Shown here: positions 1-64,000 of the stretch, piece after piece
Layout of the letters: each line of letters starts with the position of its first letter
How positions within the stretch are numbered: position 1 is the stretch's first letter
Source of the DNA: Psychrobacillus sp. FSL K6-4046
Lineage (GTDB): Bacteria > Bacillota > Bacilli > Bacillales_A > Planococcaceae
DNA: 64,000 bases
Assembly: GCF_038624605.1 (NCBI RefSeq)
Contig: NZ_CP152020.1
Location: 1,667,312 to 1,731,311, forward strand
Reading direction: 5' to 3'
Translations under genes and position numbers: made by a program
The notes under the pieces: model-generated
Database searches by the model: none
What the model was told of the DNA's origin: nothing
What the model saw: the letters and a program-made list of their open reading frames with translations, nothing else

Positions 1-1259
1 TCTTTTTTAAGAAACATATTGTACAAAATGTAGGGGAAGTTATATTTGGATTTGGTGGATTATTCCTCGGACTTGAACTAATGAGTGGCGGTATGAAGCC
101 TTTAAGAGAGTTAGAAGCATTTACTGATTTCACTCTCGCAATGAGTGATCATTCATTCCTTGGTTTATTGGCAGGAACAATTTTTACGTTAATAGTACAA
201 AGCTCCAGTGCAACTGTTGCTATATTACAAGGACTATATGCAGAAGATCTTTTATCTTTAAAAGGGTCATTACCAGTATTATTTGGAGATAACATAGGAA
301 CTACTATTACAGCAATACTAGCGTCTTTAGGTGCATCTGTTGCTGCAAAGAGAGCGGCGGCAACCCATGTATTATTTAACGTAGTTGGCTCAGTGATTTT
401 CTTAATCTTATTGGTCCCATTCACTCTTTATATAGAATGGATTTCTGGAGTGCTAGATTTAGAAAGCAAAATGCAAATAGCTTTTGCTCACGGTTCCTTT
501 AACGTAGCAAATACAATTATACAGTTTCCACTGATTGGGGCTTGGGCGTATCTTGTCACTAAGTTAATACCTGGAGACGATGTTTCCATAGAATATAAGC
601 CTAAACATTTAGATGTTAACTTTATCGAACAATCACCATCGATTGCTATCGGACAGGCTAAAGAGGAAATTTTACGTATGGGAGCTCTAAGTATACAAGG
701 ATTAGAGAAAACATATGCTTACCTAAAAACAAAGAGCAAGCGTGATTCAGATTTGGCTTATCAAGTAGAAGACGCATTAAATAATTTAGATCAAAAAATT
801 ACAGATTACTTAGTAAAAATTTCTTCGCAGCCGCTGTCTGATCAAGATTCTAGCCGACATAATATGCTAATGGATACTGTTCGGGATATTGAAAGAATTG
901 GAGATCATTTTGAGAACATTTTGGAACTGATAGAATACCAAGAAGTTCACCGAATAGTTTTAACTCCAGATGCAATAGAGGATGTTTCTGAGATGTTTGA
1001 GTTAACGATAAAAACAGTAGAAAAAGCAATAGAAGCTCTGAATACTAATGATGTAAAATTAGCACAAGAAGTAGCAGAACAAGAGAATGTTATAGATAAA
1101 ATGGAAAGACAATTTAGAAAAAATCACATTCTACGAGTAAACGAAGGTAAATGTTCAGGTCAAGCAGGTATAATGTTCGTCGACATTTTAAGTAACTTAG
1201 AGCGAATCGGAGACCATGCTTGTAATGTGGCAGAAGCCGTATTGGGGAGACGCACATGA
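1..1259 (+). CDS. Na/Pi cotransporter family protein, 5' end outside window
   Basis: This is a sodium-dependent phosphate symporter of the NptA/PNaS type, acting in the cytoplasmic membrane. The reading frame is open from base 3 of the window, so the gene starts upstream and the first in-frame ATG (81) is internal. The visible part has a second Na/Pi repeat with the QSSSAT motif typical of the family, several hydrophobic helices up to about base 560, and then a cytoplasmic helical PhoU-like tail of about 200 residues. The tail contains two similar ERIGDH segments, as in PhoU. The stop overlaps the next ATG by 4 bases, which suggests translational coupling to the DUF456 gene. Its nearness to the pst operon fits a role in phosphate uptake, although sodA and a PBP gene lie between. 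The family call is confident; the substrate is inferred. Confidence 0.9.
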
Positions 1260-1738
1260 TAGAGGTTATTGGCTGGATTTTAATAATAGCAAGTTTTGTA
1301 ATAGCTTATATCGGTACTTTTTATCCTATTATTCCTTCAGTAGTATTCATGCTACTTGGTTATATTTTGTATGGATTGTTCTTTTCTTTTACTGAATTGA
1401 CTTGGCTGTTCTGGACAATACAAATATTATTTGTCATTCTTTTGTTTGGAGCGGATATGGCTGCCAATGCGCTTGGTGTTAAAAAATTTGGTGGAACGAA
1501 GGCCGGAGTTTGGGGCAGTACAATCGGCTTGTTGATTGGACCTTTTGTTATTCCTGTCGCTGGTATCATAATTGGACCATTCCTTGGTGCTGTAATAGCT
1601 GAGCTAATCGTGACAAGAGAAGGATTAAAACATGCGATTAAATCTGGTATAGGATCTTTAATCGGGTTCTTAACTTCTTCCATTGCTAAAGTGGTAATAT
1701 TAACTGTAATGCTAGTGGTATTTGTTCTCTTTGTATAA
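1256..1738 (+). CDS. DUF456 family integral membrane protein (YqgC-like)
   Basis: A 160-residue, highly hydrophobic protein with about four to five membrane segments. Glycine-rich GxxxGP-type stretches ([13 protein letters not shown] and IIIGPFLGA) are typical of the DUF456 family. No catalytic motif is visible and the function of the family is unknown. The ATG overlaps the stop of the upstream symporter gene (ATGA), so the two are probably co-transcribed. In B. subtilis the equivalent gene yqgC also lies directly before sodA, which supports the assignment by position. Length is normal for the family. Confidence 0.85.
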
Positions 1739-1854
1739 CTCAGTCAAAAGTAGGAGAACAATAATAGGTTATTTTAATTGAACGTTTGATCATATTTTGA
1801 TACGCTAATAAATGGGTAGAAAATTACTATATTATTCTTTAGGAGGAAACTATA

Positions 1855-2463
1855 ATGGCATACGAATTACCACAATTACCTTACGCTTACGATGCACTTG
1901 AACCACATATCGACAAGGAAACGATGAACATTCATCACACGAAACACCACAATACTTATGTAACAAACTTAAACAATGCGGTAGCTGGTAAAGCTGATTT
2001 AGAAAACAAATCAGTAGAAGAACTAATTGCTAATATTGACGCTCTTCCAGAAGACATTAAAACAGCAGTTCGTAACAATGGTGGTGGGCACGCTAACCAC
2101 TCATTATTCTGGCAACTATTATCACCAAATGGTGGTGGTACTCCAACTGGAGATTTAGCTCAAGCAATTGATGCAAAATTCGGTAGCTTTGATGCTTTCA
2201 AAGAAGAGTTTGCTAAAGCAGCAACAACTCGTTTTGGTTCTGGCTGGGCTTGGTTATCTGTATCAAACGGAGAGTTAGAAATTTCTTCGACTGCAAACCA
2301 AGATTCACCTATCATGGAAGGTAAAACTCCATTATTAGGATTAGATGTTTGGGAGCATGCTTACTACTTAAATTACCAAAACCGTCGTCCTGATTACATT
2401 TCTTCTTTCTGGAATGTTGTAAACTGGGATGAAGTTTCAAAACGTTACGCTTCAGCAAAATAA
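1855..2463 (+). CDS. sodA: Superoxide dismutase, Mn/Fe type
   Basis: The enzyme converts superoxide to hydrogen peroxide and oxygen in the cytoplasm. The 202-residue protein has the full Mn/Fe-SOD layout: N-terminal helical hairpin, then an alpha/beta domain. Metal ligands are visible at His27, His82, Asp164 and His168, the last two in DVWEHAYY. The GGGHANH motif and QDSP stretch point to the manganese form, but metal choice cannot be read from sequence with certainty. An AGGAGG ribosome binding site lies 9 bases before the ATG. The gene is followed by a strong terminator, so it is probably its own transcription unit. I could not define a convincing sigma-A promoter in the 116-base gap upstream. 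Confidence 0.97.
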
Positions 2464-2496
2464 TTATTATTATAAAAAGTAAATAAAAAGAAACTT

Positions 2497-2533
2497 AGCA
2501 CACACTTTTTCGTCTAAAAGTGTGTGCTTTTTA
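2497..2533 (+). terminator. Rho-independent terminator of sodA
   Basis: A 13-bp perfect stem (AGCACACACTTTT with its complement) around a 6-base loop is followed by a T-run. It ends sodA transcription. Confidence 0.9.
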
Positions 2534-2579
2534 TGTTACACTGTAAGTAAAGAAAATTATTTAACAAGTAGGTGATATC

Positions 2580-4820
2580 ATGCGAAAAATTTCAAAAAAA
2601 CGTGCACAAAGTATAAAAGCAAAACAAAGGAAAAACATTACTTTTCGTATGAACATTCTTTTCTTTTCCATATTTCTTTTGTTCACCCTTTTAATCCTAA
2701 GACTAGGATATCTTCAAATTGTAAAAGGGGAAGAGTATGTCAAAAAACTGGAGAGTACGGAAGAGACATCTGTAAACACTAGCGTTCCAAGAGGACGATT
2801 ATATGATAGTGAAGGACGTATACTAGTCGATAATAAACCACAAAAGGTTATAACTTATACAAAAATGCAGACCACGAAATCCGAGGATATGTTAGAAACT
2901 GCAAAGAAATTGAGTAAGTTAATTGAAAAGGATACAGACAATATTACAAAAAGTGATCGTCAAGACTATTGGTTAAGAGAGAATGCAGAAGAAGCTAAAA
3001 ACCTCGTGACAGATAAAGAACGAAATAAAATCGAATCTAACGAAGAGTTAACGACGAGCGAAAAGAACAGAGCAATCGACCGTTTACAAAGAAGTAAGCT
3101 AACTGAAGAACAGCTCAATTCCTTTACCCCCGAGGAAGAGGAAATTATTGCGATCTATCGAGAGATGGCTGCAGGCTATGCCTTATCACCACAAATTATT
3201 AAAGGTGATGAAATGAACAAGGAAGAAGGAGACATAAAAGAGGTTACAGCTGAGGAATTTGCTAGAGTTTCCGAGAGACTGGGAGATCCAGATATGGTCG
3301 GGGTAAACACGACAACTGACTGGAGACGTGTAAAAAACTCAACCTTAGCAGTATTAGGAAGCGTATCCTCTCCTAAAAAAGGACTTCCAAATGAGCGACT
3401 AAATTATTTCTTATCTAGAGACTACACTCGTAATGATCGAGTAGGAACTTCTTATATCGAACAACAATATGAAGAAATACTACAAGGACAAAAAACGGTA
3501 GTAAAAAATATAACAGACGGTAAAGGTCGAGTCATTGATGTAAGTACCATTTATGATGGGAAGCCAGGAAATGAGCTCGTATTGACAATCGATAGTCAAG
3601 TTCAGCTAGAAATGGAAGGAATTATTGAAAGACAGCTTCTTCAAATGAAAAATAATAATGCAGGAACAGATTATTTAAACAGTGCATTCTTAGTTATATT
3701 AGATCCATATACGGGAGATGTCTTATCTTTAGTAGGTAAAAGGCTAGTAAAAGAGAATGGCAAATGGGCTGTACAAGACTATGCCTATGGGTCATTTAAA
3801 ACTGGCTATGAGCTTGGGTCTACTGTTAAGCCTGCTACTGTTTTAACAGCTTATAGAGAAAATGCAATTAGCGTAGGGGATTATATGGTAGATGAGCCTA
3901 TTCGTATTAAGGGTTCAGCGCCAAAAAGCTCTGTATTTAATAGAGGCTCAAGAATACGCTTAAACGATTTAACAGCTTTAGAACGCTCATCCAACGTGTA
4001 TATGTTCAAAATAGCATACGCTTTGGCCGGCAAGACATATCAGCCAAATCAACCGGTTAGCTTTGGAGCAGATGCATTTTTGAAGATGCGTAATGGGTAT
4101 GCTCAGTTTGGCTTAGGTGTCCCAACAGGCATAGACTTACCAGGAGAATCTACTGGTGTTATCGGTAAAACAGAGTCAGGTAAATTACTAGATTTAAGTA
4201 TTGGTCAGTATGATACATACACGCCATTACAGTTAGCACAATATACTGCCACTATTGCTAACGGTGGTAAACGCATTAAACCGCATGTCGTAAAAGAAAT
4301 TCGTGAGCCATCAGAGGATGGAGTCACTCTAGGGAAGTTAGTAAAAGAAATTAAACCGACCGTTTTAAATGTGGTAGATAATTCGCAGGAAGAGATCAAT
4401 CATGTTCGAAAAGGGATGCAACGAGTTTATTTTGGAAAGCAAGGTACAGGTGCTAGAGCTTTTGGTAACGCACCTTATACAGCAGCAGGTAAAACAGGAA
4501 CGGCCCAGTCATATTATAAGGATGACACGATGAAAGAATCAGTTAGGACAGTTAATTTAACTCATGTAGGTTTTGCACCTTATGATAACCCAGAAATTGC
4601 TTATGCGATTGTTGTACCGCATGCATTCACTGAATCCTCTTATAAAACAAATTATACGAGTGTAATGGCTCGTGAGGTTGTAGATACTTACTTTAATATA
4701 CAGAAAAAGAAAAGTACGTTAGAAAATAACGAATCTACGGCAACACCTCCTATCAAACCGGCATTCACAAATGACCAAATTGATGAAGGTGAAGAAACAA
4801 ATACAACCGATGAACAATAA
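2580..4820 (+). CDS. pbpA: Class B penicillin-binding protein 2 (peptidoglycan transpeptidase)
   Basis: This is a transpeptidase that cross-links peptidoglycan at the outer face of the membrane, of the elongation (PBP2/MrdA) type. The 746-residue protein has a basic N-terminus, one membrane anchor (about residues 24-45), a dimerisation domain beginning at the conserved VPRGRLYDSEGR, and a C-terminal transpeptidase domain. The active-site motifs are S414-T-V-K417, S470-S-N472 and K638-T-G640. Residues 110-235 hold a charged insertion, usual for Gram-positive PBP2 proteins. The C-terminal 30 residues are acidic and Thr-rich. The gene follows sodA and precedes pst, as does pbpA in B. subtilis. 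GGTGAT serves as ribosome binding site. It has its own terminator. Confidence 0.9.
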   Translation: MRKISKKRAQSIKAKQRKNITFRMNILFFSIFLLFTLLILRLGYLQIVKGEEYVKKLESTEETSVNTSVPRGRLYDSEGRILVDNKPQKVITYTKMQTTKSEDMLETAKKLSKLIEKDTDNITKSDRQDYWLRENAEEAKNLVTDKERNKIESNEELTTSEKNRAIDRLQRSKLTEEQLNSFTPEEEEIIAIYREMAAGYALSPQIIKGDEMNKEEGDIKEVTAEEFARVSERLGDPDMVGVNTTTDWRRVKNSTLAVLGSVSSPKKGLPNERLNYFLSRDYTRNDRVGTSYIEQQYEEILQGQKTVVKNITDGKGRVIDVSTIYDGKPGNELVLTIDSQVQLEMEGIIERQLLQMKNNNAGTDYLNSAFLVILDPYTGDVLSLVGKRLVKENGKWAVQDYAYGSFKTGYELGSTVKPATVLTAYRENAISVGDYMVDEPIRIKGSAPKSSVFNRGSRIRLNDLTALERSSNVYMFKIAYALAGKTYQPNQPVSFGADAFLKMRNGYAQFGLGVPTGIDLPGESTGVIGKTESGKLLDLSIGQYDTYTPLQLAQYTATIANGGKRIKPHVVKEIREPSEDGVTLGKLVKEIKPTVLNVVDNSQEEINHVRKGMQRVYFGKQGTGARAFGNAPYTAAGKTGTAQSYYKDDTMKESVRTVNLTHVGFAPYDNPEIAYAIVVPHAFTESSYKTNYTSVMAREVVDTYFNIQKKKSTLENNESTATPPIKPAFTNDQIDEGEETNTTDEQ

Positions 4821-4853
4821 ATAAGAGGCTAGAGTTCAATCTCTTGCCGCATT

Positions 4854-4890
4854 AAAAGTGAAATTGCGACTTTGCAATTTCACTTTTTTT
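4854..4890 (+). terminator. Rho-independent terminator after pbpA
   Basis: A 14-bp stem (AAAAGTGAAATTGC and complement) with a 6-base loop is followed by seven T residues. Apart from this hairpin and the Pho boxes at 5079-5106, I see nothing in the 355-base gap between pbpA and pstS. Confidence 0.9.
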
Positions 4891-5078
4891 ATTTAAACAT
4901 TTACAAAACATGATCTAGGAAGTCTCTAAGCTCAGCAGAAGGCTGTAGAATAGCAAAGTGGTATTTTGCGTCAGTGACTTTTTATAAGAAGGAAACCTTT
5001 CATCTGTGAATTGTTAGAAAGTAAATCTACAAACAATAGACTCTCCAAAATATAGATGTAAACATTATAATATTTGAA

Positions 5079-5106
5079 TTTACAAACTATTTACATCTCC
5101 TTTATA
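5079..5106 (+). promoter_or_regulatory. Three tandem Pho boxes upstream of pstS
   Basis: TTTACA occurs at 5079-5084 and 5090-5095 and a variant TTTATA at 5101-5106, each separated by exactly 5 bases (11-bp period). This is the arrangement bound by phosphorylated PhoP in Bacillus: TT(A/T)ACA-like hexamers with 4-6 base spacers. The array lies 70-97 bases before the pstS start, so it probably activates the whole pst operon under phosphate limitation. PhoP itself is not in the window. Confidence 0.72.
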
Positions 5107-5175
5107 CCCACTCAATATACAAACTTTAAAGTAAGTCTTGTAAGACAGAAAATATACTTTAGGGGGAAATACCTG

Positions 5176-6150
5176 ATGAAAAGCTGGAAATACTTTTTAT
5201 TAACAACTATGGCAGGATTGACATTTGTTCTGGGAGCTTGCGGATCAGATTCTACAGAAGGAGCAGAGGCAGAATCCGATATTAGCTCATCAGAAGCGGG
5301 TGAACCCCAAGCAGAAGGTGTCTTGGAAGGGAAAGTTTCTGGAGATGGCTCAAGCACGGTGGCGCCTATCTTAGAAGCAGTGGTAGAGGAGTATGCAGCT
5401 GAACAATCCGAAGTACAGGTTACCGTGGGAGTGTCAGGAACAGGTGGAGGTTTTGAAAAGTTTATAGCTGGTGACACTGATTTTTCTAATGCATCACGCC
5501 CTATTAAAGAAGAAGAAAAGCAAAAGCTAGCAGAATCAAATATTGACTTCTCAGAATTTCAAATTGCGTACGACGGATTATCCCTAGTAGTAAATAAAGA
5601 AAATGACTGGGTAGATTCTTTAACTATAGAAGAATTACAAAAGATGTGGATAGAAGATGGGACAAAGAAAAAATGGTCAGATATTAACCCTGAGTGGCCA
5701 GAGGAAGAGATTGTATACTACTCCCCAGGCACGGATTCTGGCACATATGACTACTTTGATGAAGTGATATTAGATGAAGCGGATTTGGTTAAAAGTGCAA
5801 CGTTATCTGAAGATGACAATGTTCTTGTGCAAGGAGTACAAGGTGACAAAAATGCGATTGGTTTCTTTGGGTATGCATACTATCTAGCTAACCAAGAGAC
5901 ATTAAAGGTAGTTAAAGTAAACGGTGTTGAACCTACAAACGAAACAATCGAATCTGGAGATTATTCGCCGTTGTCACGCCCCTTATTCGTTTACGCTAAC
6001 AATCGTGCCATTAAAGAAAATCCAGCTTTCTATGATTTCATGAAATTTACCATTGAACATGCCGGTGATATGGCAGAGGCGGTTGGATATGTTAGTTTAC
6101 CTGAAGAAAACTATAATAAAGGGCTTGCAGACTTAGAGGCACTTAAGTAA
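5176..6150 (+). CDS. pstS: Phosphate ABC transporter, substrate-binding lipoprotein
   Basis: PstS captures phosphate outside the membrane and delivers it to PstCA. The start at 5176 is chosen because AGGGGG lies 9 bases upstream and the protein then begins with a proper lipoprotein signal: basic residues, a hydrophobic core, and lipobox LGAC with Cys22. An upstream in-frame ATG at 5074 would bury this signal inside the protein and would overlap the Pho boxes. After an acidic Ser/Glu-rich linker (about residues 23-45) comes the binding domain with [11 protein letters not shown] and SGTGGGF, both typical phosphate-contacting loops, and [12 protein letters not shown] further on. The length of 324 residues is normal. 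First gene of pstSCAB-phoU. Confidence 0.95.
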
Positions 6151-6225
6151 TAGAGATTTATATGTGGAAGATTTATGAGTAGCTTGCTGCTGCTCATTTC
6201 TTTCGTTGGAAAAGGGGGATTTACT

Positions 6226-7167
6226 GTGGTAAAAAGACTAACCGAGAGCACTTCCATTCAAGAACTAATCGTAAAATCTCGCGCAGGTAACTCTAAAAAA
6301 ATTGAAAAGATTATTCCATATATCCTCATGCTTATTGCATCTGTCTCTGTCCTTACGACTTTTGGAATAATAATAACGTTAGTAGTAGAAACAATTATTT
6401 TCTTTTCCCGTATTTCGATTACAGAATTCTTATTTGGAACGGAATGGTATCCATTTGCAAATACAGAGCAGCTGTTTGGGATTCTGCCATTAATAGTAGG
6501 AACATTGAAGGTGGCTTTTATAGCTGGGATTGTTGCAGTCCCATTTGGTATTGGTTCAGCAATTTATTTAAGTGAATATGCAAGTGATAAAACAAGAAGA
6601 ATTATTAAGCCTATTTTAGAAGTATTAGCAGGTATTCCTACTATTGTGTACGGTTTTTTTGCATTAACTTTTGTCACTCCTTTATTGCAACAGATCATAC
6701 CTGATTTAAAAATATTTAATGCCTTGAGTCCAGGAATTGTCGTTGGCATAATGATTTTACCAATGATTGTTTCATTGTCGGAGGATGCCATGTCATCCGT
6801 ACCAAACTCCATTAGAGAAGGCGCAGTAGCAATTGGCTCAACGAAATTAGAAGTAGCTTTAAAGATCGTCTTACCTGCTGCAGTTTCGGGAGTTATTGCT
6901 TCTATTGTGCTTGCCATGTCTAGAGCAATCGGCGAAACTATGATCGTTTCTTTGGCAGGGGGTTCAACACCAAAGTTTGACTGGGATGTAACAGAATCTA
7001 TTCAAACAATGACGGCCTACATTGTCCAAGTGTCTTCTGGTGATGCCGGTTATGGAACCACCATTTACTATTCGATCTATGCAGTAGGTTTTACATTATT
7101 CTTATTTACGTTGTTCATGAACTATCTTGCTCATGTTATATCGAAAAGATTTCGGGAGGAATATTAA
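6226..7167 (+). CDS. pstC: Phosphate ABC transporter permease PstC
   Basis: One of the two membrane subunits forming the phosphate channel. GTG at 6226 is preferred as start because GGGGG lies 7 bases upstream; an in-frame ATG at 6175 has no such site. The 313-residue protein has a cytoplasmic N-terminus, about six membrane helices and the EAA-type loop (SIREGAVAIGSTKLEVALKI) that docks with PstB. AIGETMIVSLAGG near the C-terminus is typical of PstC. The stop codon abuts the pstA start with no gap. Confidence 0.94.
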   Translation: MVKRLTESTSIQELIVKSRAGNSKKIEKIIPYILMLIASVSVLTTFGIIITLVVETIIFFSRISITEFLFGTEWYPFANTEQLFGILPLIVGTLKVAFIAGIVAVPFGIGSAIYLSEYASDKTRRIIKPILEVLAGIPTIVYGFFALTFVTPLLQQIIPDLKIFNALSPGIVVGIMILPMIVSLSEDAMSSVPNSIREGAVAIGSTKLEVALKIVLPAAVSGVIASIVLAMSRAIGETMIVSLAGGSTPKFDWDVTESIQTMTAYIVQVSSGDAGYGTTIYYSIYAVGFTLFLFTLFMNYLAHVISKRFREEY

Positions 7168-8046
7168 ATGAGATACGTAGAACATGAGACGGTAGTGAAA
7201 AGGATGACTAGTAGGCTGACGATAAATATGGTGTTTAAATTTATTTTTCTATTAACTACATTATTTGCTTTATTAGCTTTGGGTATTTTATTCTACCGAA
7301 TTATTTCGCAAGGTGCGGGTTACATTACACCTGAATTTTTTCAAAACTATGGTTCCAGATTTCCAGAAAAAGCAGGTATTAAAGCGGCATTGGTGGGATC
7401 TATTTGGTTGATGGGAGTTGTCGCTCCAGTTTCCTTAATATTAGGAGTTGGAACAGCAATATATCTAGAGGAATATGCAAAGAAAAATAGATGGAATGAT
7501 TTTATAAGGATGAATATATCTAATCTAGCGGGAGTTCCATCCGTTGTTTTTGGATTGTTAGGATTAACTATTTTTGTGCGTGCATTGGCATTAGGGAATA
7601 GTGTATTAGCAGCAGGCTTTACTATGAGCTTGTTAATCTTACCGGTAATTATTGTGGCATCTCAAGAAGCTATACGCTCTGTTCCATCGGAGGTTCGGGA
7701 AGCTTCCTATGGAATGGGAGCAACCAAATGGCAAACAATTATTAAAATAGTGCTTCCTTCAGCTATTCCCGGAGTGTTGACTGGCACAATTTTAGCATTG
7801 TCTCGAGCTGTCGGTGAAACAGCTCCGTTAGTTGTTATAGGTGTACCAGTTATTTTACATTTTTTACCCGATGGACCGTTAAGCCAATTTACAGCTCTTC
7901 CTATGCAAATTTACGATTGGGCAAAAAGACCACAAGTGGATTTTCAATATGTTGCAGCAGCGGGAATATTAGTTTTGATGATTTTCTTACTGTTTATGAA
8001 TGCAATAGCAGTTTTCATCCGTAACAAATTCCAAAAACGATACTAG
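7168..8046 (+). CDS. pstA: Phosphate ABC transporter permease PstA
   Basis: Second membrane subunit of the high-affinity phosphate transporter. The 292-residue protein has about six membrane segments and an EAA loop ([17 protein letters not shown]) that contacts the ATPase. The C-terminal [14 protein letters not shown] is a PstA signature. It begins directly after the pstC stop, with its ribosome binding site (GGGAGG) inside the end of pstC, so the two are translationally coupled. Confidence 0.94.
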
Positions 8047-8059
8047 GGAGGACCCATCA

Positions 8060-8860
8060 ATGGTATATGCTAAACAGAAAAGAACTGCCCAAGATTCCAC
8101 CTCAACTAACATCGTATACGATACAAAGGATTTAAATTTGTGGTACGGTGCACACCATGCTTTAAAAAATATAAATTTGCAAATAAATGAAAACGAAGTC
8201 ACCGCAATCATTGGTCCATCAGGCTGTGGTAAATCTACATATATTAAAACTTTAAACAGAATGGTAGAATTAGTCTCAACAGTAAAAATTTCTGGAGAAA
8301 TAACTTATCGTAATAGAAGTATTTTTAAAGCAGACTATACCTTAGAGGAATTAAGAACAAAGGTAGGTATGGTGTTTCAGAAACCAAACCCTTTTCCAAA
8401 ATCGATATATGACAATATAGCGTATGGTCCTAGGATACATGGGATTAGGAACAAGAAAATACTAGATGAAATTGTGGAGAATAGCTTACGCGGAGCAGCT
8501 ATTTGGGATGAGGTAAAAGATCGTTTAAATGCAAATGCCTATAGCCTTTCTGGTGGGCAACAGCAAAGGATTTGTATAGCACGTTGTCTGGCAATTGAAC
8601 CTGATGTAATTCTGATGGATGAACCGACTTCAGCGCTTGACCCAATCTCTACTTTAAAAGTAGAAGAGTTAATGGCCGAGCTAAAGAAGGATTATTCCAT
8701 TATAATTGTTACACACAATATGCAGCAGGCAGCAAGGATTTCAGATAAAACTGCTTTTTTCTTAAATGGCGAAATAATTGAATTTGACCAAACAAATGTT
8801 ATTTTTTCAACCCCGGAGGATATACGTACAGAGGATTATATTTCGGGCCGCTTTGGATAA
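8060..8860 (+). CDS. pstB: Phosphate ABC transporter ATP-binding protein
   Basis: The ATPase that powers PstCA. The 266-residue protein contains Walker [10 protein letters not shown] (residues 52-60), the Q-loop ([12 protein letters not shown]), the signature LSGGQQQR (163-170), Walker B VILMDE (183-188) and the switch His in VTHNM. The set [15 protein letters not shown] is diagnostic of PstB. B. subtilis has two pstB copies in this operon; here there is only one. GGGAGGA precedes the ATG. Confidence 0.96.
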
Positions 8861-8878
8861 CGAAAGGGGAAAAACATT

Positions 8879-9538
8879 ATGGTAGGAAGAGAGAAATTTA
8901 ATGAAGAGCTTAAACAAGTACAGCAGCTATTGGTTGAAATGAGTAACACAGCTATACAAACAATTGACCATGCAATGGATTATTTATTGGCAAATGATAT
9001 TGAAGGTGCATTAACCATTATTAATAATGATGTTCATATTAACCGAATGGAAGAGGAAATTAATGATCGGGTTATTTTACTTATTGCAAAGCAGCAACCA
9101 GTGGCTACAGACTTAAGAAGGCTAATGGTTTTAGTGAAAATTGCTGCAGATATGGAGCGTATAGGGGACTATGCCGTAAATATTGCAAAAGAAACTATTC
9201 GTATAGGTAAAGACGAACATATTGCACCCATTTACTTGTTAGATGAAATGCGTGTAAAAACAATTGCTATGTTAAAACAAACGTTAACAGCATTTATAAA
9301 AGAAGATATGGAAGAAGCTAAAGCAATCGCTAAGCTAGATGATGAGGTCGATGAAATGTACGGCTACACAATTAAAACTTTATTAGGAGTAGGGGTAAGT
9401 GATCCCACTCAATTGAGTCAGGTAACACAACTATCCTTTGTCTGTCGATATCTCGAAAGGTCTGCCGATCATGCAACTAACATGGCAGAGCGTCTTTTAT
9501 ACTTACTTAAAGGAAGACATTATGAGCTAAACAATTAA
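8879..9538 (+). CDS. phoU: Phosphate signalling protein PhoU
   Basis: A 219-residue all-helical protein with two PhoU repeats. The metal-binding motif D-M-E-R-I-G-D-Y is in the first and YLERSADHATN in the second. PhoU links PstSCAB activity to the PhoR/PhoP two-component system and lowers Pho signalling when phosphate is plentiful. It is the last gene of the operon, 18 bases after pstB, with AAAGGGG as ribosome binding site. The B. subtilis pst operon has no phoU at this place, so this layout resembles other Firmicutes more. Confidence 0.93.
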   Translation: MVGREKFNEELKQVQQLLVEMSNTAIQTIDHAMDYLLANDIEGALTIINNDVHINRMEEEINDRVILLIAKQQPVATDLRRLMVLVKIAADMERIGDYAVNIAKETIRIGKDEHIAPIYLLDEMRVKTIAMLKQTLTAFIKEDMEEAKAIAKLDDEVDEMYGYTIKTLLGVGVSDPTQLSQVTQLSFVCRYLERSADHATNMAERLLYLLKGRHYELNN

Positions 9539-9580
9539 AGCATACGAATATAGCAGAAACTATATGTTATAAAGTGTAAA

Positions 9581-9625
9581 AAGCTCCCTCCATTTTACTG
9601 AATGATAAAATGGAGGGAGCTTTTC
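9581..9625. terminator. Bidirectional terminator between phoU and the convergent gene
   Basis: A 17-bp perfect stem (AAGCTCCCTCCATTTTA and complement) has an 8-base loop, with T residues on the right and A residues on the left. It can stop phoU transcription and also that of the leftward gene ending at 9648. Confidence 0.9.
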
Positions 9626-9647
9626 TAGATGTATTTATTCTTGCCCT

Positions 9648-10115
9648 TTAGTTAGTGATCAACTCTGTAATTTGTTTGATAGTCATGGAAGAGTTAACTT
9701 CATAATTCCCTATTTGGATTCGTCCTGCCAAATTTTGATCTACTATATAATCGTGTAAATCCATTTGGTTTTGAATGATTCCAGCTTCCTCTAATAAAGA
9801 ACTAATATCAGAGGATGTCATGCCAGAAGTAATGGATAAAGTAAAGCCCTGAACAGGCGGAGAAGATGCTTGTTGTTTGTTTTCTTCTTTATGTGGTTCA
9901 TTTGGTTGCTCTTTTTGTGCATTTTCCAAGTTTAGTTGGAGTTGAGCAAGCTGCTCTTTGACACTCGATAACTCTTTTTGAGATTGCTCATATGCTTGGT
10001 TCGTAACAACACCAGTCGAAGTTATATCTTCTTGGAAAAACCGTTGATCTATTTGAATCATGGTGCCGGCAAGGAATAAGCCAATGCCTAAGAAAAGAAT
10101 AGATGTTTTTTTCAT
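9648..10115 (-). CDS. Membrane-anchored protein with C-terminal YceG/MltG-like segment
   Basis: A 155-residue protein with an N-terminal membrane anchor or signal (residues 5-22), a coiled-coil stretch rich in Gln, Glu and Leu (about 40-75), and a charged low-complexity linker. Its C-terminal 65 residues (FTLSITSGMTSSDISSLLEEAGII... to the end) resemble the small N-terminal subdomain of the YceG/MltG family. The catalytic part of MltG is absent, so it is not expected to be a transglycosylase. It may correspond by position to B. subtilis yqzC. Its ATG overlaps the stop of the upstream gene at 10112 by 4 bases, so the pair is one operon transcribed leftward. The function is unknown. Confidence 0.65.
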   Translation of the reverse strand: MKKTSILFLGIGLFLAGTMIQIDQRFFQEDITSTGVVTNQAYEQSQKELSSVKEQLAQLQLNLENAQKEQPNEPHKEENKQQASSPPVQGFTLSITSGMTSSDISSLLEEAGIIQNQMDLHDYIVDQNLAGRIQIGNYEVNSSMTIKQITELITN

Positions 10116-10468
10116 CCCTGAGAACCACCTATTACTGATTTAACTTCCTCTACAGAAAGGGAGGAGCGAGTGCTAATTTCCTTTAAGGAGTATCCTTGCT
10201 TATGTAATTCCAGTACTTGATTTTTTATTATTTCATGTACAATTGGTTTTACCACCGTTTGATTTTTTTTAGGGGCAGCATGGATAGGTTCGATCAATAA
10301 TTCTTCTTCAATTACCTTCATTCGCCGTTTAAGTGCACTTGTTTCTTGGTAGACGGTAAAAGAAAGGTCCTCTACTTCTGCTTCCACTTTTTTAGAAGTG
10401 TCCTTAACAAAGAAAGAAATTGCGATTAAAAGTACCCCGAGAGCCATAATTATAAATGATAAGTCCAC
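10112..10468 (-). CDS. Membrane-tethered helix-turn-helix protein, function unknown
   Basis: A 118-residue protein starting at GTG 10468, with GAGGTG 8 bases upstream. It has one N-terminal membrane helix (residues 4-21), a helical charged middle, and a C-terminal helix-turn-helix-like segment (VLELHKQGYSLKEIST, about residues 85-112) of the kind seen in resolvase-type and sigma-70 region-4 folds. It could be a membrane-bound DNA-binding protein, or the fold may serve another purpose. It is translationally coupled to the following gene. By position it may correspond to B. subtilis yqzD. I do not recognise a function. Confidence 0.65.
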   Translation of the reverse strand: MDLSFIIMALGVLLIAISFFVKDTSKKVEAEVEDLSFTVYQETSALKRRMKVIEEELLIEPIHAAPKKNQTVVKPIVHEIIKNQVLELHKQGYSLKEISTRSSLSVEEVKSVIGGSQG

Positions 10469-10548
10469 TTTTTTTCACCTCAAAATTTAAATATCTTCTA
10501 TCTATACTACCATAATGGAAAAAACTTTAAACAAATTCTTCTATAATA

Positions 10549-10579
10549 TTGTAGATTTTCTTCAATTGTGTGCTATAAT
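10549..10579 (+). promoter_or_regulatory. Candidate sigma-A promoter of rpmG
   Basis: TATAAT at 10574-10579 is preceded by TGC, giving an extended -10 element. A weak -35 (TTGTAG, 10549-10554) lies 19 bases upstream. It is placed 67 bases before the rpmG start. Confidence 0.5.
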
Positions 10580-10645
10580 TGGTTAGTCGTATAAATCATG
10601 CTCAAGTTTTATATTTAATCCTGGCAAAGAGTGGGAGGGACAACC

Positions 10646-10795
10646 ATGCGCGTTAATATTACATTAGCTTGTACAGATTGCGGAGAGCGCAACTATATTT
10701 CTAAGAAAAACAAGCGTAACAATCCAGAACGTCTTGAACTTAAAAAATATTGCTCTCGTGAAAAGAAAATGACTCTTCATAGAGAAACTAAATAA
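10646..10795 (+). CDS. rpmG: 50S ribosomal protein L33
   Basis: A 49-residue protein beginning [17 protein letters not shown] and ending TLHRETK, the standard L33 sequence of Bacilli. GGGAGGG precedes the ATG by 6 bases. It has the first zinc-ribbon pair (Cys9, Cys12) and one further Cys36, but the position expected for the fourth ligand is Glu39. It is therefore intermediate between the zinc (C+) and zinc-free (C-) forms. It has its own promoter and terminator. Position between the pst region and the cyclo-ligase gene matches B. subtilis rpmGB. Confidence 0.95.
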
Positions 10796-10801
10796 TAACC
10801 T

Positions 10802-10834
10802 AAACCAAAACCTTTAATGGTTTTGGTTTTTTTC
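10802..10834 (+). terminator. Rho-independent terminator of rpmG
   Basis: An 11-bp stem (AAACCAAAACC and complement) with a 6-base loop is followed by T residues, just after the rpmG stop. Confidence 0.88.
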
Positions 10835-10864
10835 TTTAGCTATTCTAATATTGGGGGTAAAAAT

Positions 10865-11455
10865 ATGTCCAAACAATTAATAAGAAAAAAAATGCAGGAG
10901 AATTTATCTAGATTAGATTATGATTCATACATATTATATTCCGAGCAAATAAAAATAAATTTTTTACAAGAAATTTCTACCTTAAATTTTCAAACGATTG
11001 GCCTTACGATATCTTCTTTTCCAGAGGTAGATACGGAGGGACTCATTAAGGAACTTTGGAGTATGGGGAAGACAGTAGTTGTACCAAAATGTTCTCCCAA
11101 AAGTCGAGCGATGACTTTTTATCACATAGAAAGCTACGATCAGCTTGAAACGGTCTATATGAATCTAAGGGAGCCAAATCCAAATATTACGAGGGCTATT
11201 AGTTCGGATGCAATTGAGTTGTTAATAGTCCCTGGTATTGTGTATAATAAGTCAGGTTATCGGATCGGGTACGGTGGTGGATATTATGATCGATTCTTAT
11301 CTACTTACCTTGGCTTAACAATGTCCTTGGCTTTTGATATGCAGGTTAATGATGAAGTAGTACGAGAACAGTTCGATCTACCGGTTGACCGCATAATAAC
11401 TGAGAGTGCAACCATACCATGTTATGAATATCGAAAAAAGGATGATTGTAATTGA
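10865..11455 (+). CDS. 5-formyltetrahydrofolate cyclo-ligase (YqgN-like)
   Basis: The enzyme converts 5-formyl-THF to 5,10-methenyl-THF with ATP, returning a storage folate to the one-carbon pool. The 196-residue protein has the ATP/folate motif GYRIGYGGGYYDRFL near residue 145 and the early R-K-K-M substrate region. GGGGGT lies 9 bases before the ATG at 10865; a longer frame from 10817 would run through the rpmG terminator and is rejected. Its end overlaps the TTG start of the next gene by 4 bases. Confidence 0.92.
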   Translation: MSKQLIRKKMQENLSRLDYDSYILYSEQIKINFLQEISTLNFQTIGLTISSFPEVDTEGLIKELWSMGKTVVVPKCSPKSRAMTFYHIESYDQLETVYMNLREPNPNITRAISSDAIELLIVPGIVYNKSGYRIGYGGGYYDRFLSTYLGLTMSLAFDMQVNDEVVREQFDLPVDRIITESATIPCYEYRKKDDCN

Positions 11456-11652
11456 AGTCTGTATATGATGTGATGCAGTTATTAAAACGTTTTGGAATTT
11501 ATGTATACACGAAGGATCGAGTAGCAGATCTTGAAATAATGGAAGAGGAAATAAAAGAATTATATGCTTTGCAGATGATCCAGCCTCAAGATTTTCAACA
11601 GGCTGTATTATTACTTAGACAAGAAAAAAGTAGAATCATTAAAACTTTATGA
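11452..11652 (+). CDS. YqgQ family protein (DUF910)
   Basis: A 66-residue acidic helical protein with the sequence features of the YqgQ/DUF910 family (YDVMQLLKRFGIYVYTKDR near the N-terminus). The start is TTG, overlapping the previous stop codon, with AAGGATG upstream. The function is unknown. In B. subtilis the neighbours are a rhomboid protease gene and glcK (glucokinase); neither is present here. Confidence 0.85.
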   Translation: MKSVYDVMQLLKRFGIYVYTKDRVADLEIMEEEIKELYALQMIQPQDFQQAVLLLRQEKSRIIKTL

Positions 11653-11791
11653 CTAGTAACTAATAAGCTGGCATAAGACTAAAAAGCTATATTACGAAAG
11701 AAATGAAACTTTTCGGGTTTGAGAACGTCTAATAAAGGGTATATAAAAAAGGGATTGTAAAATTTTATATAAATATCCCAATTCATTGATA

Positions 11792-11820
11792 TTGATTTAT
11801 TGTCAATAAAGGATTAATAT
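11792..11820 (+). promoter_or_regulatory. Candidate sigma-A promoter of the LTA synthase gene
   Basis: TTGATT (11792-11797) and TAATAT (11815-11820) are separated by 17 bases, 50 bases before the TTG start. Nothing else is recognisable in the 218-base gap after yqgQ. Confidence 0.5.
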
Positions 11821-11870
11821 ATACACTGTTACTTTACTCGCATAAGGAGTAAATAAGGAGGATGTAGGCA

Positions 11871-13772
11871 TTGAAAAATAACTGGCCCAAACATTCTATT
11901 CTTGTAATTGCAATTGTGGCAACTTGGATAAAAACGTATATTGTGTACCACACGAGCTTTGATATGAAAATCGAGAATATAATGCAACAATTTATTTTAT
12001 TTATTAACCCATTGAGCTTTTTGCTCCTGATCTATGGAATTTCTTTATTTTATAAAACCAATAAGGCTCGAAATAGACATATAGTAATTACTAGTGTGAT
12101 ACTTTCCATCGTGCTTTATGCAAATGCTGTATTTTATCGCTTTTTCACGGATTTCATAACCATTCCAGTCTTGTTTCAAACAAGTAATTTTGGAGATTTA
12201 GGTTCTTCTGCAGCAGCAAGTATCTTCCTTACTGATATTTTCTATTTCACCGATATTGCGATTATTTTAATCGCGATGAAATGGTTAAAAACTAGAGAAA
12301 AAGGTACGAGTATTAAACCAGCAACAAGAAGAGCATATTTTGTGCTTTCTGCTGCTATATTATTTTTAAATTTAGGACTTTCTGAAATTGAGAGACCTCA
12401 GCTTCTAACAAGAAGTTTTGACAGAGAGATGCTTGTTAAAAATCTTGGCTCATACAATTACCATTTATACGACATTTATATTCAATCCAAGTCCCATGCT
12501 CAACGTGCACTTGCAGATGGAAGTGAGTTAGTCGAAGTAAATAACTATGTACGCTCAAATCAAGCAGATCCGAATGAGGAAATGTTTGGCTTAGCTAAAG
12601 ACAGAAACCTAATTGTTGTTTCTATGGAATCTTTACAGTCGTTTGTTTTAAATAACGAAATGAACGGGCATGAAGTAACCCCATTCTTAAACAGTCTAAC
12701 GAACGATAAAGATACATTCTATTTTTCAAATTTCTATCATCAAACAGGATTAGGGAAAACATCTGATTCAGAGTTTCTTATAGAAAATTCTCTTTATCCT
12801 TTAGGTGGCGGCGCGGTATTCTTTACACACGGAGAAAACACATACCACTCAATGGCAGAACGTTTAAATGAGGAAGGTTACTTTACGAACGTCATGCACT
12901 CTAACAAGAAAAGCTTTTGGAACCGAGATATGATGTACCAGTCGCTTAATATTCAAAAGTTTTATGATGTAATGAGTTATGATGTAAATGATGAAAACTC
13001 AGTAAACTGGGGACTAAAGGATATTCCATTCCTAGAGCAATCTGTAGATTTAATGACAGAAATGCCTGAGCCTTTTTATTCACGTTTAATCACGTTGACG
13101 AATCACCATCCATTTACATTGGATGAAGAAGATATGTTAATACCTGAATATGATTCTAATTCTGGAACATTAAATAGATACTTCCAATCCGTTCGTTACA
13201 TGGATGAATCATTAAAAGTATTCTTTGATGAATTAAAAGAAAAAGGATTATATGATAATTCTATTATTGTAATGTATGGAGACCATTATGGTATTTCTGA
13301 AAATCATAATGCTGCAATGTCTAAGTATTTAGGTAAAGAAATCACGCCTTATGAATCTGCTAAGTTACAAAGCGTTCCTATGTTCGTTCATATACCAAAT
13401 AGTGATGCTGGGAAAGAAATTACGGATATTTCCGGTCAAATTGACTTACGTCCAACAATTTTACACTTATTAGGTTTAGAAACGAATAAGGATATGCAAT
13501 TAGGTGCAGATATTTTCTCTGAGGATCACGAGGAATTTGTTATTTTCCGTAATGGTGGTTTTGTTACAGAAGATTATTTATACACTGCAAACACATGTTA
13601 TGAGAATGGAACAGGTCTAGAGGTCGAGATGGAAAACTGTCAGCCATATGTTGATCGAGCAACACAGGCACTAGGCTATTCCGATAAAATTATCAATGGA
13701 GATTTGCTACGATTCTATGATTTAAAGACAGGTAATCTTTTAATTGATGAAACGAAGGATTCAACTGAATAA
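11871..13772 (+). CDS. LTA synthase family protein (polyglycerolphosphate lipoteichoic acid synthase)
   Basis: This enzyme polymerises glycerol phosphate from phosphatidylglycerol onto a glycolipid anchor outside the cell. The 633-residue protein has five N-terminal membrane helices (to about residue 170), a linker, and an extracellular sulfatase-fold domain. In this domain Glu253 (SMESLQ) and Thr297 (GKTSDSE) are the expected metal ligand and catalytic nucleophile, and MYGDHYG carries further metal ligands. TTG is the start, with TAAGGAGG 9 bases upstream. The position after yqgQ corresponds to B. subtilis yqgS. Whether it is the main LtaS or a primase or stress paralogue cannot be told from this window. 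Confidence 0.92.
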   Translation: MKNNWPKHSILVIAIVATWIKTYIVYHTSFDMKIENIMQQFILFINPLSFLLLIYGISLFYKTNKARNRHIVITSVILSIVLYANAVFYRFFTDFITIPVLFQTSNFGDLGSSAAASIFLTDIFYFTDIAIILIAMKWLKTREKGTSIKPATRRAYFVLSAAILFLNLGLSEIERPQLLTRSFDREMLVKNLGSYNYHLYDIYIQSKSHAQRALADGSELVEVNNYVRSNQADPNEEMFGLAKDRNLIVVSMESLQSFVLNNEMNGHEVTPFLNSLTNDKDTFYFSNFYHQTGLGKTSDSEFLIENSLYPLGGGAVFFTHGENTYHSMAERLNEEGYFTNVMHSNKKSFWNRDMMYQSLNIQKFYDVMSYDVNDENSVNWGLKDIPFLEQSVDLMTEMPEPFYSRLITLTNHHPFTLDEEDMLIPEYDSNSGTLNRYFQSVRYMDESLKVFFDELKEKGLYDNSIIVMYGDHYGISENHNAAMSKYLGKEITPYESAKLQSVPMFVHIPNSDAGKEITDISGQIDLRPTILHLLGLETNKDMQLGADIFSEDHEEFVIFRNGGFVTEDYLYTANTCYENGTGLEVEMENCQPYVDRATQALGYSDKIINGDLLRFYDLKTGNLLIDETKDSTE

Positions 13773-13778
13773 TTTCTT

Positions 13779-13811
13779 AAAAGCACAGACTAAAAAGTCT
13801 GTGCTTTTTTA
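13779..13811 (+). terminator. Rho-independent terminator after the LTA synthase gene
   Basis: A 13-bp stem (AAAAGCACAGACT and complement) with a 4-base AAAA loop and T-run. The rest of the 321-base gap to 14093 is very AT-rich. It contains a possible -10 (TATAAAAT near 13965) but nothing I can assign firmly. Confidence 0.88.
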
Positions 13812-14093
13812 GCTGATAAATAAAATTCGTAAAAATTACTGGCGTCTTTTAGTTAAATCTTAAGCAGTTAGAAAAGTCTTAATTTTATTATGCCCTTTTC
13901 AAAATTTTAAGCTAAAAAATATGTAGATAATGTAAAGTGGTGTGACTTTTTGTGTTATCCTATAAAATAACGATTATTATTTTATTGAATTAGCTCATTA
14001 GAAAAAGTTAGAGAATAAAATATAAGATGTTTACTTTTTTTGAAACAAAATGTAGTTTGAATCGTCTAATGTGTATAGGATGAAGGGGGGAGA

Positions 14094-15197
14094 ATGTTGA
14101 AAAAAGCTTTATTATTTATATTTTGTATAATGTTTTTACAGGCCTGCACAGAAACAGAGAAGTCACCAGAAGTTCCCCCTGACGATATCTCCGAGCAGCC
14201 CACATCTGCAAATGAAAATGATATCACAAATAATATCCCATCCATTCATTTAGAACGTAACAAATTTCATAGTGTTATTGGTTGGTTATCTGATGATGAA
14301 ATCTTACTTATATTGGTCGACAAAGGAGAGTGGATTTTAAAATCTTACTCGGTCACTAAAGAAGAATGGAAAGAGATTTATAGAACTAAAACACCAGTGA
14401 TTCAAGGAATGATTCATCCGAGCAAAGAAATGATAGTTTTACATACTTCTAACAATTCCTCCTCAGCTGAAGTGCAATTAATACATATGAACGGTGTAGT
14501 GGAGCAAAGCTTGTATTTTGAATCTGCTGAACTGTACATGGATTGGCATCCAACAGATCCAAATTTAATTGCTTTCACTGCTTTTTATGAAGATTGGAGT
14601 TATAACAGCGTAGTTTACAATGGACATACGCAAGAAATGGAAGCGATTGATGTAGAGAATCCATTTGTAAAGTGGTTGGACAGCGAGAATTTAATGGTAT
14701 TCGATTGGAGTGAAACTAGTTTAGATGGAAGTAATCTAAAACAGTATTCTATAGCTGATCATTCCATTAAGGCTACGGAGTGGAGTAATATTATAGATGT
14801 ACAAAACTTAGGGGATTCTCTAGTCTATATTCAAATAGATGAAGAAAACATGCAATTTAAGTATCACTTAGTGAACAAAAGTAATGGAAAGAGCTTTGAC
14901 TGGGTATCTCCAGCCGTAAGTAATTACTCCGAGTGGGTTATACCTACCATATCCATAATCTCTCCAAATAGCTTTATTGCCTTCCAAGCGAAAGAAAAGG
15001 GAAATAAGGATGAAACAAATGAAAAAAGTATAATAGGTATGTATTCCATAGAAGGGGAAAAACAATATGGGGAAATAATAGAACGTCCTATTGACTGCTC
15101 GCCAAACGGTATGATTTGTCTTGGTGGATATGAGAAAGAACAATGGATTAACTTAAATACCTTAAAAGAAGGTAAATGGTTAAATATATTGGAATAG
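14094..15197 (+). CDS. Lipoprotein with WD/beta-propeller-like repeats (YqgU-like)
   Basis: A 367-residue predicted lipoprotein: a short basic start, hydrophobic core and lipobox LQAC with Cys18. A Pro/Glu/Thr-rich linker follows, then a domain in which segments such as GWLSDDEILLIL, MDWHPTDPNLIAF and VKWLDSENLMVF recur at about 60-70 residue spacing, as in beta-propellers. The start is ATG 14094 or TTG 14097; the latter is better spaced from GGGGGG (14085-14090). Position between the LTA synthase and DUF2759 genes matches B. subtilis yqgU. The function is unknown; a structural or sensing role at the membrane surface is only a guess. Confidence 0.75.
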   Translation: MLKKALLFIFCIMFLQACTETEKSPEVPPDDISEQPTSANENDITNNIPSIHLERNKFHSVIGWLSDDEILLILVDKGEWILKSYSVTKEEWKEIYRTKTPVIQGMIHPSKEMIVLHTSNNSSSAEVQLIHMNGVVEQSLYFESAELYMDWHPTDPNLIAFTAFYEDWSYNSVVYNGHTQEMEAIDVENPFVKWLDSENLMVFDWSETSLDGSNLKQYSIADHSIKATEWSNIIDVQNLGDSLVYIQIDEENMQFKYHLVNKSNGKSFDWVSPAVSNYSEWVIPTISIISPNSFIAFQAKEKGNKDETNEKSIIGMYSIEGEKQYGEIIERPIDCSPNGMICLGGYEKEQWINLNTLKEGKWLNILE

Positions 15198-15232
15198 AAA
15201 AAGCTGCTATACATTTGTATAGCAGCTTTTTC
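15198..15232. terminator. Bidirectional terminator between convergent genes
   Basis: A 15-bp stem (AAAAAGCTGCTATAC and complement) with a 4-base loop carries A and T tracts on its two arms. It serves the lipoprotein gene and the leftward DUF2759 gene. Confidence 0.9.
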
Positions 15233-15240
15233 TGTATGTT

Positions 15241-15420
15241 TTAGTGTAAGCTTGGTGGAAAGCCTTGGTTGATTACTGTCATAACTGTAAAGAAACCAAA
15301 AACTGCAAATGTACCAAAGTTAAATAAAACACTTAGTAAATTTTTTTCTTTGATTGCTTGGTAAGTGCCTATAATAGCTAGCACTGTAACAAGACCAAAA
15401 ATAACTATTAATAAGTTCAT
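15241..15420 (-). CDS. DUF2759 family membrane protein (YqgW-like)
   Basis: A 59-residue protein with two membrane helices (MNLLIVIFGLVTVLAIIGTY and the segment around FGTFAVFGFFTVMTVI). AAGGAGTG lies just upstream of the ATG at 15420, which rules out the longer frame from 15465. The family is small, conserved in Bacillales and uncharacterised. The place next to the YqgX-like hydrolase matches B. subtilis yqgW. Confidence 0.78.
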   Translation of the reverse strand: MNLLIVIFGLVTVLAIIGTYQAIKEKNLLSVLFNFGTFAVFGFFTVMTVINQGFPPSLH

Positions 15421-15572
15421 GAAAGACACTCCTTCCGACATATAAAATAAATGTCGCGATTGCATATTCCTCTTCTATTGTAATTGTTATCTGTTCTTTT
15501 GTCGAGTAATAAAAGTGGCGAAAGATTGAACAAAGGTAAACAAATCGTTTAATATAGAGAAGAGGTGAAATT

Positions 15573-16211
15573 ATGTTAAATATACGTACATACCCATTAG
15601 GTTTTATACAAACGAATTGCTACGTCATTTCCAATGCTAAAAAAGAATGCCTAATTTTTGATCCAGGAGGCAACGGAGAGCAGTTAATTAAGGAGCTAAA
15701 CAGGCTGCATTTAAAACCAATTGCCATACTGCTGACCCATGCTCACTTTGATCATATTGGGGCTGTAGATGACGTAAGAGATACATATCATATTCCAGTC
15801 TATATACATCCTACAGAAAAGTCATGGTTAACTAATGCGGAGAAGAATGGTTCTGCCAAATATGCAGAAATCCCAAATATTATTGCTAAAGAAGCCGACG
15901 TAATGTTAAACCATGAAGAAAAGATGAGTATTGGTGATTTTGAATTTACCATCTCTCACACACCAGGACATTCTCCAGGCAGCATAACCTATTACTTTGA
16001 ATCAGATGGCTTTGCAATAGTTGGAGATACGTTATTCCAAAACAGTATAGGTCGTACAGATCTACCTGGTGGTAACGAGAAGCAGCTGTTAAAGTCGATA
16101 CACACAAAGCTATTAACACTTCCTGTAGAAACTGTAATATATCCTGGGCATGGCCCAGCATCAACTGTTCAAGCAGAAATGGACAGCAATCCATTTTTGA
16201 ATGGGTTTTAA
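15573..16211 (+). CDS. Metallo-beta-lactamase-fold hydrolase, glyoxalase II-like (YqgX-like)
   Basis: A 212-residue single-domain hydrolase with the binuclear metal motif THAHFDHIG (His56, His58, Asp60, His61), a further His in HTPGHSPG, GDTLF, and the final YPGHGP. This set is that of the glyoxalase II/YcbL branch, which hydrolyses S-lactoylglutathione-type or related thioesters. In bacillithiol-using Firmicutes the natural substrate is probably a bacillithiol adduct, which is inference. The C-terminal helical domain of classical GloB is missing, as is normal for this short branch. GAAGAGGTG precedes the ATG. Confidence 0.88.
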   Translation: MLNIRTYPLGFIQTNCYVISNAKKECLIFDPGGNGEQLIKELNRLHLKPIAILLTHAHFDHIGAVDDVRDTYHIPVYIHPTEKSWLTNAEKNGSAKYAEIPNIIAKEADVMLNHEEKMSIGDFEFTISHTPGHSPGSITYYFESDGFAIVGDTLFQNSIGRTDLPGGNEKQLLKSIHTKLLTLPVETVIYPGHGPASTVQAEMDSNPFLNGF

Positions 16212-16225
16212 TAAAGACCAAATAA

Positions 16226-16258
16226 AAAGCAGCCTCCATTATATGTGGAAGCTGCTTT
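16226..16258. terminator. Likely bidirectional terminator
   Basis: The arms AAAGCAGC...TCCA and TGGA...GCTGCTTT pair with one internal mismatch and a 7-base loop. It lies between two convergent genes, with A and T residues at the flanks. Confidence 0.7.
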
Positions 16259-16266
16259 GGACTTTA

Positions 16267-16506
16267 TTAATGTCCACCTGGTACATGTATGAATGTAGTG
16301 TAGTATGTAAAACCAGCGAAGAAGAACATTAAGTAAGCCCCGAAGATGTACATATACATACGCTCAGATAGGTTTAAGAACCCTAAAAGAAGGAATAACC
16401 CCGTATTTGCTAAAAATAGTAAAGACGCTTCTGTCATATCACCTAAATAAAACATAACTGCAAAAATCCCTGTCCAGAATGCCATTACTTTATACATATT
16501 GCCCAA
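16267..16506 (-). CDS. DUF2626 family membrane protein (YqgY-like)
   Basis: A 79-residue protein with about three membrane helices and an aromatic, Met-rich C-terminal half (ERMYMYIFGAYLMFFFAGF). I take TTG 16506 as start because GGAGGG lies 7 bases upstream; the next ATG (16497) is 16 bases from that site. The family is conserved in Bacillales and has no known function. Gene order matches B. subtilis yqgX-yqgY. Confidence 0.75.
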   Translation of the reverse strand: MGNMYKVMAFWTGIFAVMFYLGDMTEASLLFLANTGLFLLLGFLNLSERMYMYIFGAYLMFFFAGFTYYTTFIHVPGGH

Positions 16507-16647
16507 TTGTAGTCCCTCCTTTTGCAAAGAATACAAATAATTCTCCTATTCATTATAAATGAAAGTGTTCTTACATGTAAACTGATTATTAGATATCTAC
16601 ATATGAATAACATAAGTTTGTCACAATTAAGATACATCTTCAATTCA

Positions 16648-17328
16648 TTATAGAACTTCGACGTGATATACGCAATTAATACAGTGATTTTGCTTACTCT
16701 CTAACTGGATGAATGAATTCTCTGGGAATAACTTGTCAAACTGTCCTTTTAGAAAGGATTCATGTAATAAGCATATAAATTGTGGGTATTTATTTAAAAA
16801 ATCTTTATAAGGACAATTGAATATAGAAAAAGTGATAACTTTTTTATTGTTCTTTTCCATGATAGTAGGGATATAACCTATAGAGTGGGCAGTTTCCTTT
16901 AAAATATCCAGTCTCTCTTCAAAGGACATGCTATCCATTAGTGTATGATTAACCACTTTTTGTCCATTTTGATAAGCGATATCCTTAGCTTTTTCAAGCG
17001 CTTCCTCACCCATTGTATCCACTAATTCCAATAGCCATTCAAGCAGTAAATGATTTTCTTGTTTAGGAAAACTTAAATGTATTGGTTCTTCAGCAACAAC
17101 ATAAACTCTTGCTGGCCGACCACCTTTTTCGTTTTTAACGAATTTCGAAGTCAGTAGCTTCGCTTCGTTTAGTTTTGTAAGATGTAGTCTAGCCACATTT
17201 GGATGAATACCAAAATGTTGGGCAATTTGCTGTACATTTACTTCCTTATTTTCTTTTATAATATATTGATAGATTGAGTATCTAGTCTCATCTGCCAGGG
17301 TACCTGTTAGTTTTAATGTATCGGACAA
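16648..17328 (-). CDS. Winged-helix transcriptional regulator with C-terminal cysteine cluster (SufR-like)
   Basis: A 226-residue regulator. The N-terminal winged helix (about residues 5-80) has the ArsR/MarR-like pattern IAQHFGIHPNVARLHL followed by a wing KGGRPARVY. The C-terminal domain contains Cys in IFNCPYK, CLLHE and the terminal HCINCVYHVEV. Such Cys sets in SufR-type regulators bind an iron-sulfur cluster, so redox or iron sensing is plausible but not shown. TTG 17328 is chosen because GGTGGG lies 7 bases upstream. It is transcribed away from comGA from a shared 173-base region, so it could influence comG expression. I do not know a B. subtilis orthologue at this place. Confidence 0.8.
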   Translation of the reverse strand: MSDTLKLTGTLADETRYSIYQYIIKENKEVNVQQIAQHFGIHPNVARLHLTKLNEAKLLTSKFVKNEKGGRPARVYVVAEEPIHLSFPKQENHLLLEWLLELVDTMGEEALEKAKDIAYQNGQKVVNHTLMDSMSFEERLDILKETAHSIGYIPTIMEKNNKKVITFSIFNCPYKDFLNKYPQFICLLHESFLKGQFDKLFPENSFIQLESKQNHCINCVYHVEVL

Positions 17329-17501
17329 GTATATCCCACCTTCCATTAATTTTATTATAAGGGAGAATTTAAGAATGACAAACGATATCATCTAATAAAT
17401 AAAAATTGTGAAAAATCACTTTATTTATTTAGAAATAGGAAGTATACTATGTTTTATAAGCTTCGTGCGGCCAAGCTTGTGACTGGGGAAAGGACGACTA
17501 A

Positions 17502-18518
17502 ATGCAGCAAGAAGAAAATGTAGTGGAACAAAGATGCTTCCAACTATTAAAGAAGGCACATCAATTTGGAGCTTCTGATCTTCACATGATTCCCAATGAA
17601 GAAAATTACATCTATTATTTCAAGAAGACATCCCAAATGTTCGAGGCAGGTCAGCTGCCATTAAATCTCGGGATTAGAATCATATCATACTTCAAGTTTT
17701 TATCCTCTCTTGATATCAGCGAAAAACGAAAACCACAAAGCGGTTCCTTCCAACATATGTTTAACTCACAAAAATTTTCGTTTCGAGTTTCTACCTTACC
17801 ATCTGTGTATGGAAAGGAGAGCTTAGTCATTCGACTTCAACAGCACGACAATGCAAAAATTATCCACTCACTTTCCTTATTTAGAGGAGCATCAGACAAA
17901 ATCGTAGAGCTTGCTAACCAACGACAAGGAATGATTCTATTTGTTGGACCAACTGGCTCAGGTAAGTCTACATCTATGTATTCATTGACAAAATACTGTG
18001 CAGAAAATATGAACCGGCATGTCATCTCTTTAGAGGACCCTGTTGAAAATAGCCAATCATATCTACTTCAAATTCAAGTGAATGAGCGCTCAGGTGTTAC
18101 GTATGCCAAAGGGCTAAAAGCCATCTTAAGGCACTCGCCAGACGTTATTATGATCGGAGAGATAAGAGATGAGGATACGGCTAAAGCGGCAATACAGGCT
18201 TCCTTAACGGGCCACTTAGTAGTATCCACGATTCATGCCAAGGACGGATTAGGTGCTTTATATAGACTAATGGATCTTGGTATTAGTATTGATGAATTAA
18301 AACAAACGGTAACCGGTGTTGTCACTCAAAGATTGGTAAGTGTAGTAAAAACAAAAAGTCCAGAACTATCTGCCATATATGAAATTATTGCAGATGATGT
18401 TTTAAAGGGTGCCTTACTCTCGATAAGTGAAGGAAATACTTTCAAGGTTCCAGTTCCCTTAACTCTTTCGTACCAAATAGAAAGGGGGATCAGGGAAGGT
18501 GTTATTAAAATCAATTAA
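17502..18518 (+). CDS. comGA: Competence pseudopilus assembly ATPase ComGA
   Basis: Secretion-type ATPase (PilB/GspE family) that drives assembly of the ComG transformation pilus at the membrane. The 338-residue protein has Walker A GPTGSGKST (149-157), the Asp box (HVISLEDPVE), Walker B (VIMIGEIRDEDTA) and the His box (GHLVVSTIHA). It lacks the long N-terminal domain of PilB, as normal for ComGA. GGGGAAAGGA precedes the ATG. Upstream, AAAA-N5-TTTA at 17411-17423 resembles half of a ComK box, and TATACT (17443-17448) could be the -10. I cannot find a second clear AT-box, so ComK control is likely from family knowledge rather than proven here. Confidence 0.95.
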   Translation: MQQEENVVEQRCFQLLKKAHQFGASDLHMIPNEENYIYYFKKTSQMFEAGQLPLNLGIRIISYFKFLSSLDISEKRKPQSGSFQHMFNSQKFSFRVSTLPSVYGKESLVIRLQQHDNAKIIHSLSLFRGASDKIVELANQRQGMILFVGPTGSGKSTSMYSLTKYCAENMNRHVISLEDPVENSQSYLLQIQVNERSGVTYAKGLKAILRHSPDVIMIGEIRDEDTAKAAIQASLTGHLVVSTIHAKDGLGALYRLMDLGISIDELKQTVTGVVTQRLVSVVKTKSPELSAIYEIIADDVLKGALLSISEGNTFKVPVPLTLSYQIERGIREGVIKIN

Positions 18519-19560
18519 AGATTATCTCCGTAAGAAGGATGAAACCATACACGCTTCTATGCATGCCTCTTTTTTGAAAAGGTTAAGTGAGTTGCTTAAT
18601 GAGGGATATACATTTCATGAAGCGATTACTATGTTATTACCATTTCATGTGAAGAACATACATGTGGTACAAACGAAAGTGACGGACATACAAAAAAGAG
18701 GGCTTGGCGTAATAGAAGTATTTAGGGTGCTAGGTTTTCCTAATCGTTTACTTCTTCCCATTTATTTGGCTTCCCAGCATGGACATTTAGCAGAGACAAC
18801 AGAAGTTTTAGCTGTTAACTCTGCTTTCAATGAGCAAGCAAGAAAACGTTTGAAGAACCTCTTGTTATATCCCTTATTTTTGTTTGTCATAATATTTTTG
18901 TTGTTTTCTGTTTTTCGAATTTACTTTATTCCCAATATGGAAACCTTGCTTTCTAAAAACTCCGCCCAATCTGACAGTTCCCTAGCATTAACCAATACCC
19001 TACTAAACCTTCCTAACATCTTTATAGTTTCTCTCTTCTCTATGATATTACTCTGTCTAGTTCTATGGCTCCTGCTTAGAAAGAAAAGTATGGAGATTAA
19101 AATTATATTCTTTAAACGAACTCCCATTTTGAATAGTTGGTTTCGTTTACTAGTGACCAGAATATTCTCTAGGGAGATAGGGGTACTTCTAGAGAGTGGT
19201 ATGTCTCTTCAAGAATCCTTTACTGCTTTAATCCACCAAAAAGAAAATAAAATACTGCAGTACATTGTATTTCAAATGAACGAAAAAGTAATTTATGGCT
19301 CCTCATTTTCAGAAGGTGTCATACTAGTGGATTGTTTTACTGATGATTTTCATCAATTTATTGTTCATGGAGAAAATAATGGCTACCTAGGCAAAGAACT
19401 TACACTTTATAGTGACTTTATAAACAAGCGCGTAGAGGAAAAACTATCCCGTTACTTAAGTATTATTCAACCCTTGATGTTCTTAATACTTGCAGTTTTT
19501 ATAGTGGGTGCTTATTTGGCAATCTTACTACCAGTATATGAAATGATTAATATAATTTAA
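18499..19560 (+). CDS. comGB: Competence type II secretion-like membrane protein ComGB
   Basis: Polytopic platform protein of the ComG pilus (GspF/PilC family). The 353-residue protein has two GspF domains, each with a helical cytoplasmic part; membrane segments lie around residues 113-138, 165-190 and at the C-terminus. The start GTG at 18499 overlaps comGA by 20 bases. Length is similar to other ComGB proteins. Confidence 0.93.
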   Translation: MLLKSIKDYLRKKDETIHASMHASFLKRLSELLNEGYTFHEAITMLLPFHVKNIHVVQTKVTDIQKRGLGVIEVFRVLGFPNRLLLPIYLASQHGHLAETTEVLAVNSAFNEQARKRLKNLLLYPLFLFVIIFLLFSVFRIYFIPNMETLLSKNSAQSDSSLALTNTLLNLPNIFIVSLFSMILLCLVLWLLLRKKSMEIKIIFFKRTPILNSWFRLLVTRIFSREIGVLLESGMSLQESFTALIHQKENKILQYIVFQMNEKVIYGSSFSEGVILVDCFTDDFHQFIVHGENNGYLGKELTLYSDFINKRVEEKLSRYLSIIQPLMFLILAVFIVGAYLAILLPVYEMINII

Positions 19561-19573
19561 AGGAGCTAATCAA

Positions 19574-19903
19574 ATGAAAAACTTATTAAAATCTAATAGA
19601 GGTTTTACTTTAATTGAAATGATGATTGTACTGCTAATTATATCTGTACTAATATTAATCTCGATTCCAAATGTCACAAAGCATTCAGCAAATATTGATA
19701 AGAAGGGCTGTGCAGCCTACATTAAAATGGTCGAAGGACAAGTGCAAGCCTATAAAATAGATAATAATAAAACTCCTTTACTCTCAGATTTAACTGTAGA
19801 TGAATATTTGGGAGCAAATAATAAAAGCTGTCCTAACGGGGATGAAATTGATATTGAAAATGGAAAAGTGATTATTAAGGAAGTAGCTAATGGAGGAAAT
19901 TAA
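19574..19903 (+). CDS. comGC: Major pseudopilin ComGC
   Basis: Main subunit of the transformation pilus. The 109-residue precursor has a short basic leader followed by the prepilin cleavage site G/FTLIEMMIVLLII, where ComC cleaves and methylates. Two cysteines (GCAAY and SCPNG) could form the disulfide known in the family. AAAGGAG lies upstream. comGD begins inside its end. Confidence 0.95.
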   Translation: MKNLLKSNRGFTLIEMMIVLLIISVLILISIPNVTKHSANIDKKGCAAYIKMVEGQVQAYKIDNNKTPLLSDLTVDEYLGANNKSCPNGDEIDIENGKVIIKEVANGGN

Positions 19904-20327
19904 AAAACAAGCTGGATTTACTTTGATCGAGACTACATTAATTCTAATGATTGTTATGGTAATTAGCTCTGCGGTTATTTATGGAACGTCTAATAAGGTA
20001 ATCGAGCTAGAGGAAAAAAGATTTTTTCGCCAATTTCAGTTAGATGTGCAACGAGCGCAAGCTCTGGCTTTAAGTCAGGAGCAATATATCGTTTTAAAAT
20101 TTGGAAACAAAGGAACAAGCTATTCCACGACAAACTCCAATATAACTTTATTTGAAAATAGGCTGCCTTCACATATTAGTTTATCGGAGGACAGTAAATT
20201 AAAGGAACTTATTTTTCTGCCGAGTGGTATGGTTAGGAATTTTGGGAGCTTTGCTTTCTTGACTTCAAAAGAAACGAAACTAGTTACTGTGCATATTGGT
20301 ACTGGTAAATTAGCGTATGAACAATAA
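19890..20327 (+). CDS. comGD: Minor pseudopilin ComGD
   Basis: A 145-residue minor pilin with leader MEEIKKQAG and cleavage site G/FTLIETTLILMI. A soluble C-terminal beta-rich domain follows. It overlaps comGC by 14 bases; AAGGAAG is the ribosome binding site. Confidence 0.92.
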   Translation: MEEIKKQAGFTLIETTLILMIVMVISSAVIYGTSNKVIELEEKRFFRQFQLDVQRAQALALSQEQYIVLKFGNKGTSYSTTNSNITLFENRLPSHISLSEDSKLKELIFLPSGMVRNFGSFAFLTSKETKLVTVHIGTGKLAYEQ

Positions 20328-20628
20328 GGGATTCTCATGGGCAGAAACCATATTAACTTTATTTATTACTTTTATGATTGCTACAATACTTCTACCTTTA
20401 CTCACAAATATGAATGTGAAGCTTGAAGACAAAAAGAGAAAATATCACTCGGCGATTGTCATGAATGAAGCAGCTAAATTATTCGTGACAGAAAATATAA
20501 AAAACGGATCTCTTACTATAGAAAGTGTAACATTTAACTTTCAAATAGATGAACAACAGGTTTGTGTAGAATATGAAGGTGCGAGAGGAGAGATGATTAA
20601 CTGTATAGAGATCTCATCGGTAAATTAA
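20317..20628 (+). CDS. comGE: Minor pseudopilin ComGE
   Basis: A 103-residue pilin with a very short leader (MNNKG) and cleavage site G/FSWAETILTLF; the +5 Glu is kept. It overlaps comGD by 11 bases. A Cys pair (VCVEYE and INCIE) is present in the C-terminal domain. Confidence 0.88.
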   Translation: MNNKGFSWAETILTLFITFMIATILLPLLTNMNVKLEDKKRKYHSAIVMNEAAKLFVTENIKNGSLTIESVTFNFQIDEQQVCVEYEGARGEMINCIEISSVN

Positions 20629-21053
20629 AAAAGCAAAATGGTTATACTTTTATCGATGGTATTTTACAACTATCGGTATTTATTATCTTTGCTCAAATAC
20701 TGGTACTAATAATGTGGTCGTTATATACGACAGAAAAAAAGGTGACGGATCCACAAGAAGTGGAATGGGGTTTATTCATACAATACGTGGAAGCTTACCT
20801 AAATAATGTAGATAGTATCATGGTCCAAAAAAGCCAGCCAGGAATCCGCTTTATAAAAGAAGGGGAAGAGTTTGATGTGGAATTCGCATCAAACGTAATT
20901 CGAAAACAAAAGAATAGATTGGGGAACGAGCCTCTCCTCTTAAATGTACAAGCACTTAAAGTTAGTATGGAAGGACAAAATATTACATTCTTCGTCACTT
21001 TTTTTAATGGTCAACAGAAGGAGCACACCATGTATGTTACGTATTCTAAATGA
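20601..21053 (+). CDS. comGF: Minor pseudopilin ComGF, probable non-standard start codon
   Basis: The frame ending at 21053 is open back to a TAA at 20598. The sequence GKLKKQNGYTFIDGILQLSV (from 20619) gives a prepilin leader and cleavage site G/YTFID, followed by a membrane helix, as required of ComGF. The first ATG (20712) is downstream of both, so it cannot be the start of a working pilin. No ATG, GTG or TTG lies between 20598 and the motif. The only candidate is CTG at 20601, 8 bases after AGAGGAGAG, giving about 150 residues and a 28-base overlap with comGE. A non-AUG start or coupled translation is inferred; position +5 is Asp instead of Glu. Confidence 0.75.
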   Translation: MYRDLIGKLKKQNGYTFIDGILQLSVFIIFAQILVLIMWSLYTTEKKVTDPQEVEWGLFIQYVEAYLNNVDSIMVQKSQPGIRFIKEGEEFDVEFASNVIRKQKNRLGNEPLLLNVQALKVSMEGQNITFFVTFFNGQQKEHTMYVTYSK

Positions 21054-21240
21054 GCAAAAAGGTGCTTTGCTACTAGCTTCCGCCATACTACTTTCCATTG
21101 TCTGTTTTTCCATTCTCACCATTACTGCCGCATACCAATCTAAATATCGAACGTATGATTTGTTGGAAATCCGTCATATTAGTGATACTATCAATAAAAT
21201 GAGTATTTTTATTGATCAAGAAAATAATCCTGGTATGTAG
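21034..21240 (+). CDS. comGG: Minor pseudopilin ComGG, short
   Basis: A 68-residue protein: MLRILNEQKG, a prepilin-like G/A junction, then a membrane helix ALLLASAILLSIVCFSI and a short periplasm-side tail. ComGG of B. subtilis is about 124 residues, so this one is roughly half length. It overlaps comGF by 20 bases and uses AAGGAG 10 bases upstream. The position as last comG gene supports the call; sequence identity alone would not. Confidence 0.7.
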   Translation: MLRILNEQKGALLLASAILLSIVCFSILTITAAYQSKYRTYDLLEIRHISDTINKMSIFIDQENNPGM

Positions 21241-21254
21241 TGAGTTGATGAAAA

Positions 21255-21767
21255 ATGTACAAGATCTATTTAGTAGGCTTTATGGGGAGCGGTAAGAGCG
21301 CTGTCGGAAGAAGGCTGAGCTACCATTTAAAAATGCCTTACTATGATATGGATAAAGAAATTGTCAAAAAACAGAAAATGTCGATACCTGAAATATTTGA
21401 GCAGCACGGTGAGGCATATTTTAGGAAATTAGAGACGGAGTTTTTGCAAACCTTTCGAAATGAATCTTGTATTATTTCTACGGGTGGTGGTGTAGCCACA
21501 CTTGAACGGAATATTAAAATTATGAGAAATAATGGACTAGTTTTATTTTTAGACGCAACATTCGAAGATATTTGGATGCGTATAAAAACGGATAAAAATA
21601 GGCCAATCGTTCAAAGGAGTACGAAGGAAGAATTACAGCAACTTTATAATACGCGGAGAAGAAGCTACAAAAAGGCTGCTCATATTACTATTAGAACCGA
21701 AAACAGGCATATTCGACAAATAACAGAATACGCAGGATTTCAAGTAAATCGACTCAAAGGCGAATGA
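21255..21767 (+). CDS. aroK: Shikimate kinase
   Basis: Phosphorylates shikimate at the 3-hydroxyl with ATP in the chorismate pathway. The 170-residue NMP-kinase-fold protein has Walker A GFMGSGKSAVGRRL, the shikimate-binding D-x-D (YDMDKEI), a GGG motif in STGGGVA, and the lid Arg in NRPIVQR. It lies 14 bases after comGG without a clear terminator, as does the shikimate kinase gene near comG in B. subtilis. Confidence 0.94.
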   Translation: MYKIYLVGFMGSGKSAVGRRLSYHLKMPYYDMDKEIVKKQKMSIPEIFEQHGEAYFRKLETEFLQTFRNESCIISTGGGVATLERNIKIMRNNGLVLFLDATFEDIWMRIKTDKNRPIVQRSTKEELQQLYNTRRRSYKKAAHITIRTENRHIRQITEYAGFQVNRLKGE

Positions 21768-21821
21768 TTTATCAATTTCTTTAAATATTCGTTCGTCTTT
21801 AGATAGTTTTTGTAAAAATGA

Positions 21822-21850
21822 TTGCGCTCTCTTATGTTCAATGTTAGGAT
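21822..21850 (+). promoter_or_regulatory. Candidate sigma-A promoter of the gcv riboswitch transcript
   Basis: TTGCGC (21822-21827) and TAGGAT (21845-21850) are separated by 17 bases. TG one base before the -10 makes it an extended type. It lies about 40 bases before the riboswitch. Confidence 0.5.
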
Positions 21851-21889
21851 ATAGACAAAGCTAGTGATATTTCTATATTTAGCGGATGA

Positions 21890-22056
21890 TTATACGGGGA
21901 GAGAACGCATCACTGCGTCGCCGAAGGAGCAAGTAATTATTTATGAATCTCTCAGGCAAATGGACTCGTATAGGACGCAACTCTGGAGAGTGCTTTCAAA
22001 GTTAAGTGGAAAGCCACCAAAGGGGAAAGCCATCTTATGGTAAACTTTCAGGTGCC
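21890..22056 (+). promoter_or_regulatory. Tandem glycine riboswitch (two gcvT aptamers)
   Basis: The first aptamer contains GGGGAGAG, GCCGAAGGAGCAA and CTCTCAGGCAAA, the conserved core of the gcvT RNA motif. The second begins near 21975 with CTCTGGAGAG, has GCCACCAAAGGGG and ends with CAGGTGCCAGGACAGAG. Two aptamers followed by one expression platform is the usual form. In Bacillus, glycine binding prevents the downstream terminator and turns the gcv operon on. It lies directly before gcvT. Confidence 0.93.
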
Positions 22057-22105
22057 AGGACAGAGAACCCTTGTTAAGTTAAAGGGGGTTTTCTGTCCTT
22101 TTTGT
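22057..22105 (+). terminator. Riboswitch-controlled terminator before gcvT
   Basis: AGGACAGAGAACCC (22057-22070) pairs with 22086-22099 over 14 positions with one G-U pair and is followed by a T-run. The left arm contains the last conserved bases of aptamer II, so aptamer folding competes with it. Confidence 0.88.
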
Positions 22106-22170
22106 GATTTTTAAACCATGTACCTTTAATGCCCTATGCTTTTTCTACCTATTTAAAGGAGGAATTTAAA

Positions 22171-23274
22171 TTGTCAGAACAGTTAAAACGAACGCCGTTG
22201 TATGATGTCTATTCATCGTATGGAGGAAAAACAATCGATTTTGGTGGCTGGGAATTACCTGTTCAGTTTTCAAGTATTAAGGAAGAGCACGAAGCTGTTC
22301 GTACGAAGGCTGGATTGTTTGATGTTTCCCATATGGGAGAAATTTTCGTAAGTGGGCCACAAAGTGAAAACTACATACAAGGTTTAGTTACCAATGACAT
22401 TTCTAAATTAGTTAATGGTCAAGCACAGTATAATGTCATGTGTTATAAAGACGGCGGAATTGTTGACGACCTATTGGTTTATAAGCTAGAGGATCAGCAT
22501 TATTTATTGGTTGTGAATGCTGGTAATATAGAAAAAGATTTTGAGTGGATGAAAGAAAATCTTATAGATGATGTTGAGTTAAATAATAGCTCTAATGACT
22601 ATGGACTATTAGCTTTGCAAGGTCCAAAAGCACAAGAAATTCTTCAAAAGTTAACGACACAGGATTTAGCAGAAATTAAATTTTTCCGCTTTAAAGACAA
22701 AGTAGAAGTCGCTGGCAAAGAAGTAATCGTATCAAGAACTGGTTATACGGGAGAAGATGGTTTTGAAATCTATGCATCTAGTAATGATCTAACAGATTTA
22801 TGGAGCAGCATACTAGAGGCAGGTAAAGATGAAGGATTACTTCCATGTGGGCTTGGAGCTCGAGACACATTACGCTTTGAAGCTTGCCTACCATTATATG
22901 GCCAAGAATTATCTAAAGATATTACTCCATTAGAAGCAGGGCTTGGATTCGTAGTGAAACTGAATAAAGAGCAAGATTTTAATGGGAAGTCAGTATTGGT
23001 AGAACAAAAAGAAAATGGTGTTCCGAGAAAGAGTATTGGAATCGAAATGATTGATAAAGGAATTCCACGTACTGGTTATCCAGTATACAAAGATGGAGTT
23101 CAAATTGGTTTTGTTACTACCGGTACGCAATCACCTACATCTAAAAAGAATATCGGTCTAGCTTTAATTGACGCAACATTTGCTGAAATCGGACAGGAAC
23201 TTGAAATTGAAATACGTAACAAACGATTAAAAGCAGTAACTGTAGCTACTCCGTTTTATAAAAGAGAAAAATAA
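22171..23274 (+). CDS. gcvT: Glycine cleavage system T protein (aminomethyltransferase)
   Basis: Transfers the methylene group from aminomethyl-lipoyl GcvH to tetrahydrofolate and releases ammonia. TTG 22171 is the start: AAAGGAGG lies 7 bases upstream, and the protein then begins [14 protein letters not shown]. An upstream in-frame ATG at 22129 has no ribosome binding site. The 367-residue protein shows the folate-binding fold with [17 protein letters not shown], the catalytic Asp region, and the C-terminal barrel with [11 protein letters not shown]. First gene of the glycine-induced operon; gcvH is not in the window. Confidence 0.95.
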
Positions 23275-23298
23275 GACAAAGAAAGAGGTTGTCCATTG

Positions 23299-24648
23299 AT
23301 GAAGCAGCATCGTTATTTACCAATGACTGAACAAGATCAAAAAGAAATGTTAGACGTAATCGGCATTTCTTCTATTGATGAATTGTTTGCAGATATCCCA
23401 GAAAAGGTTCGTTTTAAAGGGGAATATAATATTAAACCTGCTAAAGCAGAATCTGCTCTTCTTAAGGAATTAAGCCAGCTAGCTGCTAAAAATGCAGATA
23501 GTAGACAATATGCGTCTTTCTTAGGTGCTGGAGTATATGATCATTTCAAGCCTATCGTTGTGGATCATGTTATTTCACGTTCTGAATTTTATACAGCTTA
23601 TACACCATATCAACCCGAGATTTCTCAAGGGGAGCTTCAAGCTATTTTTGAATTCCAAACGATGATTTGCGAATTGACTGGAATGGATCTTGCAAACTCC
23701 TCTATGTATGACGGAGGTACTGCGCTTGCAGAAGCAGGTAACCTTGCAGCAGGACACACAAAGCGTAAGAAGTTAGTAGTTTCTGAGGCAATCCATCCGG
23801 AGTATATTGATGTAGTGAAGGTTTATGCAAAGGGTCAAAATGTAGATGTAGTTACTGTACCGATGAAAGATGGGGTTACAGACGTAATTAAGCTAGAAGA
23901 AGCAGTCGATGAGGATACAGCAGCAGTTATGGTTCAATATCCTAACTTCTTCGGTCAAATTGAAGACCTAGCAAAAATTGAGCAAGTAACACATGAGAAA
24001 AAAGCGTTGTTTGTTGTTTCAGCTAACCCTCTTGCATTGGGTGCTTTAACACCACCTGGTAAGTTTGGTGCCGATATTACAGTAGGGGATGCACAGCCTT
24101 TTGGTATTGCGGAAGCATTTGGTGGACCACATTGTGGCTACTTCGCGGTAACTTCTAAGCTGATGCGTAAGGTACCTGGTCGTCTTGTTGGAGAAACAAC
24201 AGATGAGGAAGGTCGCCGTGGTTTTGTGTTAACACTACAAGCACGCGAACAGCACATTCGTCGTGACAAAGCTACTTCTAATATCTGTTCTAACCAAGCT
24301 TTAAATGCACTTGCTGCATCTGTAGCGATGACAGCTCTTGGTAAAAAAGGTGTAAAAGAAATGGCTGTTCAAAATATAACTAAGACTCACTATGCAAAGC
24401 TGGCATTTGAAAAAGCTGGATTTGAAGTACCTTTCCAAGGAGCTCATTTTAATGAAATCGTCGTGAAGGTGAATGGTTCAGTAGCTGATGCAAATAGTAA
24501 ACTTTTAGAAAAAGGTATAATCGGTGGATTTGATTTGGGTCGTATCAACTTGGATCTGAAAAACCACGTATTGATTGCAGTAACGGAACAACGTACAAAA
24601 GAAGAAATAGATGCACTCGTGCAAGAAATGGGGGCTCTTTATGCATAA
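23299..24648 (+). CDS. gcvPA: Glycine dehydrogenase (decarboxylating) subunit 1
   Basis: N-terminal half of the two-subunit P protein, which decarboxylates glycine and passes the aminomethyl group to lipoyl-GcvH. The 449-residue protein has [24 protein letters not shown] and GGPHCGYFA, typical of subunit 1. It lacks the PLP lysine, which is in GcvPB. ATG 23299 follows TTG 23296; either could serve, with AAAGAGG upstream. It overlaps gcvPB by 8 bases. Confidence 0.95.
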
Positions 24649-26101
24649 GGACAATCAACCACTAATTTTTGAAATAACAAAAGAAGGTCGAGTAGGATAT
24701 AGCCTACCTGAGCTAGATGTTCCAGAAGTAGATTTGTCATCCATCTTGCCTGCAGGGATGTTACGTGAAGAAGAGGCAGAGCTACCAGAAGTATCTGAGC
24801 TAGACATCATGCGTCACTATACAGCTTTATCTAACCGAAACCATGGTGTGGATACAGGATTCTATCCACTAGGTTCTTGTACGATGAAATACAACCCGAA
24901 AATCAATGAATCTGTTGCAAGATTCCCTGGATTTGCAAATATTCACCCACTTCAAGAAGAGTCAACTGTTCAAGGTGCAATGGAACTGTTATATGAATTA
25001 CAAACATCTCTAGTTGAAATAACTGGTATGGATGAGGTTACTCTTCAACCTGCAGCTGGTGCCCACGGTGAGTGGACAGCGCTGATGATGATTCGTGCTT
25101 TCCATGAATCGAATGGGGACACACAGCGTACGAAGGTAATCGTACCTGACTCTGCGCATGGAACAAATCCAGCATCTGCAACGGTAGCAGGGTTCGAAAC
25201 GATTACTGTTAAGTCTAATGAGGACGGCTTAGTAGATTTAGAGGATCTACGTCGTGTAGCTGGTCCTGATACAGCTGCCTTGATGCTTACAAACCCTAAC
25301 ACATTAGGTTTATTTGAGGAGCATATTTTAGAGCTAGCAGAGATTATTCACGGGGTAGGCGGCAAGCTTTACTATGATGGTGCCAACTTAAATGCGGTAA
25401 TGTCGAAAGCACGTCCAGGAGACATGGGCTTTGACTGTGTACATTTAAATCTGCACAAGACATTCACAGGACCACATGGTGGGGGAGGCCCGGGTTCTGG
25501 ACCGGTTGGAGTGAAGGCTGATCTTATTCCATTCCTGCCAAGCCCAGTATTAGTTAAAGAAGATAACAAGTATACATTCGACTATAATCGTCCACAAACT
25601 ATTGGCCGAGTAAAACCGTTCTACGGTAACTTTGGTATCAATGTTCGTGCGTACACATATATTCGTTCTATGGGACCAGATGGTTTAAAGGCAGTGACAG
25701 AATACGCGGTGTTAAATGCTAACTATATGATGAGACGCTTGGAAGCTTATTACGACCTTCCATACAATCGTCATTGTAAGCATGAATTCGTATTAAGTGG
25801 ACGTCGTCAGAAGAAATTAGGCGTTCGTACATTAGATATGGCTAAGCGTCTGTTAGACTTTGGTTATCATCCGCCAACAATCTACTTCCCATTGAATGTA
25901 GAAGAAGGCATGATGATTGAGCCAACTGAAACAGAATCGAAAGAAACGTTAGATGCATTCTGTGATGCAATGATTCAAATTGCTAAAGAGGTTGAAGAAA
26001 ACCCAGAAATCGTTCAAAATGCACCACATACAACCGTGATCAATCGTTTAGACGAAACAAAAGCTGCACGTAAGCCAGTACTACGATACACTAAAGCATA
26101 A
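24641..26101 (+). CDS. gcvPB: Glycine dehydrogenase (decarboxylating) subunit 2
   Basis: C-terminal, PLP-binding half of P protein. The 486-residue protein carries the PLP lysine, Lys273, in NLHKTF, followed by the glycine-rich [17 protein letters not shown] 24641 is the start, with GGGGG 8 bases upstream and inside gcvPA. An in-frame ATG at 24611 lies deeper in gcvPA and is less likely. Last gene of the operon, followed immediately by a terminator. Confidence 0.95.
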
Positions 26102-26103
26102 TG

Positions 26104-26137
26104 AAAAGTGCGATCCTTAAGGGTCGCACTTTTTTTA
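26104..26137 (+). terminator. Terminator of the gcv operon
   Basis: AAAAGTGCGA plus CC pair with GG plus TCGCACTTTT around a TTAA loop, followed by T residues. It starts 3 bases after the gcvPB stop. Confidence 0.9.
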
Positions 26138-26234
26138 TGTTTAAATCAGAAGAATTAGTTCCATTAATAACCAACGGAAACAAAGAACGAAAACGGGTAT
26201 TAGCGATGTTAAACATTCTCCTCGGCAAATGTAA

Positions 26235-26288
26235 TTTATCACCGTTCGGTGGGGCTTTATCACCGTTCACGAAGATTTTATCACCGGT
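26235..26288 (+). repeat. Three direct repeats with 21-bp period
   Basis: TTTATCACCGTTC occurs at 26235 and 26256, and TTTATCACCGGT at 26277, exactly 21 bases apart. In one frame they encode LSPFGGA, LSPFTKI and LSPVECF, but the surrounding frame has no ribosome binding site, so a real protein is doubtful. The 441-base gap between gcvPB and the SUFU gene otherwise holds only the two hairpins. Confidence 0.7.
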
Positions 26289-26336
26289 AGAGTGTTTTGA
26301 GGTAGCTCTACATATGCATTAGAAAAATTGATATCA

Positions 26337-26376
26337 AAAATGAGCTTGGAGATTCATTTTCCAACTCATTTTATTT
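26337..26376 (+). terminator. Possible terminator hairpin
   Basis: AAAATGAG-C-TTGGA pairs with TCCAA-C-TCATTTT (one C-C mismatch) and is followed by a T-rich stretch. There is no clear gene in front of it apart from the repeat-bearing frame. Confidence 0.45.
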
Positions 26377-26542
26377 ATATTTTTAATCAATCTTCCGCTT
26401 TAAAGTAGCTTTTATTTAAGAAACACTATATTCAGTTAAATAAAAATCATAACACCATTTTTGGATTTCTTCTAAATTTGAAACTAATTAGCTATTTTTT
26501 CGTAGCAATAATAAAAGTTAAAGTCGAAAGGAAGATATAATC

Positions 26543-27202
26543 ATGAACCTAGAAGAGTATAAAAAGCGAGCGGCAACGCAAGAGGATTGGTCACCAGGAT
26601 GGGATGCAATCGATAGAGTTTTTGAGGAGCTTTATCCGAACCAAGAACCTGCTCATTTTGGGACAGACCTACATGCTCGGGCTTGGTTAGGTGGGGACCA
26701 ATATATTGATGGATATAGTATTTATCAGTCACCTAATGGGTACAAGCATATGGTGACTTATGGGATGACCGACTTGTATGTGAATGATCAATCGTTCGGG
26801 GGTAAATGGAGTGGCTGGGGATATGAAATGACGATTAAATTGGCAGAGGAAAATGTAGAGGATTGTTTATGGGCAGTATCCATGCTTTCTAATCTTGCCA
26901 GTTATACATATACGCAGAAAAAACCTTTTGAGCCATTTCAGTATGTTGCTGGTAATGGGGGTTCCATCCATATTGGAGTAGACTCTGCGATTACAGCGTT
27001 GCTTGTTATAGATGATCCAGAGCTTACAGGGATAGATAGTGTTCATGGTAGAGTTGACTTTCTTCAAGTGGTTGGAATCACCCAAAGTGAATTAGAATTA
27101 TTAATAGAGGATCCAAGTAACGTCGTGCTTCTTTCGGAGAGAATGAAAAAAGATAACCCTTACTTCATTACTGATATGAAAAGAACTAAGTCGTATATTT
27201 GA
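26543..27202 (+). CDS. Suppressor of fused (SUFU) domain protein
   Basis: A 219-residue soluble protein. The pattern PGWDAIDRVFEELYPNQEPAHFGT near the N-terminus, then DGYSIYQS, TYGMTDLY, GWGYEMTIKL and a late FLQVVGIT, is that of the bacterial SUFU domain (PF05076). In bacteria this fold is often an immunity protein in polymorphic toxin systems, or of unknown role. No toxin gene is adjacent here, so an immunity role is only a possibility. AAAGGAAG lies upstream of the ATG. It belongs to an accessory block inserted between gcvPB and the rhodanese gene relative to B. subtilis. Confidence 0.82.
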   Translation: MNLEEYKKRAATQEDWSPGWDAIDRVFEELYPNQEPAHFGTDLHARAWLGGDQYIDGYSIYQSPNGYKHMVTYGMTDLYVNDQSFGGKWSGWGYEMTIKLAEENVEDCLWAVSMLSNLASYTYTQKKPFEPFQYVAGNGGSIHIGVDSAITALLVIDDPELTGIDSVHGRVDFLQVVGITQSELELLIEDPSNVVLLSERMKKDNPYFITDMKRTKSYI

Positions 27203-27259
27203 TATACCCAGTCAACTATAAAAGTAGTAATTTACCATTAAATTTCTTTAGAGGTAAGA

Positions 27260-27355
27260 GAGGATTCCAGTGGGATGAGAATGTTAAGTGCTACAGCCTT
27301 ACGAGCGACAGCGACTGGTGGTATTTTATCAATTAACCACCGGAATTGCATCCTC
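27260..27355. repeat. Imperfect long palindrome, possible dispersed repeat
   Basis: GAGGAT-TCC-GTGG at the left (27260-27273) is mirrored by CCACCGGAATTGCATCCTC at the right (27337-27355), with an internal region of about 60 bases. The outer flanks TTTAGAGG and CCTCTAAA add to the symmetry. There is no coding potential. It fills most of the 279-base gap before the permease gene. Confidence 0.45.
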
Positions 27356-27481
27356 TAAAATTAAAGAGGAAAAAGATAATTTATGAATAAAAACTAATAT
27401 TTAACAATTTTGAAACTTTTACCTAAATAGGTTCGTATACCCTTATAGAGCGATAGAAGAGGTCTACCTAGGGGGAACAAT

Positions 27482-29437
27482 ATGTACAGATGGATTAATT
27501 TGTTAGGTAAATTTCTTTTGGGTATTATTGGGATTGTTTTAATTAGCTGCGTTCCCATCGTCTTGTTTCAAGTAGGTAGCCTCTTTGACTTTTCTTTCTA
27601 TTTACGAACAATTTTTGAGGTATGTAAAAGTTTGTTTTTACCGTCTGAATGGCATCTTAGCTATCTAGTAATGCAAACAATGGAGATTATTCCGATTAGC
27701 ATATCGGAATATCTGAAGGGTCCTTATTTGTATTCGATGACTATATTGATAGTCTCTTTGTTGTTTTCCTTGTTTATTTCATTTATATTGGCTATTTTTA
27801 CGACTATTTCAAATGGTCCGGTCCAAAAGCTTTTACTACAATTTGCAAATATACTAACTGCGATTCCTGATTTTGCATACATATTTCTTATCCAACTAGC
27901 CGTAGTACAACTGTATACGATGACAGGTTTACGAATTCTTTCTTTTTATAGCTTAGGGGGAGAGAGGGTTTATGCGGCTCCTGTCATTTGCCTATCGGTG
28001 ATACCAGCCATTTTGTTTTATAAATTATTGGTGCTTTTATTTAAACAAGAGCTGGACCAGCCATATGTAGAGCTTGCTAGATCTAAGGGGCTTTCTAATG
28101 TCGAGGTGCTGATTAAGCACTGTACCCGTAATGTTCTGCAGAGTGTCTTCTTTCAATCAAAATCAATCGTCTGGCTCACATTGTCCTCCTTGTTCATAGT
28201 AGAGTATCTTTTTGGGATAGAAGGGATTCTACACTATTTAACGAATGATTTTAGTCCAAAGGGTATTACTTTCATCTTACTATCGATATTCATACCATTT
28301 TTTCTATTCTATTCGGTTGTTGAGAATCTGGTTAAACGGGGTCGACTGGAAAAAAGCGTTATGTTTGAAGGGTTGCGAGTTCCGCTCTTAGATCGACTGC
28401 AGTGGAAAGCAATTTTTCGATACAAAACTAAGGCACATACACGGAGATTCAATATATTCTCCAGACAACGTCTGAATATCACAATTCCTGCATTAATAAT
28501 TGTTGGACTATTCAGTGTGTCCGTCGCCTATTATTTTATCTTTCATGACGATGTAGAGCAGGTAAATTTTTTATATGACGATAACGGTAACCTTATCGGA
28601 AGGCCACCACTGCCTCCATCTACTAGTATTATTTTTGGTACAGATCCATATGGATATTCTATTCTTCAGCAACTGCTTGTTGGAACAAAATATACAATTG
28701 GTATGACTGTATTAGTTGCTACGATCAGAGTAGGCGGAGGATATTTACTAGGAATTCTATATGCATTCTTTTTGAACGAAAGATGGAGAAAGGTAATAAA
28801 TAGTATCGCCGATGGTATGCACTTTTTACCATTAACATTATTAATGTTTATTTTACTTTTACCAATTTTAACTATTTCAACAAGTGGATTAGAAACAAGC
28901 TTAGGAGAAAGGCTTTTCATCCAAGCTTTGATCATGTCCGTGTTAGTCCTCCCCATAACTACTAGTCTTATAGGGAATGAAATGAATGAGGCAATAAAAA
29001 AAGAATATGTGCAAAGTTCTGCTGTAATGGGCGGGTCATTAATATGGGTTATTCTGAAGCATATCAACCCACAAATAGGAAGAAAGCTTTGGTTATATTG
29101 GTCTCAGCATGTAGTACAAGTACTTCAAACACTAGTGCATTTAGGTGTTTTATCTATTTTTGTCGGAGGAGCGATAAGCTTTCCAGATAGTGCGAGACTT
29201 TCTCCAGTCATTTACGAATTATCTGGAATGATATCTATTGCAAAGGAAGTATTTTTAACGAGACAACTATGGCTGATTCTACCACCATTAGCTATATTTA
29301 TGCTGCTTATCTTTTGCTTTCAGAAGATAGCAGAGGGCTTCACAGAAAAAGAAATGCAGTTAGGTATACAAAAGAAACGGCGGGAGTTTAAATGGCTTTA
29401 TATTACAAGGAAGATGGGGAACAAAATGAACAAATAA
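27482..29437 (+). CDS. Fused peptide/nickel-type ABC transporter permease (DppB-DppC-like)
   Basis: A 651-residue membrane protein with two MetI-type permease domains in one chain. Domain 1 (about residues 75-290) has the EAA loop ELARSKGLSNVEVLIKHCTRN. Domain 2 (about 375-620) has a matching loop QSSAVMGGSLIWVILKH. The N-terminus of each half and the motif FGTDPYGYSI before domain 2 resemble DppB and DppC. Normally these are two proteins that work with a binding protein and two ATPases; none is encoded nearby, so the partner genes must be elsewhere or the transporter is an orphan. CTAGGGGG precedes the ATG. The stop overlaps the next, broken gene by 46 bases. Confidence 0.8.
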   Translation: MYRWINLLGKFLLGIIGIVLISCVPIVLFQVGSLFDFSFYLRTIFEVCKSLFLPSEWHLSYLVMQTMEIIPISISEYLKGPYLYSMTILIVSLLFSLFISFILAIFTTISNGPVQKLLLQFANILTAIPDFAYIFLIQLAVVQLYTMTGLRILSFYSLGGERVYAAPVICLSVIPAILFYKLLVLLFKQELDQPYVELARSKGLSNVEVLIKHCTRNVLQSVFFQSKSIVWLTLSSLFIVEYLFGIEGILHYLTNDFSPKGITFILLSIFIPFFLFYSVVENLVKRGRLEKSVMFEGLRVPLLDRLQWKAIFRYKTKAHTRRFNIFSRQRLNITIPALIIVGLFSVSVAYYFIFHDDVEQVNFLYDDNGNLIGRPPLPPSTSIIFGTDPYGYSILQQLLVGTKYTIGMTVLVATIRVGGGYLLGILYAFFLNERWRKVINSIADGMHFLPLTLLMFILLLPILTISTSGLETSLGERLFIQALIMSVLVLPITTSLIGNEMNEAIKKEYVQSSAVMGGSLIWVILKHINPQIGRKLWLYWSQHVVQVLQTLVHLGVLSIFVGGAISFPDSARLSPVIYELSGMISIAKEVFLTRQLWLILPPLAIFMLLIFCFQKIAEGFTEKEMQLGIQKKRREFKWLYITRKMGNKMNK

Positions 29438-30179
29438 TACTCTTTCTACATGGCGGAGGAGTCGGAGGCTGGATGTGGGACGAACAGGTACAGTACTTTA
29501 AAGGAAAATATCATTGTATAGTACCTGATCTCCCAGGTCATGGTCGTAGTAGGGAGACTGATTTTGTCTCTATTAAAGATTGCGCATTTCAACTCATACA
29601 CTTACTTGAGGAAAAAAAGAAGATAAAAAGATAATAGTCGTGGGATTTTCACTTGGTGCTCAAATTGCTATTCAGATGCTTAGTCAGTCTCCCGATTTAA
29701 TCGATTATGCAATGATTAACAGTGCTCTCGTAAGAAAAGTACCATTTGGAAAGGAAATGGTTAAACCTACTATAAGGTTAACATATCCTTTGATAAAATA
29801 TAGATTCTTTTCCAAGCTACAAGCTAAACAATTGTATATTGGCCCAAACCTTTTTGAAAAGTACTTTAAAGATAGCAATCGAATGTCTTTAGATACATTA
29901 ACAATGGTTCTAGAAGAGAATATGTCTTTTCAAGTACCAGATTCCTATGCTGACGTAAAAGCAAGCCTTTTAATAACAGTAGGCGAGAAAGAAAGAAAAG
30001 TGATGAAAAGTTCAGCAATTGACCTTTTAAGTAAGCGAGACAGAGCTCAGGCAATTACGATCACTGGTATTGGTCATGGTATTCCAATAGCTGCTCCAGA
30101 GTTTTTTAATGATATATTAGAAAACTGGTTAGAAGGTGCAGGACTACTTCTGAACACTAAAGTAATTCCGAAATGTTGA
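29392..30179 (+). pseudogene. Alpha/beta hydrolase, frameshifted in an A7 run
   Basis: The frame from ATG 29392 encodes the start of an alpha/beta hydrolase, with FLHGGGVGGWMWDEQ (oxyanion loop) and VPDLPGHGRS, and stops at 29634. A second frame then continues with KKIIVVGFSLGAQIAIQ (nucleophile elbow, Ser in GFSLG) and runs to 30179, where ITGIGHGIP holds the catalytic His. The join lies at GAGG followed by seven A residues (29612-29618). One added A restores a single frame reading HLLEEKKEDKKIIVVGFSLG. So either one base was lost, giving a recent pseudogene, or it is a sequencing or assembly error. All catalytic residues are otherwise intact. It overlaps the fused permease gene and is likely co-transcribed with it. 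Confidence 0.82.
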
Positions 30180-30380
30180 ACTAATAATGGAGCTTCTTTA
30201 ACCAGAAATTACGTAGTCTAGTAAGAAGAATGGCTGTTAGCATGCTTCATTGCATCCCAACTACTATTCAGAATTCTTATGAACGCAAAATTCTTCTAAT
30301 ATATAGAAGAAACTCAATATTTATTGAAGTTAAAATTTAATTGTCGTATGCTTTTTACCTTAAATGTTATCTAAAAAAAA

Positions 30381-30420
30381 TAAAACACTCCCTTTTTAGT
30401 GTTGGGAGTGTTTTACTTTT
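30381..30420. terminator. Bidirectional terminator
   Basis: TAAAACACTCCC pairs with GGGAGTGTTTTA over 12 bp, with an 11-base loop and A and T tracts on the two sides. It lies between the hydrolase remnant and the leftward AAA ATPase gene. Confidence 0.85.
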
Positions 30421-31683
30421 TTAAAAACCAATAGAATGATTGTCTTCTTCCCAGTCATTTTTTATGGTTCGTTTATTTTGTTTAATCAGCTCGTCGATCC
30501 GTGTTTCGTATTCCAGCTTGCCATCATAATGCCAGTTAAGTGCAATGGACATGTACAGCTCGTTTAGTTGAGAAACGGATAAGCCTTTTGATCGTTTAGC
30601 TATATCTACTAAGACGTGGTCAAGAAGAATCTTCTTAATATCAAGCTTACGTAAATAATTTTCTCTCACTTGTTGGGGTGGTGAAGGAATCTCATATGCA
30701 CGATCGAATCTTCCGGCACGGTTAATTAATGCTGGATCAATCTTCTGTGGGTAGTTAGTTGTTCCAATGATAAATAGACCCTCTCTAGATTGTGTTCCGT
30801 CTAATGTGTTTAAAAAGACAGATCTTGTATACTCGGGCATCGAGTCAATGTCCTCAATCACCAGAATAGCTGGGGCTAATCTAGAAACAATTCCAAAAAC
30901 CTCTTGGATGGAGTGACTTCCTGTGAACTCAGTGATTTGCCAATAGACTACAGGAGCTTTCGTAGAGCCGGTAATCGATTTTACTAGTGTCGTTTTCCCG
31001 TTTCCAGGGGAACCATATAGTAATATACCTCTTTTATAAGGAAGACCATATTCCTTAAAAAACAAACCGTCCTCTTTAAAAAATTCATCGATGGATCGAA
31101 AAATATCTTGTTTAATTTGATTCTCTAGTAGAACCTCTTCTCGAGGAACGACTGCTTGCTCACTATATTTTCTTCGCTGAACCCCTTGATCCGTGTCAAC
31201 TAAATAGGTGACCGACTGCATTAGAAGCTCACGAAGCTTTTCATTGATCTCCTCTAAAAAGAAAAGGGCCGCTTGAGGGGAGGTGGAAAAGAAAAAGTAA
31301 TCCGGCCAAGAGTTACCTTGAGAATAGTTAAATGCCATAGTTACTGCTACCTGATAATCCGGAAACATTATGAGTGTATTCTCAAATGTACTAACCATTC
31401 CCAGTTGATTTTCCATAGAAAGTAGGGATTTGCTTGTTATTTTACTTAAAGGCTTAGCTTCGTAAATATTTGCTAAAATTTTATAAGGAATCAATTGATG
31501 CTCCATCATTTCAATTAAATTAGTATCTAACTGATTAAATTGATTGTCAATGTTTACTAATTGCCAGTTGCCTGACTGTTCTTCATTTAAAACATTAGTG
31601 ATTCGCCTTGTCAGAATAGCAAAATCCTCATAACTTGGATGAATCTCCCGAAATTGTTCTTCGTGGGAAAATATTACTTTCAT
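30421..31683 (-). CDS. AAA family ATPase (YjoB-like)
   Basis: A 420-residue AAA ATPase. An N-terminal domain of about 190 residues has no recognised motif. The AAA core follows, with Walker A GSPGNGKTT (224-232), Walker B AILVIEDIDS, sensor-1 IIGTTNYP and the Arg-finger region NRAGRFDR. It resembles B. subtilis YjoB (sigma-W controlled, chaperone-like) and mitochondrial Bcs1 in its core. No protease domain is present, so it probably remodels or unfolds proteins. AGGGGG lies 12 bases before the ATG, which is long. It forms its own leftward unit. Substrate unknown. Confidence 0.8.
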   Translation of the reverse strand: MKVIFSHEEQFREIHPSYEDFAILTRRITNVLNEEQSGNWQLVNIDNQFNQLDTNLIEMMEHQLIPYKILANIYEAKPLSKITSKSLLSMENQLGMVSTFENTLIMFPDYQVAVTMAFNYSQGNSWPDYFFFSTSPQAALFFLEEINEKLRELLMQSVTYLVDTDQGVQRRKYSEQAVVPREEVLLENQIKQDIFRSIDEFFKEDGLFFKEYGLPYKRGILLYGSPGNGKTTLVKSITGSTKAPVVYWQITEFTGSHSIQEVFGIVSRLAPAILVIEDIDSMPEYTRSVFLNTLDGTQSREGLFIIGTTNYPQKIDPALINRAGRFDRAYEIPSPPQQVRENYLRKLDIKKILLDHVLVDIAKRSKGLSVSQLNELYMSIALNWHYDGKLEYETRIDELIKQNKRTIKNDWEEDNHSIGF

Positions 31684-31713
31684 AGTAGTTCATGCCCCCT
31701 TAGTGTAAGCTCT

Positions 31714-31749
31714 AAACAAAAAAGGTTCCTCTTGTTAAGAAGAACCTTA
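31714..31749 (-). terminator. Terminator of the rhodanese gene
   Basis: On the minus strand, AAGGTTCTTCTT pairs with AGAGGAACCTT (one bulge) and is followed by seven T residues. It stops transcription of the rhodanese gene before the AAA ATPase gene. Confidence 0.85.
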
Positions 31750-31756
31750 TGTTATA

Positions 31757-32140
31757 CTATTTAGATTTGATTTTGCCGGTCCAGCCCTTAAAGCCGCCTT
31801 GTAACTGGTTAAGTTGCGTATGCCCTTTTTTCTTTAAGAACATAGCTGCACGTCCACTTCTTGCACCATTTTGACAATACAGATATACTGGTTTGTCTGG
31901 GCGAATTTCTTTGTGGCGTTGTCTTAACTGGGAGGAAGGAATATTTCTTGCTCCAAGGATATGGCCACCATCAAATTCTTTAGGCTCGCGTACATCGATT
32001 AATTGAGCTTTACGATAGCCCTCGATGAATTGCTCCTGCGTAAGGTTTGTAACTGTTTTCTTTAGTCGGTATGCTGAAATTCCTGCATAAACTAATAATA
32101 CGACCAATATTGCTATAATAATATAAAGAGTCTCTAACAC
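31757..32140 (-). CDS. Membrane-anchored rhodanese-like protein (YqhL-like)
   Basis: A 127-residue protein with one N-terminal membrane helix (residues 3-24) and a single rhodanese domain containing DVREPKEFDGGHI and the active-site loop CQNGARSGR (Cys89). Rhodanese domains carry persulfide sulfur; the six-residue-type loop suggests a sulfurtransferase rather than a phosphatase. GTG start at 32140 with AAAGGGG upstream. The matching B. subtilis gene yqhL lies next to gcvPB and lipM. Here it faces away from lipM. Confidence 0.88.
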   Translation of the reverse strand: MLETLYIIIAILVVLLVYAGISAYRLKKTVTNLTQEQFIEGYRKAQLIDVREPKEFDGGHILGARNIPSSQLRQRHKEIRPDKPVYLYCQNGARSGRAAMFLKKKGHTQLNQLQGGFKGWTGKIKSK

Positions 32141-32243
32141 GGTCTTTCCCCTTTCTATACTTCCATTATCTATTATAAAAGATTTGCTAGATACAATTCA
32201 ATCATTTTGGTAAAATGAATAGCGTTGTTAGGGGGGAGAAAGT

Positions 32244-33080
32244 TTGAAAAAGACAAAATGGTATTTTATTGATTCAGGTCCGTGCGCCCCGTCCTATAAT
32301 ATGGCGCTTGACGAGGCCCTTTTAGATTGGCATAGTGAAGGGTTGATTCCACCAGTGATTCGATTCTATGAATGGAATCCAGCAACTCTATCGATTGGTT
32401 ATTTTCAATCGGTAGAAAAAGAGATAGATATGGAAACAGTTAGAGGACTCGGTTTAGGATTTGTCCGCAGACCGACGGGAGGACGAGGAGTTCTTCATGA
32501 GCATGAACTTACATATAGCGTGATTGTTTCGGAAAACTATCCAGATATGCCAGCAACAGTGACTGAAGCTTATCGAGTGATCAGTGAAGGGCTATTAAAG
32601 GGATTTCAAAGTCTGGGATTAGAGGCATATTTTTCTATTCCTAATACTCCAGATAAACTGCAAGCCTTAAAAAGTCCGAAAACTGCTGTTTGCTTTGACA
32701 CACCAAGCTGGTATGAGCTCGTAGTAGAAGGCAGGAAAGTAGCTGGAAGTGCTCAAACTAGACAAAAAGGTGTTATACTTCAGCATGGTGCAATTCTTTT
32801 AGACTTAGATGATGAAAAACTTGTGCAAACCTTTAAATTTTCTTCCGATGAAGTCCGGGAAAAAGTGAAAAATAGCATTAATCAAAAAGCTGTTGCTATA
32901 AACAAATTATTACAAAAATCGATACCAATAGACATATGTAAGGATGCTTTTAAAAAGGGATTTTCTGAAGCCTTAAACATTGAATTGGTACCATTTCATT
33001 TAAATAATGAACAAAATGAATACGTGAAAATGCTGGAAAGACGGCGTTATGATAATGACGCCTGGAATTTTAAAAAATAA
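32244..33080 (+). CDS. lipM: Octanoyl-[GcvH]:protein N-octanoyltransferase
   Basis: Moves octanoate from acyl carrier protein to GcvH, the first step of lipoate synthesis in Bacillus. The 278-residue protein belongs to the biotin/lipoate transferase fold, with [18 protein letters not shown] and the catalytic Cys150 in TAVCFDTPS, the same number as in B. subtilis LipM. TTG is the start, with GGGGGGAG upstream. It links functionally with the gcv operon, whose H protein is the first octanoyl acceptor. Confidence 0.93.
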
Positions 33081-33154
33081 AAGTATGAAAGACATATGGA
33101 GAATATGAGGTATAGGAATTAATACTTAAAAATTAATTTGAACAACTAAATTGC

Positions 33155-33208
33155 TTTACACCTCTATATGTAGTGCCGTATGATAAATGAAACTACTACA
33201 TCTTGTGT
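33155..33208 (+). promoter_or_regulatory. Promoter with two NrdR boxes upstream of the class II ribonucleotide reductase
   Basis: Two 16-bp sites matching the NrdR palindrome lie at 33161-33176 (right half TATATGTAGTG) and 33193-33208 (CTACTACATCTTGTGT). Their starts are 32 bases apart, about three helical turns, as usual for NrdR box pairs. They overlap a promoter with -35 TTTACA (33155-33160) and -10 TATGAT (33179-33184), spacing 18. Repression by NrdR when dATP is abundant is expected. I saw no cobalamin riboswitch in this gap. Confidence 0.65.
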
Positions 33209-33238
33209 CAATACGAGTTGTAGAAAGGAGGAAAAGAA

Positions 33239-35806
33239 TTGGTAACTACTACAAATGAATCTCAAATAAAATTAAATGTAAAAGAATTAAATCACGATAT
33301 CGAATTATTTCCTCAAGTACATCCAATAACAGAAGATATGAATCTAACACACAAAGGTGTGTCACGTTTGGTGATGATTGATCGATATTCATTCAAGGAT
33401 ACCGAAAAGAAAACACTAAAAGTAGGGGATTTTGTCGTTTTAACGGTGAAAGAAGACCCTAAATTTCCTGCACGAGGTCTTGGTTATATTGTTTCCATTA
33501 ACCAGGAAGATAAAACGGCAGAAGTTTTGATCGAAGAAGATTATCGTAGTGCAATCGATGATAGTACTAAAGTTAAATCAGGAATTGTACGCCGTCCTTT
33601 AAGTGTTATTGAAAAACCTTTGGAGGTTTTCTATGAGCAAATTGCTAAGCGTAATGCGACTGGACTTGCTTCTGTTGAAGTGACAGAAGAAAAAAGAGCA
33701 GAATGGTTCGAAAAGTTCTATCAGCAATTAGTATCACTAAAATTTATCCCTGCTGGACGAGTTCTATATGGAGCAGGTACAGGTACAGATGTAACTTACT
33801 TTAATTGTTACGTTATGCCTTTTGTTGCTGACTCACGTGAAGGCATCAGTGATCATCGAAAACAAGTGATGGAGATCATGAGTCGTGGCGGTGGAGTTGG
33901 AACAAACGGATCTACATTACGTCCTCGTAATACTTTAGCTCGAGGAGTTAATGGTAAGTCTTCAGGGTCTGTTTCTTGGTTAGATGACATTGCTAAACTG
34001 ACACACCTAGTGGAACAAGGCGGTTCAAGACGCGGTGCGCAAATGATTATGCTTGCAGATTGGCATCCAGACATCGCAGAGTTTATCATTTCTAAAATGC
34101 AAAACCCACGTATCCTTCGCTTCTTGATTGAGAACACAAATGATGAAACAATCAAACAACTTGCAAAGGACAAGCTTAAGTTTAAGCCGCTAACTGCACA
34201 AGAAGAAGCAATGTATCAAGGAATTGTAAACTATCAACACATCCCTGGCTTAGGTGGTTTTAGCGATGAAATCATACGCGACGCTCAAACGAAACTAAGA
34301 GATGGCGGAACTTTTTCTGTTCACAATCCGGAGTTTTTAACAGGAGCGAATATTTCTGTAACTTTAACTGAGGATTTCATGAAAGCTGTAGAAAAAGATG
34401 AAGACTTCGCTCTTCGCTTCCCTGCAACAGAAACTTATACAGAAGAAGAGATGGCTTTTTATAACGAAAATTGGCACAAAATTGGTGATGTTCGTGAGTG
34501 GGAGCGTATGGGCTACATGGTTCGTACCTATCGCACAGTGAAAGCGAAAGAATTGTGGAACTTAATCAATATTTGTGCAACTTATTCTGCTGAGCCAGGC
34601 GTATTCTTTATCGATAATGCTAACGAAAAAACAAATGCAACTGCATATGGTCAAAAGGTTGTTGCAACAAATCCATGTGGAGAGCAGCCGCTTGCTCCGT
34701 ATTCCGTTTGTAACCTTGCAGCAGTCAACCTAGCTCAGTTTGCTAACAAAGATACAAAAACAGTTGATTTTGAAGCATTAAAAGAAACTGTTCGTGTGGG
34801 AGTTCGTATGCAAGATAACGTAATCGATGCTACGCCTTATTTCTTAGAGGAAAATAAAGTTCAAGCACTTGGTGAAAGACGTGTAGGTCTAGGTGTCATG
34901 GGATTAGCTGACCTTTTAATCTATTGCCAAAAAGAATACGGCTCTGAGGAAGGAAATCTTCTTGTTGATGAAATCTTCAAGACGATTGCTATAGCTGCTT
35001 ACGAAACATCTGCAGACCTAGCAAGCGAAAGAGGTAGCTTCCCGTTCTTGACTGGAGAAACAGAAGAGGAAACGAACAGACTTCGTAAGGCATTTACGGA
35101 AACTGGATTTATGCAAACAATGCCACAGGAGATTCGTGAAGCAGTACTTGAAAAAGGTATTCGCAATTCTCACTTATTAACTGTTGCACCTACTGGATCT
35201 ACGGGTACTATGGTTGGAGTTTCTACTGGTTTAGAACCTTATTATTCATTTACGTATTATCGTAGTGGTCGTTTAGGTAAATTTATCGAGGTAAAAGCGG
35301 ATATTGTACAAGAATACTTAGATGCAAATCCAGATACTAAAGAAGATGAATTACCTAATTGGTTTGTTACCGCAATGGAATTGCCACCAGAAGCCCATGC
35401 AGATGTACAATGTATCATTCAACGTTGGATTGATAGCTCTATTTCGAAGACTGTAAATGCTCCTCGAGGATATACAGTAGAACAAGTAGAAGGTGTTTAC
35501 GAACGTCTATATAATGGTGGAGCAAAAGGCGGAACAGTATATGTAGATGGAAGTCGTGACTCCCAAGTTCTTACGCTTAAGGCGGAAGAAAACACTGTAA
35601 ACGATGATACGGTGAAGGAAGAAAAAGTGATGGAAAAACGTCCAATCGTATTGATTGATACGATTCAAGATATACGTTCTACTAACGTTACAATCGGTTC
35701 AGAGGTTGGTAATACCTGTCCTGTCTGCCGTAAAGGAACGGTAGAGGAAATGGGCGGATGCAACACTTGTACAAATTGTAATGCCCAGTTGAAATGTGGA
35801 CTGTAA
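33239..35806 (+). CDS. nrdJ: Adenosylcobalamin-dependent (class II) ribonucleotide reductase
   Basis: Reduces ribonucleotides to deoxyribonucleotides using a B12 radical, with or without oxygen. The 855-residue protein has an N-terminal region with a small beta-rich insertion, Cys190 (NCYVMPF) and the radical/active-site triad NPCGEQ with Cys480, and PTGSTGTMVG for phosphate binding. The C-terminal tail carries a CPVC...CNTC...C cluster ending KCGL, which is both zinc-ribbon-like and redox active. TTG start with AAAGGAGG upstream. It sits where B. subtilis has mntR and yqhO-P-Q, so it is an insertion or replacement. Two NrdR boxes lie in front. Confidence 0.92.
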   Translation: MVTTTNESQIKLNVKELNHDIELFPQVHPITEDMNLTHKGVSRLVMIDRYSFKDTEKKTLKVGDFVVLTVKEDPKFPARGLGYIVSINQEDKTAEVLIEEDYRSAIDDSTKVKSGIVRRPLSVIEKPLEVFYEQIAKRNATGLASVEVTEEKRAEWFEKFYQQLVSLKFIPAGRVLYGAGTGTDVTYFNCYVMPFVADSREGISDHRKQVMEIMSRGGGVGTNGSTLRPRNTLARGVNGKSSGSVSWLDDIAKLTHLVEQGGSRRGAQMIMLADWHPDIAEFIISKMQNPRILRFLIENTNDETIKQLAKDKLKFKPLTAQEEAMYQGIVNYQHIPGLGGFSDEIIRDAQTKLRDGGTFSVHNPEFLTGANISVTLTEDFMKAVEKDEDFALRFPATETYTEEEMAFYNENWHKIGDVREWERMGYMVRTYRTVKAKELWNLINICATYSAEPGVFFIDNANEKTNATAYGQKVVATNPCGEQPLAPYSVCNLAAVNLAQFANKDTKTVDFEALKETVRVGVRMQDNVIDATPYFLEENKVQALGERRVGLGVMGLADLLIYCQKEYGSEEGNLLVDEIFKTIAIAAYETSADLASERGSFPFLTGETEEETNRLRKAFTETGFMQTMPQEIREAVLEKGIRNSHLLTVAPTGSTGTMVGVSTGLEPYYSFTYYRSGRLGKFIEVKADIVQEYLDANPDTKEDELPNWFVTAMELPPEAHADVQCIIQRWIDSSISKTVNAPRGYTVEQVEGVYERLYNGGAKGGTVYVDGSRDSQVLTLKAEENTVNDDTVKEEKVMEKRPIVLIDTIQDIRSTNVTIGSEVGNTCPVCRKGTVEEMGGCNTCTNCNAQLKCGL

Positions 35807-35868
35807 ATTTTATAGAGAGCATTTGATATGGATTTGAATTAAGATTGTACAATTTCAAATAAAATTAC

Positions 35869-35903
35869 ACCCCTTTGGATTATTTTATCCAAAGGGGTTT
35901 TAA
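35869..35903 (+). terminator. Terminator of nrdJ
   Basis: A 12-bp perfect stem (ACCCCTTTGGAT and complement) with a 6-base loop and T residues. The remaining 290 bases to yqhR contain only weak hairpins that I cannot assign. Confidence 0.9.
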
Positions 35904-36195
35904 TATTTCCAAAAAACCTAAATAATTGGAAACCGAAAGATAGCATATAGAGGGCAGTTCAATGAGTATATTATCCACATCTTAGGCTTTCTTAACCAGC
36001 GACACTATATTTTTTATAACAAATCTCCGAGATGTTTTTTCGGATGAGAGCCTTCTACCCGCTTCCTTTTTTTCAATCGATGACGCGCTTTCATGACGTT
36101 TAATGTTACGTAACCTCTTTTGAAGAAATGTTCTAGCTATTTGTTTAGTAAAACAAGAAAAGGTACAAACTGTCTTTAAAAGGAGGAGAGCAGAA

Positions 36196-36618
36196 ATGAA
36201 AAGCTTATCGGTATTGACCAGTTTGGCTGCGGCTATTGGAATTACTGCGTTACTTAAATTTTTACACTTATTCAGTTTTGTTAAATGGAATCCAGTAGGT
36301 TTTTCAAAATCCTTTGAGATGTTTGAAGATACGAATGTATACTTACGCTGGCTGGTTTTATTTTTAGTTATTTGGGTTATTAGTATAGTGATTTATTATA
36401 TAAGTCTTTTAACTTCTAAAGTACCCGTTGCTATATCTAGCCTTATTTTTGGGATACTTCTCGCATTTGTTGTAGAGTGGTTAATTAGCGATGCTGGAAC
36501 AATGCTTAAAACGATGAAGAAACTGTCCATACCATTTATTTGTATTGTAGTTATTGGAATGCGTTTTCTAATGGAGTCAGCTATTTTTCATTCTAAGGAT
36601 CAGCCCATCGCAAAATGA
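36196..36618 (+). CDS. YqhR family membrane protein
   Basis: A 140-residue protein with four predicted membrane helices and the FVKWNPVGFS segment after the first helix, as in the YqhR family. AAAAGGAGG precedes the ATG. The family is found in Bacillales; function unknown. Its place just before the M24 peptidase and efp agrees with B. subtilis yqhR. Confidence 0.8.
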   Translation: MKSLSVLTSLAAAIGITALLKFLHLFSFVKWNPVGFSKSFEMFEDTNVYLRWLVLFLVIWVISIVIYYISLLTSKVPVAISSLIFGILLAFVVEWLISDAGTMLKTMKKLSIPFICIVVIGMRFLMESAIFHSKDQPIAK

Positions 36619-36691
36619 AAATTTACCACCCCTCTTTACTATGATAAAATAGACTATAGTGTTTATTTTGAAAATGGGGAGAGGGAAATTG

Positions 36692-37753
36692 ATGAAATTA
36701 GAAAAGCTGCGTTTAGCATTAGAAGAAAGAGGCGTTGACGCATTATTGATAACAAATGATTACAGCCGTCGATATATCACCGGATTCACTGGGACAGCGG
36801 GTGTAGCAATAGTTTCTAAAAATGATGCAGTTTTTATTACAGACTTCAGATATACAGAACAAGCTGCTAGTCAAATAAAGGATTTCCGTATAGTTCAACA
36901 TGCTAAAACGTTGATCGAGGAAATTTCCCACCAAGTAAACGAAATGGGTATTAAATCACTTGGCTTTGAAAAAGATGACGTAACATACGGAGTATATGAA
37001 TTATACAAGCAAGCTGTTTCAGCAGATTTAGTACCTTTATCAGGTGTGGTAGAAAAAATTCGCTTGATAAAGACGGACGAAGAGATTAGTATAATAAAGG
37101 CAGCTTGTCGTATTGCAGATGAGGCATATGAGCATATCGTGACTTACATAAAACCCGGCATGACAGAACTTCAAGTCTCGAATGAACTAGAATTCTTTAT
37201 GCGTAAACGTGGCGCTACTTCCTCTTCTTTTGATACAATAGTAGCTTCAGGTACGCGTTCTGCATTGCCGCATGGCGTAGCAACAGATAAAGTAATTGAA
37301 GTTGGCGATTTTGTAACATTAGATTTCGGAGCACTTTACAATAGTTATATTTCTGATACTACTCGTACAGTTGCAGTAGGAGAGCCGAGTGAAAAACTAA
37401 AAGAAATTTATCAAGTAGTTTTAGATGCTCAATTATTAGCTCTTGAAAAAGTTCAACCAGGAATGACAGGTAAAGAAGCGGATGCTATTGCACGAGACTA
37501 TATTGCGTCAAAAGGATATGGTGAGGCATTTGGTCATTCACTTGGTCATGGTATTGGTCTTGAGGTACATGAAGGACCTGGTTTATCCTTCCGATCAGAC
37601 ATTGTTTTAGAACCAGGAATGGTTATTACAATTGAACCGGGAATTTATCTACCGAACATCGGTGGGGTGCGTATAGAGGATGACGCACTAGTTACGGAGA
37701 ATGGATTAGAGAAGTTAACACATTCGACGAAAGAGCTACTTATATTATCGTAA
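36692..37753 (+). CDS. M24 family metallopeptidase, Xaa-Pro type (YqhT-like)
   Basis: A 353-residue pita-bread aminopeptidase that probably releases N-terminal residues before proline. It has an N-terminal creatinase-like domain and a C-terminal catalytic domain with the five metal ligands of the family: two Asp in LDFGALYNSYISDTTR, His in SLGHGIGLEVHE, Glu in TIEPGIY and Glu in RIEDD. ATG 36692 is the start, with GGAGAGGG upstream; the longer frame from 36659 has no site. It lies 15 bases before efp, as in B. subtilis. Confidence 0.9.
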   Translation: MKLEKLRLALEERGVDALLITNDYSRRYITGFTGTAGVAIVSKNDAVFITDFRYTEQAASQIKDFRIVQHAKTLIEEISHQVNEMGIKSLGFEKDDVTYGVYELYKQAVSADLVPLSGVVEKIRLIKTDEEISIIKAACRIADEAYEHIVTYIKPGMTELQVSNELEFFMRKRGATSSSFDTIVASGTRSALPHGVATDKVIEVGDFVTLDFGALYNSYISDTTRTVAVGEPSEKLKEIYQVVLDAQLLALEKVQPGMTGKEADAIARDYIASKGYGEAFGHSLGHGIGLEVHEGPGLSFRSDIVLEPGMVITIEPGIYLPNIGGVRIEDDALVTENGLEKLTHSTKELLILS

Positions 37754-37768
37754 TTTGGAGGGAAATAA

Positions 37769-38326
37769 ATGATTTCAGTAAATGATTTTAAAACAGGTTT
37801 AACAATTTTAGTAGATGGCGTTCTTTACCGTGTTCTTGATTTTCAACACGTAAAGCCTGGTAAAGGAGCAGCGTTCGTTCGTTCAAAACTTAGAAACTTA
37901 CGTAACGGCTCTGTGAACGAAAAAACATTCCGTGCTGGTGAAAAAGTAGAAAAAGCACAAATTGATAACAAAAAAATGCAATATCTTTATGCAAGTGGAG
38001 ATCAACATGTATTCATGGATACGGATTCATACGAGCAATTAGAGCTTAATGAAAACCAAATCGAATATGAGTTGAAATTCCTACGTGAAAACATGGAATT
38101 ACAAGTAATTCAATACCAAGGAGAAACACTTGGAGTAGAATTACCTAAATCTGTAGAGCTAGAAGTTATTGAAACGGAGCCAGGGATCAAAGGAGATACT
38201 TCTGGTGGTGGATCTAAAACTGCTAAATTAGAAACTGGTTTAGTTGTAACAGTACCTTTATTTATTAATGTTGGTGACAAACTAATTATTAATACAGATG
38301 AAGGTTCATACGTTTCAAGAGCTTAA
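37769..38326 (+). CDS. efp: Translation elongation factor P
   Basis: Relieves ribosome stalling at polyproline stretches. The 185-residue protein has three beta-barrel domains, beginning with [13 protein letters not shown]. The loop [16 protein letters not shown] carries the lysine (Lys32) that may be modified; the loop sequence is of the type 5-aminopentanolylated in Bacillus. TTGGAGG precedes the ATG. A strong terminator follows. Confidence 0.97.
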
Positions 38327-38336
38327 GAGACTTTTT

Positions 38337-38376
38337 AAAAGACATCAAGAGGGGAAACCTCTTGATGTCTTTTTTT
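38337..38376 (+). terminator. Terminator of efp
   Basis: A 16-bp stem (AAAAGACATCAAGAGG and complement) with a 5-base loop and long T-run. It separates efp from the spoIIIA operon. Confidence 0.92.
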
Positions 38377-38562
38377 ATGGGCATACAAAGAAAATCGAAA
38401 ATGACACGAGCTCGAATTTTTGTAAACCTAAATAAGGAGAGTAGTCATTAACCAGAACAAATGTGTTGAAACTCACCAAACACCACCGTTGAATGATTTA
38501 GATCAGTCAATATTTCTAGTGAAAATAGCCGGTCTAGTACTCGTAAATTTCAAACAGTATGT

Positions 38563-38591
38563 TCATATTCTCCACCTGTCCAACATATAGT
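38563..38591 (+). promoter_or_regulatory. Sigma-E-type promoter directly upstream of spoIIIAC
   Basis: TCATATT (38563-38569) and CATATAGT (38584-38591) are separated by 14 bases. They match the mother-cell sigma-E consensus (KMATATT, 13-15 bases, CATACANT) with one -10 mismatch. The predicted start is about 20 bases before the spoIIIAC GTG. In B. subtilis the operon promoter lies before spoIIIAA instead. Confidence 0.65.
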
Positions 38592-38616
38592 ACGTAATAG
38601 GGAAGGGGGAGGCATT

Positions 38617-38826
38617 GTGGAACTTCACGATGTACTTCGAGTTGCGGGGATAGGCTTATTGATAGCAATTCTTCACTTGTTTTTTGAATCGACTGGAAAA
38701 AAAGAGTTTGCATTCTTCTTGTTTTTTGTGGGGTATATTTACATGACTATTGAGTTACTGCGTTTGCTTAGGCTATTCTTTTATGAAATTTCCTCATTTT
38801 TAGAATGGCTTGTTATGACGAGTTAA
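38617..38826 (+). CDS. spoIIIAC: Stage III sporulation protein AC
   Basis: A 69-residue protein with two membrane helices joined by a short loop with GKKEF, as in SpoIIIAC. It belongs to the SpoIIIA-SpoIIQ channel that connects mother cell and forespore. GTG start with GGAAGGGGGAGG upstream. It is the first gene of the operon here; spoIIIAA and spoIIIAB are absent from the 290 bases before it. spoIIIAD follows after 3 bases. Confidence 0.9.
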   Translation: MELHDVLRVAGIGLLIAILHLFFESTGKKEFAFFLFFVGYIYMTIELLRLLRLFFYEISSFLEWLVMTS

Positions 38827-38829
38827 CAA

Positions 38830-39213
38830 ATGATTGTCTATATTACTATCATTGTTGCATTTTGCTTGTTGCAGTTAGTTAAAGAAACCTACCCCAAATT
38901 TCATTCCCTAATTTATACTATTTATATTTTTCTTTTTTTAACTTACCTCTCCACATCGGTCATTATTCCTTTTATAAACCAGTATATTTCAAGCGTACCT
39001 GTCGCCATTCTACCTATTGTGAAATTGCTATTATTTTCAGTAATCCTATTATTTATCTCACAAATAATAGAAGAGCTGCTCGAAGACTATGAATATACTA
39101 GTTTAGCCTCACTAATTACAATTACGACCAAGGCAATATTACTCGTTGTATGGATTCAGCATATGGAACCATTTTATCAAAAATTTTTTTCATTTATGGG
39201 ACTACTCTCTTGA
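38830..39213 (+). CDS. spoIIIAD: Stage III sporulation protein AD
   Basis: A 127-residue protein with four hydrophobic segments, similar to SpoIIIAC in its second half, as is known for the AC/AD pair. Length is near that of B. subtilis (133). ATG lies 3 bases after spoIIIAC without a strong ribosome binding site, suggesting coupled translation. Confidence 0.88.
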   Translation: MIVYITIIVAFCLLQLVKETYPKFHSLIYTIYIFLFLTYLSTSVIIPFINQYISSVPVAILPIVKLLLFSVILLFISQIIEELLEDYEYTSLASLITITTKAILLVVWIQHMEPFYQKFFSFMGLLS

Positions 39214-39227
39214 AGGAATGAGCAGTA

Positions 39228-40139
39228 ATGGAAGAATTAATTGCAACAATCTTGCAACCCGCGAAAGAAGTACTGCAAACGTTTGTTTATATTCTCCTGT
39301 TCGGTTTTGTATTTATGTGTTTAGAATGGCTTATTCCCAGTAGCAAGCGATTATTTAAGTTATTGTTTATTCTTATTATTTGTTTTTATTGCTTAGAGCC
39401 AGCTTTTCGCTCAGTAAAGATGATTCAAGTAGTAACAGGTGAACTCGTTAATGTGTTTATAGGAGTATATCCAGTATTAACTGCTGGAATAGCACTGTCG
39501 GGTGGCGCTTTTCTTATTACTTTATGGAATCCAGTTGTAATGCTCTTTGCCTCTTTTACTAGTATTGTGGCAGACAAGATTATGATTCCAGCCTTATTGT
39601 CAGCCTTTATATTCGATCTTATGACTAGAATTCAACCTTCTATATCTTTTTCTCGAATGTCTGACCTAATACGAATGACTTTAGTTGGGGCTACCTCGAT
39701 TATTCTCGTATTATATAGTCTGTTTATAACCGTAAACGGTGTAGTAACCTGGTCAGTAAGTGGTGCTGTAAACGAAACTGTAAAGAGATTAATCTCCAAT
39801 AATATTCCCTTTGTCGGTTCCTTGCTTACAGAGAGTATTAGTACGATGAAAAGCTACTCATCTACTGCTGCTGCTGTCACTGGGAATTCTGTTTTGATAT
39901 CAATTCTAGTTCTTATTTCTATTCCAACTATTCAAACGATCCTGATTGCTTTTCTCTATCGATTTCTAAGTGCTATTCTTGAGCCTTTTGTAGATGGACA
40001 AATTAGTGGACTATTAGACGATATTGGAAAAACGCTATTTGTACTTTCTATCATTTCCGTATTAATAGCCTTTGCCTTTTTCTTTACAGTGATATTAATC
40101 ATGCTTTTCGCCAAATTATTGATAGGTGTGAAGGGATAA
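39228..40139 (+). CDS. spoIIIAE: Stage III sporulation protein AE, N-terminally short
   Basis: A 303-residue polytopic membrane protein with at least six helices and the conserved stretch GVYPVLTAGIALSGG followed by NPVVMLF and later SDLIRMTLVGATSI. The B. subtilis protein has about 399 residues, with an N-terminal signal and an external domain of about 90 residues. That part is missing here, and the first helix comes at residue 19. GAAGGAATGAG serves as ribosome binding site. The stop overlaps the next ATG (TAATG). Confidence 0.9.
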   Translation: MEELIATILQPAKEVLQTFVYILLFGFVFMCLEWLIPSSKRLFKLLFILIICFYCLEPAFRSVKMIQVVTGELVNVFIGVYPVLTAGIALSGGAFLITLWNPVVMLFASFTSIVADKIMIPALLSAFIFDLMTRIQPSISFSRMSDLIRMTLVGATSIILVLYSLFITVNGVVTWSVSGAVNETVKRLISNNIPFVGSLLTESISTMKSYSSTAAAVTGNSVLISILVLISIPTIQTILIAFLYRFLSAILEPFVDGQISGLLDDIGKTLFVLSIISVLIAFAFFFTVILIMLFAKLLIGVKG

Positions 40140-40294
40140 TGTTTAACTTCTCTACATTGCTATATGGGATTTTAATGATTGTCATAATCGGAGAGATTCT
40201 ATCTATTCTAATTGAGCATTTGGACAAGGAGAAGACGGGCTTTCTTATAAAACTTTCTATAATCTCATGGATTATCTCCTTTTTCTTCATATAA
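40139..40294 (+). CDS. spoIIIAF: SpoIIIAF-like protein reduced to two membrane helices
   Basis: A 51-residue open frame starts at ATG 40139, overlapping the spoIIIAE stop by one base, and ends at TAA 40294. It encodes two hydrophobic helices (LLYGILMIVIIGEILSILIE and the C-terminal IKLSIISWIISFFFI) joined by a charged loop. This is the layout of the SpoIIIAF N-terminus; the entire soluble domain of about 140 residues is absent. AAGGG precedes the start. Position between AE and AG is the main reason for the name. It could also be an unrelated small membrane protein. Confidence 0.6.
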   Translation: MFNFSTLLYGILMIVIIGEILSILIEHLDKEKTGFLIKLSIISWIISFFFI

Positions 40295-40327
40295 ATAGAT
40301 TGTCCTGCATAAAGTATGTTATCCAAT

Positions 40328-40774
40328 ATGAAAAGAAGGGTGAACACTATCTCATTAAAAAAAAAACCCACTTTTCGTTTTGTAGTAATAAGTTTAGCGG
40401 TTTTGGTTATTAGTCTCTTATTTTCAGAGATTTTCGGACTGACGGATGATGTAAATAAAAACACTAGCCCACCAGAGGTTCACACAAAAGATGAGCTTTC
40501 CGCTATATTGGAAAAAATCCATGGGGTTGGAAAAGTATCTATTTACTTTCATTACGCAGAACGAGCTGAAAATAAAACGGAAAGTGATTTATCATTTTTC
40601 CAATGGACAAGTGACAGCAAGATGGAAAAAGAAGAACTGATTGGAATACTGGTAGTTGCGGAAGGAGCGAGCGATAAACGTATAAAAAATAATCTTATTA
40701 AAACCCTTTCATCTGTATTGCAAATATCTCCACATCGAATAGTAATAGAAGAAATGGAATTGGAGGATAAATGA
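40328..40774 (+). CDS. spoIIIAG: Stage III sporulation protein AG, short form
   Basis: A 148-residue protein with a basic N-terminus, one membrane helix (about residues 18-35) and a soluble ring-building domain: LSAILEKIHGVGKVSIYFHY, then IGILVVAEGASDKRIKNNLI and a final helix-strand. B. subtilis SpoIIIAG has 229 residues. Its long insertion that forms the beta-triangle collar between the two halves is reduced here to about 30 residues. The start is uncertain: ATG 40328 has a poor ribosome binding site, ATG 40316 is also in frame, and GTG 40340 is adjacent to GAAGG. Confidence 0.82.
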   Translation: MKRRVNTISLKKKPTFRFVVISLAVLVISLLFSEIFGLTDDVNKNTSPPEVHTKDELSAILEKIHGVGKVSIYFHYAERAENKTESDLSFFQWTSDSKMEKEELIGILVVAEGASDKRIKNNLIKTLSSVLQISPHRIVIEEMELEDK

Positions 40775-40775
40775 T

Positions 40776-41309
40776 ATGAACATTAAAAAAAGATCCGTAT
40801 GGTTTTTAACTTTACTAAGCTTAGTGGCAGTAGTGACGGTGTATTATGCAACAGAAAAGCCATCCCCTTTTGATGGAATAGCCCTATTTTCTAATGACTC
40901 AGTTGATGATGTGAAATTGGTAGAAACATCCTCAACGAATGAAGAATCATTTGTTTCTCACAGTAATCAATATGAAGAATTACGTATGGAAGTGCAGGAA
41001 AAACGTTCACAGTTACATGAGCAATTAGAATCTAAGGTCGCTTCAAATGATTTCTCTCCAGAAGAAAAAAATGAAGCATACAACGAAATTGAACAATTAG
41101 TAAAGATAAACTCTACAGAAGCGATGTTGGAGCTAATTATAAAATCATTAGGATATGACGATGCACTTGTTCGTATTGACCAAAACAAAGTGCTAATCGA
41201 TGTAGTTTCAAATGAACAATCTTCAAAAAAGGCTGATGCTATTATATACGCAGTTAAGCGAGAATACCCTCAAGCATACAATGTTGAAGTGAAATTTGAC
41301 GGACTATAA
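40776..41309 (+). CDS. spoIIIAH: Stage III sporulation protein AH, short form
   Basis: A 177-residue protein with one N-terminal membrane helix (residues 8-25), a charged linker with coiled-coil potential (EELRMEVQEKRSQLHEQLE), and a C-terminal ring-building domain (SLGYDDALVRIDQNKVLIDVV). SpoIIIAH forms the mother-cell side of the channel and binds SpoIIQ. It is about 40 residues shorter than in B. subtilis, mostly in the linker. TTGGAGG precedes the ATG. Last gene of the operon, followed by a terminator. Confidence 0.88.
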   Translation: MNIKKRSVWFLTLLSLVAVVTVYYATEKPSPFDGIALFSNDSVDDVKLVETSSTNEESFVSHSNQYEELRMEVQEKRSQLHEQLESKVASNDFSPEEKNEAYNEIEQLVKINSTEAMLELIIKSLGYDDALVRIDQNKVLIDVVSNEQSSKKADAIIYAVKREYPQAYNVEVKFDGL

Positions 41310-41310
41310 C

Positions 41311-41340
41311 AAAAGTGCCTTTAAAGGGCACTTTTTCTTT
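41311..41340 (+). terminator. Terminator of the spoIIIA operon
   Basis: AAAAGTGCC pairs with GGCACTTTT (7-8 base loop), followed by T residues, 1 base after the spoIIIAH stop. Confidence 0.85.
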
Positions 41341-41422
41341 TGTTTTCAATTATTTATAACGCGGAATTGTTGTATGTGAATAGTATTTTTTAATGCAAAG
41401 AAATCCTAAATCAGAGAGTAGA

Positions 41423-41556
41423 ATTGATTTCCGCACCAGCCGGACGCTTTCCTCGGGGTGAGCGATAAGCCATCACCCATCGCTTACGCGCGTGGTTGTG
41501 ATGTCTTATTTGTCTCACTCATCCCGTAGGAGTCGCCGTCTGGCGCTCCAATCAAT
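41423..41556. repeat. Dispersed palindromic repeat, copy A
   Basis: A 134-bp element with ends ATTGATT and AATCAAT. Inside these are the left arm TTTCCGCACCAGCCGGACGC and the mirrored right arm GTCGCCGTCTGGCGCTCC. The same pattern occurs at 59852-59978 (copy B, inside the IS leader) and in decayed form at 51552-51645. It is clearly more GC-rich than its surroundings and has no gene. The rest of the 637-base gap (41341-41946) is AT-rich with no feature I can assign beyond the accB ribosome binding site. Confidence 0.75.
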
Positions 41557-41946
41557 AAATGGGAACAGCTTTAGGATCGATAAAGCGCTAATCAATTTAC
41601 TCGCATAAATAAAGCTGAAAAACTGTAACCAACTTAAATTTCATCATCTATTTATGTTCTAAATAGCCACTTGAATATTCTTTTTTTATGTTTACAGTCA
41701 CAATAAAAAGAATTGTTAGTCAAAACCAACCATTCACTTTAACAAAGCTTATTTTAAAATAAAATAGTAAAAGAATGGTACATTTTACTATCTTAAAGCT
41801 ACTGTATAAAATACAATTAATGGATGATCTAAGCTTTTTATTCCCTAAAAGTTAAGAACATTTGCACGTTTCTATTTTCAATTACCTTAAAAACGACTAA
41901 AATGAATAAGGAAGTATTAAAATGCAACTAAAAGGAGATGGGATAA

Positions 41947-42456
41947 TTGAAAATCCAAGAAATCAGAGAAATTATTAAACTGATCGATCAATCTACACTA
42001 GATGAATTTTCATACGAAACAGAGGGTACAAAAATTAAAATTAAAAGAGGGGATAAAAACTCTCATAAATCTACTGTTCAAACGATAGAAAGCTCTTCGG
42101 TTGGAGAACTTCCTAAAGTACAAGAAGTTCAGACACCAGCTGTACAGGAATCTCCAAAAGCAGCGGCTGTAGAAAGCTCTGTAACAAAACAAGCTCCAGT
42201 TGAAGAGGAAAATAGCTCTTTACATAAAATTACTTCTCCAATGGTTGGGACATTCTATCAATCTTCATCACCAGATTCTCCTGCATACGTTGAGGTCGGC
42301 AGCAAGGTTACTGCAGATTCAATTGTTTGTATAGTAGAAGCGATGAAACTATTCAATGAAATTGAAGCAGAAGTAACTGGAGAAATCGTTGAAATTCTAG
42401 TTAAAGACGGTCAATTAGTAGAATACGGTCAACCTCTATTCTTAGTTAAAGCTTAA
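41947..42456 (+). CDS. accB: Biotin carboxyl carrier protein of acetyl-CoA carboxylase
   Basis: Carries the biotin that moves CO2 from AccC to the AccAD transferase in fatty acid synthesis. The 169-residue protein has an N-terminal helical part, a variable Ala/Pro/Glu-rich linker (about residues 40-92) and the biotinyl domain with VEAMKLF, biotin on Lys134. TTG start with AAAAGGAGATG upstream. accC follows after 34 bases, with no terminator between. Confidence 0.95.
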
Positions 42457-42490
42457 AAATATGAATTAAATAAGGAAAGGGGTAAGCATC

Positions 42491-43840
42491 ATGAAAAAAG
42501 TGTTAATTGCCAATCGTGGTGAAATAGCTGTTCGTATTATTAGAGCATGCAAGGAGCTAAATATTGAAACTGTTGCTGTATATTCTGAAGCGGATCGAGA
42601 GGCTTTACATGTGCAACTGGCAGATGAAGCTTATTGTATAGGGCCTAGGTTATCGAAAGATTCCTATTTAAACTTTTCAAATATTATCAGCGTTGCCAAG
42701 CTAACGGGCTGTGAAGGCATACATCCTGGCTATGGTTTTCTAGCGGAAAATGCTGAATTCGCTGAGCTATGTGAGGAATGTGATATTAAGTTTATCGGTC
42801 CTACATCACAGGCGATCAAAAGCATGGGTATAAAGGATGTAGCAAAGGAAACTATGCAAAAAGCTGGAGTTCCTACAGTTCCTGGTTCAAAGGGTATCGT
42901 TAAAACGGAAGAGGATGCACTTAAGGTAGCAAATGAAATAGGATATCCGGTTATCATCAAAGCAACTGCTGGCGGTGGTGGTAAAGGTATCCGCGTAGCA
43001 AAAGACGAAGCTGATTTAATCAAAGGGATAAAAGTTACCCAAAAAGAAGCTGCTGCAGCATTTGGTAATCCTGGCGTTTATCTCGAAAAATATATTGAAG
43101 TATTTCGTCATGTAGAAATTCAAGTATTAGCTGACTCTCATGGTAATGCAGTACATTTGGGTGAAAGAGATTGCTCCATCCAAAGACGTATGCAAAAGCT
43201 AGTGGAAGAAGCTCCATCACCAGCTTTATCAGAAGCTATGCGTGCCGAAATGGGCGCCGCGGCAGTAAAGGCAGCATTAGCTGTAGGTTATGAAAGTGCT
43301 GGAACAGTAGAGTTTATTTTTGATCATATTAACCAAAAGTTCTACTTTATGGAGATGAATACTCGTATTCAAGTGGAGCATCCAGTGACAGAAATGATTA
43401 CTGGTATTGACTTAATTAAACAAATGTTGAAAGTCGCAGCCGGAGAAAAATTGCCATTTGAGCAAAAAGATATTAAACTTAATGGATGGGCAATAGAATG
43501 TCGTATTAATGCGGAAAACCCAGATAAAAACTTCATGCCTTCTCCGGGACTTGTTGAATTCTATTTACCACCAGGCGGACTAGGAGTTCGAGTAGATTCA
43601 GCAGTATATCCTGGTTATACAATTCCTCCATTTTATGATTCTATGGTTGCTAAACTTATTACTTTTGGTGAGACAAGAGAAGAGGCGATTGCTAAGATGA
43701 AGCGTGCACTTAGTGAATTCGCCATTGAAGGTGTCGATACCACTATTGGCTTCCATGAAAAACTCATGAATCATGAGGTATTTGTCTCTGGAGATTTCGA
43801 TACTAAGTTTTTAGAGAGATACGACGTGATGAATTCATAA
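42491..43840 (+). CDS. accC: Biotin carboxylase subunit of acetyl-CoA carboxylase
   Basis: Carboxylates biotin on AccB with ATP and bicarbonate. The 449-residue ATP-grasp enzyme has the N-terminal KKVLIANRGEIAVRII, the Gly-rich loop KATAGGGGKGIR, EVQVLADSHGN-type motif and MEMNTRIQVEHPVTE. AGGAAAGGGG precedes the ATG. Length is normal. Confidence 0.97.
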   Translation: MKKVLIANRGEIAVRIIRACKELNIETVAVYSEADREALHVQLADEAYCIGPRLSKDSYLNFSNIISVAKLTGCEGIHPGYGFLAENAEFAELCEECDIKFIGPTSQAIKSMGIKDVAKETMQKAGVPTVPGSKGIVKTEEDALKVANEIGYPVIIKATAGGGGKGIRVAKDEADLIKGIKVTQKEAAAAFGNPGVYLEKYIEVFRHVEIQVLADSHGNAVHLGERDCSIQRRMQKLVEEAPSPALSEAMRAEMGAAAVKAALAVGYESAGTVEFIFDHINQKFYFMEMNTRIQVEHPVTEMITGIDLIKQMLKVAAGEKLPFEQKDIKLNGWAIECRINAENPDKNFMPSPGLVEFYLPPGGLGVRVDSAVYPGYTIPPFYDSMVAKLITFGETREEAIAKMKRALSEFAIEGVDTTIGFHEKLMNHEVFVSGDFDTKFLERYDVMNS

Positions 43841-43854
43841 AAGGAGTGATCCAT

Positions 43855-44250
43855 ATGACAGAAACAACCGAACAAAAATTTGTTCAAATGACTCCTGATG
43901 GCAAAGAAAACCTAGGGACAATTGAAATTGCTCCAGAGGTTATAACGGTAATTGCTGGAATTGCTACAACTGAAGTAGAAGGTATTGCGGGTACACGTGG
44001 TAACTTTGCAGCAGGCGTAGTAGAGCGATTAGGAAAAAAAGTGCATGGTAAGGGCATTAAGACTGAAATCACAAATGATGGTCTGTATATTGATGTATAT
44101 TGCCTTGTGAAATACGGTATATCCGTTCCTAATGTAGCAAGAGAAGTGCAGTCTCAAATTCGTCAGGCTATTGAAAATATGACTAGCTTAGTTCCAACTG
44201 AAGTAAACGTTCATATTACAGGCGTACAATTTGAAACGGTTGAATCATGA
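43855..44250 (+). CDS. Asp23/Gls24 family envelope stress protein (YqhY-like)
   Basis: A 131-residue protein of the Asp23 family: GTIEIAPEVITVIAGIATTEVEGI, then VKYGISVPNVAREVQ and INVTGVQFE-like end. ATG 43855 is preceded by AAGGAGTG at 8 bases. The gene follows accC closely, as does yqhY in B. subtilis, where YqhY is linked to control of acetyl-CoA carboxylase activity. A role in tuning fatty acid synthesis is thus plausible by position and family. Confidence 0.9.
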   Translation: MTETTEQKFVQMTPDGKENLGTIEIAPEVITVIAGIATTEVEGIAGTRGNFAAGVVERLGKKVHGKGIKTEITNDGLYIDVYCLVKYGISVPNVAREVQSQIRQAIENMTSLVPTEVNVHITGVQFETVES

Positions 44251-44281
44251 GAAAAGAGCTCCATTTGGGGCTCTTTTTCTT
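44251..44281 (+). terminator. Terminator of accBC-yqhY
   Basis: AAAAGAGCtCC pairs with GGgGCTCTTTT (one G-U) around ATTT, followed by T residues. Confidence 0.85.
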
Positions 44282-44361
44282 ATTTTCTACTTTCTAATAA
44301 GCACTCTACAAAAAAATATGATATTATGGGTAAGATAGCTACATTTAAAGGAGAACTAATA

Positions 44362-44739
44362 ATGAAACGTAGACAAGCAAGAGAGCTAGCATTACAAGCA
44401 CTATTTCAGCTAGACAATCATGAGATAACAATACAAGAAGCGATAGGTCATGTTACAGAAGAAAATGACCCTTTTTTAACTGATTTAGTGAAAGGGACAA
44501 TTGAGCATAAAGATGAAATTGATACCTCTTTGACAGACAAGCTAGAAAACTGGTCTCTTTCCAGATTACCTAAAATCGAAAGAACAGTTCTTCGAATCGC
44601 AGTTTATGAACTACTATATGCAAACGAAGCACCAGCAAAAGTAGTTATAAATGAAGCATTGGAAATATGTAAAATCTATGGCGATGAAAAATCTAGCCGA
44701 TTTGTAAATGGAGTTTTATCTAAATATACAGATCAATAA
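44362..44739 (+). CDS. nusB: Transcription antitermination factor NusB
   Basis: All-helical protein that pairs with NusE at boxA during rRNA transcription. The 125-residue protein begins MKRRQARELALQALFQLD, typical of NusB, and contains SLSRLPKIERTVLRIAVYEL and VINEALEI..YGDEKS...NGVL. ATG 44362 has AAAGGAG 9 bases upstream; a frame from 44326 is less likely. folD follows after 25 bases. Confidence 0.95.
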   Translation: MKRRQARELALQALFQLDNHEITIQEAIGHVTEENDPFLTDLVKGTIEHKDEIDTSLTDKLENWSLSRLPKIERTVLRIAVYELLYANEAPAKVVINEALEICKIYGDEKSSRFVNGVLSKYTDQ

Positions 44740-44764
44740 ATTTCGACATTAAGGGGCGTTTATA

Positions 44765-45619
44765 GTGGCAGATAATCTTATTAATGGGAAAGAAATAGCT
44801 GGAAAAGTAACTGAAAAAGTGAAAGAACGTGTGGAACATCTAAAATCAAAGGGTATTACACCAGGATTAGCGGTTGTATTAGTTGGAAGTGATCCAGCTT
44901 CTCAAACCTATGTGAATAGTAAAACACGAACGTGCGAAAGACTCGGTATGTATTCTGTTATGATAGAACTAGAAGAAAACATATCCGAAGAAGAACTATT
45001 AACTCACGTTAACAAGCTAAACGACGATGATAAGATACACGGTATTCTAGTTCAATTACCACTACCAAAGCAAATAAATGAGGATAGAGTAATTGCAGCT
45101 ATATCTCCATTAAAAGATGTAGATGGTTTTCATCCAGTAAATGTCGGTAAGATGCTCATTGGGCAACCTACTTTCTTATCCTGTACGCCCTTTGGTGTAA
45201 TGAAACTTTTAGAATATAGCGATATAGCATTAGAAGGGAAGCACGCTGTAGTTATTGGGAGAAGTAACATCGTTGGCAAACCAATGGGTCAGCTCCTTTT
45301 ACAAAAGAACGCTACAGTAACCTACTGCCACTCGAAAACAAAAGACTTACATAGCTTTACAAAACAAGCAGATATTTTAGTAGTAGCAACTGGTCAGCCG
45401 AAAATGATCAATGCTAGTCACTTAAAAGAAGGTGCGGTTGTAATAGATGTTGGGATTCACCGTAATGAAGACAATAAACTATGCGGCGACGTAGACTTTG
45501 CTTCTGCTAAAGAAATTGCTTCTAAAATCACCCCTGTTCCTGGTGGTGTAGGTCCAATGACTATTGCAATGTTAATGGAAAATACATGCCTTGCAGCAGA
45601 GAATACACTAGATAAATAA
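44765..45619 (+). CDS. folD: Bifunctional methylenetetrahydrofolate dehydrogenase/cyclohydrolase
   Basis: Interconverts 5,10-methylene-, methenyl- and 10-formyl-THF with NADP. The 284-residue protein has the catalytic YVNSKTRTCERLG lysine region, GILVQLPLPKQI, the NADP loop VVIGRSNIVGKPMGQLL and PGGVGPMTIAML. GTG start with AAGGGGCG upstream. It supports the one-carbon pool together with the gcv operon and the cyclo-ligase. Confidence 0.96.
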   Translation: MADNLINGKEIAGKVTEKVKERVEHLKSKGITPGLAVVLVGSDPASQTYVNSKTRTCERLGMYSVMIELEENISEEELLTHVNKLNDDDKIHGILVQLPLPKQINEDRVIAAISPLKDVDGFHPVNVGKMLIGQPTFLSCTPFGVMKLLEYSDIALEGKHAVVIGRSNIVGKPMGQLLLQKNATVTYCHSKTKDLHSFTKQADILVVATGQPKMINASHLKEGAVVIDVGIHRNEDNKLCGDVDFASAKEIASKITPVPGGVGPMTIAMLMENTCLAAENTLDK

Positions 45620-45623
45620 GCTG

Positions 45624-45653
45624 AAAGCTGTTCTACAAGAGAACAGCTTTTAC
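45624..45653 (+). terminator. Hairpin between folD and xseA
   Basis: AAAGCTGTTCT pairs perfectly with AGAACAGCTTT around 5 bases, but only TTT follows. It may terminate folD partially. Confidence 0.65.
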
Positions 45654-45681
45654 CTTGTCAACAGTCTTGGGAGTTGATTGG

Positions 45682-47031
45682 ATGTCTCAAACATATTTAA
45701 CTGTAAAAGCCTTAACTAAATACATAAAAAGAAAATTTGATGCGGATACTCATTTGCGAGATGTTTACGTAAAAGGAGAACTTTCAAATGTAAAGGTTCA
45801 CTCTAGTGGTCACATTTATTTCACTTTAAAAGACGAATCTGCTCGTCTGACCTCAGTTATGTTTGCTATGAACGCTCGTAGCCTTAAATTCAGACCTGAG
45901 AGTGGTATGAATGTGCTAGTTCGAGGGGACATTAATGTATTTGAGGCAGCAGGACAATATCAGTTGTATGCCTCTTCTATACAGCCAGATGGTATTGGCG
46001 AGCTTTTTTTAGCCTTCGAACAGCTAAAGAAAAAGCTAGAACAAGAAGGACTTTTTCATCCAAATAGGAAAAAACGACTGCCTGCATTTCCTAAAAAAAT
46101 TGGAGTCGTCACATCGAAGACAGGTGCAGCGATTCGAGATATTTTGACTACGCTCGAAAGACGTTACCCAATTAGTGAGGTTATCGTTTTCCCTAGTATC
46201 GTCCAAGGCCCTCAAGCAGCCCCTTCTATCGTAAAATCCATTAAACAAGCTAATACCCTAGGAAGTATTGATGTATTAATCGTTGGTAGAGGTGGAGGAT
46301 CCATAGAGGACTTATGGGCATTTAACGAGGAAATTGTTGCTCGGGCAATAGCAGAAAGCAGTGTTCCTATCATTAGTGCGGTGGGACATGAAACAGATAC
46401 AACTATTGCTGACTTTGTATCTGATTTAAGGGCACCAACACCGACAGCAGCTGCAGAAATGGCTGTCCCAAGCAAAGAAAATCTTATGAAGAACATTCTA
46501 TCTTATCAGTCTGCAAGTCTTCACTTTATTACTAAAAGACTGACGGATGAAAAAAACAGATACGAAAGAGCAATCACCTCACCAGTCATGGCAACTCCTG
46601 AAAAATTATATCGTCCCTTTATAGAGAGATATATTCGAACGGAACAGCAACTGAATCGAGAGGTTAATCGATTATTTGGTGACAAAGTGCGCAACTTTTC
46701 TCAGTTAGACAATCGGTTCAAACAGCTTTCACCGCAAAGATTGATTACATTACAATCTAAACATTTGGTAACTAGTACAAATCAACTGAACCAAGCAATG
46801 ATTGCGGCTTTTGAAAAAAATCGTCAACAATTTATTGGGTCGTTAAGAACCTTGGAGGCTCTAAATCCTCTAAAAATCATGGACCGCGGCTACAGCATTA
46901 CTTATAAGGATGGCCAAGTAATCAAGTCGATAGATGAAGTTCAAAAAGGTGATACAATCGCTGTCACTTTACCTGATGGTCAAATAGATGCCATAGTTCA
47001 ACAAGCAGTGAGTAAAGAGGGGGTAAAATAA
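45682..47031 (+). CDS. xseA: Exodeoxyribonuclease VII large subunit
   Basis: Single-strand exonuclease subunit. The 449-residue protein starts with the OB-fold domain (YLTVKALTKYIKRKFDAD, then VKGELSNVKVHSSGHIYFTLKD), followed by the catalytic domain (VVTSKTGAAIRDIL, VGRGGGSIEDLWAFNEE, SAVGHETDTTIAD) and a long coiled coil. ATG 45682 is preceded by TTGGGAG at 8 bases. xseB follows after one base. Confidence 0.95.
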   Translation: MSQTYLTVKALTKYIKRKFDADTHLRDVYVKGELSNVKVHSSGHIYFTLKDESARLTSVMFAMNARSLKFRPESGMNVLVRGDINVFEAAGQYQLYASSIQPDGIGELFLAFEQLKKKLEQEGLFHPNRKKRLPAFPKKIGVVTSKTGAAIRDILTTLERRYPISEVIVFPSIVQGPQAAPSIVKSIKQANTLGSIDVLIVGRGGGSIEDLWAFNEEIVARAIAESSVPIISAVGHETDTTIADFVSDLRAPTPTAAAEMAVPSKENLMKNILSYQSASLHFITKRLTDEKNRYERAITSPVMATPEKLYRPFIERYIRTEQQLNREVNRLFGDKVRNFSQLDNRFKQLSPQRLITLQSKHLVTSTNQLNQAMIAAFEKNRQQFIGSLRTLEALNPLKIMDRGYSITYKDGQVIKSIDEVQKGDTIAVTLPDGQIDAIVQQAVSKEGVK

Positions 47032-47032
47032 C

Positions 47033-47254
47033 ATGGCAAAAAAAGAGATTCCATTTGATGAAGCAATGCTCCAATTAGAACAAATTGTTCGTCAGCTAGA
47101 GCAAGGGGATGTCCCGCTTGAAAATGCAATCGAGCTCTACCAAAAAGGGATGGAGCTATCTAAACTTTGCAGTGATAAATTACAAAGCGCTGAAAAACAA
47201 TTAGTTTCCTTTATGGGGGAAAATAAAGAAGAGGTAGGGCAAAATGATGAGTAA
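47033..47254 (+). CDS. xseB: Exodeoxyribonuclease VII small subunit
   Basis: A 73-residue helical protein with PFDEAMLQLEQIVRQLEQGDVPLE and ALELYQKGM-type sequence. Several copies wrap the XseA coiled coil. AGAGGGGG precedes the ATG. Its end overlaps ispA by 11 bases. Confidence 0.95.
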   Translation: MAKKEIPFDEAMLQLEQIVRQLEQGDVPLENAIELYQKGMELSKLCSDKLQSAEKQLVSFMGENKEEVGQNDE

Positions 47255-48128
47255 CTTACAAACATTTATTGAAACCAACCTTCCACATATTGAACTCCAG
47301 CTCGAGTCAATTATAAATAACATTAAAGCTCCACATGAATTAAAAGAAGCTATGCTTTACTCTCTTAGAGCAGGCGGTAAGAGAATTAGACCGTTATACA
47401 CTCTTGCTGTGTTGCAAGAACTTGGAGTGGAAAATGTAGAAGCTATAAAAGTTGCCAGTACTATAGAGATGATTCATACCTATTCTTTAATACATGATGA
47501 CTTACCTAGCATGGACAATGATGATTTACGCAGAGGTAAGCCTACTAACCATAAGGTTTTTGGTGAAGCTTTAGCAATTCTTGCAGGGGATGCCTTAGTA
47601 ACACTAGCATTCGGCATTATAGCTAGACTCAAAGACTTGGAGCCGAGCCAAAAAGTTCGCTTGATTGATCAATTAAGTATGGCATCAGGAGCGGAAGGTA
47701 TGGTAGGCGGTCAAGTTTTAGATATGCTTGGAGAAGGTAAGAGACTTTCTTTAGAAGAGTTAGAAGAGGTACATCTGAACAAAACTGGAGCATTATTATC
47801 TTATAGTATTTTAGCTGGCGGAATAATTGCCAATGCAAACGAAGATATTATGAAAGCTCTCCATCAATATTCCATCCATATTGGACTAGCTTTTCAAATT
47901 CAAGATGATATTTTAGACGTTGAAGGTACTTCTGAGCAATTAGGTAAAACTGCTGGAAAAGATATTTTGAGTGAAAAAAATACTTATCCTTCTATTTTAA
48001 CTTTGGCTGGTGCTAAGGAACAATTACAGAAGCAGTATAATTTGGCCATTGAGGCGTTACATCCTGTAACACTAAACAAGGGACTTTTAGTAGAATTAGC
48101 CGACTACATAACAAAAAGATCAAAATAA
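47244..48128 (+). CDS. ispA: Farnesyl diphosphate synthase (polyprenyl synthetase)
   Basis: Joins IPP with DMAPP and GPP to give FPP. The 294-residue all-helical protein has the first Asp-rich motif DDLPSMDNDD with RRGKPT, the KTGALL motif, and the second Asp-rich motif DDILDVEG. Two adjacent ATG codons (47244, 47247) are possible starts. It lies next to dxs, so isoprenoid supply genes are grouped. Confidence 0.94.
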   Translation: MMSNLQTFIETNLPHIELQLESIINNIKAPHELKEAMLYSLRAGGKRIRPLYTLAVLQELGVENVEAIKVASTIEMIHTYSLIHDDLPSMDNDDLRRGKPTNHKVFGEALAILAGDALVTLAFGIIARLKDLEPSQKVRLIDQLSMASGAEGMVGGQVLDMLGEGKRLSLEELEEVHLNKTGALLSYSILAGGIIANANEDIMKALHQYSIHIGLAFQIQDDILDVEGTSEQLGKTAGKDILSEKNTYPSILTLAGAKEQLQKQYNLAIEALHPVTLNKGLLVELADYITKRSK

Positions 48129-48211
48129 ATAGCGTATAATTTTGTTTTATAAGCAAATATTGATATGATTATACCTAGCTTTATTAAAGGAAATCTAAAA
48201 GAAGGTGAGTG

Positions 48212-50113
48212 ATGGCAATGGATTTAACTTCAATTTCTAGTCCATCCTTTTTAAAACGTTTAGACAATGAACAATTAAAGGACTTAAGTGAAGATATTCG
48301 ATCGTTTTTAATAGAAAAGTTATCAGTTACAGGTGGACATATTGGACCTAACTTAGGTGTAGTTGAATTAACTGTGGCACTGCATAAAGCTTTTAATAGC
48401 CCAGATGATAAATTTCTTTGGGATGTTGGACACCAGGCATACGTTCACAAAATCTTAACTGGCCGTGCAGATCAATTCGATACGCTACGCCAATTTAAAG
48501 GACTATGTGGATTTCCTAAAATGATTGAAAGCGAGCACGATGTATGGGAGGCAGGGCATAGCTCTACTTCTCTTTCTGCCGCAATGGGAATGGCAAAAGC
48601 TCGTGATATTCAAAAGAAGAAAAACTTTGTGATACCTATTATTGGTGATGGGGCTCTCACAGGTGGTATGGCTCTTGAAGCATTGAATCATATCGGTCAT
48701 GAAAAAACAGACATGATTGTCATTCTAAACGATAATGAGATGTCGATTGCTCCAAACGTAGGAGCATTGCATAATGTATTGGGTAAATTACGTACTCATG
48801 GAACGTATAACAAGGCTAAGGATGAAATTGAATCCTTGCTGAAAAAAATTCCAGCTGTTGGCGGTAAACTAGCAGGTACTGCAGAACGCTTAAAAGATTC
48901 GTTAAAGTATCTACTAGTTTCTGGAGCATTTTTTGAAGAACTAGGCTTCACTTACCTTGGACCAATTGATGGGCATAGCTTTGAAGACCTAGAAGAAAAC
49001 TTGAAAAATGCGAAAAAAATGAAGGGCCCAGTCCTTATTCATGTGATTACGAAAAAAGGAAAAGGCTTCAAACCGGCTGAACAAGATAAAATAGGTACTT
49101 GGCATGGTACAGGTCCTTATAAAATGGAGACTGGTGACTTTGTGAAGTCTGCCTCTAAAGCACCTTCTTGGAGTGCACTAGTAGCCGAAACTGCAAGAAA
49201 ATTAGCTCGTGAAGATAATCGTATTGTAGCAATTACTCCAGCTATGCCGGTTGGTTCTAAATTGGAAGGGTTTGCATCAGAATTCCCTGATCGAATGTTC
49301 GATGTAGGGATAGCAGAGCAGCACGCCACTACAATGGCAGCTGGAATGGCAGCTGAAGGGATGAAACCGTTATTAGTCATCTATTCTACATTCCTTCAAC
49401 GAGCATATGATCAAGTTTTACACGATATTTGCCGTCAAAAGTTAAATGTAGTAATTGGTATTGACCGTTCAGGTCTAGTAGGAGCAGATGGAGAAACGCA
49501 TCAAGGCGTATTTGATATTTCCTTCCTTCGACATATGCCTAATATGGTCATCATGATGCCAAAAGATGAAAATGAAGGACAACATATGGTAAAAACTGCG
49601 TTTGACTATTCTGATGGCCCAATTGCCCTACGCTACCCTCGTGGTAACGGACTTGGCGTCCCAATGGACGAAGAGCTAACTCCTATTCCAATCGGGTCTT
49701 GGGAAGTACTAAAAGAAGGTAGTCAAGCCGTGATTCTAACATTTGGAACTACTATTCCAATGGCATTAAAGGCAGCAGACGAGCTAAGTAAATTAAATAT
49801 CTCTGTAGAAGTAGTAAATGCTCGTTTTATCAAACCACTTGATGAAGCAATGCTCAAAGATATTCACTCGCGTAATATGCCTATTATTACAGTTGAAGAA
49901 AGCGCCTTGCAAGGTGGATTTGGAAGTGCTGTATTGGAATATTATAACGAACAAAATTTACAAGCAAATGTTAAAAGAATTGGTATTCCTGATATGTTTA
50001 TTGAACATGGAGATGTTAATCAATTGCTCGAAGAAATTAATATTACAAGCGATAGCATAATCGATTTAGTAAAATCTACTTTAAAAGAAAGCCCAAGGTA
50101 TATCTCCTCATGA
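48212..50113 (+). CDS. dxs: 1-deoxy-D-xylulose-5-phosphate synthase
   Basis: First enzyme of the MEP isoprenoid pathway, condensing pyruvate with glyceraldehyde 3-phosphate using thiamine diphosphate. The protein of about 633 residues has [17 protein letters not shown], the TPP motif GDGALTGG...[18 protein letters not shown] with the catalytic Glu, and the transketolase C-terminal domain. Starts GTG 48209, ATG 48212 and ATG 48218 are all in frame; AGAAGGTGA best fits 48212. The stop overlaps the next ATG by 4 bases. Confidence 0.96.
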
Positions 50114-50928
50114 GTAAGATACCAAAAGAGAGAGTAGATATACTCTTAGTAGAACAAGGGTTGTTTGAAACGAGAGAAAAAGCTAAACGTGCTATTATGG
50201 CTGGGCTTATCTACAAGAATGAAGAAAGAATAGATAAGCCAGGAGAAAAAATAGAGGTCTCTTCTGTATTAACGGTAAAGGGACAGGTTTTAAAATATGT
50301 AAGCCGTGGTGGTTTAAAGCTAGAAAAAGCAATCGAACAGTTTGATCTAGAGATTAAGGATAAAATTATGTTAGACATTGGCTCTTCTACTGGTGGATTC
50401 ACAGACTGTGGACTTCAAAATGGAGTGACACATGCTTACGCATTAGATGTCGGTAGTAATCAATTGGCTTGGAAAATCAGGCAGGACCCACGTGTAACGG
50501 TAATGGAAAAAACAAATTTCCGTTATTCTACGCCTGCTGATTTCCAAGAAGGCCTACCGTCGTTTGCTTCTATCGATGTTTCTTTTATATCCCTTAAGCT
50601 TATCTTCCCAACTTTAAAGACAATCATCGTTCCAAACGGAGATGTGATTGCTTTAGTTAAGCCTCAGTTTGAAGCTGGAAAAGATAGAGTTGGTAAAAAG
50701 GGTGTAGTGAGAGATAAGGCAGTGCATATAGATGTGCTCAACGATATAGCAACTTTTGCCGAAAGCCAAGGCTTCCAATTGAAAAATGTTTCTTATTCAC
50801 CTATTACGGGTGGTGAAGGAAATATAGAATTTCTATTCCATTTAGTTAGTGTGAATCCTGAAGAGGTTCTCCCTCATACGTTCGACTTTGAAAAACTTGT
50901 CAATGAGGCTCATAATTTATTAAAATAA
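50110..50928 (+). CDS. TlyA family rRNA methyltransferase (YqxC-like)
   Basis: A 272-residue protein with an N-terminal S4 RNA-binding domain (about residues 6-66) and an FtsJ-like methyltransferase domain. The latter has the SAM motif [17 protein letters not shown] and the later [11 protein letters not shown] and LVKPQFEAG. Relatives such as TlyA 2'-O-methylate 16S/23S rRNA; the Bacillus protein is less studied. Coupled to dxs by ATGA overlap. Followed by a terminator. Confidence 0.88.
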
Positions 50929-50930
50929 TT

Positions 50931-50957
50931 CGCGACTCCCCAAGAGTCGCGTTTTTT
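50931..50957 (+). terminator. Terminator after the tlyA-like gene
   Basis: A perfect 8-bp GC-rich stem (CGCGACTC and complement) with a 5-base loop and TTTTTT. Confidence 0.92.
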
Positions 50958-51026
50958 CTTGTTACTTTTGCAATGTAATGCTAAGGTATAATTAAAACAG
51001 TATATTTATACAGCAAGGAGCTCATT

Positions 51027-51476
51027 ATGAATAAAGGACAACGGCATATTCGTATTAGGGATATAATAGCGAATTTTGAAATTGAAACACAGGATGATTT
51101 AGTCGATCATTTAAAAAATGCTGGGGTTAACGTTACTCAGGCTACGGTATCCAGAGATATTAAGGAACTACATTTAGTAAAGGTGCCCTTACCAAATGGT
51201 AACTATAAGTACAGTTTGCCTGCAGACCAACGATTTAATCCTATGCAAAAGCTGCATAGAGCATTAACAGATGCCTTTGTTAGTATCGATGGAGCAAGTC
51301 ATTTTTTAGTTATGAAAACTTTACCAGGTAATGCTCATGCTATTGGCTCGCTGATCGATTATTTGGATTGGGAAGAGATATTGGGGACTATTTGTGGTGA
51401 CGACACGTGCTTAATCATTTGTAGGACAGAAGAAGATAGTCAAACTTTAAAAAATCGTTTACTGGAAATGCTGTAA
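51027..51476 (+). CDS. ahrC: Arginine repressor/activator
   Basis: A 149-residue ArgR family regulator. The N-terminal winged helix has [20 protein letters not shown] and [16 protein letters not shown]. The C-terminal hexamerisation and arginine-binding domain has [13 protein letters not shown] and the Asp pair in [10 protein letters not shown]. It represses arginine synthesis and activates arginine breakdown. CAAGGAG precedes the ATG. The gene stands before recN, as in B. subtilis. Confidence 0.94.
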
Positions 51477-51551
51477 TATCCAATGGCTTCATGTGTAATT
51501 CTGTAATTCCGATTGTTTTGTCAAAAATGAACAGCTATCAAAAGTGTAATC

Positions 51552-51645
51552 ATTGATCAGCACGGCCTCTTTCCGTGGTGTAAGAAGTCTTAAGAGCATA
51601 GGTGTGATGTCTTACTAGTCATGGATTCGGGGTCTGCGTGCTACC
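51552..51645. repeat. Decayed copy of the dispersed palindromic repeat
   Basis: ATTGATCAGCACGGCCTCTTTCCG at the left resembles the left arm of copy A. GTGTGATGTCTTACTAGTC (51602-51620) matches GTTGTGATGTCTTATTTGTC in copy A (41495-41514) at nearly every base. The right arm is damaged. It lies in the 255-base gap between ahrC and recN. Confidence 0.55.
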
Positions 51646-51731
51646 ATCTTAAAAGGTGTTCAACTAAAATGTGTATACAAAGAAAGTGAATTACCTATAA
51701 CGATACAGATTTTTTAAACAGAGGTGATAAT

Positions 51732-53435
51732 TTGTTAAAAGAACTTTCCATTAAAAACTTTGCTATTATAGACGAGCTATCAGTTGGCTTCGACGAAGGA
51801 CTAACTGTATTAACTGGTGAGACTGGTGCTGGTAAATCCATTATTATAGATGCAGTTCATTTACTCTGTGGAGGTAGAGGCTCACAGGAATTTATTCGAC
51901 ATGGAGCACGGAAAGCTGAACTGGAAGGATTATTCATCATAACAGATCCACAACATAGTGTTTTTAAGAAAATGTTTGACGTTGGTATAGATGTCGACGA
52001 CGAAACTATTATTCTCCGTAGAGATTTAAATGATTCTGGAAAAAGTGTCTGTAGAGTTAATGGAAAATTAGTTACTATAGGCATTCTAAGAGAGATTGGT
52101 GCTAGTTTAATAGATATTCATGGCCAACATGAAAGCCAAGAACTTATGGACGACAAAGCTCATATTCATTTACTAGACCAGTTTGCTGGCGAAGACTTAA
52201 AGGTAGTAAAAGAAAATTATAAAGAATTGTTCCATAAATATAAAAAATGGAAAAAAGAACTTGCGACATTAACGGAAAACGAACAACAAATAGCGCACAA
52301 AATAGATTTGTACACTTTTCAAGTAGAGGAAATAGCGGAAGCACAGTTGAAAAGTGGAGAAGAAGAATTGCTCCAAAATGAAAAAAAGAAATTATTAAAC
52401 TTTCATAAGGTGTTCGACAAGATGAGTAATTCCTATGAAGCTATTTTAGGAGAATCTAAAGGATTAGATTATATAGGAACTGCAATGTCAGATTTAATGG
52501 ATATATCCGATGTTGATGATAATATGAAGGAGTTAAGCGAAAGCGTATCTTCTGCTTTTTATATATTACAGGATGCCGCCCACCAGCTTAAAAATGAGCT
52601 GGATGAGATGGAATATGATAGCAATCAGTTGCTTGAGGTGGAAGAGAGACTTGCAACTATTCAAACGTTAAAGAGAAAATATGGCTCATCCATTGAAGAA
52701 ATTTTAGAATACAAAGATCAAATTCAGCATAGCCTAAGCCAATTAGTCAATCGAGATGAACAGATTCAAAAAATGGGTGAAAAAATAAAGCAAATTGAAA
52801 TTGATCTCCAGCTAGAAGCAAATGAATTGACCGTAAAACGTAAAATTGCTGCTGAAAAGTTAAGTAAAGCAATTATGGAGCAGCTTAAAGAGTTATATAT
52901 GGAAAAAGCTACTTTTTCAGTTATGTTTCACGAGCAGTCTAACCAAACGTATAATGAAGATGGCTTAGATGACTTGTCATTTTACATTTCTACAAATGTG
53001 GGAGAGCCATTAAAAGCATTAACGAAAATAGCGTCCGGAGGAGAACTTTCTCGTATGATGTTGGCCCTAAAAAGCATTTTTTCAAAACATCAAGGGATTA
53101 CTTCCATCATTTTCGATGAAGTAGATACAGGAGTTAGCGGACGTGTTGCTCAGGCCATAGCGGAGAAAATAGCTGGCATTGCTACGAATTCTCAGGTTTT
53201 GTGCATTTCTCATCTTTCTCAGGTTGCAGCAATGGCAGATCAGCATTTGTTAATCCGAAAAGAAGTGACTGGAAACAGAACATATACATTATTGGAGGAA
53301 ATAACAGACAATAAACGAGCTGAGGAATTGAGCCGAATGATGTCAGGTACCGAAATAACTACGACCACATTAAAACACTCCAAAGAATTATTAAAAATTG
53401 CAAATGAACGTAAAAAAATATTAAGAAACTCCTGA
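51732..53435 (+). CDS. recN: DNA repair protein RecN
   Basis: SMC-like ATPase that gathers broken DNA ends in the RecA pathway. The 567-residue protein has Walker A TGETGAGKSIIIDAV near the N-terminus, a long central coiled coil (about residues 150-365), then LASGGELSRMMLALK, Walker B TSIIFDEVDTGVSG and CISHLSQVAAMADQH. TTG start with GAGGTGAT upstream. Directly downstream are spoIVB and spo0A, as in B. subtilis. Confidence 0.96.
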   Translation: MLKELSIKNFAIIDELSVGFDEGLTVLTGETGAGKSIIIDAVHLLCGGRGSQEFIRHGARKAELEGLFIITDPQHSVFKKMFDVGIDVDDETIILRRDLNDSGKSVCRVNGKLVTIGILREIGASLIDIHGQHESQELMDDKAHIHLLDQFAGEDLKVVKENYKELFHKYKKWKKELATLTENEQQIAHKIDLYTFQVEEIAEAQLKSGEEELLQNEKKKLLNFHKVFDKMSNSYEAILGESKGLDYIGTAMSDLMDISDVDDNMKELSESVSSAFYILQDAAHQLKNELDEMEYDSNQLLEVEERLATIQTLKRKYGSSIEEILEYKDQIQHSLSQLVNRDEQIQKMGEKIKQIEIDLQLEANELTVKRKIAAEKLSKAIMEQLKELYMEKATFSVMFHEQSNQTYNEDGLDDLSFYISTNVGEPLKALTKIASGGELSRMMLALKSIFSKHQGITSIIFDEVDTGVSGRVAQAIAEKIAGIATNSQVLCISHLSQVAAMADQHLLIRKEVTGNRTYTLLEEITDNKRAEELSRMMSGTEITTTTLKHSKELLKIANERKKILRNS

Positions 53436-53466
53436 AGACCTGTAACTTTTGGGTCTTCTTTTTTTA
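53434..53466 (+). terminator. Terminator of recN
   Basis: GAAGACC pairs with GGTCTTC around an 11-base loop, followed by seven T residues. It includes the recN stop. Confidence 0.82.
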
Positions 53467-53530
53467 TCAATTATTTACCTCACATAGAGTTCACAGCAAA
53501 GGACATAGTAAGATGTATGGGAGGTGAAAT

Positions 53531-54487
53531 ATGAAAAAAAGCTATCGAATTTGGTCGCTTTTGCCAATACTTTTCTTTACTTTGTTCTTTCTAAGCACCA
53601 CTGCATTCGCTTCAAAAATAACAGTTGTTCCACTTGGGCAATCTATTCAGATCGACCTCCAGTATGGATCTGTGTTTCTTAATCACGATGTGTTGTTAGA
53701 AGATGACTATTGGCTAAAATCTGGTGATGCAATTCATCAAATAAATGACCAAACGGTATCTAACATTGATGATTTAAAAAGGCAATTAAAAAATAAGAAA
53801 CAAATTATTATCCAGTATGAGCGAGATAAAAAAATGTATACGAAAGATATTACGCCAGATCAAATGATGAAATTATTCCCTTTCTTGCGAGATGCAACTG
53901 AAGGAATAGGAACGCTCACTTATTATGACCCAGAAACAAATGAATTTGGTGCACTTGGGCATCAAATAGTAGACCATTCTTCTGGCGTTACTCCAAAATT
54001 CTCAGAAGGCTCTATTTATTTGTCTTCCATTCAACAAATCAAAAAAAGTATTCCAGGAAAACCTGGGTATAAGATTACTTCGCATGAAAACAACACTCCA
54101 CCTATAGGGGGAGTAAATGAAAATAATGTTTATGGGGTTTTTGGCAAGCTAGAAAACAAAGCATTAGCAAATATACCGATGCAACAAATGTCAGTTGCAG
54201 AAAAAGAAGAAATAACGACAGGTAAAGCAATTATGCGAACATCAATCGATGGTGAGAAAGTGCAGGACTTTACAATAAATATCTCATCTGTGGAAGGACA
54301 TCTATTTCAGTTTACGGTAACTGATTCCCAGCTCATTAAAAGGACTGGTGGTATTCTTCAAGGCATGAGTGGAAGCCCAATTCTTCAAGCTGACAAAATA
54401 ATTGGGGTTGTTACTCATATGTACGTGGATAAACCAAAAAACGGGGCTGCTTTAGCTATAACAGAGATGATGAAGAAAAATCCATGA
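53531..54487 (+). CDS. spoIVB: SpoIVB serine peptidase, short form
   Basis: Forespore-secreted protease (family S55) that cuts SpoIVFA and so triggers pro-sigma-K processing. The 318-residue protein has an N-terminal membrane signal (residues 9-27), a PDZ domain (about 45-105) and the peptidase domain. The triad is intact: His144 in GALGHQI, Asp265 in VTDSQLI, Ser280 in QGMSGSP. The Asp-Ser distance of 15 equals that of B. subtilis. The protein is about 108 residues shorter than the B. subtilis one (426), mainly before the PDZ domain. GGGAGGTG precedes the ATG. CATAGTA at 53504 with a poor -35 could be a sigma-G promoter. Confidence 0.93.
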   Translation: MKKSYRIWSLLPILFFTLFFLSTTAFASKITVVPLGQSIQIDLQYGSVFLNHDVLLEDDYWLKSGDAIHQINDQTVSNIDDLKRQLKNKKQIIIQYERDKKMYTKDITPDQMMKLFPFLRDATEGIGTLTYYDPETNEFGALGHQIVDHSSGVTPKFSEGSIYLSSIQQIKKSIPGKPGYKITSHENNTPPIGGVNENNVYGVFGKLENKALANIPMQQMSVAEKEEITTGKAIMRTSIDGEKVQDFTINISSVEGHLFQFTVTDSQLIKRTGGILQGMSGSPILQADKIIGVVTHMYVDKPKNGAALAITEMMKKNP

Positions 54488-54494
54488 TTTTATG

Positions 54495-54525
54495 AAGGCT
54501 ACATCCATTTGGGTGTAGCCTTTTG
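54495..54525 (+). terminator. Terminator of spoIVB
   Basis: AAGGCTACATCC pairs with GGGTGTAGCCTT (G-U allowed), loop ATTT, followed by TT. Confidence 0.82.
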
Positions 54526-54582
54526 TAATTGCTTAGCAAATTATAAAATAAATTCTGAAAACCTATGGATAAAAAAACATAG

Positions 54583-54776
54583 GCGGCTTGCGCTTTTCTA
54601 TTTTGTCTAGCGCAAGCAGCCTTGCCCCTCGGGGTCAAATGGATAAAAGGTGCTCCTGCGCAAGCTTGTCGCAAACAAGAGCGTTTGTGGTGGCTGAGGG
54701 ACTGCCTCCTCGCTTTTTCCCATTTGCCTGTCGGGGCAGAAATAGGCGCTTGCGCTTTTCTTGTATAAAAGCTTAA
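54583..54776. repeat. GC-rich dispersed-type repeat with internal palindromes
   Basis: The block opens with GGCGGCTTGCGCTTTTC and closes with GGCGCTTGCGCTTTTC in the same direction. Inside, GCTTGCGC is mirrored by GCGCAAGC at 54611, and GCCCCTCGGGGTCAAATGG (54626) by CCATTTGCCTGTCGGGGC (54719). GC content is well above the flanks. Short frames cross it but lack ribosome binding sites. It fills the middle of the 455-base gap between spoIVB and spo0A. Confidence 0.65.
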
Positions 54777-54793
54777 AATGTAAATAACTATAA

Positions 54794-54800
54794 TTCGACA
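54794..54800 (-). promoter_or_regulatory. Perfect 0A box upstream of spo0A
   Basis: TTCGACA on the plus strand is TGTCGAA on the minus strand, the consensus Spo0A binding site, 143 bases before the spo0A start. Autoregulation of spo0A through such boxes is known in B. subtilis. A single 7-base site can arise by chance. I found no convincing sigma-H promoter nearby. Confidence 0.42.
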
Positions 54801-54942
54801 AATGAGAAGAAAAGATTTACAATTTGTCATAATACCTCGGAATCGTAATAGGAAAGAATCATTTTGAAAATTAATAAAGGAAGTAGGGAAAAATTAGCGA
54901 ATAGTAATTATGTAAAAACTTACAAAAGGTGGATGAATTTTA

Positions 54943-55734
54943 ATGGAGAAAATAAAAGTAGCAATAGTCGATGATAACAAAGATCTAATACGGACAATGG
55001 ACTCATATTTTGAACAACACCCTGAAATTGAAGTTATTGGTACCGCTTATAATGGGAAATTATGTTTGGAAATGTTAGAAAATATTAAACCAGATGTTTT
55101 ATTGTTAGATATAATCATGCCACATCTTGATGGAATTGCTGTATTAGACTCACTCCAAAAAAATGATAAGCTAAAGGGATTACAGGTTATTATGTTAACT
55201 GCTTTTGGCCAGGAAGATGTGATGAAACAAGCAGTGGATTTAGGTGCCTCTTACTTTATGCTAAAGCCTTTTGAATTTGACCGTCTTGTAACACAGATTA
55301 TTCAAGTCGCTGGAAGACAGGGATCCATGCAGGAAGCGCCAGTTAAGTTAAACCCAGAAAAAGAAGCACTACAAAACAAGCGGATGATCGATAACACCAT
55401 TACAAATGTTATTAAAGAAATGGGTGTTCCCGCGCATATTAAAGGGTATTCTTATCTTCGAGAAGCAATTCAAATGGTGTATTCAGACATTGAGCTGCTT
55501 GGATCAATTACAAAAGTTTTATATCCTGAAATAGCAAAGAAATTCCAAACAACACCTTCCCGTGTAGAACGCGCTATTCGTCATGCCATTGAAGTAGCAT
55601 GGAACCGAGGTAACTATGAAACTATTTCTAAAATGTTTGGATATACCGTCCATCACTTAAAATCTAAACCTACTAATTCAGAATTCATCGCGATGATCGC
55701 AGATAAAATTCGCATGGAGAACATGGCTAGCTGA
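54943..55734 (+). CDS. spo0A: Sporulation master regulator Spo0A
   Basis: Response regulator that starts sporulation when phosphorylated by the phosphorelay. The 263-residue protein has a receiver domain with Asp10, Asp11 and the phosphate acceptor Asp56 (LLLDIIMP), and Thr and Lys in LTAFG and LKPF. The C-terminal effector domain has the recognition helix [15 protein letters not shown]. Length equals that of other Spo0A proteins. AAAGGTGG precedes the ATG. The last 24 codons lie in an 85-bp repeat that recurs at 56930, so the 3' end may have been supplied by an integrated element. The encoded tail ([16 protein letters not shown]) is nearly the same in both copies. Confidence 0.98.
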
Positions 55735-55746
55735 GAGGGATAGAAT
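55662..55746 (+). repeat. Direct repeat 1 at the spo0A 3' end (putative attachment site)
   Basis: These 85 bases recur at 56930-57014 with 7 mismatches. A core of 43 bases (55692-55734 and 56960-57002), ending exactly at the spo0A stop codon, is identical. The arrangement fits the att sites of an element integrated into the 3' end of spo0A. Confidence 0.85.
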
Positions 55747-55834
55747 CGCGGTTTGCCGGGAAGTACAAACCAACCAACTTCTGAATTTTTTGACTTAATC
55801 TGTATTTCAAAGCCTATAAACTAATATCAACAAA

Positions 55835-55867
55835 GCCAACGAATTATTTGATTCGCTGGTTTTTTTG
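55835..55867 (+). terminator. Terminator after spo0A
   Basis: GCCAACGAAT pairs with ATTCGCTGGT (one mismatch, one G-U), loop of 6, then seven T residues. It lies inside the putative integrated segment. Confidence 0.75.
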
Positions 55868-55892
55868 TGTTTTTACAAAAAGGATGAAAAAT

Positions 55893-56044
55893 ATGAAAAT
55901 CACAGAATTAGAATTTTATTTGGAAGATTTTCTGACGTATTGTAAGTAAAGATCTAATCTAAAAAAACACTTTCATCTTATGAAAAATCCATTAAATTAT
56001 TTTTGATTTATTTGAAGGAGGAGTTTTTATTTGATTCTCCCTAA
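55893..56044 (+). pseudogene. Remnant of a tyrosine recombinase (integrase) N-terminus
   Basis: ATG 55893 opens a frame MKITELEFYLEDFLTYCK that meets TAA at 55947. After the stop and a one-base shift, the text continues KKTLSSYEKSIKLFLIYLKE (from 55961). Together they read like the N-terminal core-binding (SAM-like) domain of phage-type integrases. The catalytic domain is missing. AAGGATGAAAAAT lies upstream. It is immediately downstream of spo0A and between the two direct repeats, as expected for the integrase of an element using spo0A as its site. Confidence 0.72.
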
Positions 56045-56090
56045 AAGGTGAAGTTTAAAAAATCATACCTCTGATAATACCTTCCATTTT

Positions 56091-56126
56091 AAAAAAACAC
56101 TACAAAGGTAAAACCCTTGCAGTGTC
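56091..56126 (-). terminator. Terminator of the leftward gene at 56133
   Basis: On the minus strand, ACACTGCAAGG pairs with CCTTTGTAGTGT (one bulge), followed by seven T residues. Confidence 0.75.
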
Positions 56127-56132
56127 AATTCA

Positions 56133-56675
56133 TCATTTCCAATAGAATGGTGGAAATCCACACTCTTTATATATTTCATTGTAATCAGCAAAACAATATT
56201 CACCAAATTCATCTAGATCTTTATATTCATCTAGGACTTTTCTAAGTTCTACAAAAAGTTCCTTATCAACTTCAACAAATGAATCTTCAAATCGTTTTTG
56301 AATATCCAACTTTATTAAAAACCTTATCAAGTCCTCATATAGTAACGGATAATCTTTTTTTATACTTTCTTTATTTTCTAAGAATGATTTAATGTAATCT
56401 TCGAAAAGATAAATTTTATTTGAATCAGCATATCCATATTCTTCTCTTTCTTTAAGTGGTGCGAAGACAGTACCCGTTCCCTGCCACGTTTTTCCAAGAC
56501 CAGACCAAAAGATAATAAGAGAACACTTACGTAATTCGGGATCAGGATGATTAAAATATTTAAAGTAATCGTCATAATATTCGTGTCTCCATTGGCCGTG
56601 CATATCAAATAAAAAGTCGCCTTCTTCAATACCTCGTAATATCTTTTTAGCTTTTTCAATTGGAGTTAGTGACAT
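56133..56675 (-). CDS. Hypothetical protein, possible immunity-type cargo
   Basis: A 180-residue acidic, aromatic-rich soluble protein (WRHEYYDDYFKYFNHPDPELRK, LIIFWSGLGKTWQGTG, then a helical second half ending FGEYCFADYNEIYKECGFPPFYWK). I do not recognise a family with certainty. ATG 56675 is chosen because AGAGGAAG lies 8 bases upstream; ATG 56699 is also in frame. It lies between the spo0A direct repeats, is strongly AT-rich, and follows a gene tail at 56818-56933 in the same direction. A small acidic protein just downstream of a truncated larger gene is the pattern of an immunity gene behind a toxin. This is inference. Confidence 0.6.
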   Translation of the reverse strand: MSLTPIEKAKKILRGIEEGDFLFDMHGQWRHEYYDDYFKYFNHPDPELRKCSLIIFWSGLGKTWQGTGTVFAPLKEREEYGYADSNKIYLFEDYIKSFLENKESIKKDYPLLYEDLIRFLIKLDIQKRFEDSFVEVDKELFVELRKVLDEYKDLDEFGEYCFADYNEIYKECGFPPFYWK

Positions 56676-56817
56676 TGGGTTTCTTCCTCTCATCTTCAAT
56701 ATTTAGGTAAATTAAAATCTAGGGTACATTGTTAGGATAACATAATCATACTTGGTGCCACCCCATTGGAAAGATTTCTTATATATAACCTGTATTTTTT
56801 TCCATTAAATCATTTGG

Positions 56818-56933
56818 TTACATAGCATAAGTAGATTGAAATTTCCCTGCAGTTGTGTTTTTAATCTTTCCCTCTGTATATCTCATGTAATCAAAAATAT
56901 GAAAATATCCGTAGGAGTTCAAGTCTCTTATCT
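56818..56933 (-). pseudogene. Tail of a truncated leftward gene (possible toxin C-terminus)
   Basis: Reading leftward, a frame of about 38 codons (YGYFHIFDYMRYTEGK then IKNTTAGKFQSTYAM and TAA at 56818) ends 143 bases before the start of the 56133-56675 gene. It runs into the direct repeat at 56930, where no upstream part of a gene continues. It looks like the 3' end of a longer gene cut off at the junction. The sequence is too short to name. Confidence 0.4.
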
Positions 56934-57014
56934 AAATCTACTAATAATGAATTCATCGTGATGATCGCAGATAAAATTCGCATGGAGAACATGGCTAGCT
57001 GAAAGGGTTAGAAT
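56930..57014 (+). repeat. Direct repeat 2, displaced copy of the spo0A 3' end
   Basis: Matches 55662-55746 at 78 of 85 positions. The codons of the Spo0A tail and its stop (57000-57002) are conserved, although no gene precedes them. Third-base and near-stop changes suggest it is an older chromosomal or related spo0A end, not a recent slip duplication. After it, up to 57341, only a G-U-rich hairpin (about 57042-57093) and AT-rich sequence are visible. Confidence 0.85.
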
Positions 57015-57341
57015 ACTCTTATAACTGATACTGATTACCAGTAAATAGTGCCTTTATTTTATGGATATTTCCGTAGAAAAAGGTGCTTTTTGTTTTCCCA
57101 AAATGAAAAAGATTTATGAATGAATTTTATTACTATGATAAAATGAGATTAACTAACTAATTTCCAGAAAATTCATGGTATTATCCGACTTAATCATATA
57201 TATTAAATAAGTACAATGATTTGTTCTTCGAATAGTCATTAAGACTTAGAAGTTTTGGAAGTAAGTATTTTTATGTGTGAATTTAGATTTCAAATATAAA
57301 GGAGTCATTTCAAAATACATGAAGTAAGTAGTTAAGATAAT

Positions 57342-58931
57342 ATGGAATGGGTGAGAAACTTGATAATAGAAGATAATGATCACATAACCTTGTCTGTAAA
57401 GGATGGTAAGGTTTTTCTTTTTACCAAAAGAGAAGGATACAGTTTGAAAAAATTTGAAGAATATCCTCGAAAAAATCCTCGCTTTAAAATTACAAGCTTT
57501 ATGACATTAAAAAAAGCTCTATCGGGTAAGTCTACGGAACCAATCGAAATTGGAAATTGGATTGATTTGGTTGAGTTAGATGTTAGCTTAGACTATATGC
57601 AGGCACTTATAACTGTTAATGAATCAACAAGCTATATTGAAGAAAATATAATAGAAGTACAATCTCAAATACATATTGCATTAGAAAAAAATAATATTAC
57701 ATATGGCAAAAAAAACATAGATATATTGTCTTTAAAGCCCGGAAAACCGTTTATTATAGCTCAAGGTACACCACCTCAGAAAGGTTTAGATGCACAAGTA
57801 AGCTATTTAGCGCAGGCTGAAAAAAAACCGGTTATTAATGAAGATGGTAAAGCAGATTATTTTGATATGAATTTTTTAAAAGAGATCCATGAGGGCTCAT
57901 GGTTAGGAGAGAAAATACCCGCTAAAGAAGGGGTGGATGGAACGAATCTATATGGGGAAACTGTTAAAGCTGCTCCTGGAGACGACATCACCCTTAAATA
58001 CGATCCCAAGACAGCCTACGAAATAGAAGAGGGAGGAAAAATTGTACTTCGCTCGAAAACAAAAGGTGTAATTGGAGAAGTAAATGGGGTTCTCTCTGTA
58101 TTAAAGCATTTGGTAGTTGACGGAGATGTCGGTATAGAAACAGGAAATTTGAAATTCGATGGGTCAATTCAAGTGAAGGGCACTGTAATGGCTGGCTATT
58201 CAGTAATTGCTTCTGGAGATGTATCTATTGAAGGGAAAGATGGCGTTAATTCAGCTGAACTGATCAAGTCTGCTGAAGGAGATGTCTTTATAAAAGGAGG
58301 CATTTTCGGACGGGGAGTAACAAAGGTGGAAGCTCATAATAATATATATCTTAAACATGCAAATGAATGTACATTAGACGCAAAGGAAAATATACATATC
58401 GGTTTCTATGCCCTAGGTGTTTCTATGTTTGCCAATGAAATTATATTGGACGAACGTAAAGGGAAGATTATTGGTGGAAAAGCTGTGGCAGTTCATTCGA
58501 TTACTACGGCATATAGTAGTAATAGTATGGAAAGGAAGACAGAGTTAATTGTACAGGGAATCGATCGAAAAATTTTAACTGAAAATGCAAAGATGCTAGC
58601 AGAAAAAATAGTACAGTATCAAGAAGAATCGACTAAATTAAACTATCAAATCAGTCAGCTAGGTCAGTTCAAAGGCAAAATGACAACGCAACAAAATGGA
58701 ATGTATGAACAGGTTAAACAAAAATATAATCTGCTACAGCAAGAAATGAAAGAAGCTGATAAGGAAATCCAACGAATTTTAAGGATGTTAAGAAGTAAAG
58801 CGGAATACTATGTGAATGTTACAAAAGAAGCTAATCCGGGTACCTATATACAAATAGGTAATAAATCTACCTTCGTAGCAAGTACTACAAAAGGAAAATT
58901 TAAGTTAGAAAATGGGGAGTTAAATGTCTAA
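57342..58931 (+). CDS. FapA (DUF342) family protein
   Basis: A 529-residue protein with the FapA/DUF342 layout. An N-terminal part (to about 190) contains GTPPQKGLDAQVSY, then GSWLGEKIPAKEGVDGTNLYGE. A central right-handed beta-helix (about 250-390) has repeats such as DGDVGIETGNLKFDGSIQVKG, and a C-terminal coiled coil spans about 410-480. The family has been linked to polymer or flagellar functions, but the role in Bacilli is unclear. The start is uncertain: ATG 57342 has a weak site, while TTG 57360 has GGGTGAG 5 bases upstream. The next gene overlaps its end by 8 bases. Confidence 0.85.
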   Translation: MEWVRNLIIEDNDHITLSVKDGKVFLFTKREGYSLKKFEEYPRKNPRFKITSFMTLKKALSGKSTEPIEIGNWIDLVELDVSLDYMQALITVNESTSYIEENIIEVQSQIHIALEKNNITYGKKNIDILSLKPGKPFIIAQGTPPQKGLDAQVSYLAQAEKKPVINEDGKADYFDMNFLKEIHEGSWLGEKIPAKEGVDGTNLYGETVKAAPGDDITLKYDPKTAYEIEEGGKIVLRSKTKGVIGEVNGVLSVLKHLVVDGDVGIETGNLKFDGSIQVKGTVMAGYSVIASGDVSIEGKDGVNSAELIKSAEGDVFIKGGIFGRGVTKVEAHNNIYLKHANECTLDAKENIHIGFYALGVSMFANEIILDERKGKIIGGKAVAVHSITTAYSSNSMERKTELIVQGIDRKILTENAKMLAEKIVQYQEESTKLNYQISQLGQFKGKMTTQQNGMYEQVKQKYNLLQQEMKEADKEIQRILRMLRSKAEYYVNVTKEANPGTYIQIGNKSTFVASTTKGKFKLENGELNV

Positions 58932-59649
58932 TATACCTGTATACGCTCATAGAGGTGGAGCGACAAAGTATGTAGAGAATTCTTTAAAGTCTTTTGAAGC
59001 TGCAAGTAAAATAGGTGTAGATGGTATTGAAATGGACCTACAGCTTTCAGCAGATGGAATTGCTTTCGTGACCCATGATATAGACTTTTTTAGACTAGCT
59101 GGTATCAATAAAAGAATCACTGATATGGCAGCGGAGGAAATTCTTAAGCTAAAGCTCGGGAAAACAATTGTGCGCAGATTTTTATATTCACGAGTGTTGA
59201 GCTTAGAGGATTTTCTTACATTTTTTAAGCAAACAAATATGAAGTTAAACGTGGAATTCAAGGAATCCTTTCTTGGCAAAACCGAAAAAATTGAAGAGGT
59301 TGTCTATAAGACCGAGGCTATTAAGGATGTGCATTATTCTTCCTTTGAAGAAAGCATTCTAGAAGTTATTCAAAGAATGCCTATAAAAACAAAAACAGCT
59401 TTCATTGGTAAAAAGAGTTCTAGTTGGGATCAGATATTGTCTAACCGGAACTATGAGGCAATACATCTTAACAAAAAGTTTTACGGGACTGACCTGATGA
59501 ACAAGATTTGGGATGCCGGATTTCCCATGCGTTTTTATAACATTAAGGGTACCGAGAAATATTTGATAAATCCTCATGAGGCGGTTATTGGCTGGATCAC
59601 GGATTATCCAAGGAAAGTAATCGAACAGCAAAATCGGACCAAAAGATAA
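58924..59649 (+). CDS. Glycerophosphodiester phosphodiesterase (GlpQ/YqiK-like)
   Basis: Hydrolyses glycerophosphodiesters to glycerol 3-phosphate and an alcohol. The 241-residue TIM-barrel protein has the catalytic AHRGG, ENSLKSFEAA with Glu, GIEMDLQLSADG and THD metal-binding motifs. No signal peptide is visible, so it is likely cytoplasmic. GGGGAG precedes the ATG within the fapA-like gene. Its terminator hairpin has been split by the IS element at 59771. Confidence 0.9.
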   Translation: MSNIPVYAHRGGATKYVENSLKSFEAASKIGVDGIEMDLQLSADGIAFVTHDIDFFRLAGINKRITDMAAEEILKLKLGKTIVRRFLYSRVLSLEDFLTFFKQTNMKLNVEFKESFLGKTEKIEEVVYKTEAIKDVHYSSFEESILEVIQRMPIKTKTAFIGKKSSSWDQILSNRNYEAIHLNKKFYGTDLMNKIWDAGFPMRFYNIKGTEKYLINPHEAVIGWITDYPRKVIEQQNRTKR

Positions 59650-59737
59650 ATAACTTTGCTAAAATGAGTATTGAAGCTCGTTATACTATGTCGAATAAGG
59701 GTGAATGCCCCAAATATGAGCTCTTTAAGCAAAAAAA

Positions 59738-59770
59738 GACACTCTCTGTTCATTTTGGACAGAGAGTGTC
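59738..59770 (+). repeat. Left 33-bp target duplication of the IS (copy of a terminator hairpin)
   Basis: GACACTCTCTGTTCATTTTG and 13 more bases form a perfect 13-bp hairpin. Exactly the same 33 bases lie at 61480-61512. The left copy has A residues before it but lacks the T-tract, which follows the right copy. Confidence 0.92.
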
Positions 59771-59774
59771 TCAG

Positions 59775-59822
59775 ACTGTAGACAAACTCCAAAAATTTTG
59801 GAGTTTGCCTACAGTCTTTTTT
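59775..59822. terminator. Hairpin at the left end of the IS
   Basis: ACTGTAG-CAAACTCCAAAA pairs with its complement to about 59815 over 20 bp, followed by TTTTTT. It probably blocks read-through from glpQ into the transposase gene. Confidence 0.82.
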
Positions 59823-59851
59823 CTTTTAAAATAGAAGTAACGCGAGGAAGA

Positions 59852-59978
59852 GTTGATTTCCGCTACGAACGGACGCTTTCCGCGGGCACGGCTTCAGCCG
59901 CTTCCCTCGCTGCGCTCAGTCCAGGGTCTTCAGCTCGCGCTGTTCCCGCTGGAGTCGCCGTTCTTCGCTCCAATCAAC
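59852..59978. repeat. Dispersed palindromic repeat, copy B, inside the IS leader
   Basis: Ends GTTGATT and AATCAAC enclose arms CGAACGGACGCTTTCCGCGGG and GGAGTCGCCGTTCTTCGC, which are partly complementary. This is the same family as 41423-41556. Short open frames cross it but have no support as genes. Confidence 0.75.
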
Positions 59979-60011
59979 GGGGCCTTCTAAAAAATGAATG
60001 AGGTGATGGAT

Positions 60012-61370
60012 ATGATGACGAAAAATCAAACCAATGAACGCGAACAATTAGAAATCTTGACTATTGAACAGTTGGTACCACAAGACCACCTTGTTCGTAA
60101 GTTAGATGAGGCAATTGATTTTTCCTTTATCTATCCATTGGTTGAAAATCTTTATTCGACAATAGGGAGACCTAGTATCGACCCAGTGGTACTTATCAAG
60201 ATGACTTTTATCCAATATACCTTTGGTATACGGTCCATGCGCCAAACCATTAAAGAGATTGAAACCAACATGGCATACCGATGGTTTCTAGGCTTTGGTT
60301 TCCATACCGAGGTTCCCCATTTCTCAACTTTCGGGAAAAACTATGTCCGTCGTTTTGCAGACACAGATCTATTTGAGCAGATTTTCTACAGAGTATTAAA
60401 GGAGGTCGCAGATCGTGGGCTCCTAAGCCCGGATCATGTCTTTATTGATTCGACCCATGTGAAAGCTAGTGCGAATAAGAGAAAGTTTGAGAAGAAGGTT
60501 GTTCGTAAAGAGACGCGGGCTTATGAAAAGAGGCTCCAGGAGGAGCTCAACCTCGACCGGGAAAAGCATGGGAAGAAACCATTCCCACCTGAAAAGTTTG
60601 AAAAGGAAGAGTACAAGGAGATTAAGGAATCGACAACAGATCCTGAAAGTGGTTACTACGTAAAAGATGAACGGACAAAGCAGTTCGCCTATTCTTTTCA
60701 TGCTGCAACAGACGAGAAGGGTTTTGTGCTTGCAAACATTGTCACACCTGGAAATGTTCACGACAGCCATATGCTTGAACCACTGGTTCAGAAGGTCATC
60801 GACCGGGTGGGACGCCCAGTCGTTGTTGCCGCTGATGCAGCCTACAAGACACCAGCTATTGCGAATTTCCTTTTAGAGAATCATGTCCTTCCTGCACTTC
60901 CGTACAAACGACCAATGACAAAAGAAGACTTCTTTAAAAAACACGAGTATGTTTATGACGAACATTATGACTGCTATCTCTGTCCCGAAGGACAGGTTCT
61001 TAACTACCGAACAACAACGAAGGAAGGTTATCGCCAGTATGCCTCAACTCCTTCTATTTGTGCCACGTGTCCAGTGATTGACCAATGCACGCAGAGTAAG
61101 AATAAACAAAAGATGATTCAACGTCATATCTGGCAAGATTATTTGGATGTAGCTGAGGACTTACGTCATAACTATGAAATGAAAGAAATTTATGGGAAGC
61201 GTAAAGAGACGATCGAGCGTGTCTTTGCCGATGCCAAAGAAAAGCATGGTATGCGATGGACAACCTTAAAGGGTCTTAAAAAATTGTCCATGCAGGCGAT
61301 GCTAACTTTTGCTGCCTTAAATCTTAAGAAGTTGGCCAGCTGGACCTGGAAAATGCCAAAAATGGCGTAA
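60012..61370 (+). CDS. IS1182-type transposase
   Basis: A 452-residue DDE transposase. The N-terminal domain is DUF772-like (PSIDPVVLIKMTFIQYTFGIRSMRQT and MAYRWFLGFGFHTEVPHFSTF). The catalytic residues are likely Asp in FIDSTHVKA, Asp in VAADAAYKTPA and Glu in ETIERVFADAKEKHG. A Cys cluster (CYLCPEG, CATCPVIDQC) lies between the last two. ATG 60012 is chosen because GAGGTG lies 7 bases upstream; ATG 59994 is in frame. The gene appears intact, so the element may be active. Confidence 0.92.
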   Translation: MMTKNQTNEREQLEILTIEQLVPQDHLVRKLDEAIDFSFIYPLVENLYSTIGRPSIDPVVLIKMTFIQYTFGIRSMRQTIKEIETNMAYRWFLGFGFHTEVPHFSTFGKNYVRRFADTDLFEQIFYRVLKEVADRGLLSPDHVFIDSTHVKASANKRKFEKKVVRKETRAYEKRLQEELNLDREKHGKKPFPPEKFEKEEYKEIKESTTDPESGYYVKDERTKQFAYSFHAATDEKGFVLANIVTPGNVHDSHMLEPLVQKVIDRVGRPVVVAADAAYKTPAIANFLLENHVLPALPYKRPMTKEDFFKKHEYVYDEHYDCYLCPEGQVLNYRTTTKEGYRQYASTPSICATCPVIDQCTQSKNKQKMIQRHIWQDYLDVAEDLRHNYEMKEIYGKRKETIERVFADAKEKHGMRWTTLKGLKKLSMQAMLTFAALNLKKLASWTWKMPKMA

Positions 61371-61479
61371 AACAAAAAAATCGAGAGTTGAATTAGCTCT
61401 TTTTCCAGAATGTAAACTGTGATAATAGCAAAAGGGTTGGAAATCGTTTCGATTTCCAACCCTTTTGTCTACACTCTGA

Positions 61480-61519
61480 GACACTCTCTGTTCATTTTGG
61501 ACAGAGAGTGTCTTTTTTT
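61480..61519 (+). terminator. Right 33-bp target duplication, with T-tract (original glpQ terminator)
   Basis: The 13-bp hairpin copy (61480-61512) is followed by seven T residues (61513-61519), so this copy keeps the complete terminator structure. Confidence 0.88.
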
Positions 61520-61599
61520 AACGTTATTTTTTTATTTGATACTTCATCAATAGATAAAGACTAACTGTGGACACTAATCAGGCTATTTGAGTGCGTTAA

Positions 61600-61851
61600 T
61601 TATAAGTCATTGTCCTTTTTCTTTTGAAATCGTGGAGCAACTTTTCCATTTTTTCTATCTCTATTGAGTAGAAATCCTGCGAAAAATCCTAAACCTAAAA
61701 CTGTAAATAGAAGACCACAAATAAACTGTACCGCTAATCCACCAAGTGGAAGTATTTGTAGACCAAAAAATGTATCTCTCATCAGTTTGATTCCAAATGC
61801 TGCTAAAATTCCAGGTATTAATAATACGATTAAAGCCAATAAACGAGCCAC
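61600..61851 (-). CDS. DUF2627 family membrane protein (YqzF-like)
   Basis: An 83-residue protein with two to three membrane helices (LLALIVLLIPGILAAFGIKL and the segment around FICGLLFTVLGLGFFAGFLL) and a basic C-terminus. GTG 61851 is preferred over GTG 61860, because AGGA lies 9 bases upstream of it and no distance is left for the other. The B. subtilis yqzF gene occupies the same place between glpQ-type and bkdR genes. Function unknown. Confidence 0.8.
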   Translation of the reverse strand: MARLLALIVLLIPGILAAFGIKLMRDTFFGLQILPLGGLAVQFICGLLFTVLGLGFFAGFLLNRDRKNGKVAPRFQKKKDNDL

Positions 61852-61980
61852 TTTTTTCACTCCTGTTCTCTACTATTTTAATTTTACATCCAAGTTTAGG
61901 ATTGTCAATGTCAGAAAGTTACGGTATGATATAGAAGAAATGCAATAAGTTGCAGAAAAAAAGTGGGGGTGTGCATATTT

Positions 61981-63999
61981 TTGCAAAACATACTCATTGT
62001 AGGTGCTGGTAACGGTGGATATGCACTTCTCAAGTTAATAGAGCAGGCAGATTACCTTCAGGTTACTGCTATTGTTGATATTAATGAAGAGGCTCCTGGA
62101 ATGATCTACGCTAAACAACAAAATATACCAACCTATTCGGAATGGAAAAGCTTGTTAAGCAATGATATTCAAATCATTATTGATGTGACTGGTCGAAAGG
62201 AAGTTTTCTATGAATTACTTCAAAATAGGCCGGCTACAGCTGTACTGATTCCTGGCGAGATAGCCAACTTAATTGTTACATTAATAGAAGAGAAAAACAA
62301 ATATATTCAAATTATTGATCAGAAAAAAGCATTACAGGAACTCATTTTTAATTCTATTGAAGAAGGAATGATTGGCATTAATAGCCAAGGTATTGTTAAC
62401 TTTTTCAATAAGAGTGCCGAAAGAATGACCTCAATTCTTGTTGAGGATGCTCTAGGTAAGCATGTAGCAGATGTAATCTCTTTAAGTGAATTACCGAGAA
62501 TATTTGAAACTGGCAAGATTGAGCTTCACAAAGAACTTACTCTTGAAAGCGGTACCAAAATAGTCACTTCTCGATACCCGATGGTAAACGAAGAAGGAAA
62601 AAGAATTGGTGCTTTTGCGGTTTTTAAGGATATCTCTGAGGTCGTTCGTCTTGCAGAGGAAGTTACTAACCTTACGGAAATTCAAAAAATGCTCGAGGCT
62701 ATCATTTACTCAAGTGATGATGCCATTTCGGTAGTGGATGAAGAAGGAAAAGGTATATTGATAAATCCCGCATACACTCGTATCACTGGATTTAGTGAAG
62801 AAGAGGTAATAGGAAAGCCGGCTACTGCCGACATTTCGGAGGGCGAAAGTATACATTTAAAGGTCCTTCAATCTAAAAAACCTATTAGAGGTGTCAATCT
62901 TCGAGTTGGAAAACAAGAAAAGGACGTTATTGTTAATGTAGCTCCAATTATTGTGAATAACCAGTTAAAGGGTAGTGTCGGTGTTATTCACGATATGACT
63001 GAAATGCGAGGTTTAATGAAGGAATTAGATCGCGCAAGAACTATTATCAGAACACTAGAATCAACTTATTCATTTGAAGACATAGTCGGGACTTCAGATG
63101 AGATTAATTTAGCAATAGAACAAGCTAAACTAGCAGCTAACGTTCCAATTACCGTCCTTTTAAGGGGAGAGGTCGGTGCAGGAAAGGATTTGTTTGCTCA
63201 TGCCATTCATGGAGAAAGTGGGCGTTCAAGCTATCCTTTTATCCGAGTTAATTGCAGTTCTTTAGAGGAACATCTTTTAGAACGTGAATTATTTGGATAT
63301 GAGGAAGATGGCATCAAATATCCTGGTAAATTAGAAGAAGCATATAAAGGCACGGTTTTCTTAGATGAAGTTGGTGAGTTGACTAAGAAAACTCAAGCTA
63401 AGCTCCTACAGGTTTTGCGAGATAATATTATCATACCTATCGGGGCCACAACCCCGAAGCAGGTTGATGTTCGTATCATTGCTGCAAGTAGTCTTAACTT
63501 GGAAAAGGCAATGAGAGATGGCACCTTTAGGGAGGATTTCTATTTTCAGTTAAATAGAATGCCGATTTATATACCTTCTTTACGACAAAGAAAAAAGGAT
63601 ATTCCGCTTCTTGCAGAACGATTGCTCGTTAAACTTAACCAAGAGTTTGGGAGAAACATTGAAGGATTTTCAGAGGAAGCTCTCGAAACCTTATGTCTTT
63701 ACGATTGGCCAGGTAATGTCAGAGAGTTAGAGAATATTATTAGCCGCTCCATGATTTTTCTTCAATCGAATGAACGATTAGTAGATGAACAGCATTTACC
63801 AAAATCGATGCTCCAGTTGTCACAAGGGGAGGATGAAGATTCGATTGCTCCACTTGCGGACCAAATGGATGAAATGGAGAAAAGAGTACTCGCCCAAGCG
63901 CTTAAAATTTGCGATGGCAATAAGTCACAAGCAGCTAAAAAGTTAAGTATTTCTCTTCGCTCATTATATTACAAGCTAGAAAAACACAATCTGGTGTAA
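61981..63999 (+). CDS. Sigma-54-type regulator, BkdR-like, without GAFTGA loop
   Basis: A 672-residue regulator starting at TTG 61981 (GTGGGGGTG upstream). Domains in order: a Rossmann-like N-terminus (ILIVGAGNGGYALLKLI), two PAS domains (about 118-225 and 232-345), an AAA+ core with Walker A GEVGAGKD and Walker B GTVFLDEVGEL, and a Fis-type helix-turn-helix at the end (NKSQAAKKLSISLRSLYYKL). In true sigma-54 activators the core carries GAFTGA after ELFG(H/Y)E. Here the text is ELFGYEEDGIKYPGKLEEA, so the loop is missing. In B. subtilis BkdR controls the branched-chain keto acid (bkd) operon, which would lie beyond the right edge. Confidence 0.85.
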   Translation: MQNILIVGAGNGGYALLKLIEQADYLQVTAIVDINEEAPGMIYAKQQNIPTYSEWKSLLSNDIQIIIDVTGRKEVFYELLQNRPATAVLIPGEIANLIVTLIEEKNKYIQIIDQKKALQELIFNSIEEGMIGINSQGIVNFFNKSAERMTSILVEDALGKHVADVISLSELPRIFETGKIELHKELTLESGTKIVTSRYPMVNEEGKRIGAFAVFKDISEVVRLAEEVTNLTEIQKMLEAIIYSSDDAISVVDEEGKGILINPAYTRITGFSEEEVIGKPATADISEGESIHLKVLQSKKPIRGVNLRVGKQEKDVIVNVAPIIVNNQLKGSVGVIHDMTEMRGLMKELDRARTIIRTLESTYSFEDIVGTSDEINLAIEQAKLAANVPITVLLRGEVGAGKDLFAHAIHGESGRSSYPFIRVNCSSLEEHLLERELFGYEEDGIKYPGKLEEAYKGTVFLDEVGELTKKTQAKLLQVLRDNIIIPIGATTPKQVDVRIIAASSLNLEKAMRDGTFREDFYFQLNRMPIYIPSLRQRKKDIPLLAERLLVKLNQEFGRNIEGFSEEALETLCLYDWPGNVRELENIISRSMIFLQSNERLVDEQHLPKSMLQLSQGEDEDSIAPLADQMDEMEKRVLAQALKICDGNKSQAAKKLSISLRSLYYKLEKHNLV

Positions 64000-64000
64000 A

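What the first reader, a model, noticed from the sequence alone, without database searches (positions are those of the whole stretch)
55662..57014. Integrated-element scar at the 3' end of spo0A
The last 72 bases of spo0A with its stop and 12 following bases are repeated 1268 bp downstream (78/85 identity, 43-bp identical core ending at the stop). A tyrosine-recombinase remnant and orphan genes lie between. Elements that insert into the 3' ends of tRNA or protein genes and restore the gene end leave this pattern. Use of spo0A, the sporulation master gene, as an attachment site would be striking because insertion swaps the end of the regulator.
Basis: partly seen in the sequence, partly recalled or inferred. 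Interest (0 to 1): 0.85.

Follow-up and report, generated by a model that had tools for sequence, protein, structure and literature searches.

The report
Mobile-element scar at spo0A's end
The repeat behind the sporulation master gene is most likely the worn remnant of a virus-like element, one of a family whose integrase is found almost only at this gene's end, where it rewrites the last letters but leaves the protein unchanged.

Summary
In detail: the last 73 bases of spo0A plus 12 recur 1268 bp downstream (78/85; next best in the window 39/85), with an integrase fragment between. Relatives support the interpretation. A clade of tyrosine integrases lies directly behind spo0A, or behind a displaced spo0A tail, at all 29 places found at E<=1e-50 in 261 family genomes and a 398-genome class sample; eight next-scoring intact integrases do not. 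One weaker, broken clade fragment lies elsewhere. Elements with an intact integrase and a second spo0A tail span 4.5-36 kb, nine of them 15-17 kb; three annotated ones carry phage head, packaging or tail genes. One empty site equals the joined flanks of a neighbour's element over 1243/1243 bases. Insertion swaps stop and terminator but hardly the protein: 31 synonymous, 6 non-synonymous codon differences in 17 pairs. The window copy is a relic. Against: same-species G172 has the orphan gene but one repeat and no integrase remnant, so the local history is partly inferred. Searches of an open-access library showed no report of spo0A as attachment site.

The parts
54943..55734 (+). spo0A, 263 codons, intact; its last 73 bases are the left repeat
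   Evidence: 100% and 96% identical to spo0A of G172 and G001
55662..55746 (+). left repeat (attL-like): end of spo0A, stop and 12 bases
   Evidence: post-stop bases (GAGGGATAG; GAAAGGGTTAG style in G172 and in the right copy) resemble those after spo0A in the G021 element of another genus
55836..55866 (+). terminator-like hairpin with T-run after spo0A, directly before the integrase remnant
   Evidence: sequence; the inverted repeat is listed by the scan on the opposite strand; similar by eye to the hairpin before the G261 integrase and to spo0A flanks of several integrase-less congeners
55893..56053 (+). tyrosine-recombinase remnant: N-terminal part only, in two pieces broken by a stop and a frame change
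   Evidence: 71% and 59% identity to residues 1-54 of the G261 integrase; begins 159 bp after the spo0A stop (144-189 in elements with an unbroken integrase start)
56133..56699 (-). 188-aa orphan gene, probable leftover cargo
   Evidence: no Pfam family; among 19 genomes of the genus found at spo0A in G000 and G172, with a 74% homologue at another locus in G014
56930..57014 (+). right repeat (attR-like): displaced copy of the spo0A end, two amino-acid changes in the last 20 codons
57342..58931 (+). DUF342/FapA-like gene (name recalled) that marks the far side of the locus
   Evidence: where found in flanks without an integrase match it starts 106-2105 bp after spo0A, except G010 (12.1 kb); up to 32 kb away where elements are

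Best explanation
The window holds a decayed integrative element that had inserted at the 3' end of spo0A. The parent elements are phage- or satellite-like. Their tyrosine integrase recognises the end of spo0A (about the last 20 codons are common to the repeats). The element's own attachment site carries the same gene end, so integration joins the chromosomal spo0A to an element-borne stop, terminator and at least part of the tail, and pushes the old tail to the far end. In the window most of the element is gone, leaving the integrase start, one cargo gene and both tails. Shown: repeats, integrase remnant, relatives with unbroken integrases, one exact empty site, site fidelity of the clade. Inferred: that this integrase does the recombination, that the window element was once complete, where the crossover lies, and the order of losses in G000 and G172.
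For: Repeat far above chance. Integrase remnant at the same distance after spo0A as in relatives. At E<=1e-50 the clade is behind spo0A or a displaced tail at 22 of 22 family places and 7 of 7 class places outside the family (the seventh, G359, rests on a weak tail match, E 0.013), while 8 of 8 next-scoring intact integrases read show no spo0A within about 1.5 kb. Far repeats bound elements of 14.8-17.4 kb in nine genomes (G088, G093, G035, G184, G175, G189, G103, G261, G086), 23.1 kb in G173 and 4.5 kb in G021, and 19-36 kb in G594, G588, G560 and G293. Empty site: G087 identical over 1243/1243 bases to G086 with the element left out; in G086 the stop is TAG before the element and TAA at its far end. 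Broken clade members in G180, G080 and G178 also sit behind spo0A.
Against: No clade integrase at E<=1e-50 in the window's own genus: 0 of 19 genomes. G172, same species, has the 188-aa gene but no right repeat and no integrase remnant. The terminator after the left copy resembles spo0A flanks of several integrase-less congeners, so it may be native rather than element-borne. G010 has a 3'-end duplication of spo0A with no integrase, and G228 a second tail 1.0 kb downstream with no integrase match between, so tails without integrase occur. A broken clade fragment in G178 (C1:2175718-2175981) has no spo0A within about 2 kb. The clade profile was built from three spo0A-linked integrases, which could favour such members. 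No excision or integration assay exists.
Confidence: 0.9

Rival explanations
1. Plain segmental duplication: the end of spo0A was copied 1.27 kb downstream by slippage or illegitimate recombination, and the integrase fragment is unrelated debris.
For: G172 has the same orphan gene with a single spo0A tail; G010 has a 336-bp copy of the spo0A end about 240 bp downstream without an integrase; G228 has a second tail and no integrase match.
Against: The remnant is closest to integrases found behind spo0A and starts 159 bp after the stop, as in relatives; the same repeat bounds whole elements in other genera, with an exact empty site.
Confidence: 0.06
2. An integrated element was present, but the left flank and terminator are native and the right copy is the element-carried tail, so the end of the window's own spo0A was not swapped.
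For: The sequence from the stop to the hairpin looks alignable by eye with integrase-less congeners G012, G007, G008 and G004.
Against: Where an empty site can be compared, the element side directly follows spo0A and the native flank follows the far copy (G086/G087); an 'empty' flank can itself be an old scar, as in G087, which keeps an integrase N-terminus.
Confidence: 0.2
3. The element is a sporulation switch like skin: it interrupts spo0A and must be excised for sporulation.
For: It sits at a sporulation gene, as skin and yin do (PMC10747680, passages) and gin (PMC5595907, search listing).
Against: spo0A is a complete 263-codon frame in the window and covers the full query without stops in nearly all relatives with elements (G109 has one TGA inside); the recombinase is of the tyrosine type, whereas yin's is compared with SpoIVCA of skin, a serine recombinase (recalled).
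Confidence: 0.02

Closest known systems
Integrative elements whose attP carries a replacement 3' end of the target gene (tRNA, tmRNA or protein gene)
   Same: Direct repeat of the gene end, integrase at one end, target gene still functional; the general rule is stated in PMC10111431 (passages read).
   Different: The target is spo0A, which no listing or passage I saw names as a site.
Psychrobacillus phage PVJ1 at the 3' end of deoD
   Same: Temperate phage of a possibly related host, 42-bp core near the 3' end of a protein gene, product barely changed (PMC8779076, passages).
   Different: Other gene; whether its integrase belongs to the spo0A clade was not tested.
Phage satellites: PICI and capsid-forming satellites
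   Same: Size about 15-17 kb, integrase at the left end, own head or packaging genes in the three annotated.
   Different: Helper dependence untested; gene sets differ among the elements.
Integrase clades with a shared attB, and HE-PICI
   Same: A clade of integrases tied to one kind of site (PMC10111431, passages).
   Different: [quoted passage not shown] these carry one and spare spo0A.
skin, yin and gin elements in sporulation genes
   Same: Mobile DNA at a sporulation gene (PMC10747680, passages; PMC5595907, listing).
   Different: Those interrupt the gene; here it is kept intact.
Tn916 insulating terminator
   Same: A terminator near the element end shields it from host transcription (PMC11658703, abstract).
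   Different: Here the hairpin overlaps the integrase ribosome-binding site in many elements; function untested.

Membership tests
Gene-end-restoring integrative element | Direct repeat of the target gene's 3' end at both element ends | tested here: met
   Window; relatives: (no far copy found for G084, G109, G083 and G537)
Gene-end-restoring integrative element | Integrase gene beside one repeat | tested here: met
   Remnant in the window; unbroken in relatives
Gene-end-restoring integrative element | Empty site equals the joined flanks, in a relative | tested here: met
   G087 against G086, 1243/1243
Gene-end-restoring integrative element | Empty site equals the joined flanks, for the window's own copy | tested here: inconclusive
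   G172 and G001 give no clean empty site
Gene-end-restoring integrative element | Target gene restored in frame | tested here: met
   263-codon frame; 31 synonymous (stop-codon changes included) against 6 non-synonymous codon differences in 17 of 20 pairs, three set aside as out of register
Gene-end-restoring integrative element | Excision as a circle and reintegration | not testable with these tools
   No reads or bench data
Tyrosine recombinase (PF00589) | Catalytic domain present in the clade | tested here: met
   P0001-P0003, E 2.6e-27, 1.6e-24, 4e-26; R, HxxR, GH and Y residues read by eye, motif recalled
Tyrosine recombinase (PF00589) | Catalytic domain present in the window copy | tested here: not met
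   Only residues 1-54 are matched; the window gene is a remnant
skin-like sporulation intervening element | Target gene interrupted until excision | tested here: not met
   spo0A is intact
Phage satellite (PICI or capsid-forming) | About 10-20 kb with integrase and packaging or head genes but not a full phage | tested here: inconclusive
   G103: capsid, TerL, portal, holin among 10 proteins scanned of 15 ORFs listed; G086: TerS, tape measure, Neck1 among 10 scanned; G261: protease-capsid among 8 scanned
Phage satellite (PICI or capsid-forming) | Mobilised by a helper phage | not testable with these tools
   Needs induction experiments

The most novel reading that the evidence does not exclude
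The end of spo0A has been rewritten again and again across Bacilli: its last codons, stop and transcription terminator in many species are mobile-element DNA, including species that look empty. The element-borne hairpin, in many of the integrases holding the ribosome-binding site in its 3' arm, would make integrase expression answer to spo0A read-through, tying element mobility to the decision to sporulate.
Probability: 0.2. Interest if true: 0.88.

Novelty: new variant of a known kind. Interest (0 to 1): 0.72.

Why it matters
Spo0A decides whether these bacteria sporulate. A clade of phage-like elements that uses the end of this gene as almost its only observed home, and supplies the gene's stop and terminator, joins element life cycle and sporulation control at one spot. 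It makes testable whether integrase transcription follows spo0A, whether elements leave before or stay in the spore, and how a regulator tolerates repeated replacement of its own end. It also gives a marker for finding satellites and prophages in Bacilli.

Tried and rejected
Chance repeat: rejected. tRNA site: none found in the window. Disrupted spo0A as with skin: rejected, frame intact. Simple duplication: kept as a minor rival because of G172, G010 and G228. Free-circle (attP) reading of IMG/VR contigs: L095 has two tails about 12 kb apart, which fits a tandem array better; L096 has one tail and stays open. Known relatives among annotated phages and plasmids: 313 and 2492 records with a match, all below 60% identity. 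Arm-type motif: CCNATAAA-like words occur within 185 bp after the spo0A stop in 12 of 22 elements against low expectation, but I chose the motif after looking, so it carries little weight. Hairpin test: 36 integrase loci plus the window tried, some of them close relatives; 25 gave a measurable site, 24 of these with at least 4 ribosome-binding bases paired and z -2.7 to -8.7 against mononucleotide shuffles; one (L111) was mis-picked by my pattern; twelve gave no measurable site (pattern not found, or no integrase match), among them the window and its G261-like kin, where the ribosome-binding site follows the hairpin. One entry of the integrase panel used (L179) was a wrong frame, as one search shows; it adds nothing. 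My first census took two displaced tails for the gene itself (G178, G228); searches corrected this. Structure prediction and fold search were not used. Papers: nine searches ran (67 and 76 on neighbouring topics). I saw titles and abstract beginnings, and passages of seven papers; many listed papers hold the word spo0A and were not opened. In PMC3715440 and PMC5027557 it is only in the reference list. A key survey, Mageeney 2020, is not held, so spo0A could be listed there.

Full report
Observation. The two 85-base copies are at 55662-55746 and 56930-57014, 78/85 identical, 1268 bp apart, with a 43-base identical run ending at the stop. The next best match in 64 kb is 39/85 and 50 simulated windows reach 44/85 at most.

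What lies between. A terminator-like hairpin at 55836-55866 is followed by two pieces matching residues 1-54 of a tyrosine integrase. A 188-aa minus-strand ORF has no Pfam family. Of 19 genomes of the genus, 7 have a match; it is at spo0A in the window genome and in same-species G172, and its 74% homologue in G014 is on another contig than spo0A, which fits mobile cargo.

Relatives, first look. Of 17 other species of the genus compared over 11-20 kb, 16 have no second tail downstream and G010 has a longer spo0A 3'-end copy without an integrase. G021, of another genus, has a 4.5-kb element: spo0A, a 331-aa integrase, small genes, a 73-base perfect copy of the spo0A end, then the DUF342/fapA-like gene. 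A DNA search of 261 family genomes pointed to more doubled tails.

The integrase clade. At E<=1e-50 a profile of three of these integrases finds 22 places in 21 of 261 family genomes. All 22 have spo0A, or in one case (G088, second element) a displaced spo0A tail, directly upstream on the same strand. A class-wide sample gives 8 of 398 genomes, 7 outside the family; six lie behind full-length spo0A, and the seventh (G359) behind a weakly matched displaced tail, with an older integrase relic behind spo0A itself. In one search, 12 of 13 named loci have spo0A upstream: Lysinibacillus, Viridibacillus, Rummeliibacillus, Solibacillus, Lentibacillus, Ectobacillus; the thirteenth is a second integrase inside an element. 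The nearly full-length family members score 382 bits or more, non-members 141 or less, broken members in between and below. Of nine next-scoring loci read, eight intact ones have no spo0A nearby and the ninth, a broken member in G180, does. Broken members in G080 and G178 are behind spo0A too, but a second broken one in G178 has no spo0A within about 2 kb: an exception I cannot explain. G103's integrase is 83% identical to G021's (another genus) and 52% to G086's (its own genus), which speaks for transfer. Among phage and plasmid records every match is under 60% identity. IMG/VR has 14 contigs with relatives; five still show a spo0A tail upstream, and in the others the integrase lies within about 90 bases of the end of the fetched contig stretch.

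Elements. Integrase matches begin 144-189 bp after the spo0A stop, leaving aside broken ones. The far copy ends 14.8-17.4 kb after the stop in nine genomes, 23.1 kb in G173, 18.7 kb in G284 (broken integrase), 10.1 kb in G226 (relic), 4.5 kb in G021, 4.0 kb in G111, 3.8 kb in G229, 2.4 and 2.1 kb in relics G177 and G100; 19-36 kb in G594, G588, G560 and G293. No far copy was found for G084, G109 and G083 nor for G537. Some sites are stacked: G088 has two elements in a row and three tails, IMG/VR record L095 two tails about 12 kb apart.

Empty site and gene end. G087 equals G086 with the element taken out over 1243/1243 bases; the sequence right after spo0A in G086 is the element's, and the native flank follows the far copy. 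In 17 of 20 pairs in register the last 20 codons differ by 31 synonymous (stop changes included) and 6 non-synonymous codons; G229, G284 and G100 were set aside because the far copy is out of register. So the end is swapped and the protein kept.

Cargo. G086: repressor-like HTH, weak DnaD-like match, Neck1-like, tape measure, small terminase, a second integrase near the right end. G103: SU10-type capsid, large terminase, portal, holin. G261: protease-capsid fusion, helicase-like, SIR2-type and AAA proteins. These look like phage satellites or reduced prophages; helper use is untested, and only these three were annotated.

Hairpin before the integrase. In 24 of 25 measurable loci of 37 tried a stable hairpin has the ribosome-binding site in its 3' arm, then a T-run, then the start codon nearby. 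The window and the related G261 type have the hairpin but a separate ribosome-binding site after it. A terminator that shields an element is known for Tn916 (PMC11658703, abstract). That this one couples integrase to spo0A is inference only.

Decay. In 86 family flanks read, 16 have an integrase or fragment at E<=1e-3, two of them doubtful (G277 weak, G091 1.5 kb away); 85 reversed control flanks gave none. Two of the 86 (G178, G228) began at a displaced tail, not at the gene: G178 has an integrase relic behind the true gene, G228 a second tail 1.0 kb downstream with no integrase match. With the 16 further genomes, G180, G178 and G080, at least 35 of 261 family genomes carry an integrase or fragment behind spo0A, 33 without the doubtful two. 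The 86 were chosen mostly because their spo0A tail resembled the window's, so this is no random sample; spo0A itself is found in 227 of 261 at E<=1e-80. G087, empty by comparison with G086, keeps an integrase N-terminus itself: serial occupation.

The window again. G172 shares the orphan gene, lacks the integrase remnant and the right copy, and has a 48-base stretch inverted relative to the window near where that copy would be. I read this as later loss in G172, but the reverse cannot be excluded. The hairpin flank is shared with congeners without integrase: either native, or an old scar common to the genus.

Literature. No title, abstract beginning or passage that I saw names spo0A as an attachment site (searches). 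I read passages of PMC13239906, PMC8779076, PMC10747680, PMC10111431, PMC3715440, PMC5027557 and PMC11063209, and the abstract and outline of PMC11658703. The library is open access only, and Mageeney 2020 is not held.

Noticed in passing
window 59994-61370: 458-aa transposase-like ORF of the IS1182 kind (name recalled) downstream of the fapA-like gene.
   Followed up: no
window 54560-54790: GC-rich stretch with inverted-repeat-like 'gcgcttgcgc' words just upstream of spo0A; looks like a dispersed repeat.
   Followed up: no
L045 (G010) about 1430-1790: 336-bp partial copy of spo0A close behind the gene with no integrase, and about 11.5 kb of other, mostly metabolic-looking genes before the fapA-like gene.
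   Followed up: partly
G178:C1:2175718-2175981 (L261): Broken member of the spo0A integrase clade with no spo0A within about 2 kb; possible second kind of site or a moved relic.
   Followed up: partly
G006, G002 and G109 spo0A: One stop codon inside the spo0A frame in each of these genomes; real loss or sequencing error not tested.
   Followed up: no
G088 (L121-L123), G359 (L232), L095: Stacked elements at spo0A with several displaced tails.
   Followed up: partly
L146 (G261) 9329-13039: SIR2-type and AAA proteins inside a spo0A element, possibly phage defence.
   Followed up: partly
L054 (G086) 3724-4521: Second integrase, about 30% identical to the first kind, near the right end of 16-kb elements (also G088, G093).
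   Followed up: no
L053 (G172) against window 56838-56891: A 48-base stretch beside the right repeat is inverted between two genomes of one species.
   Followed up: partly
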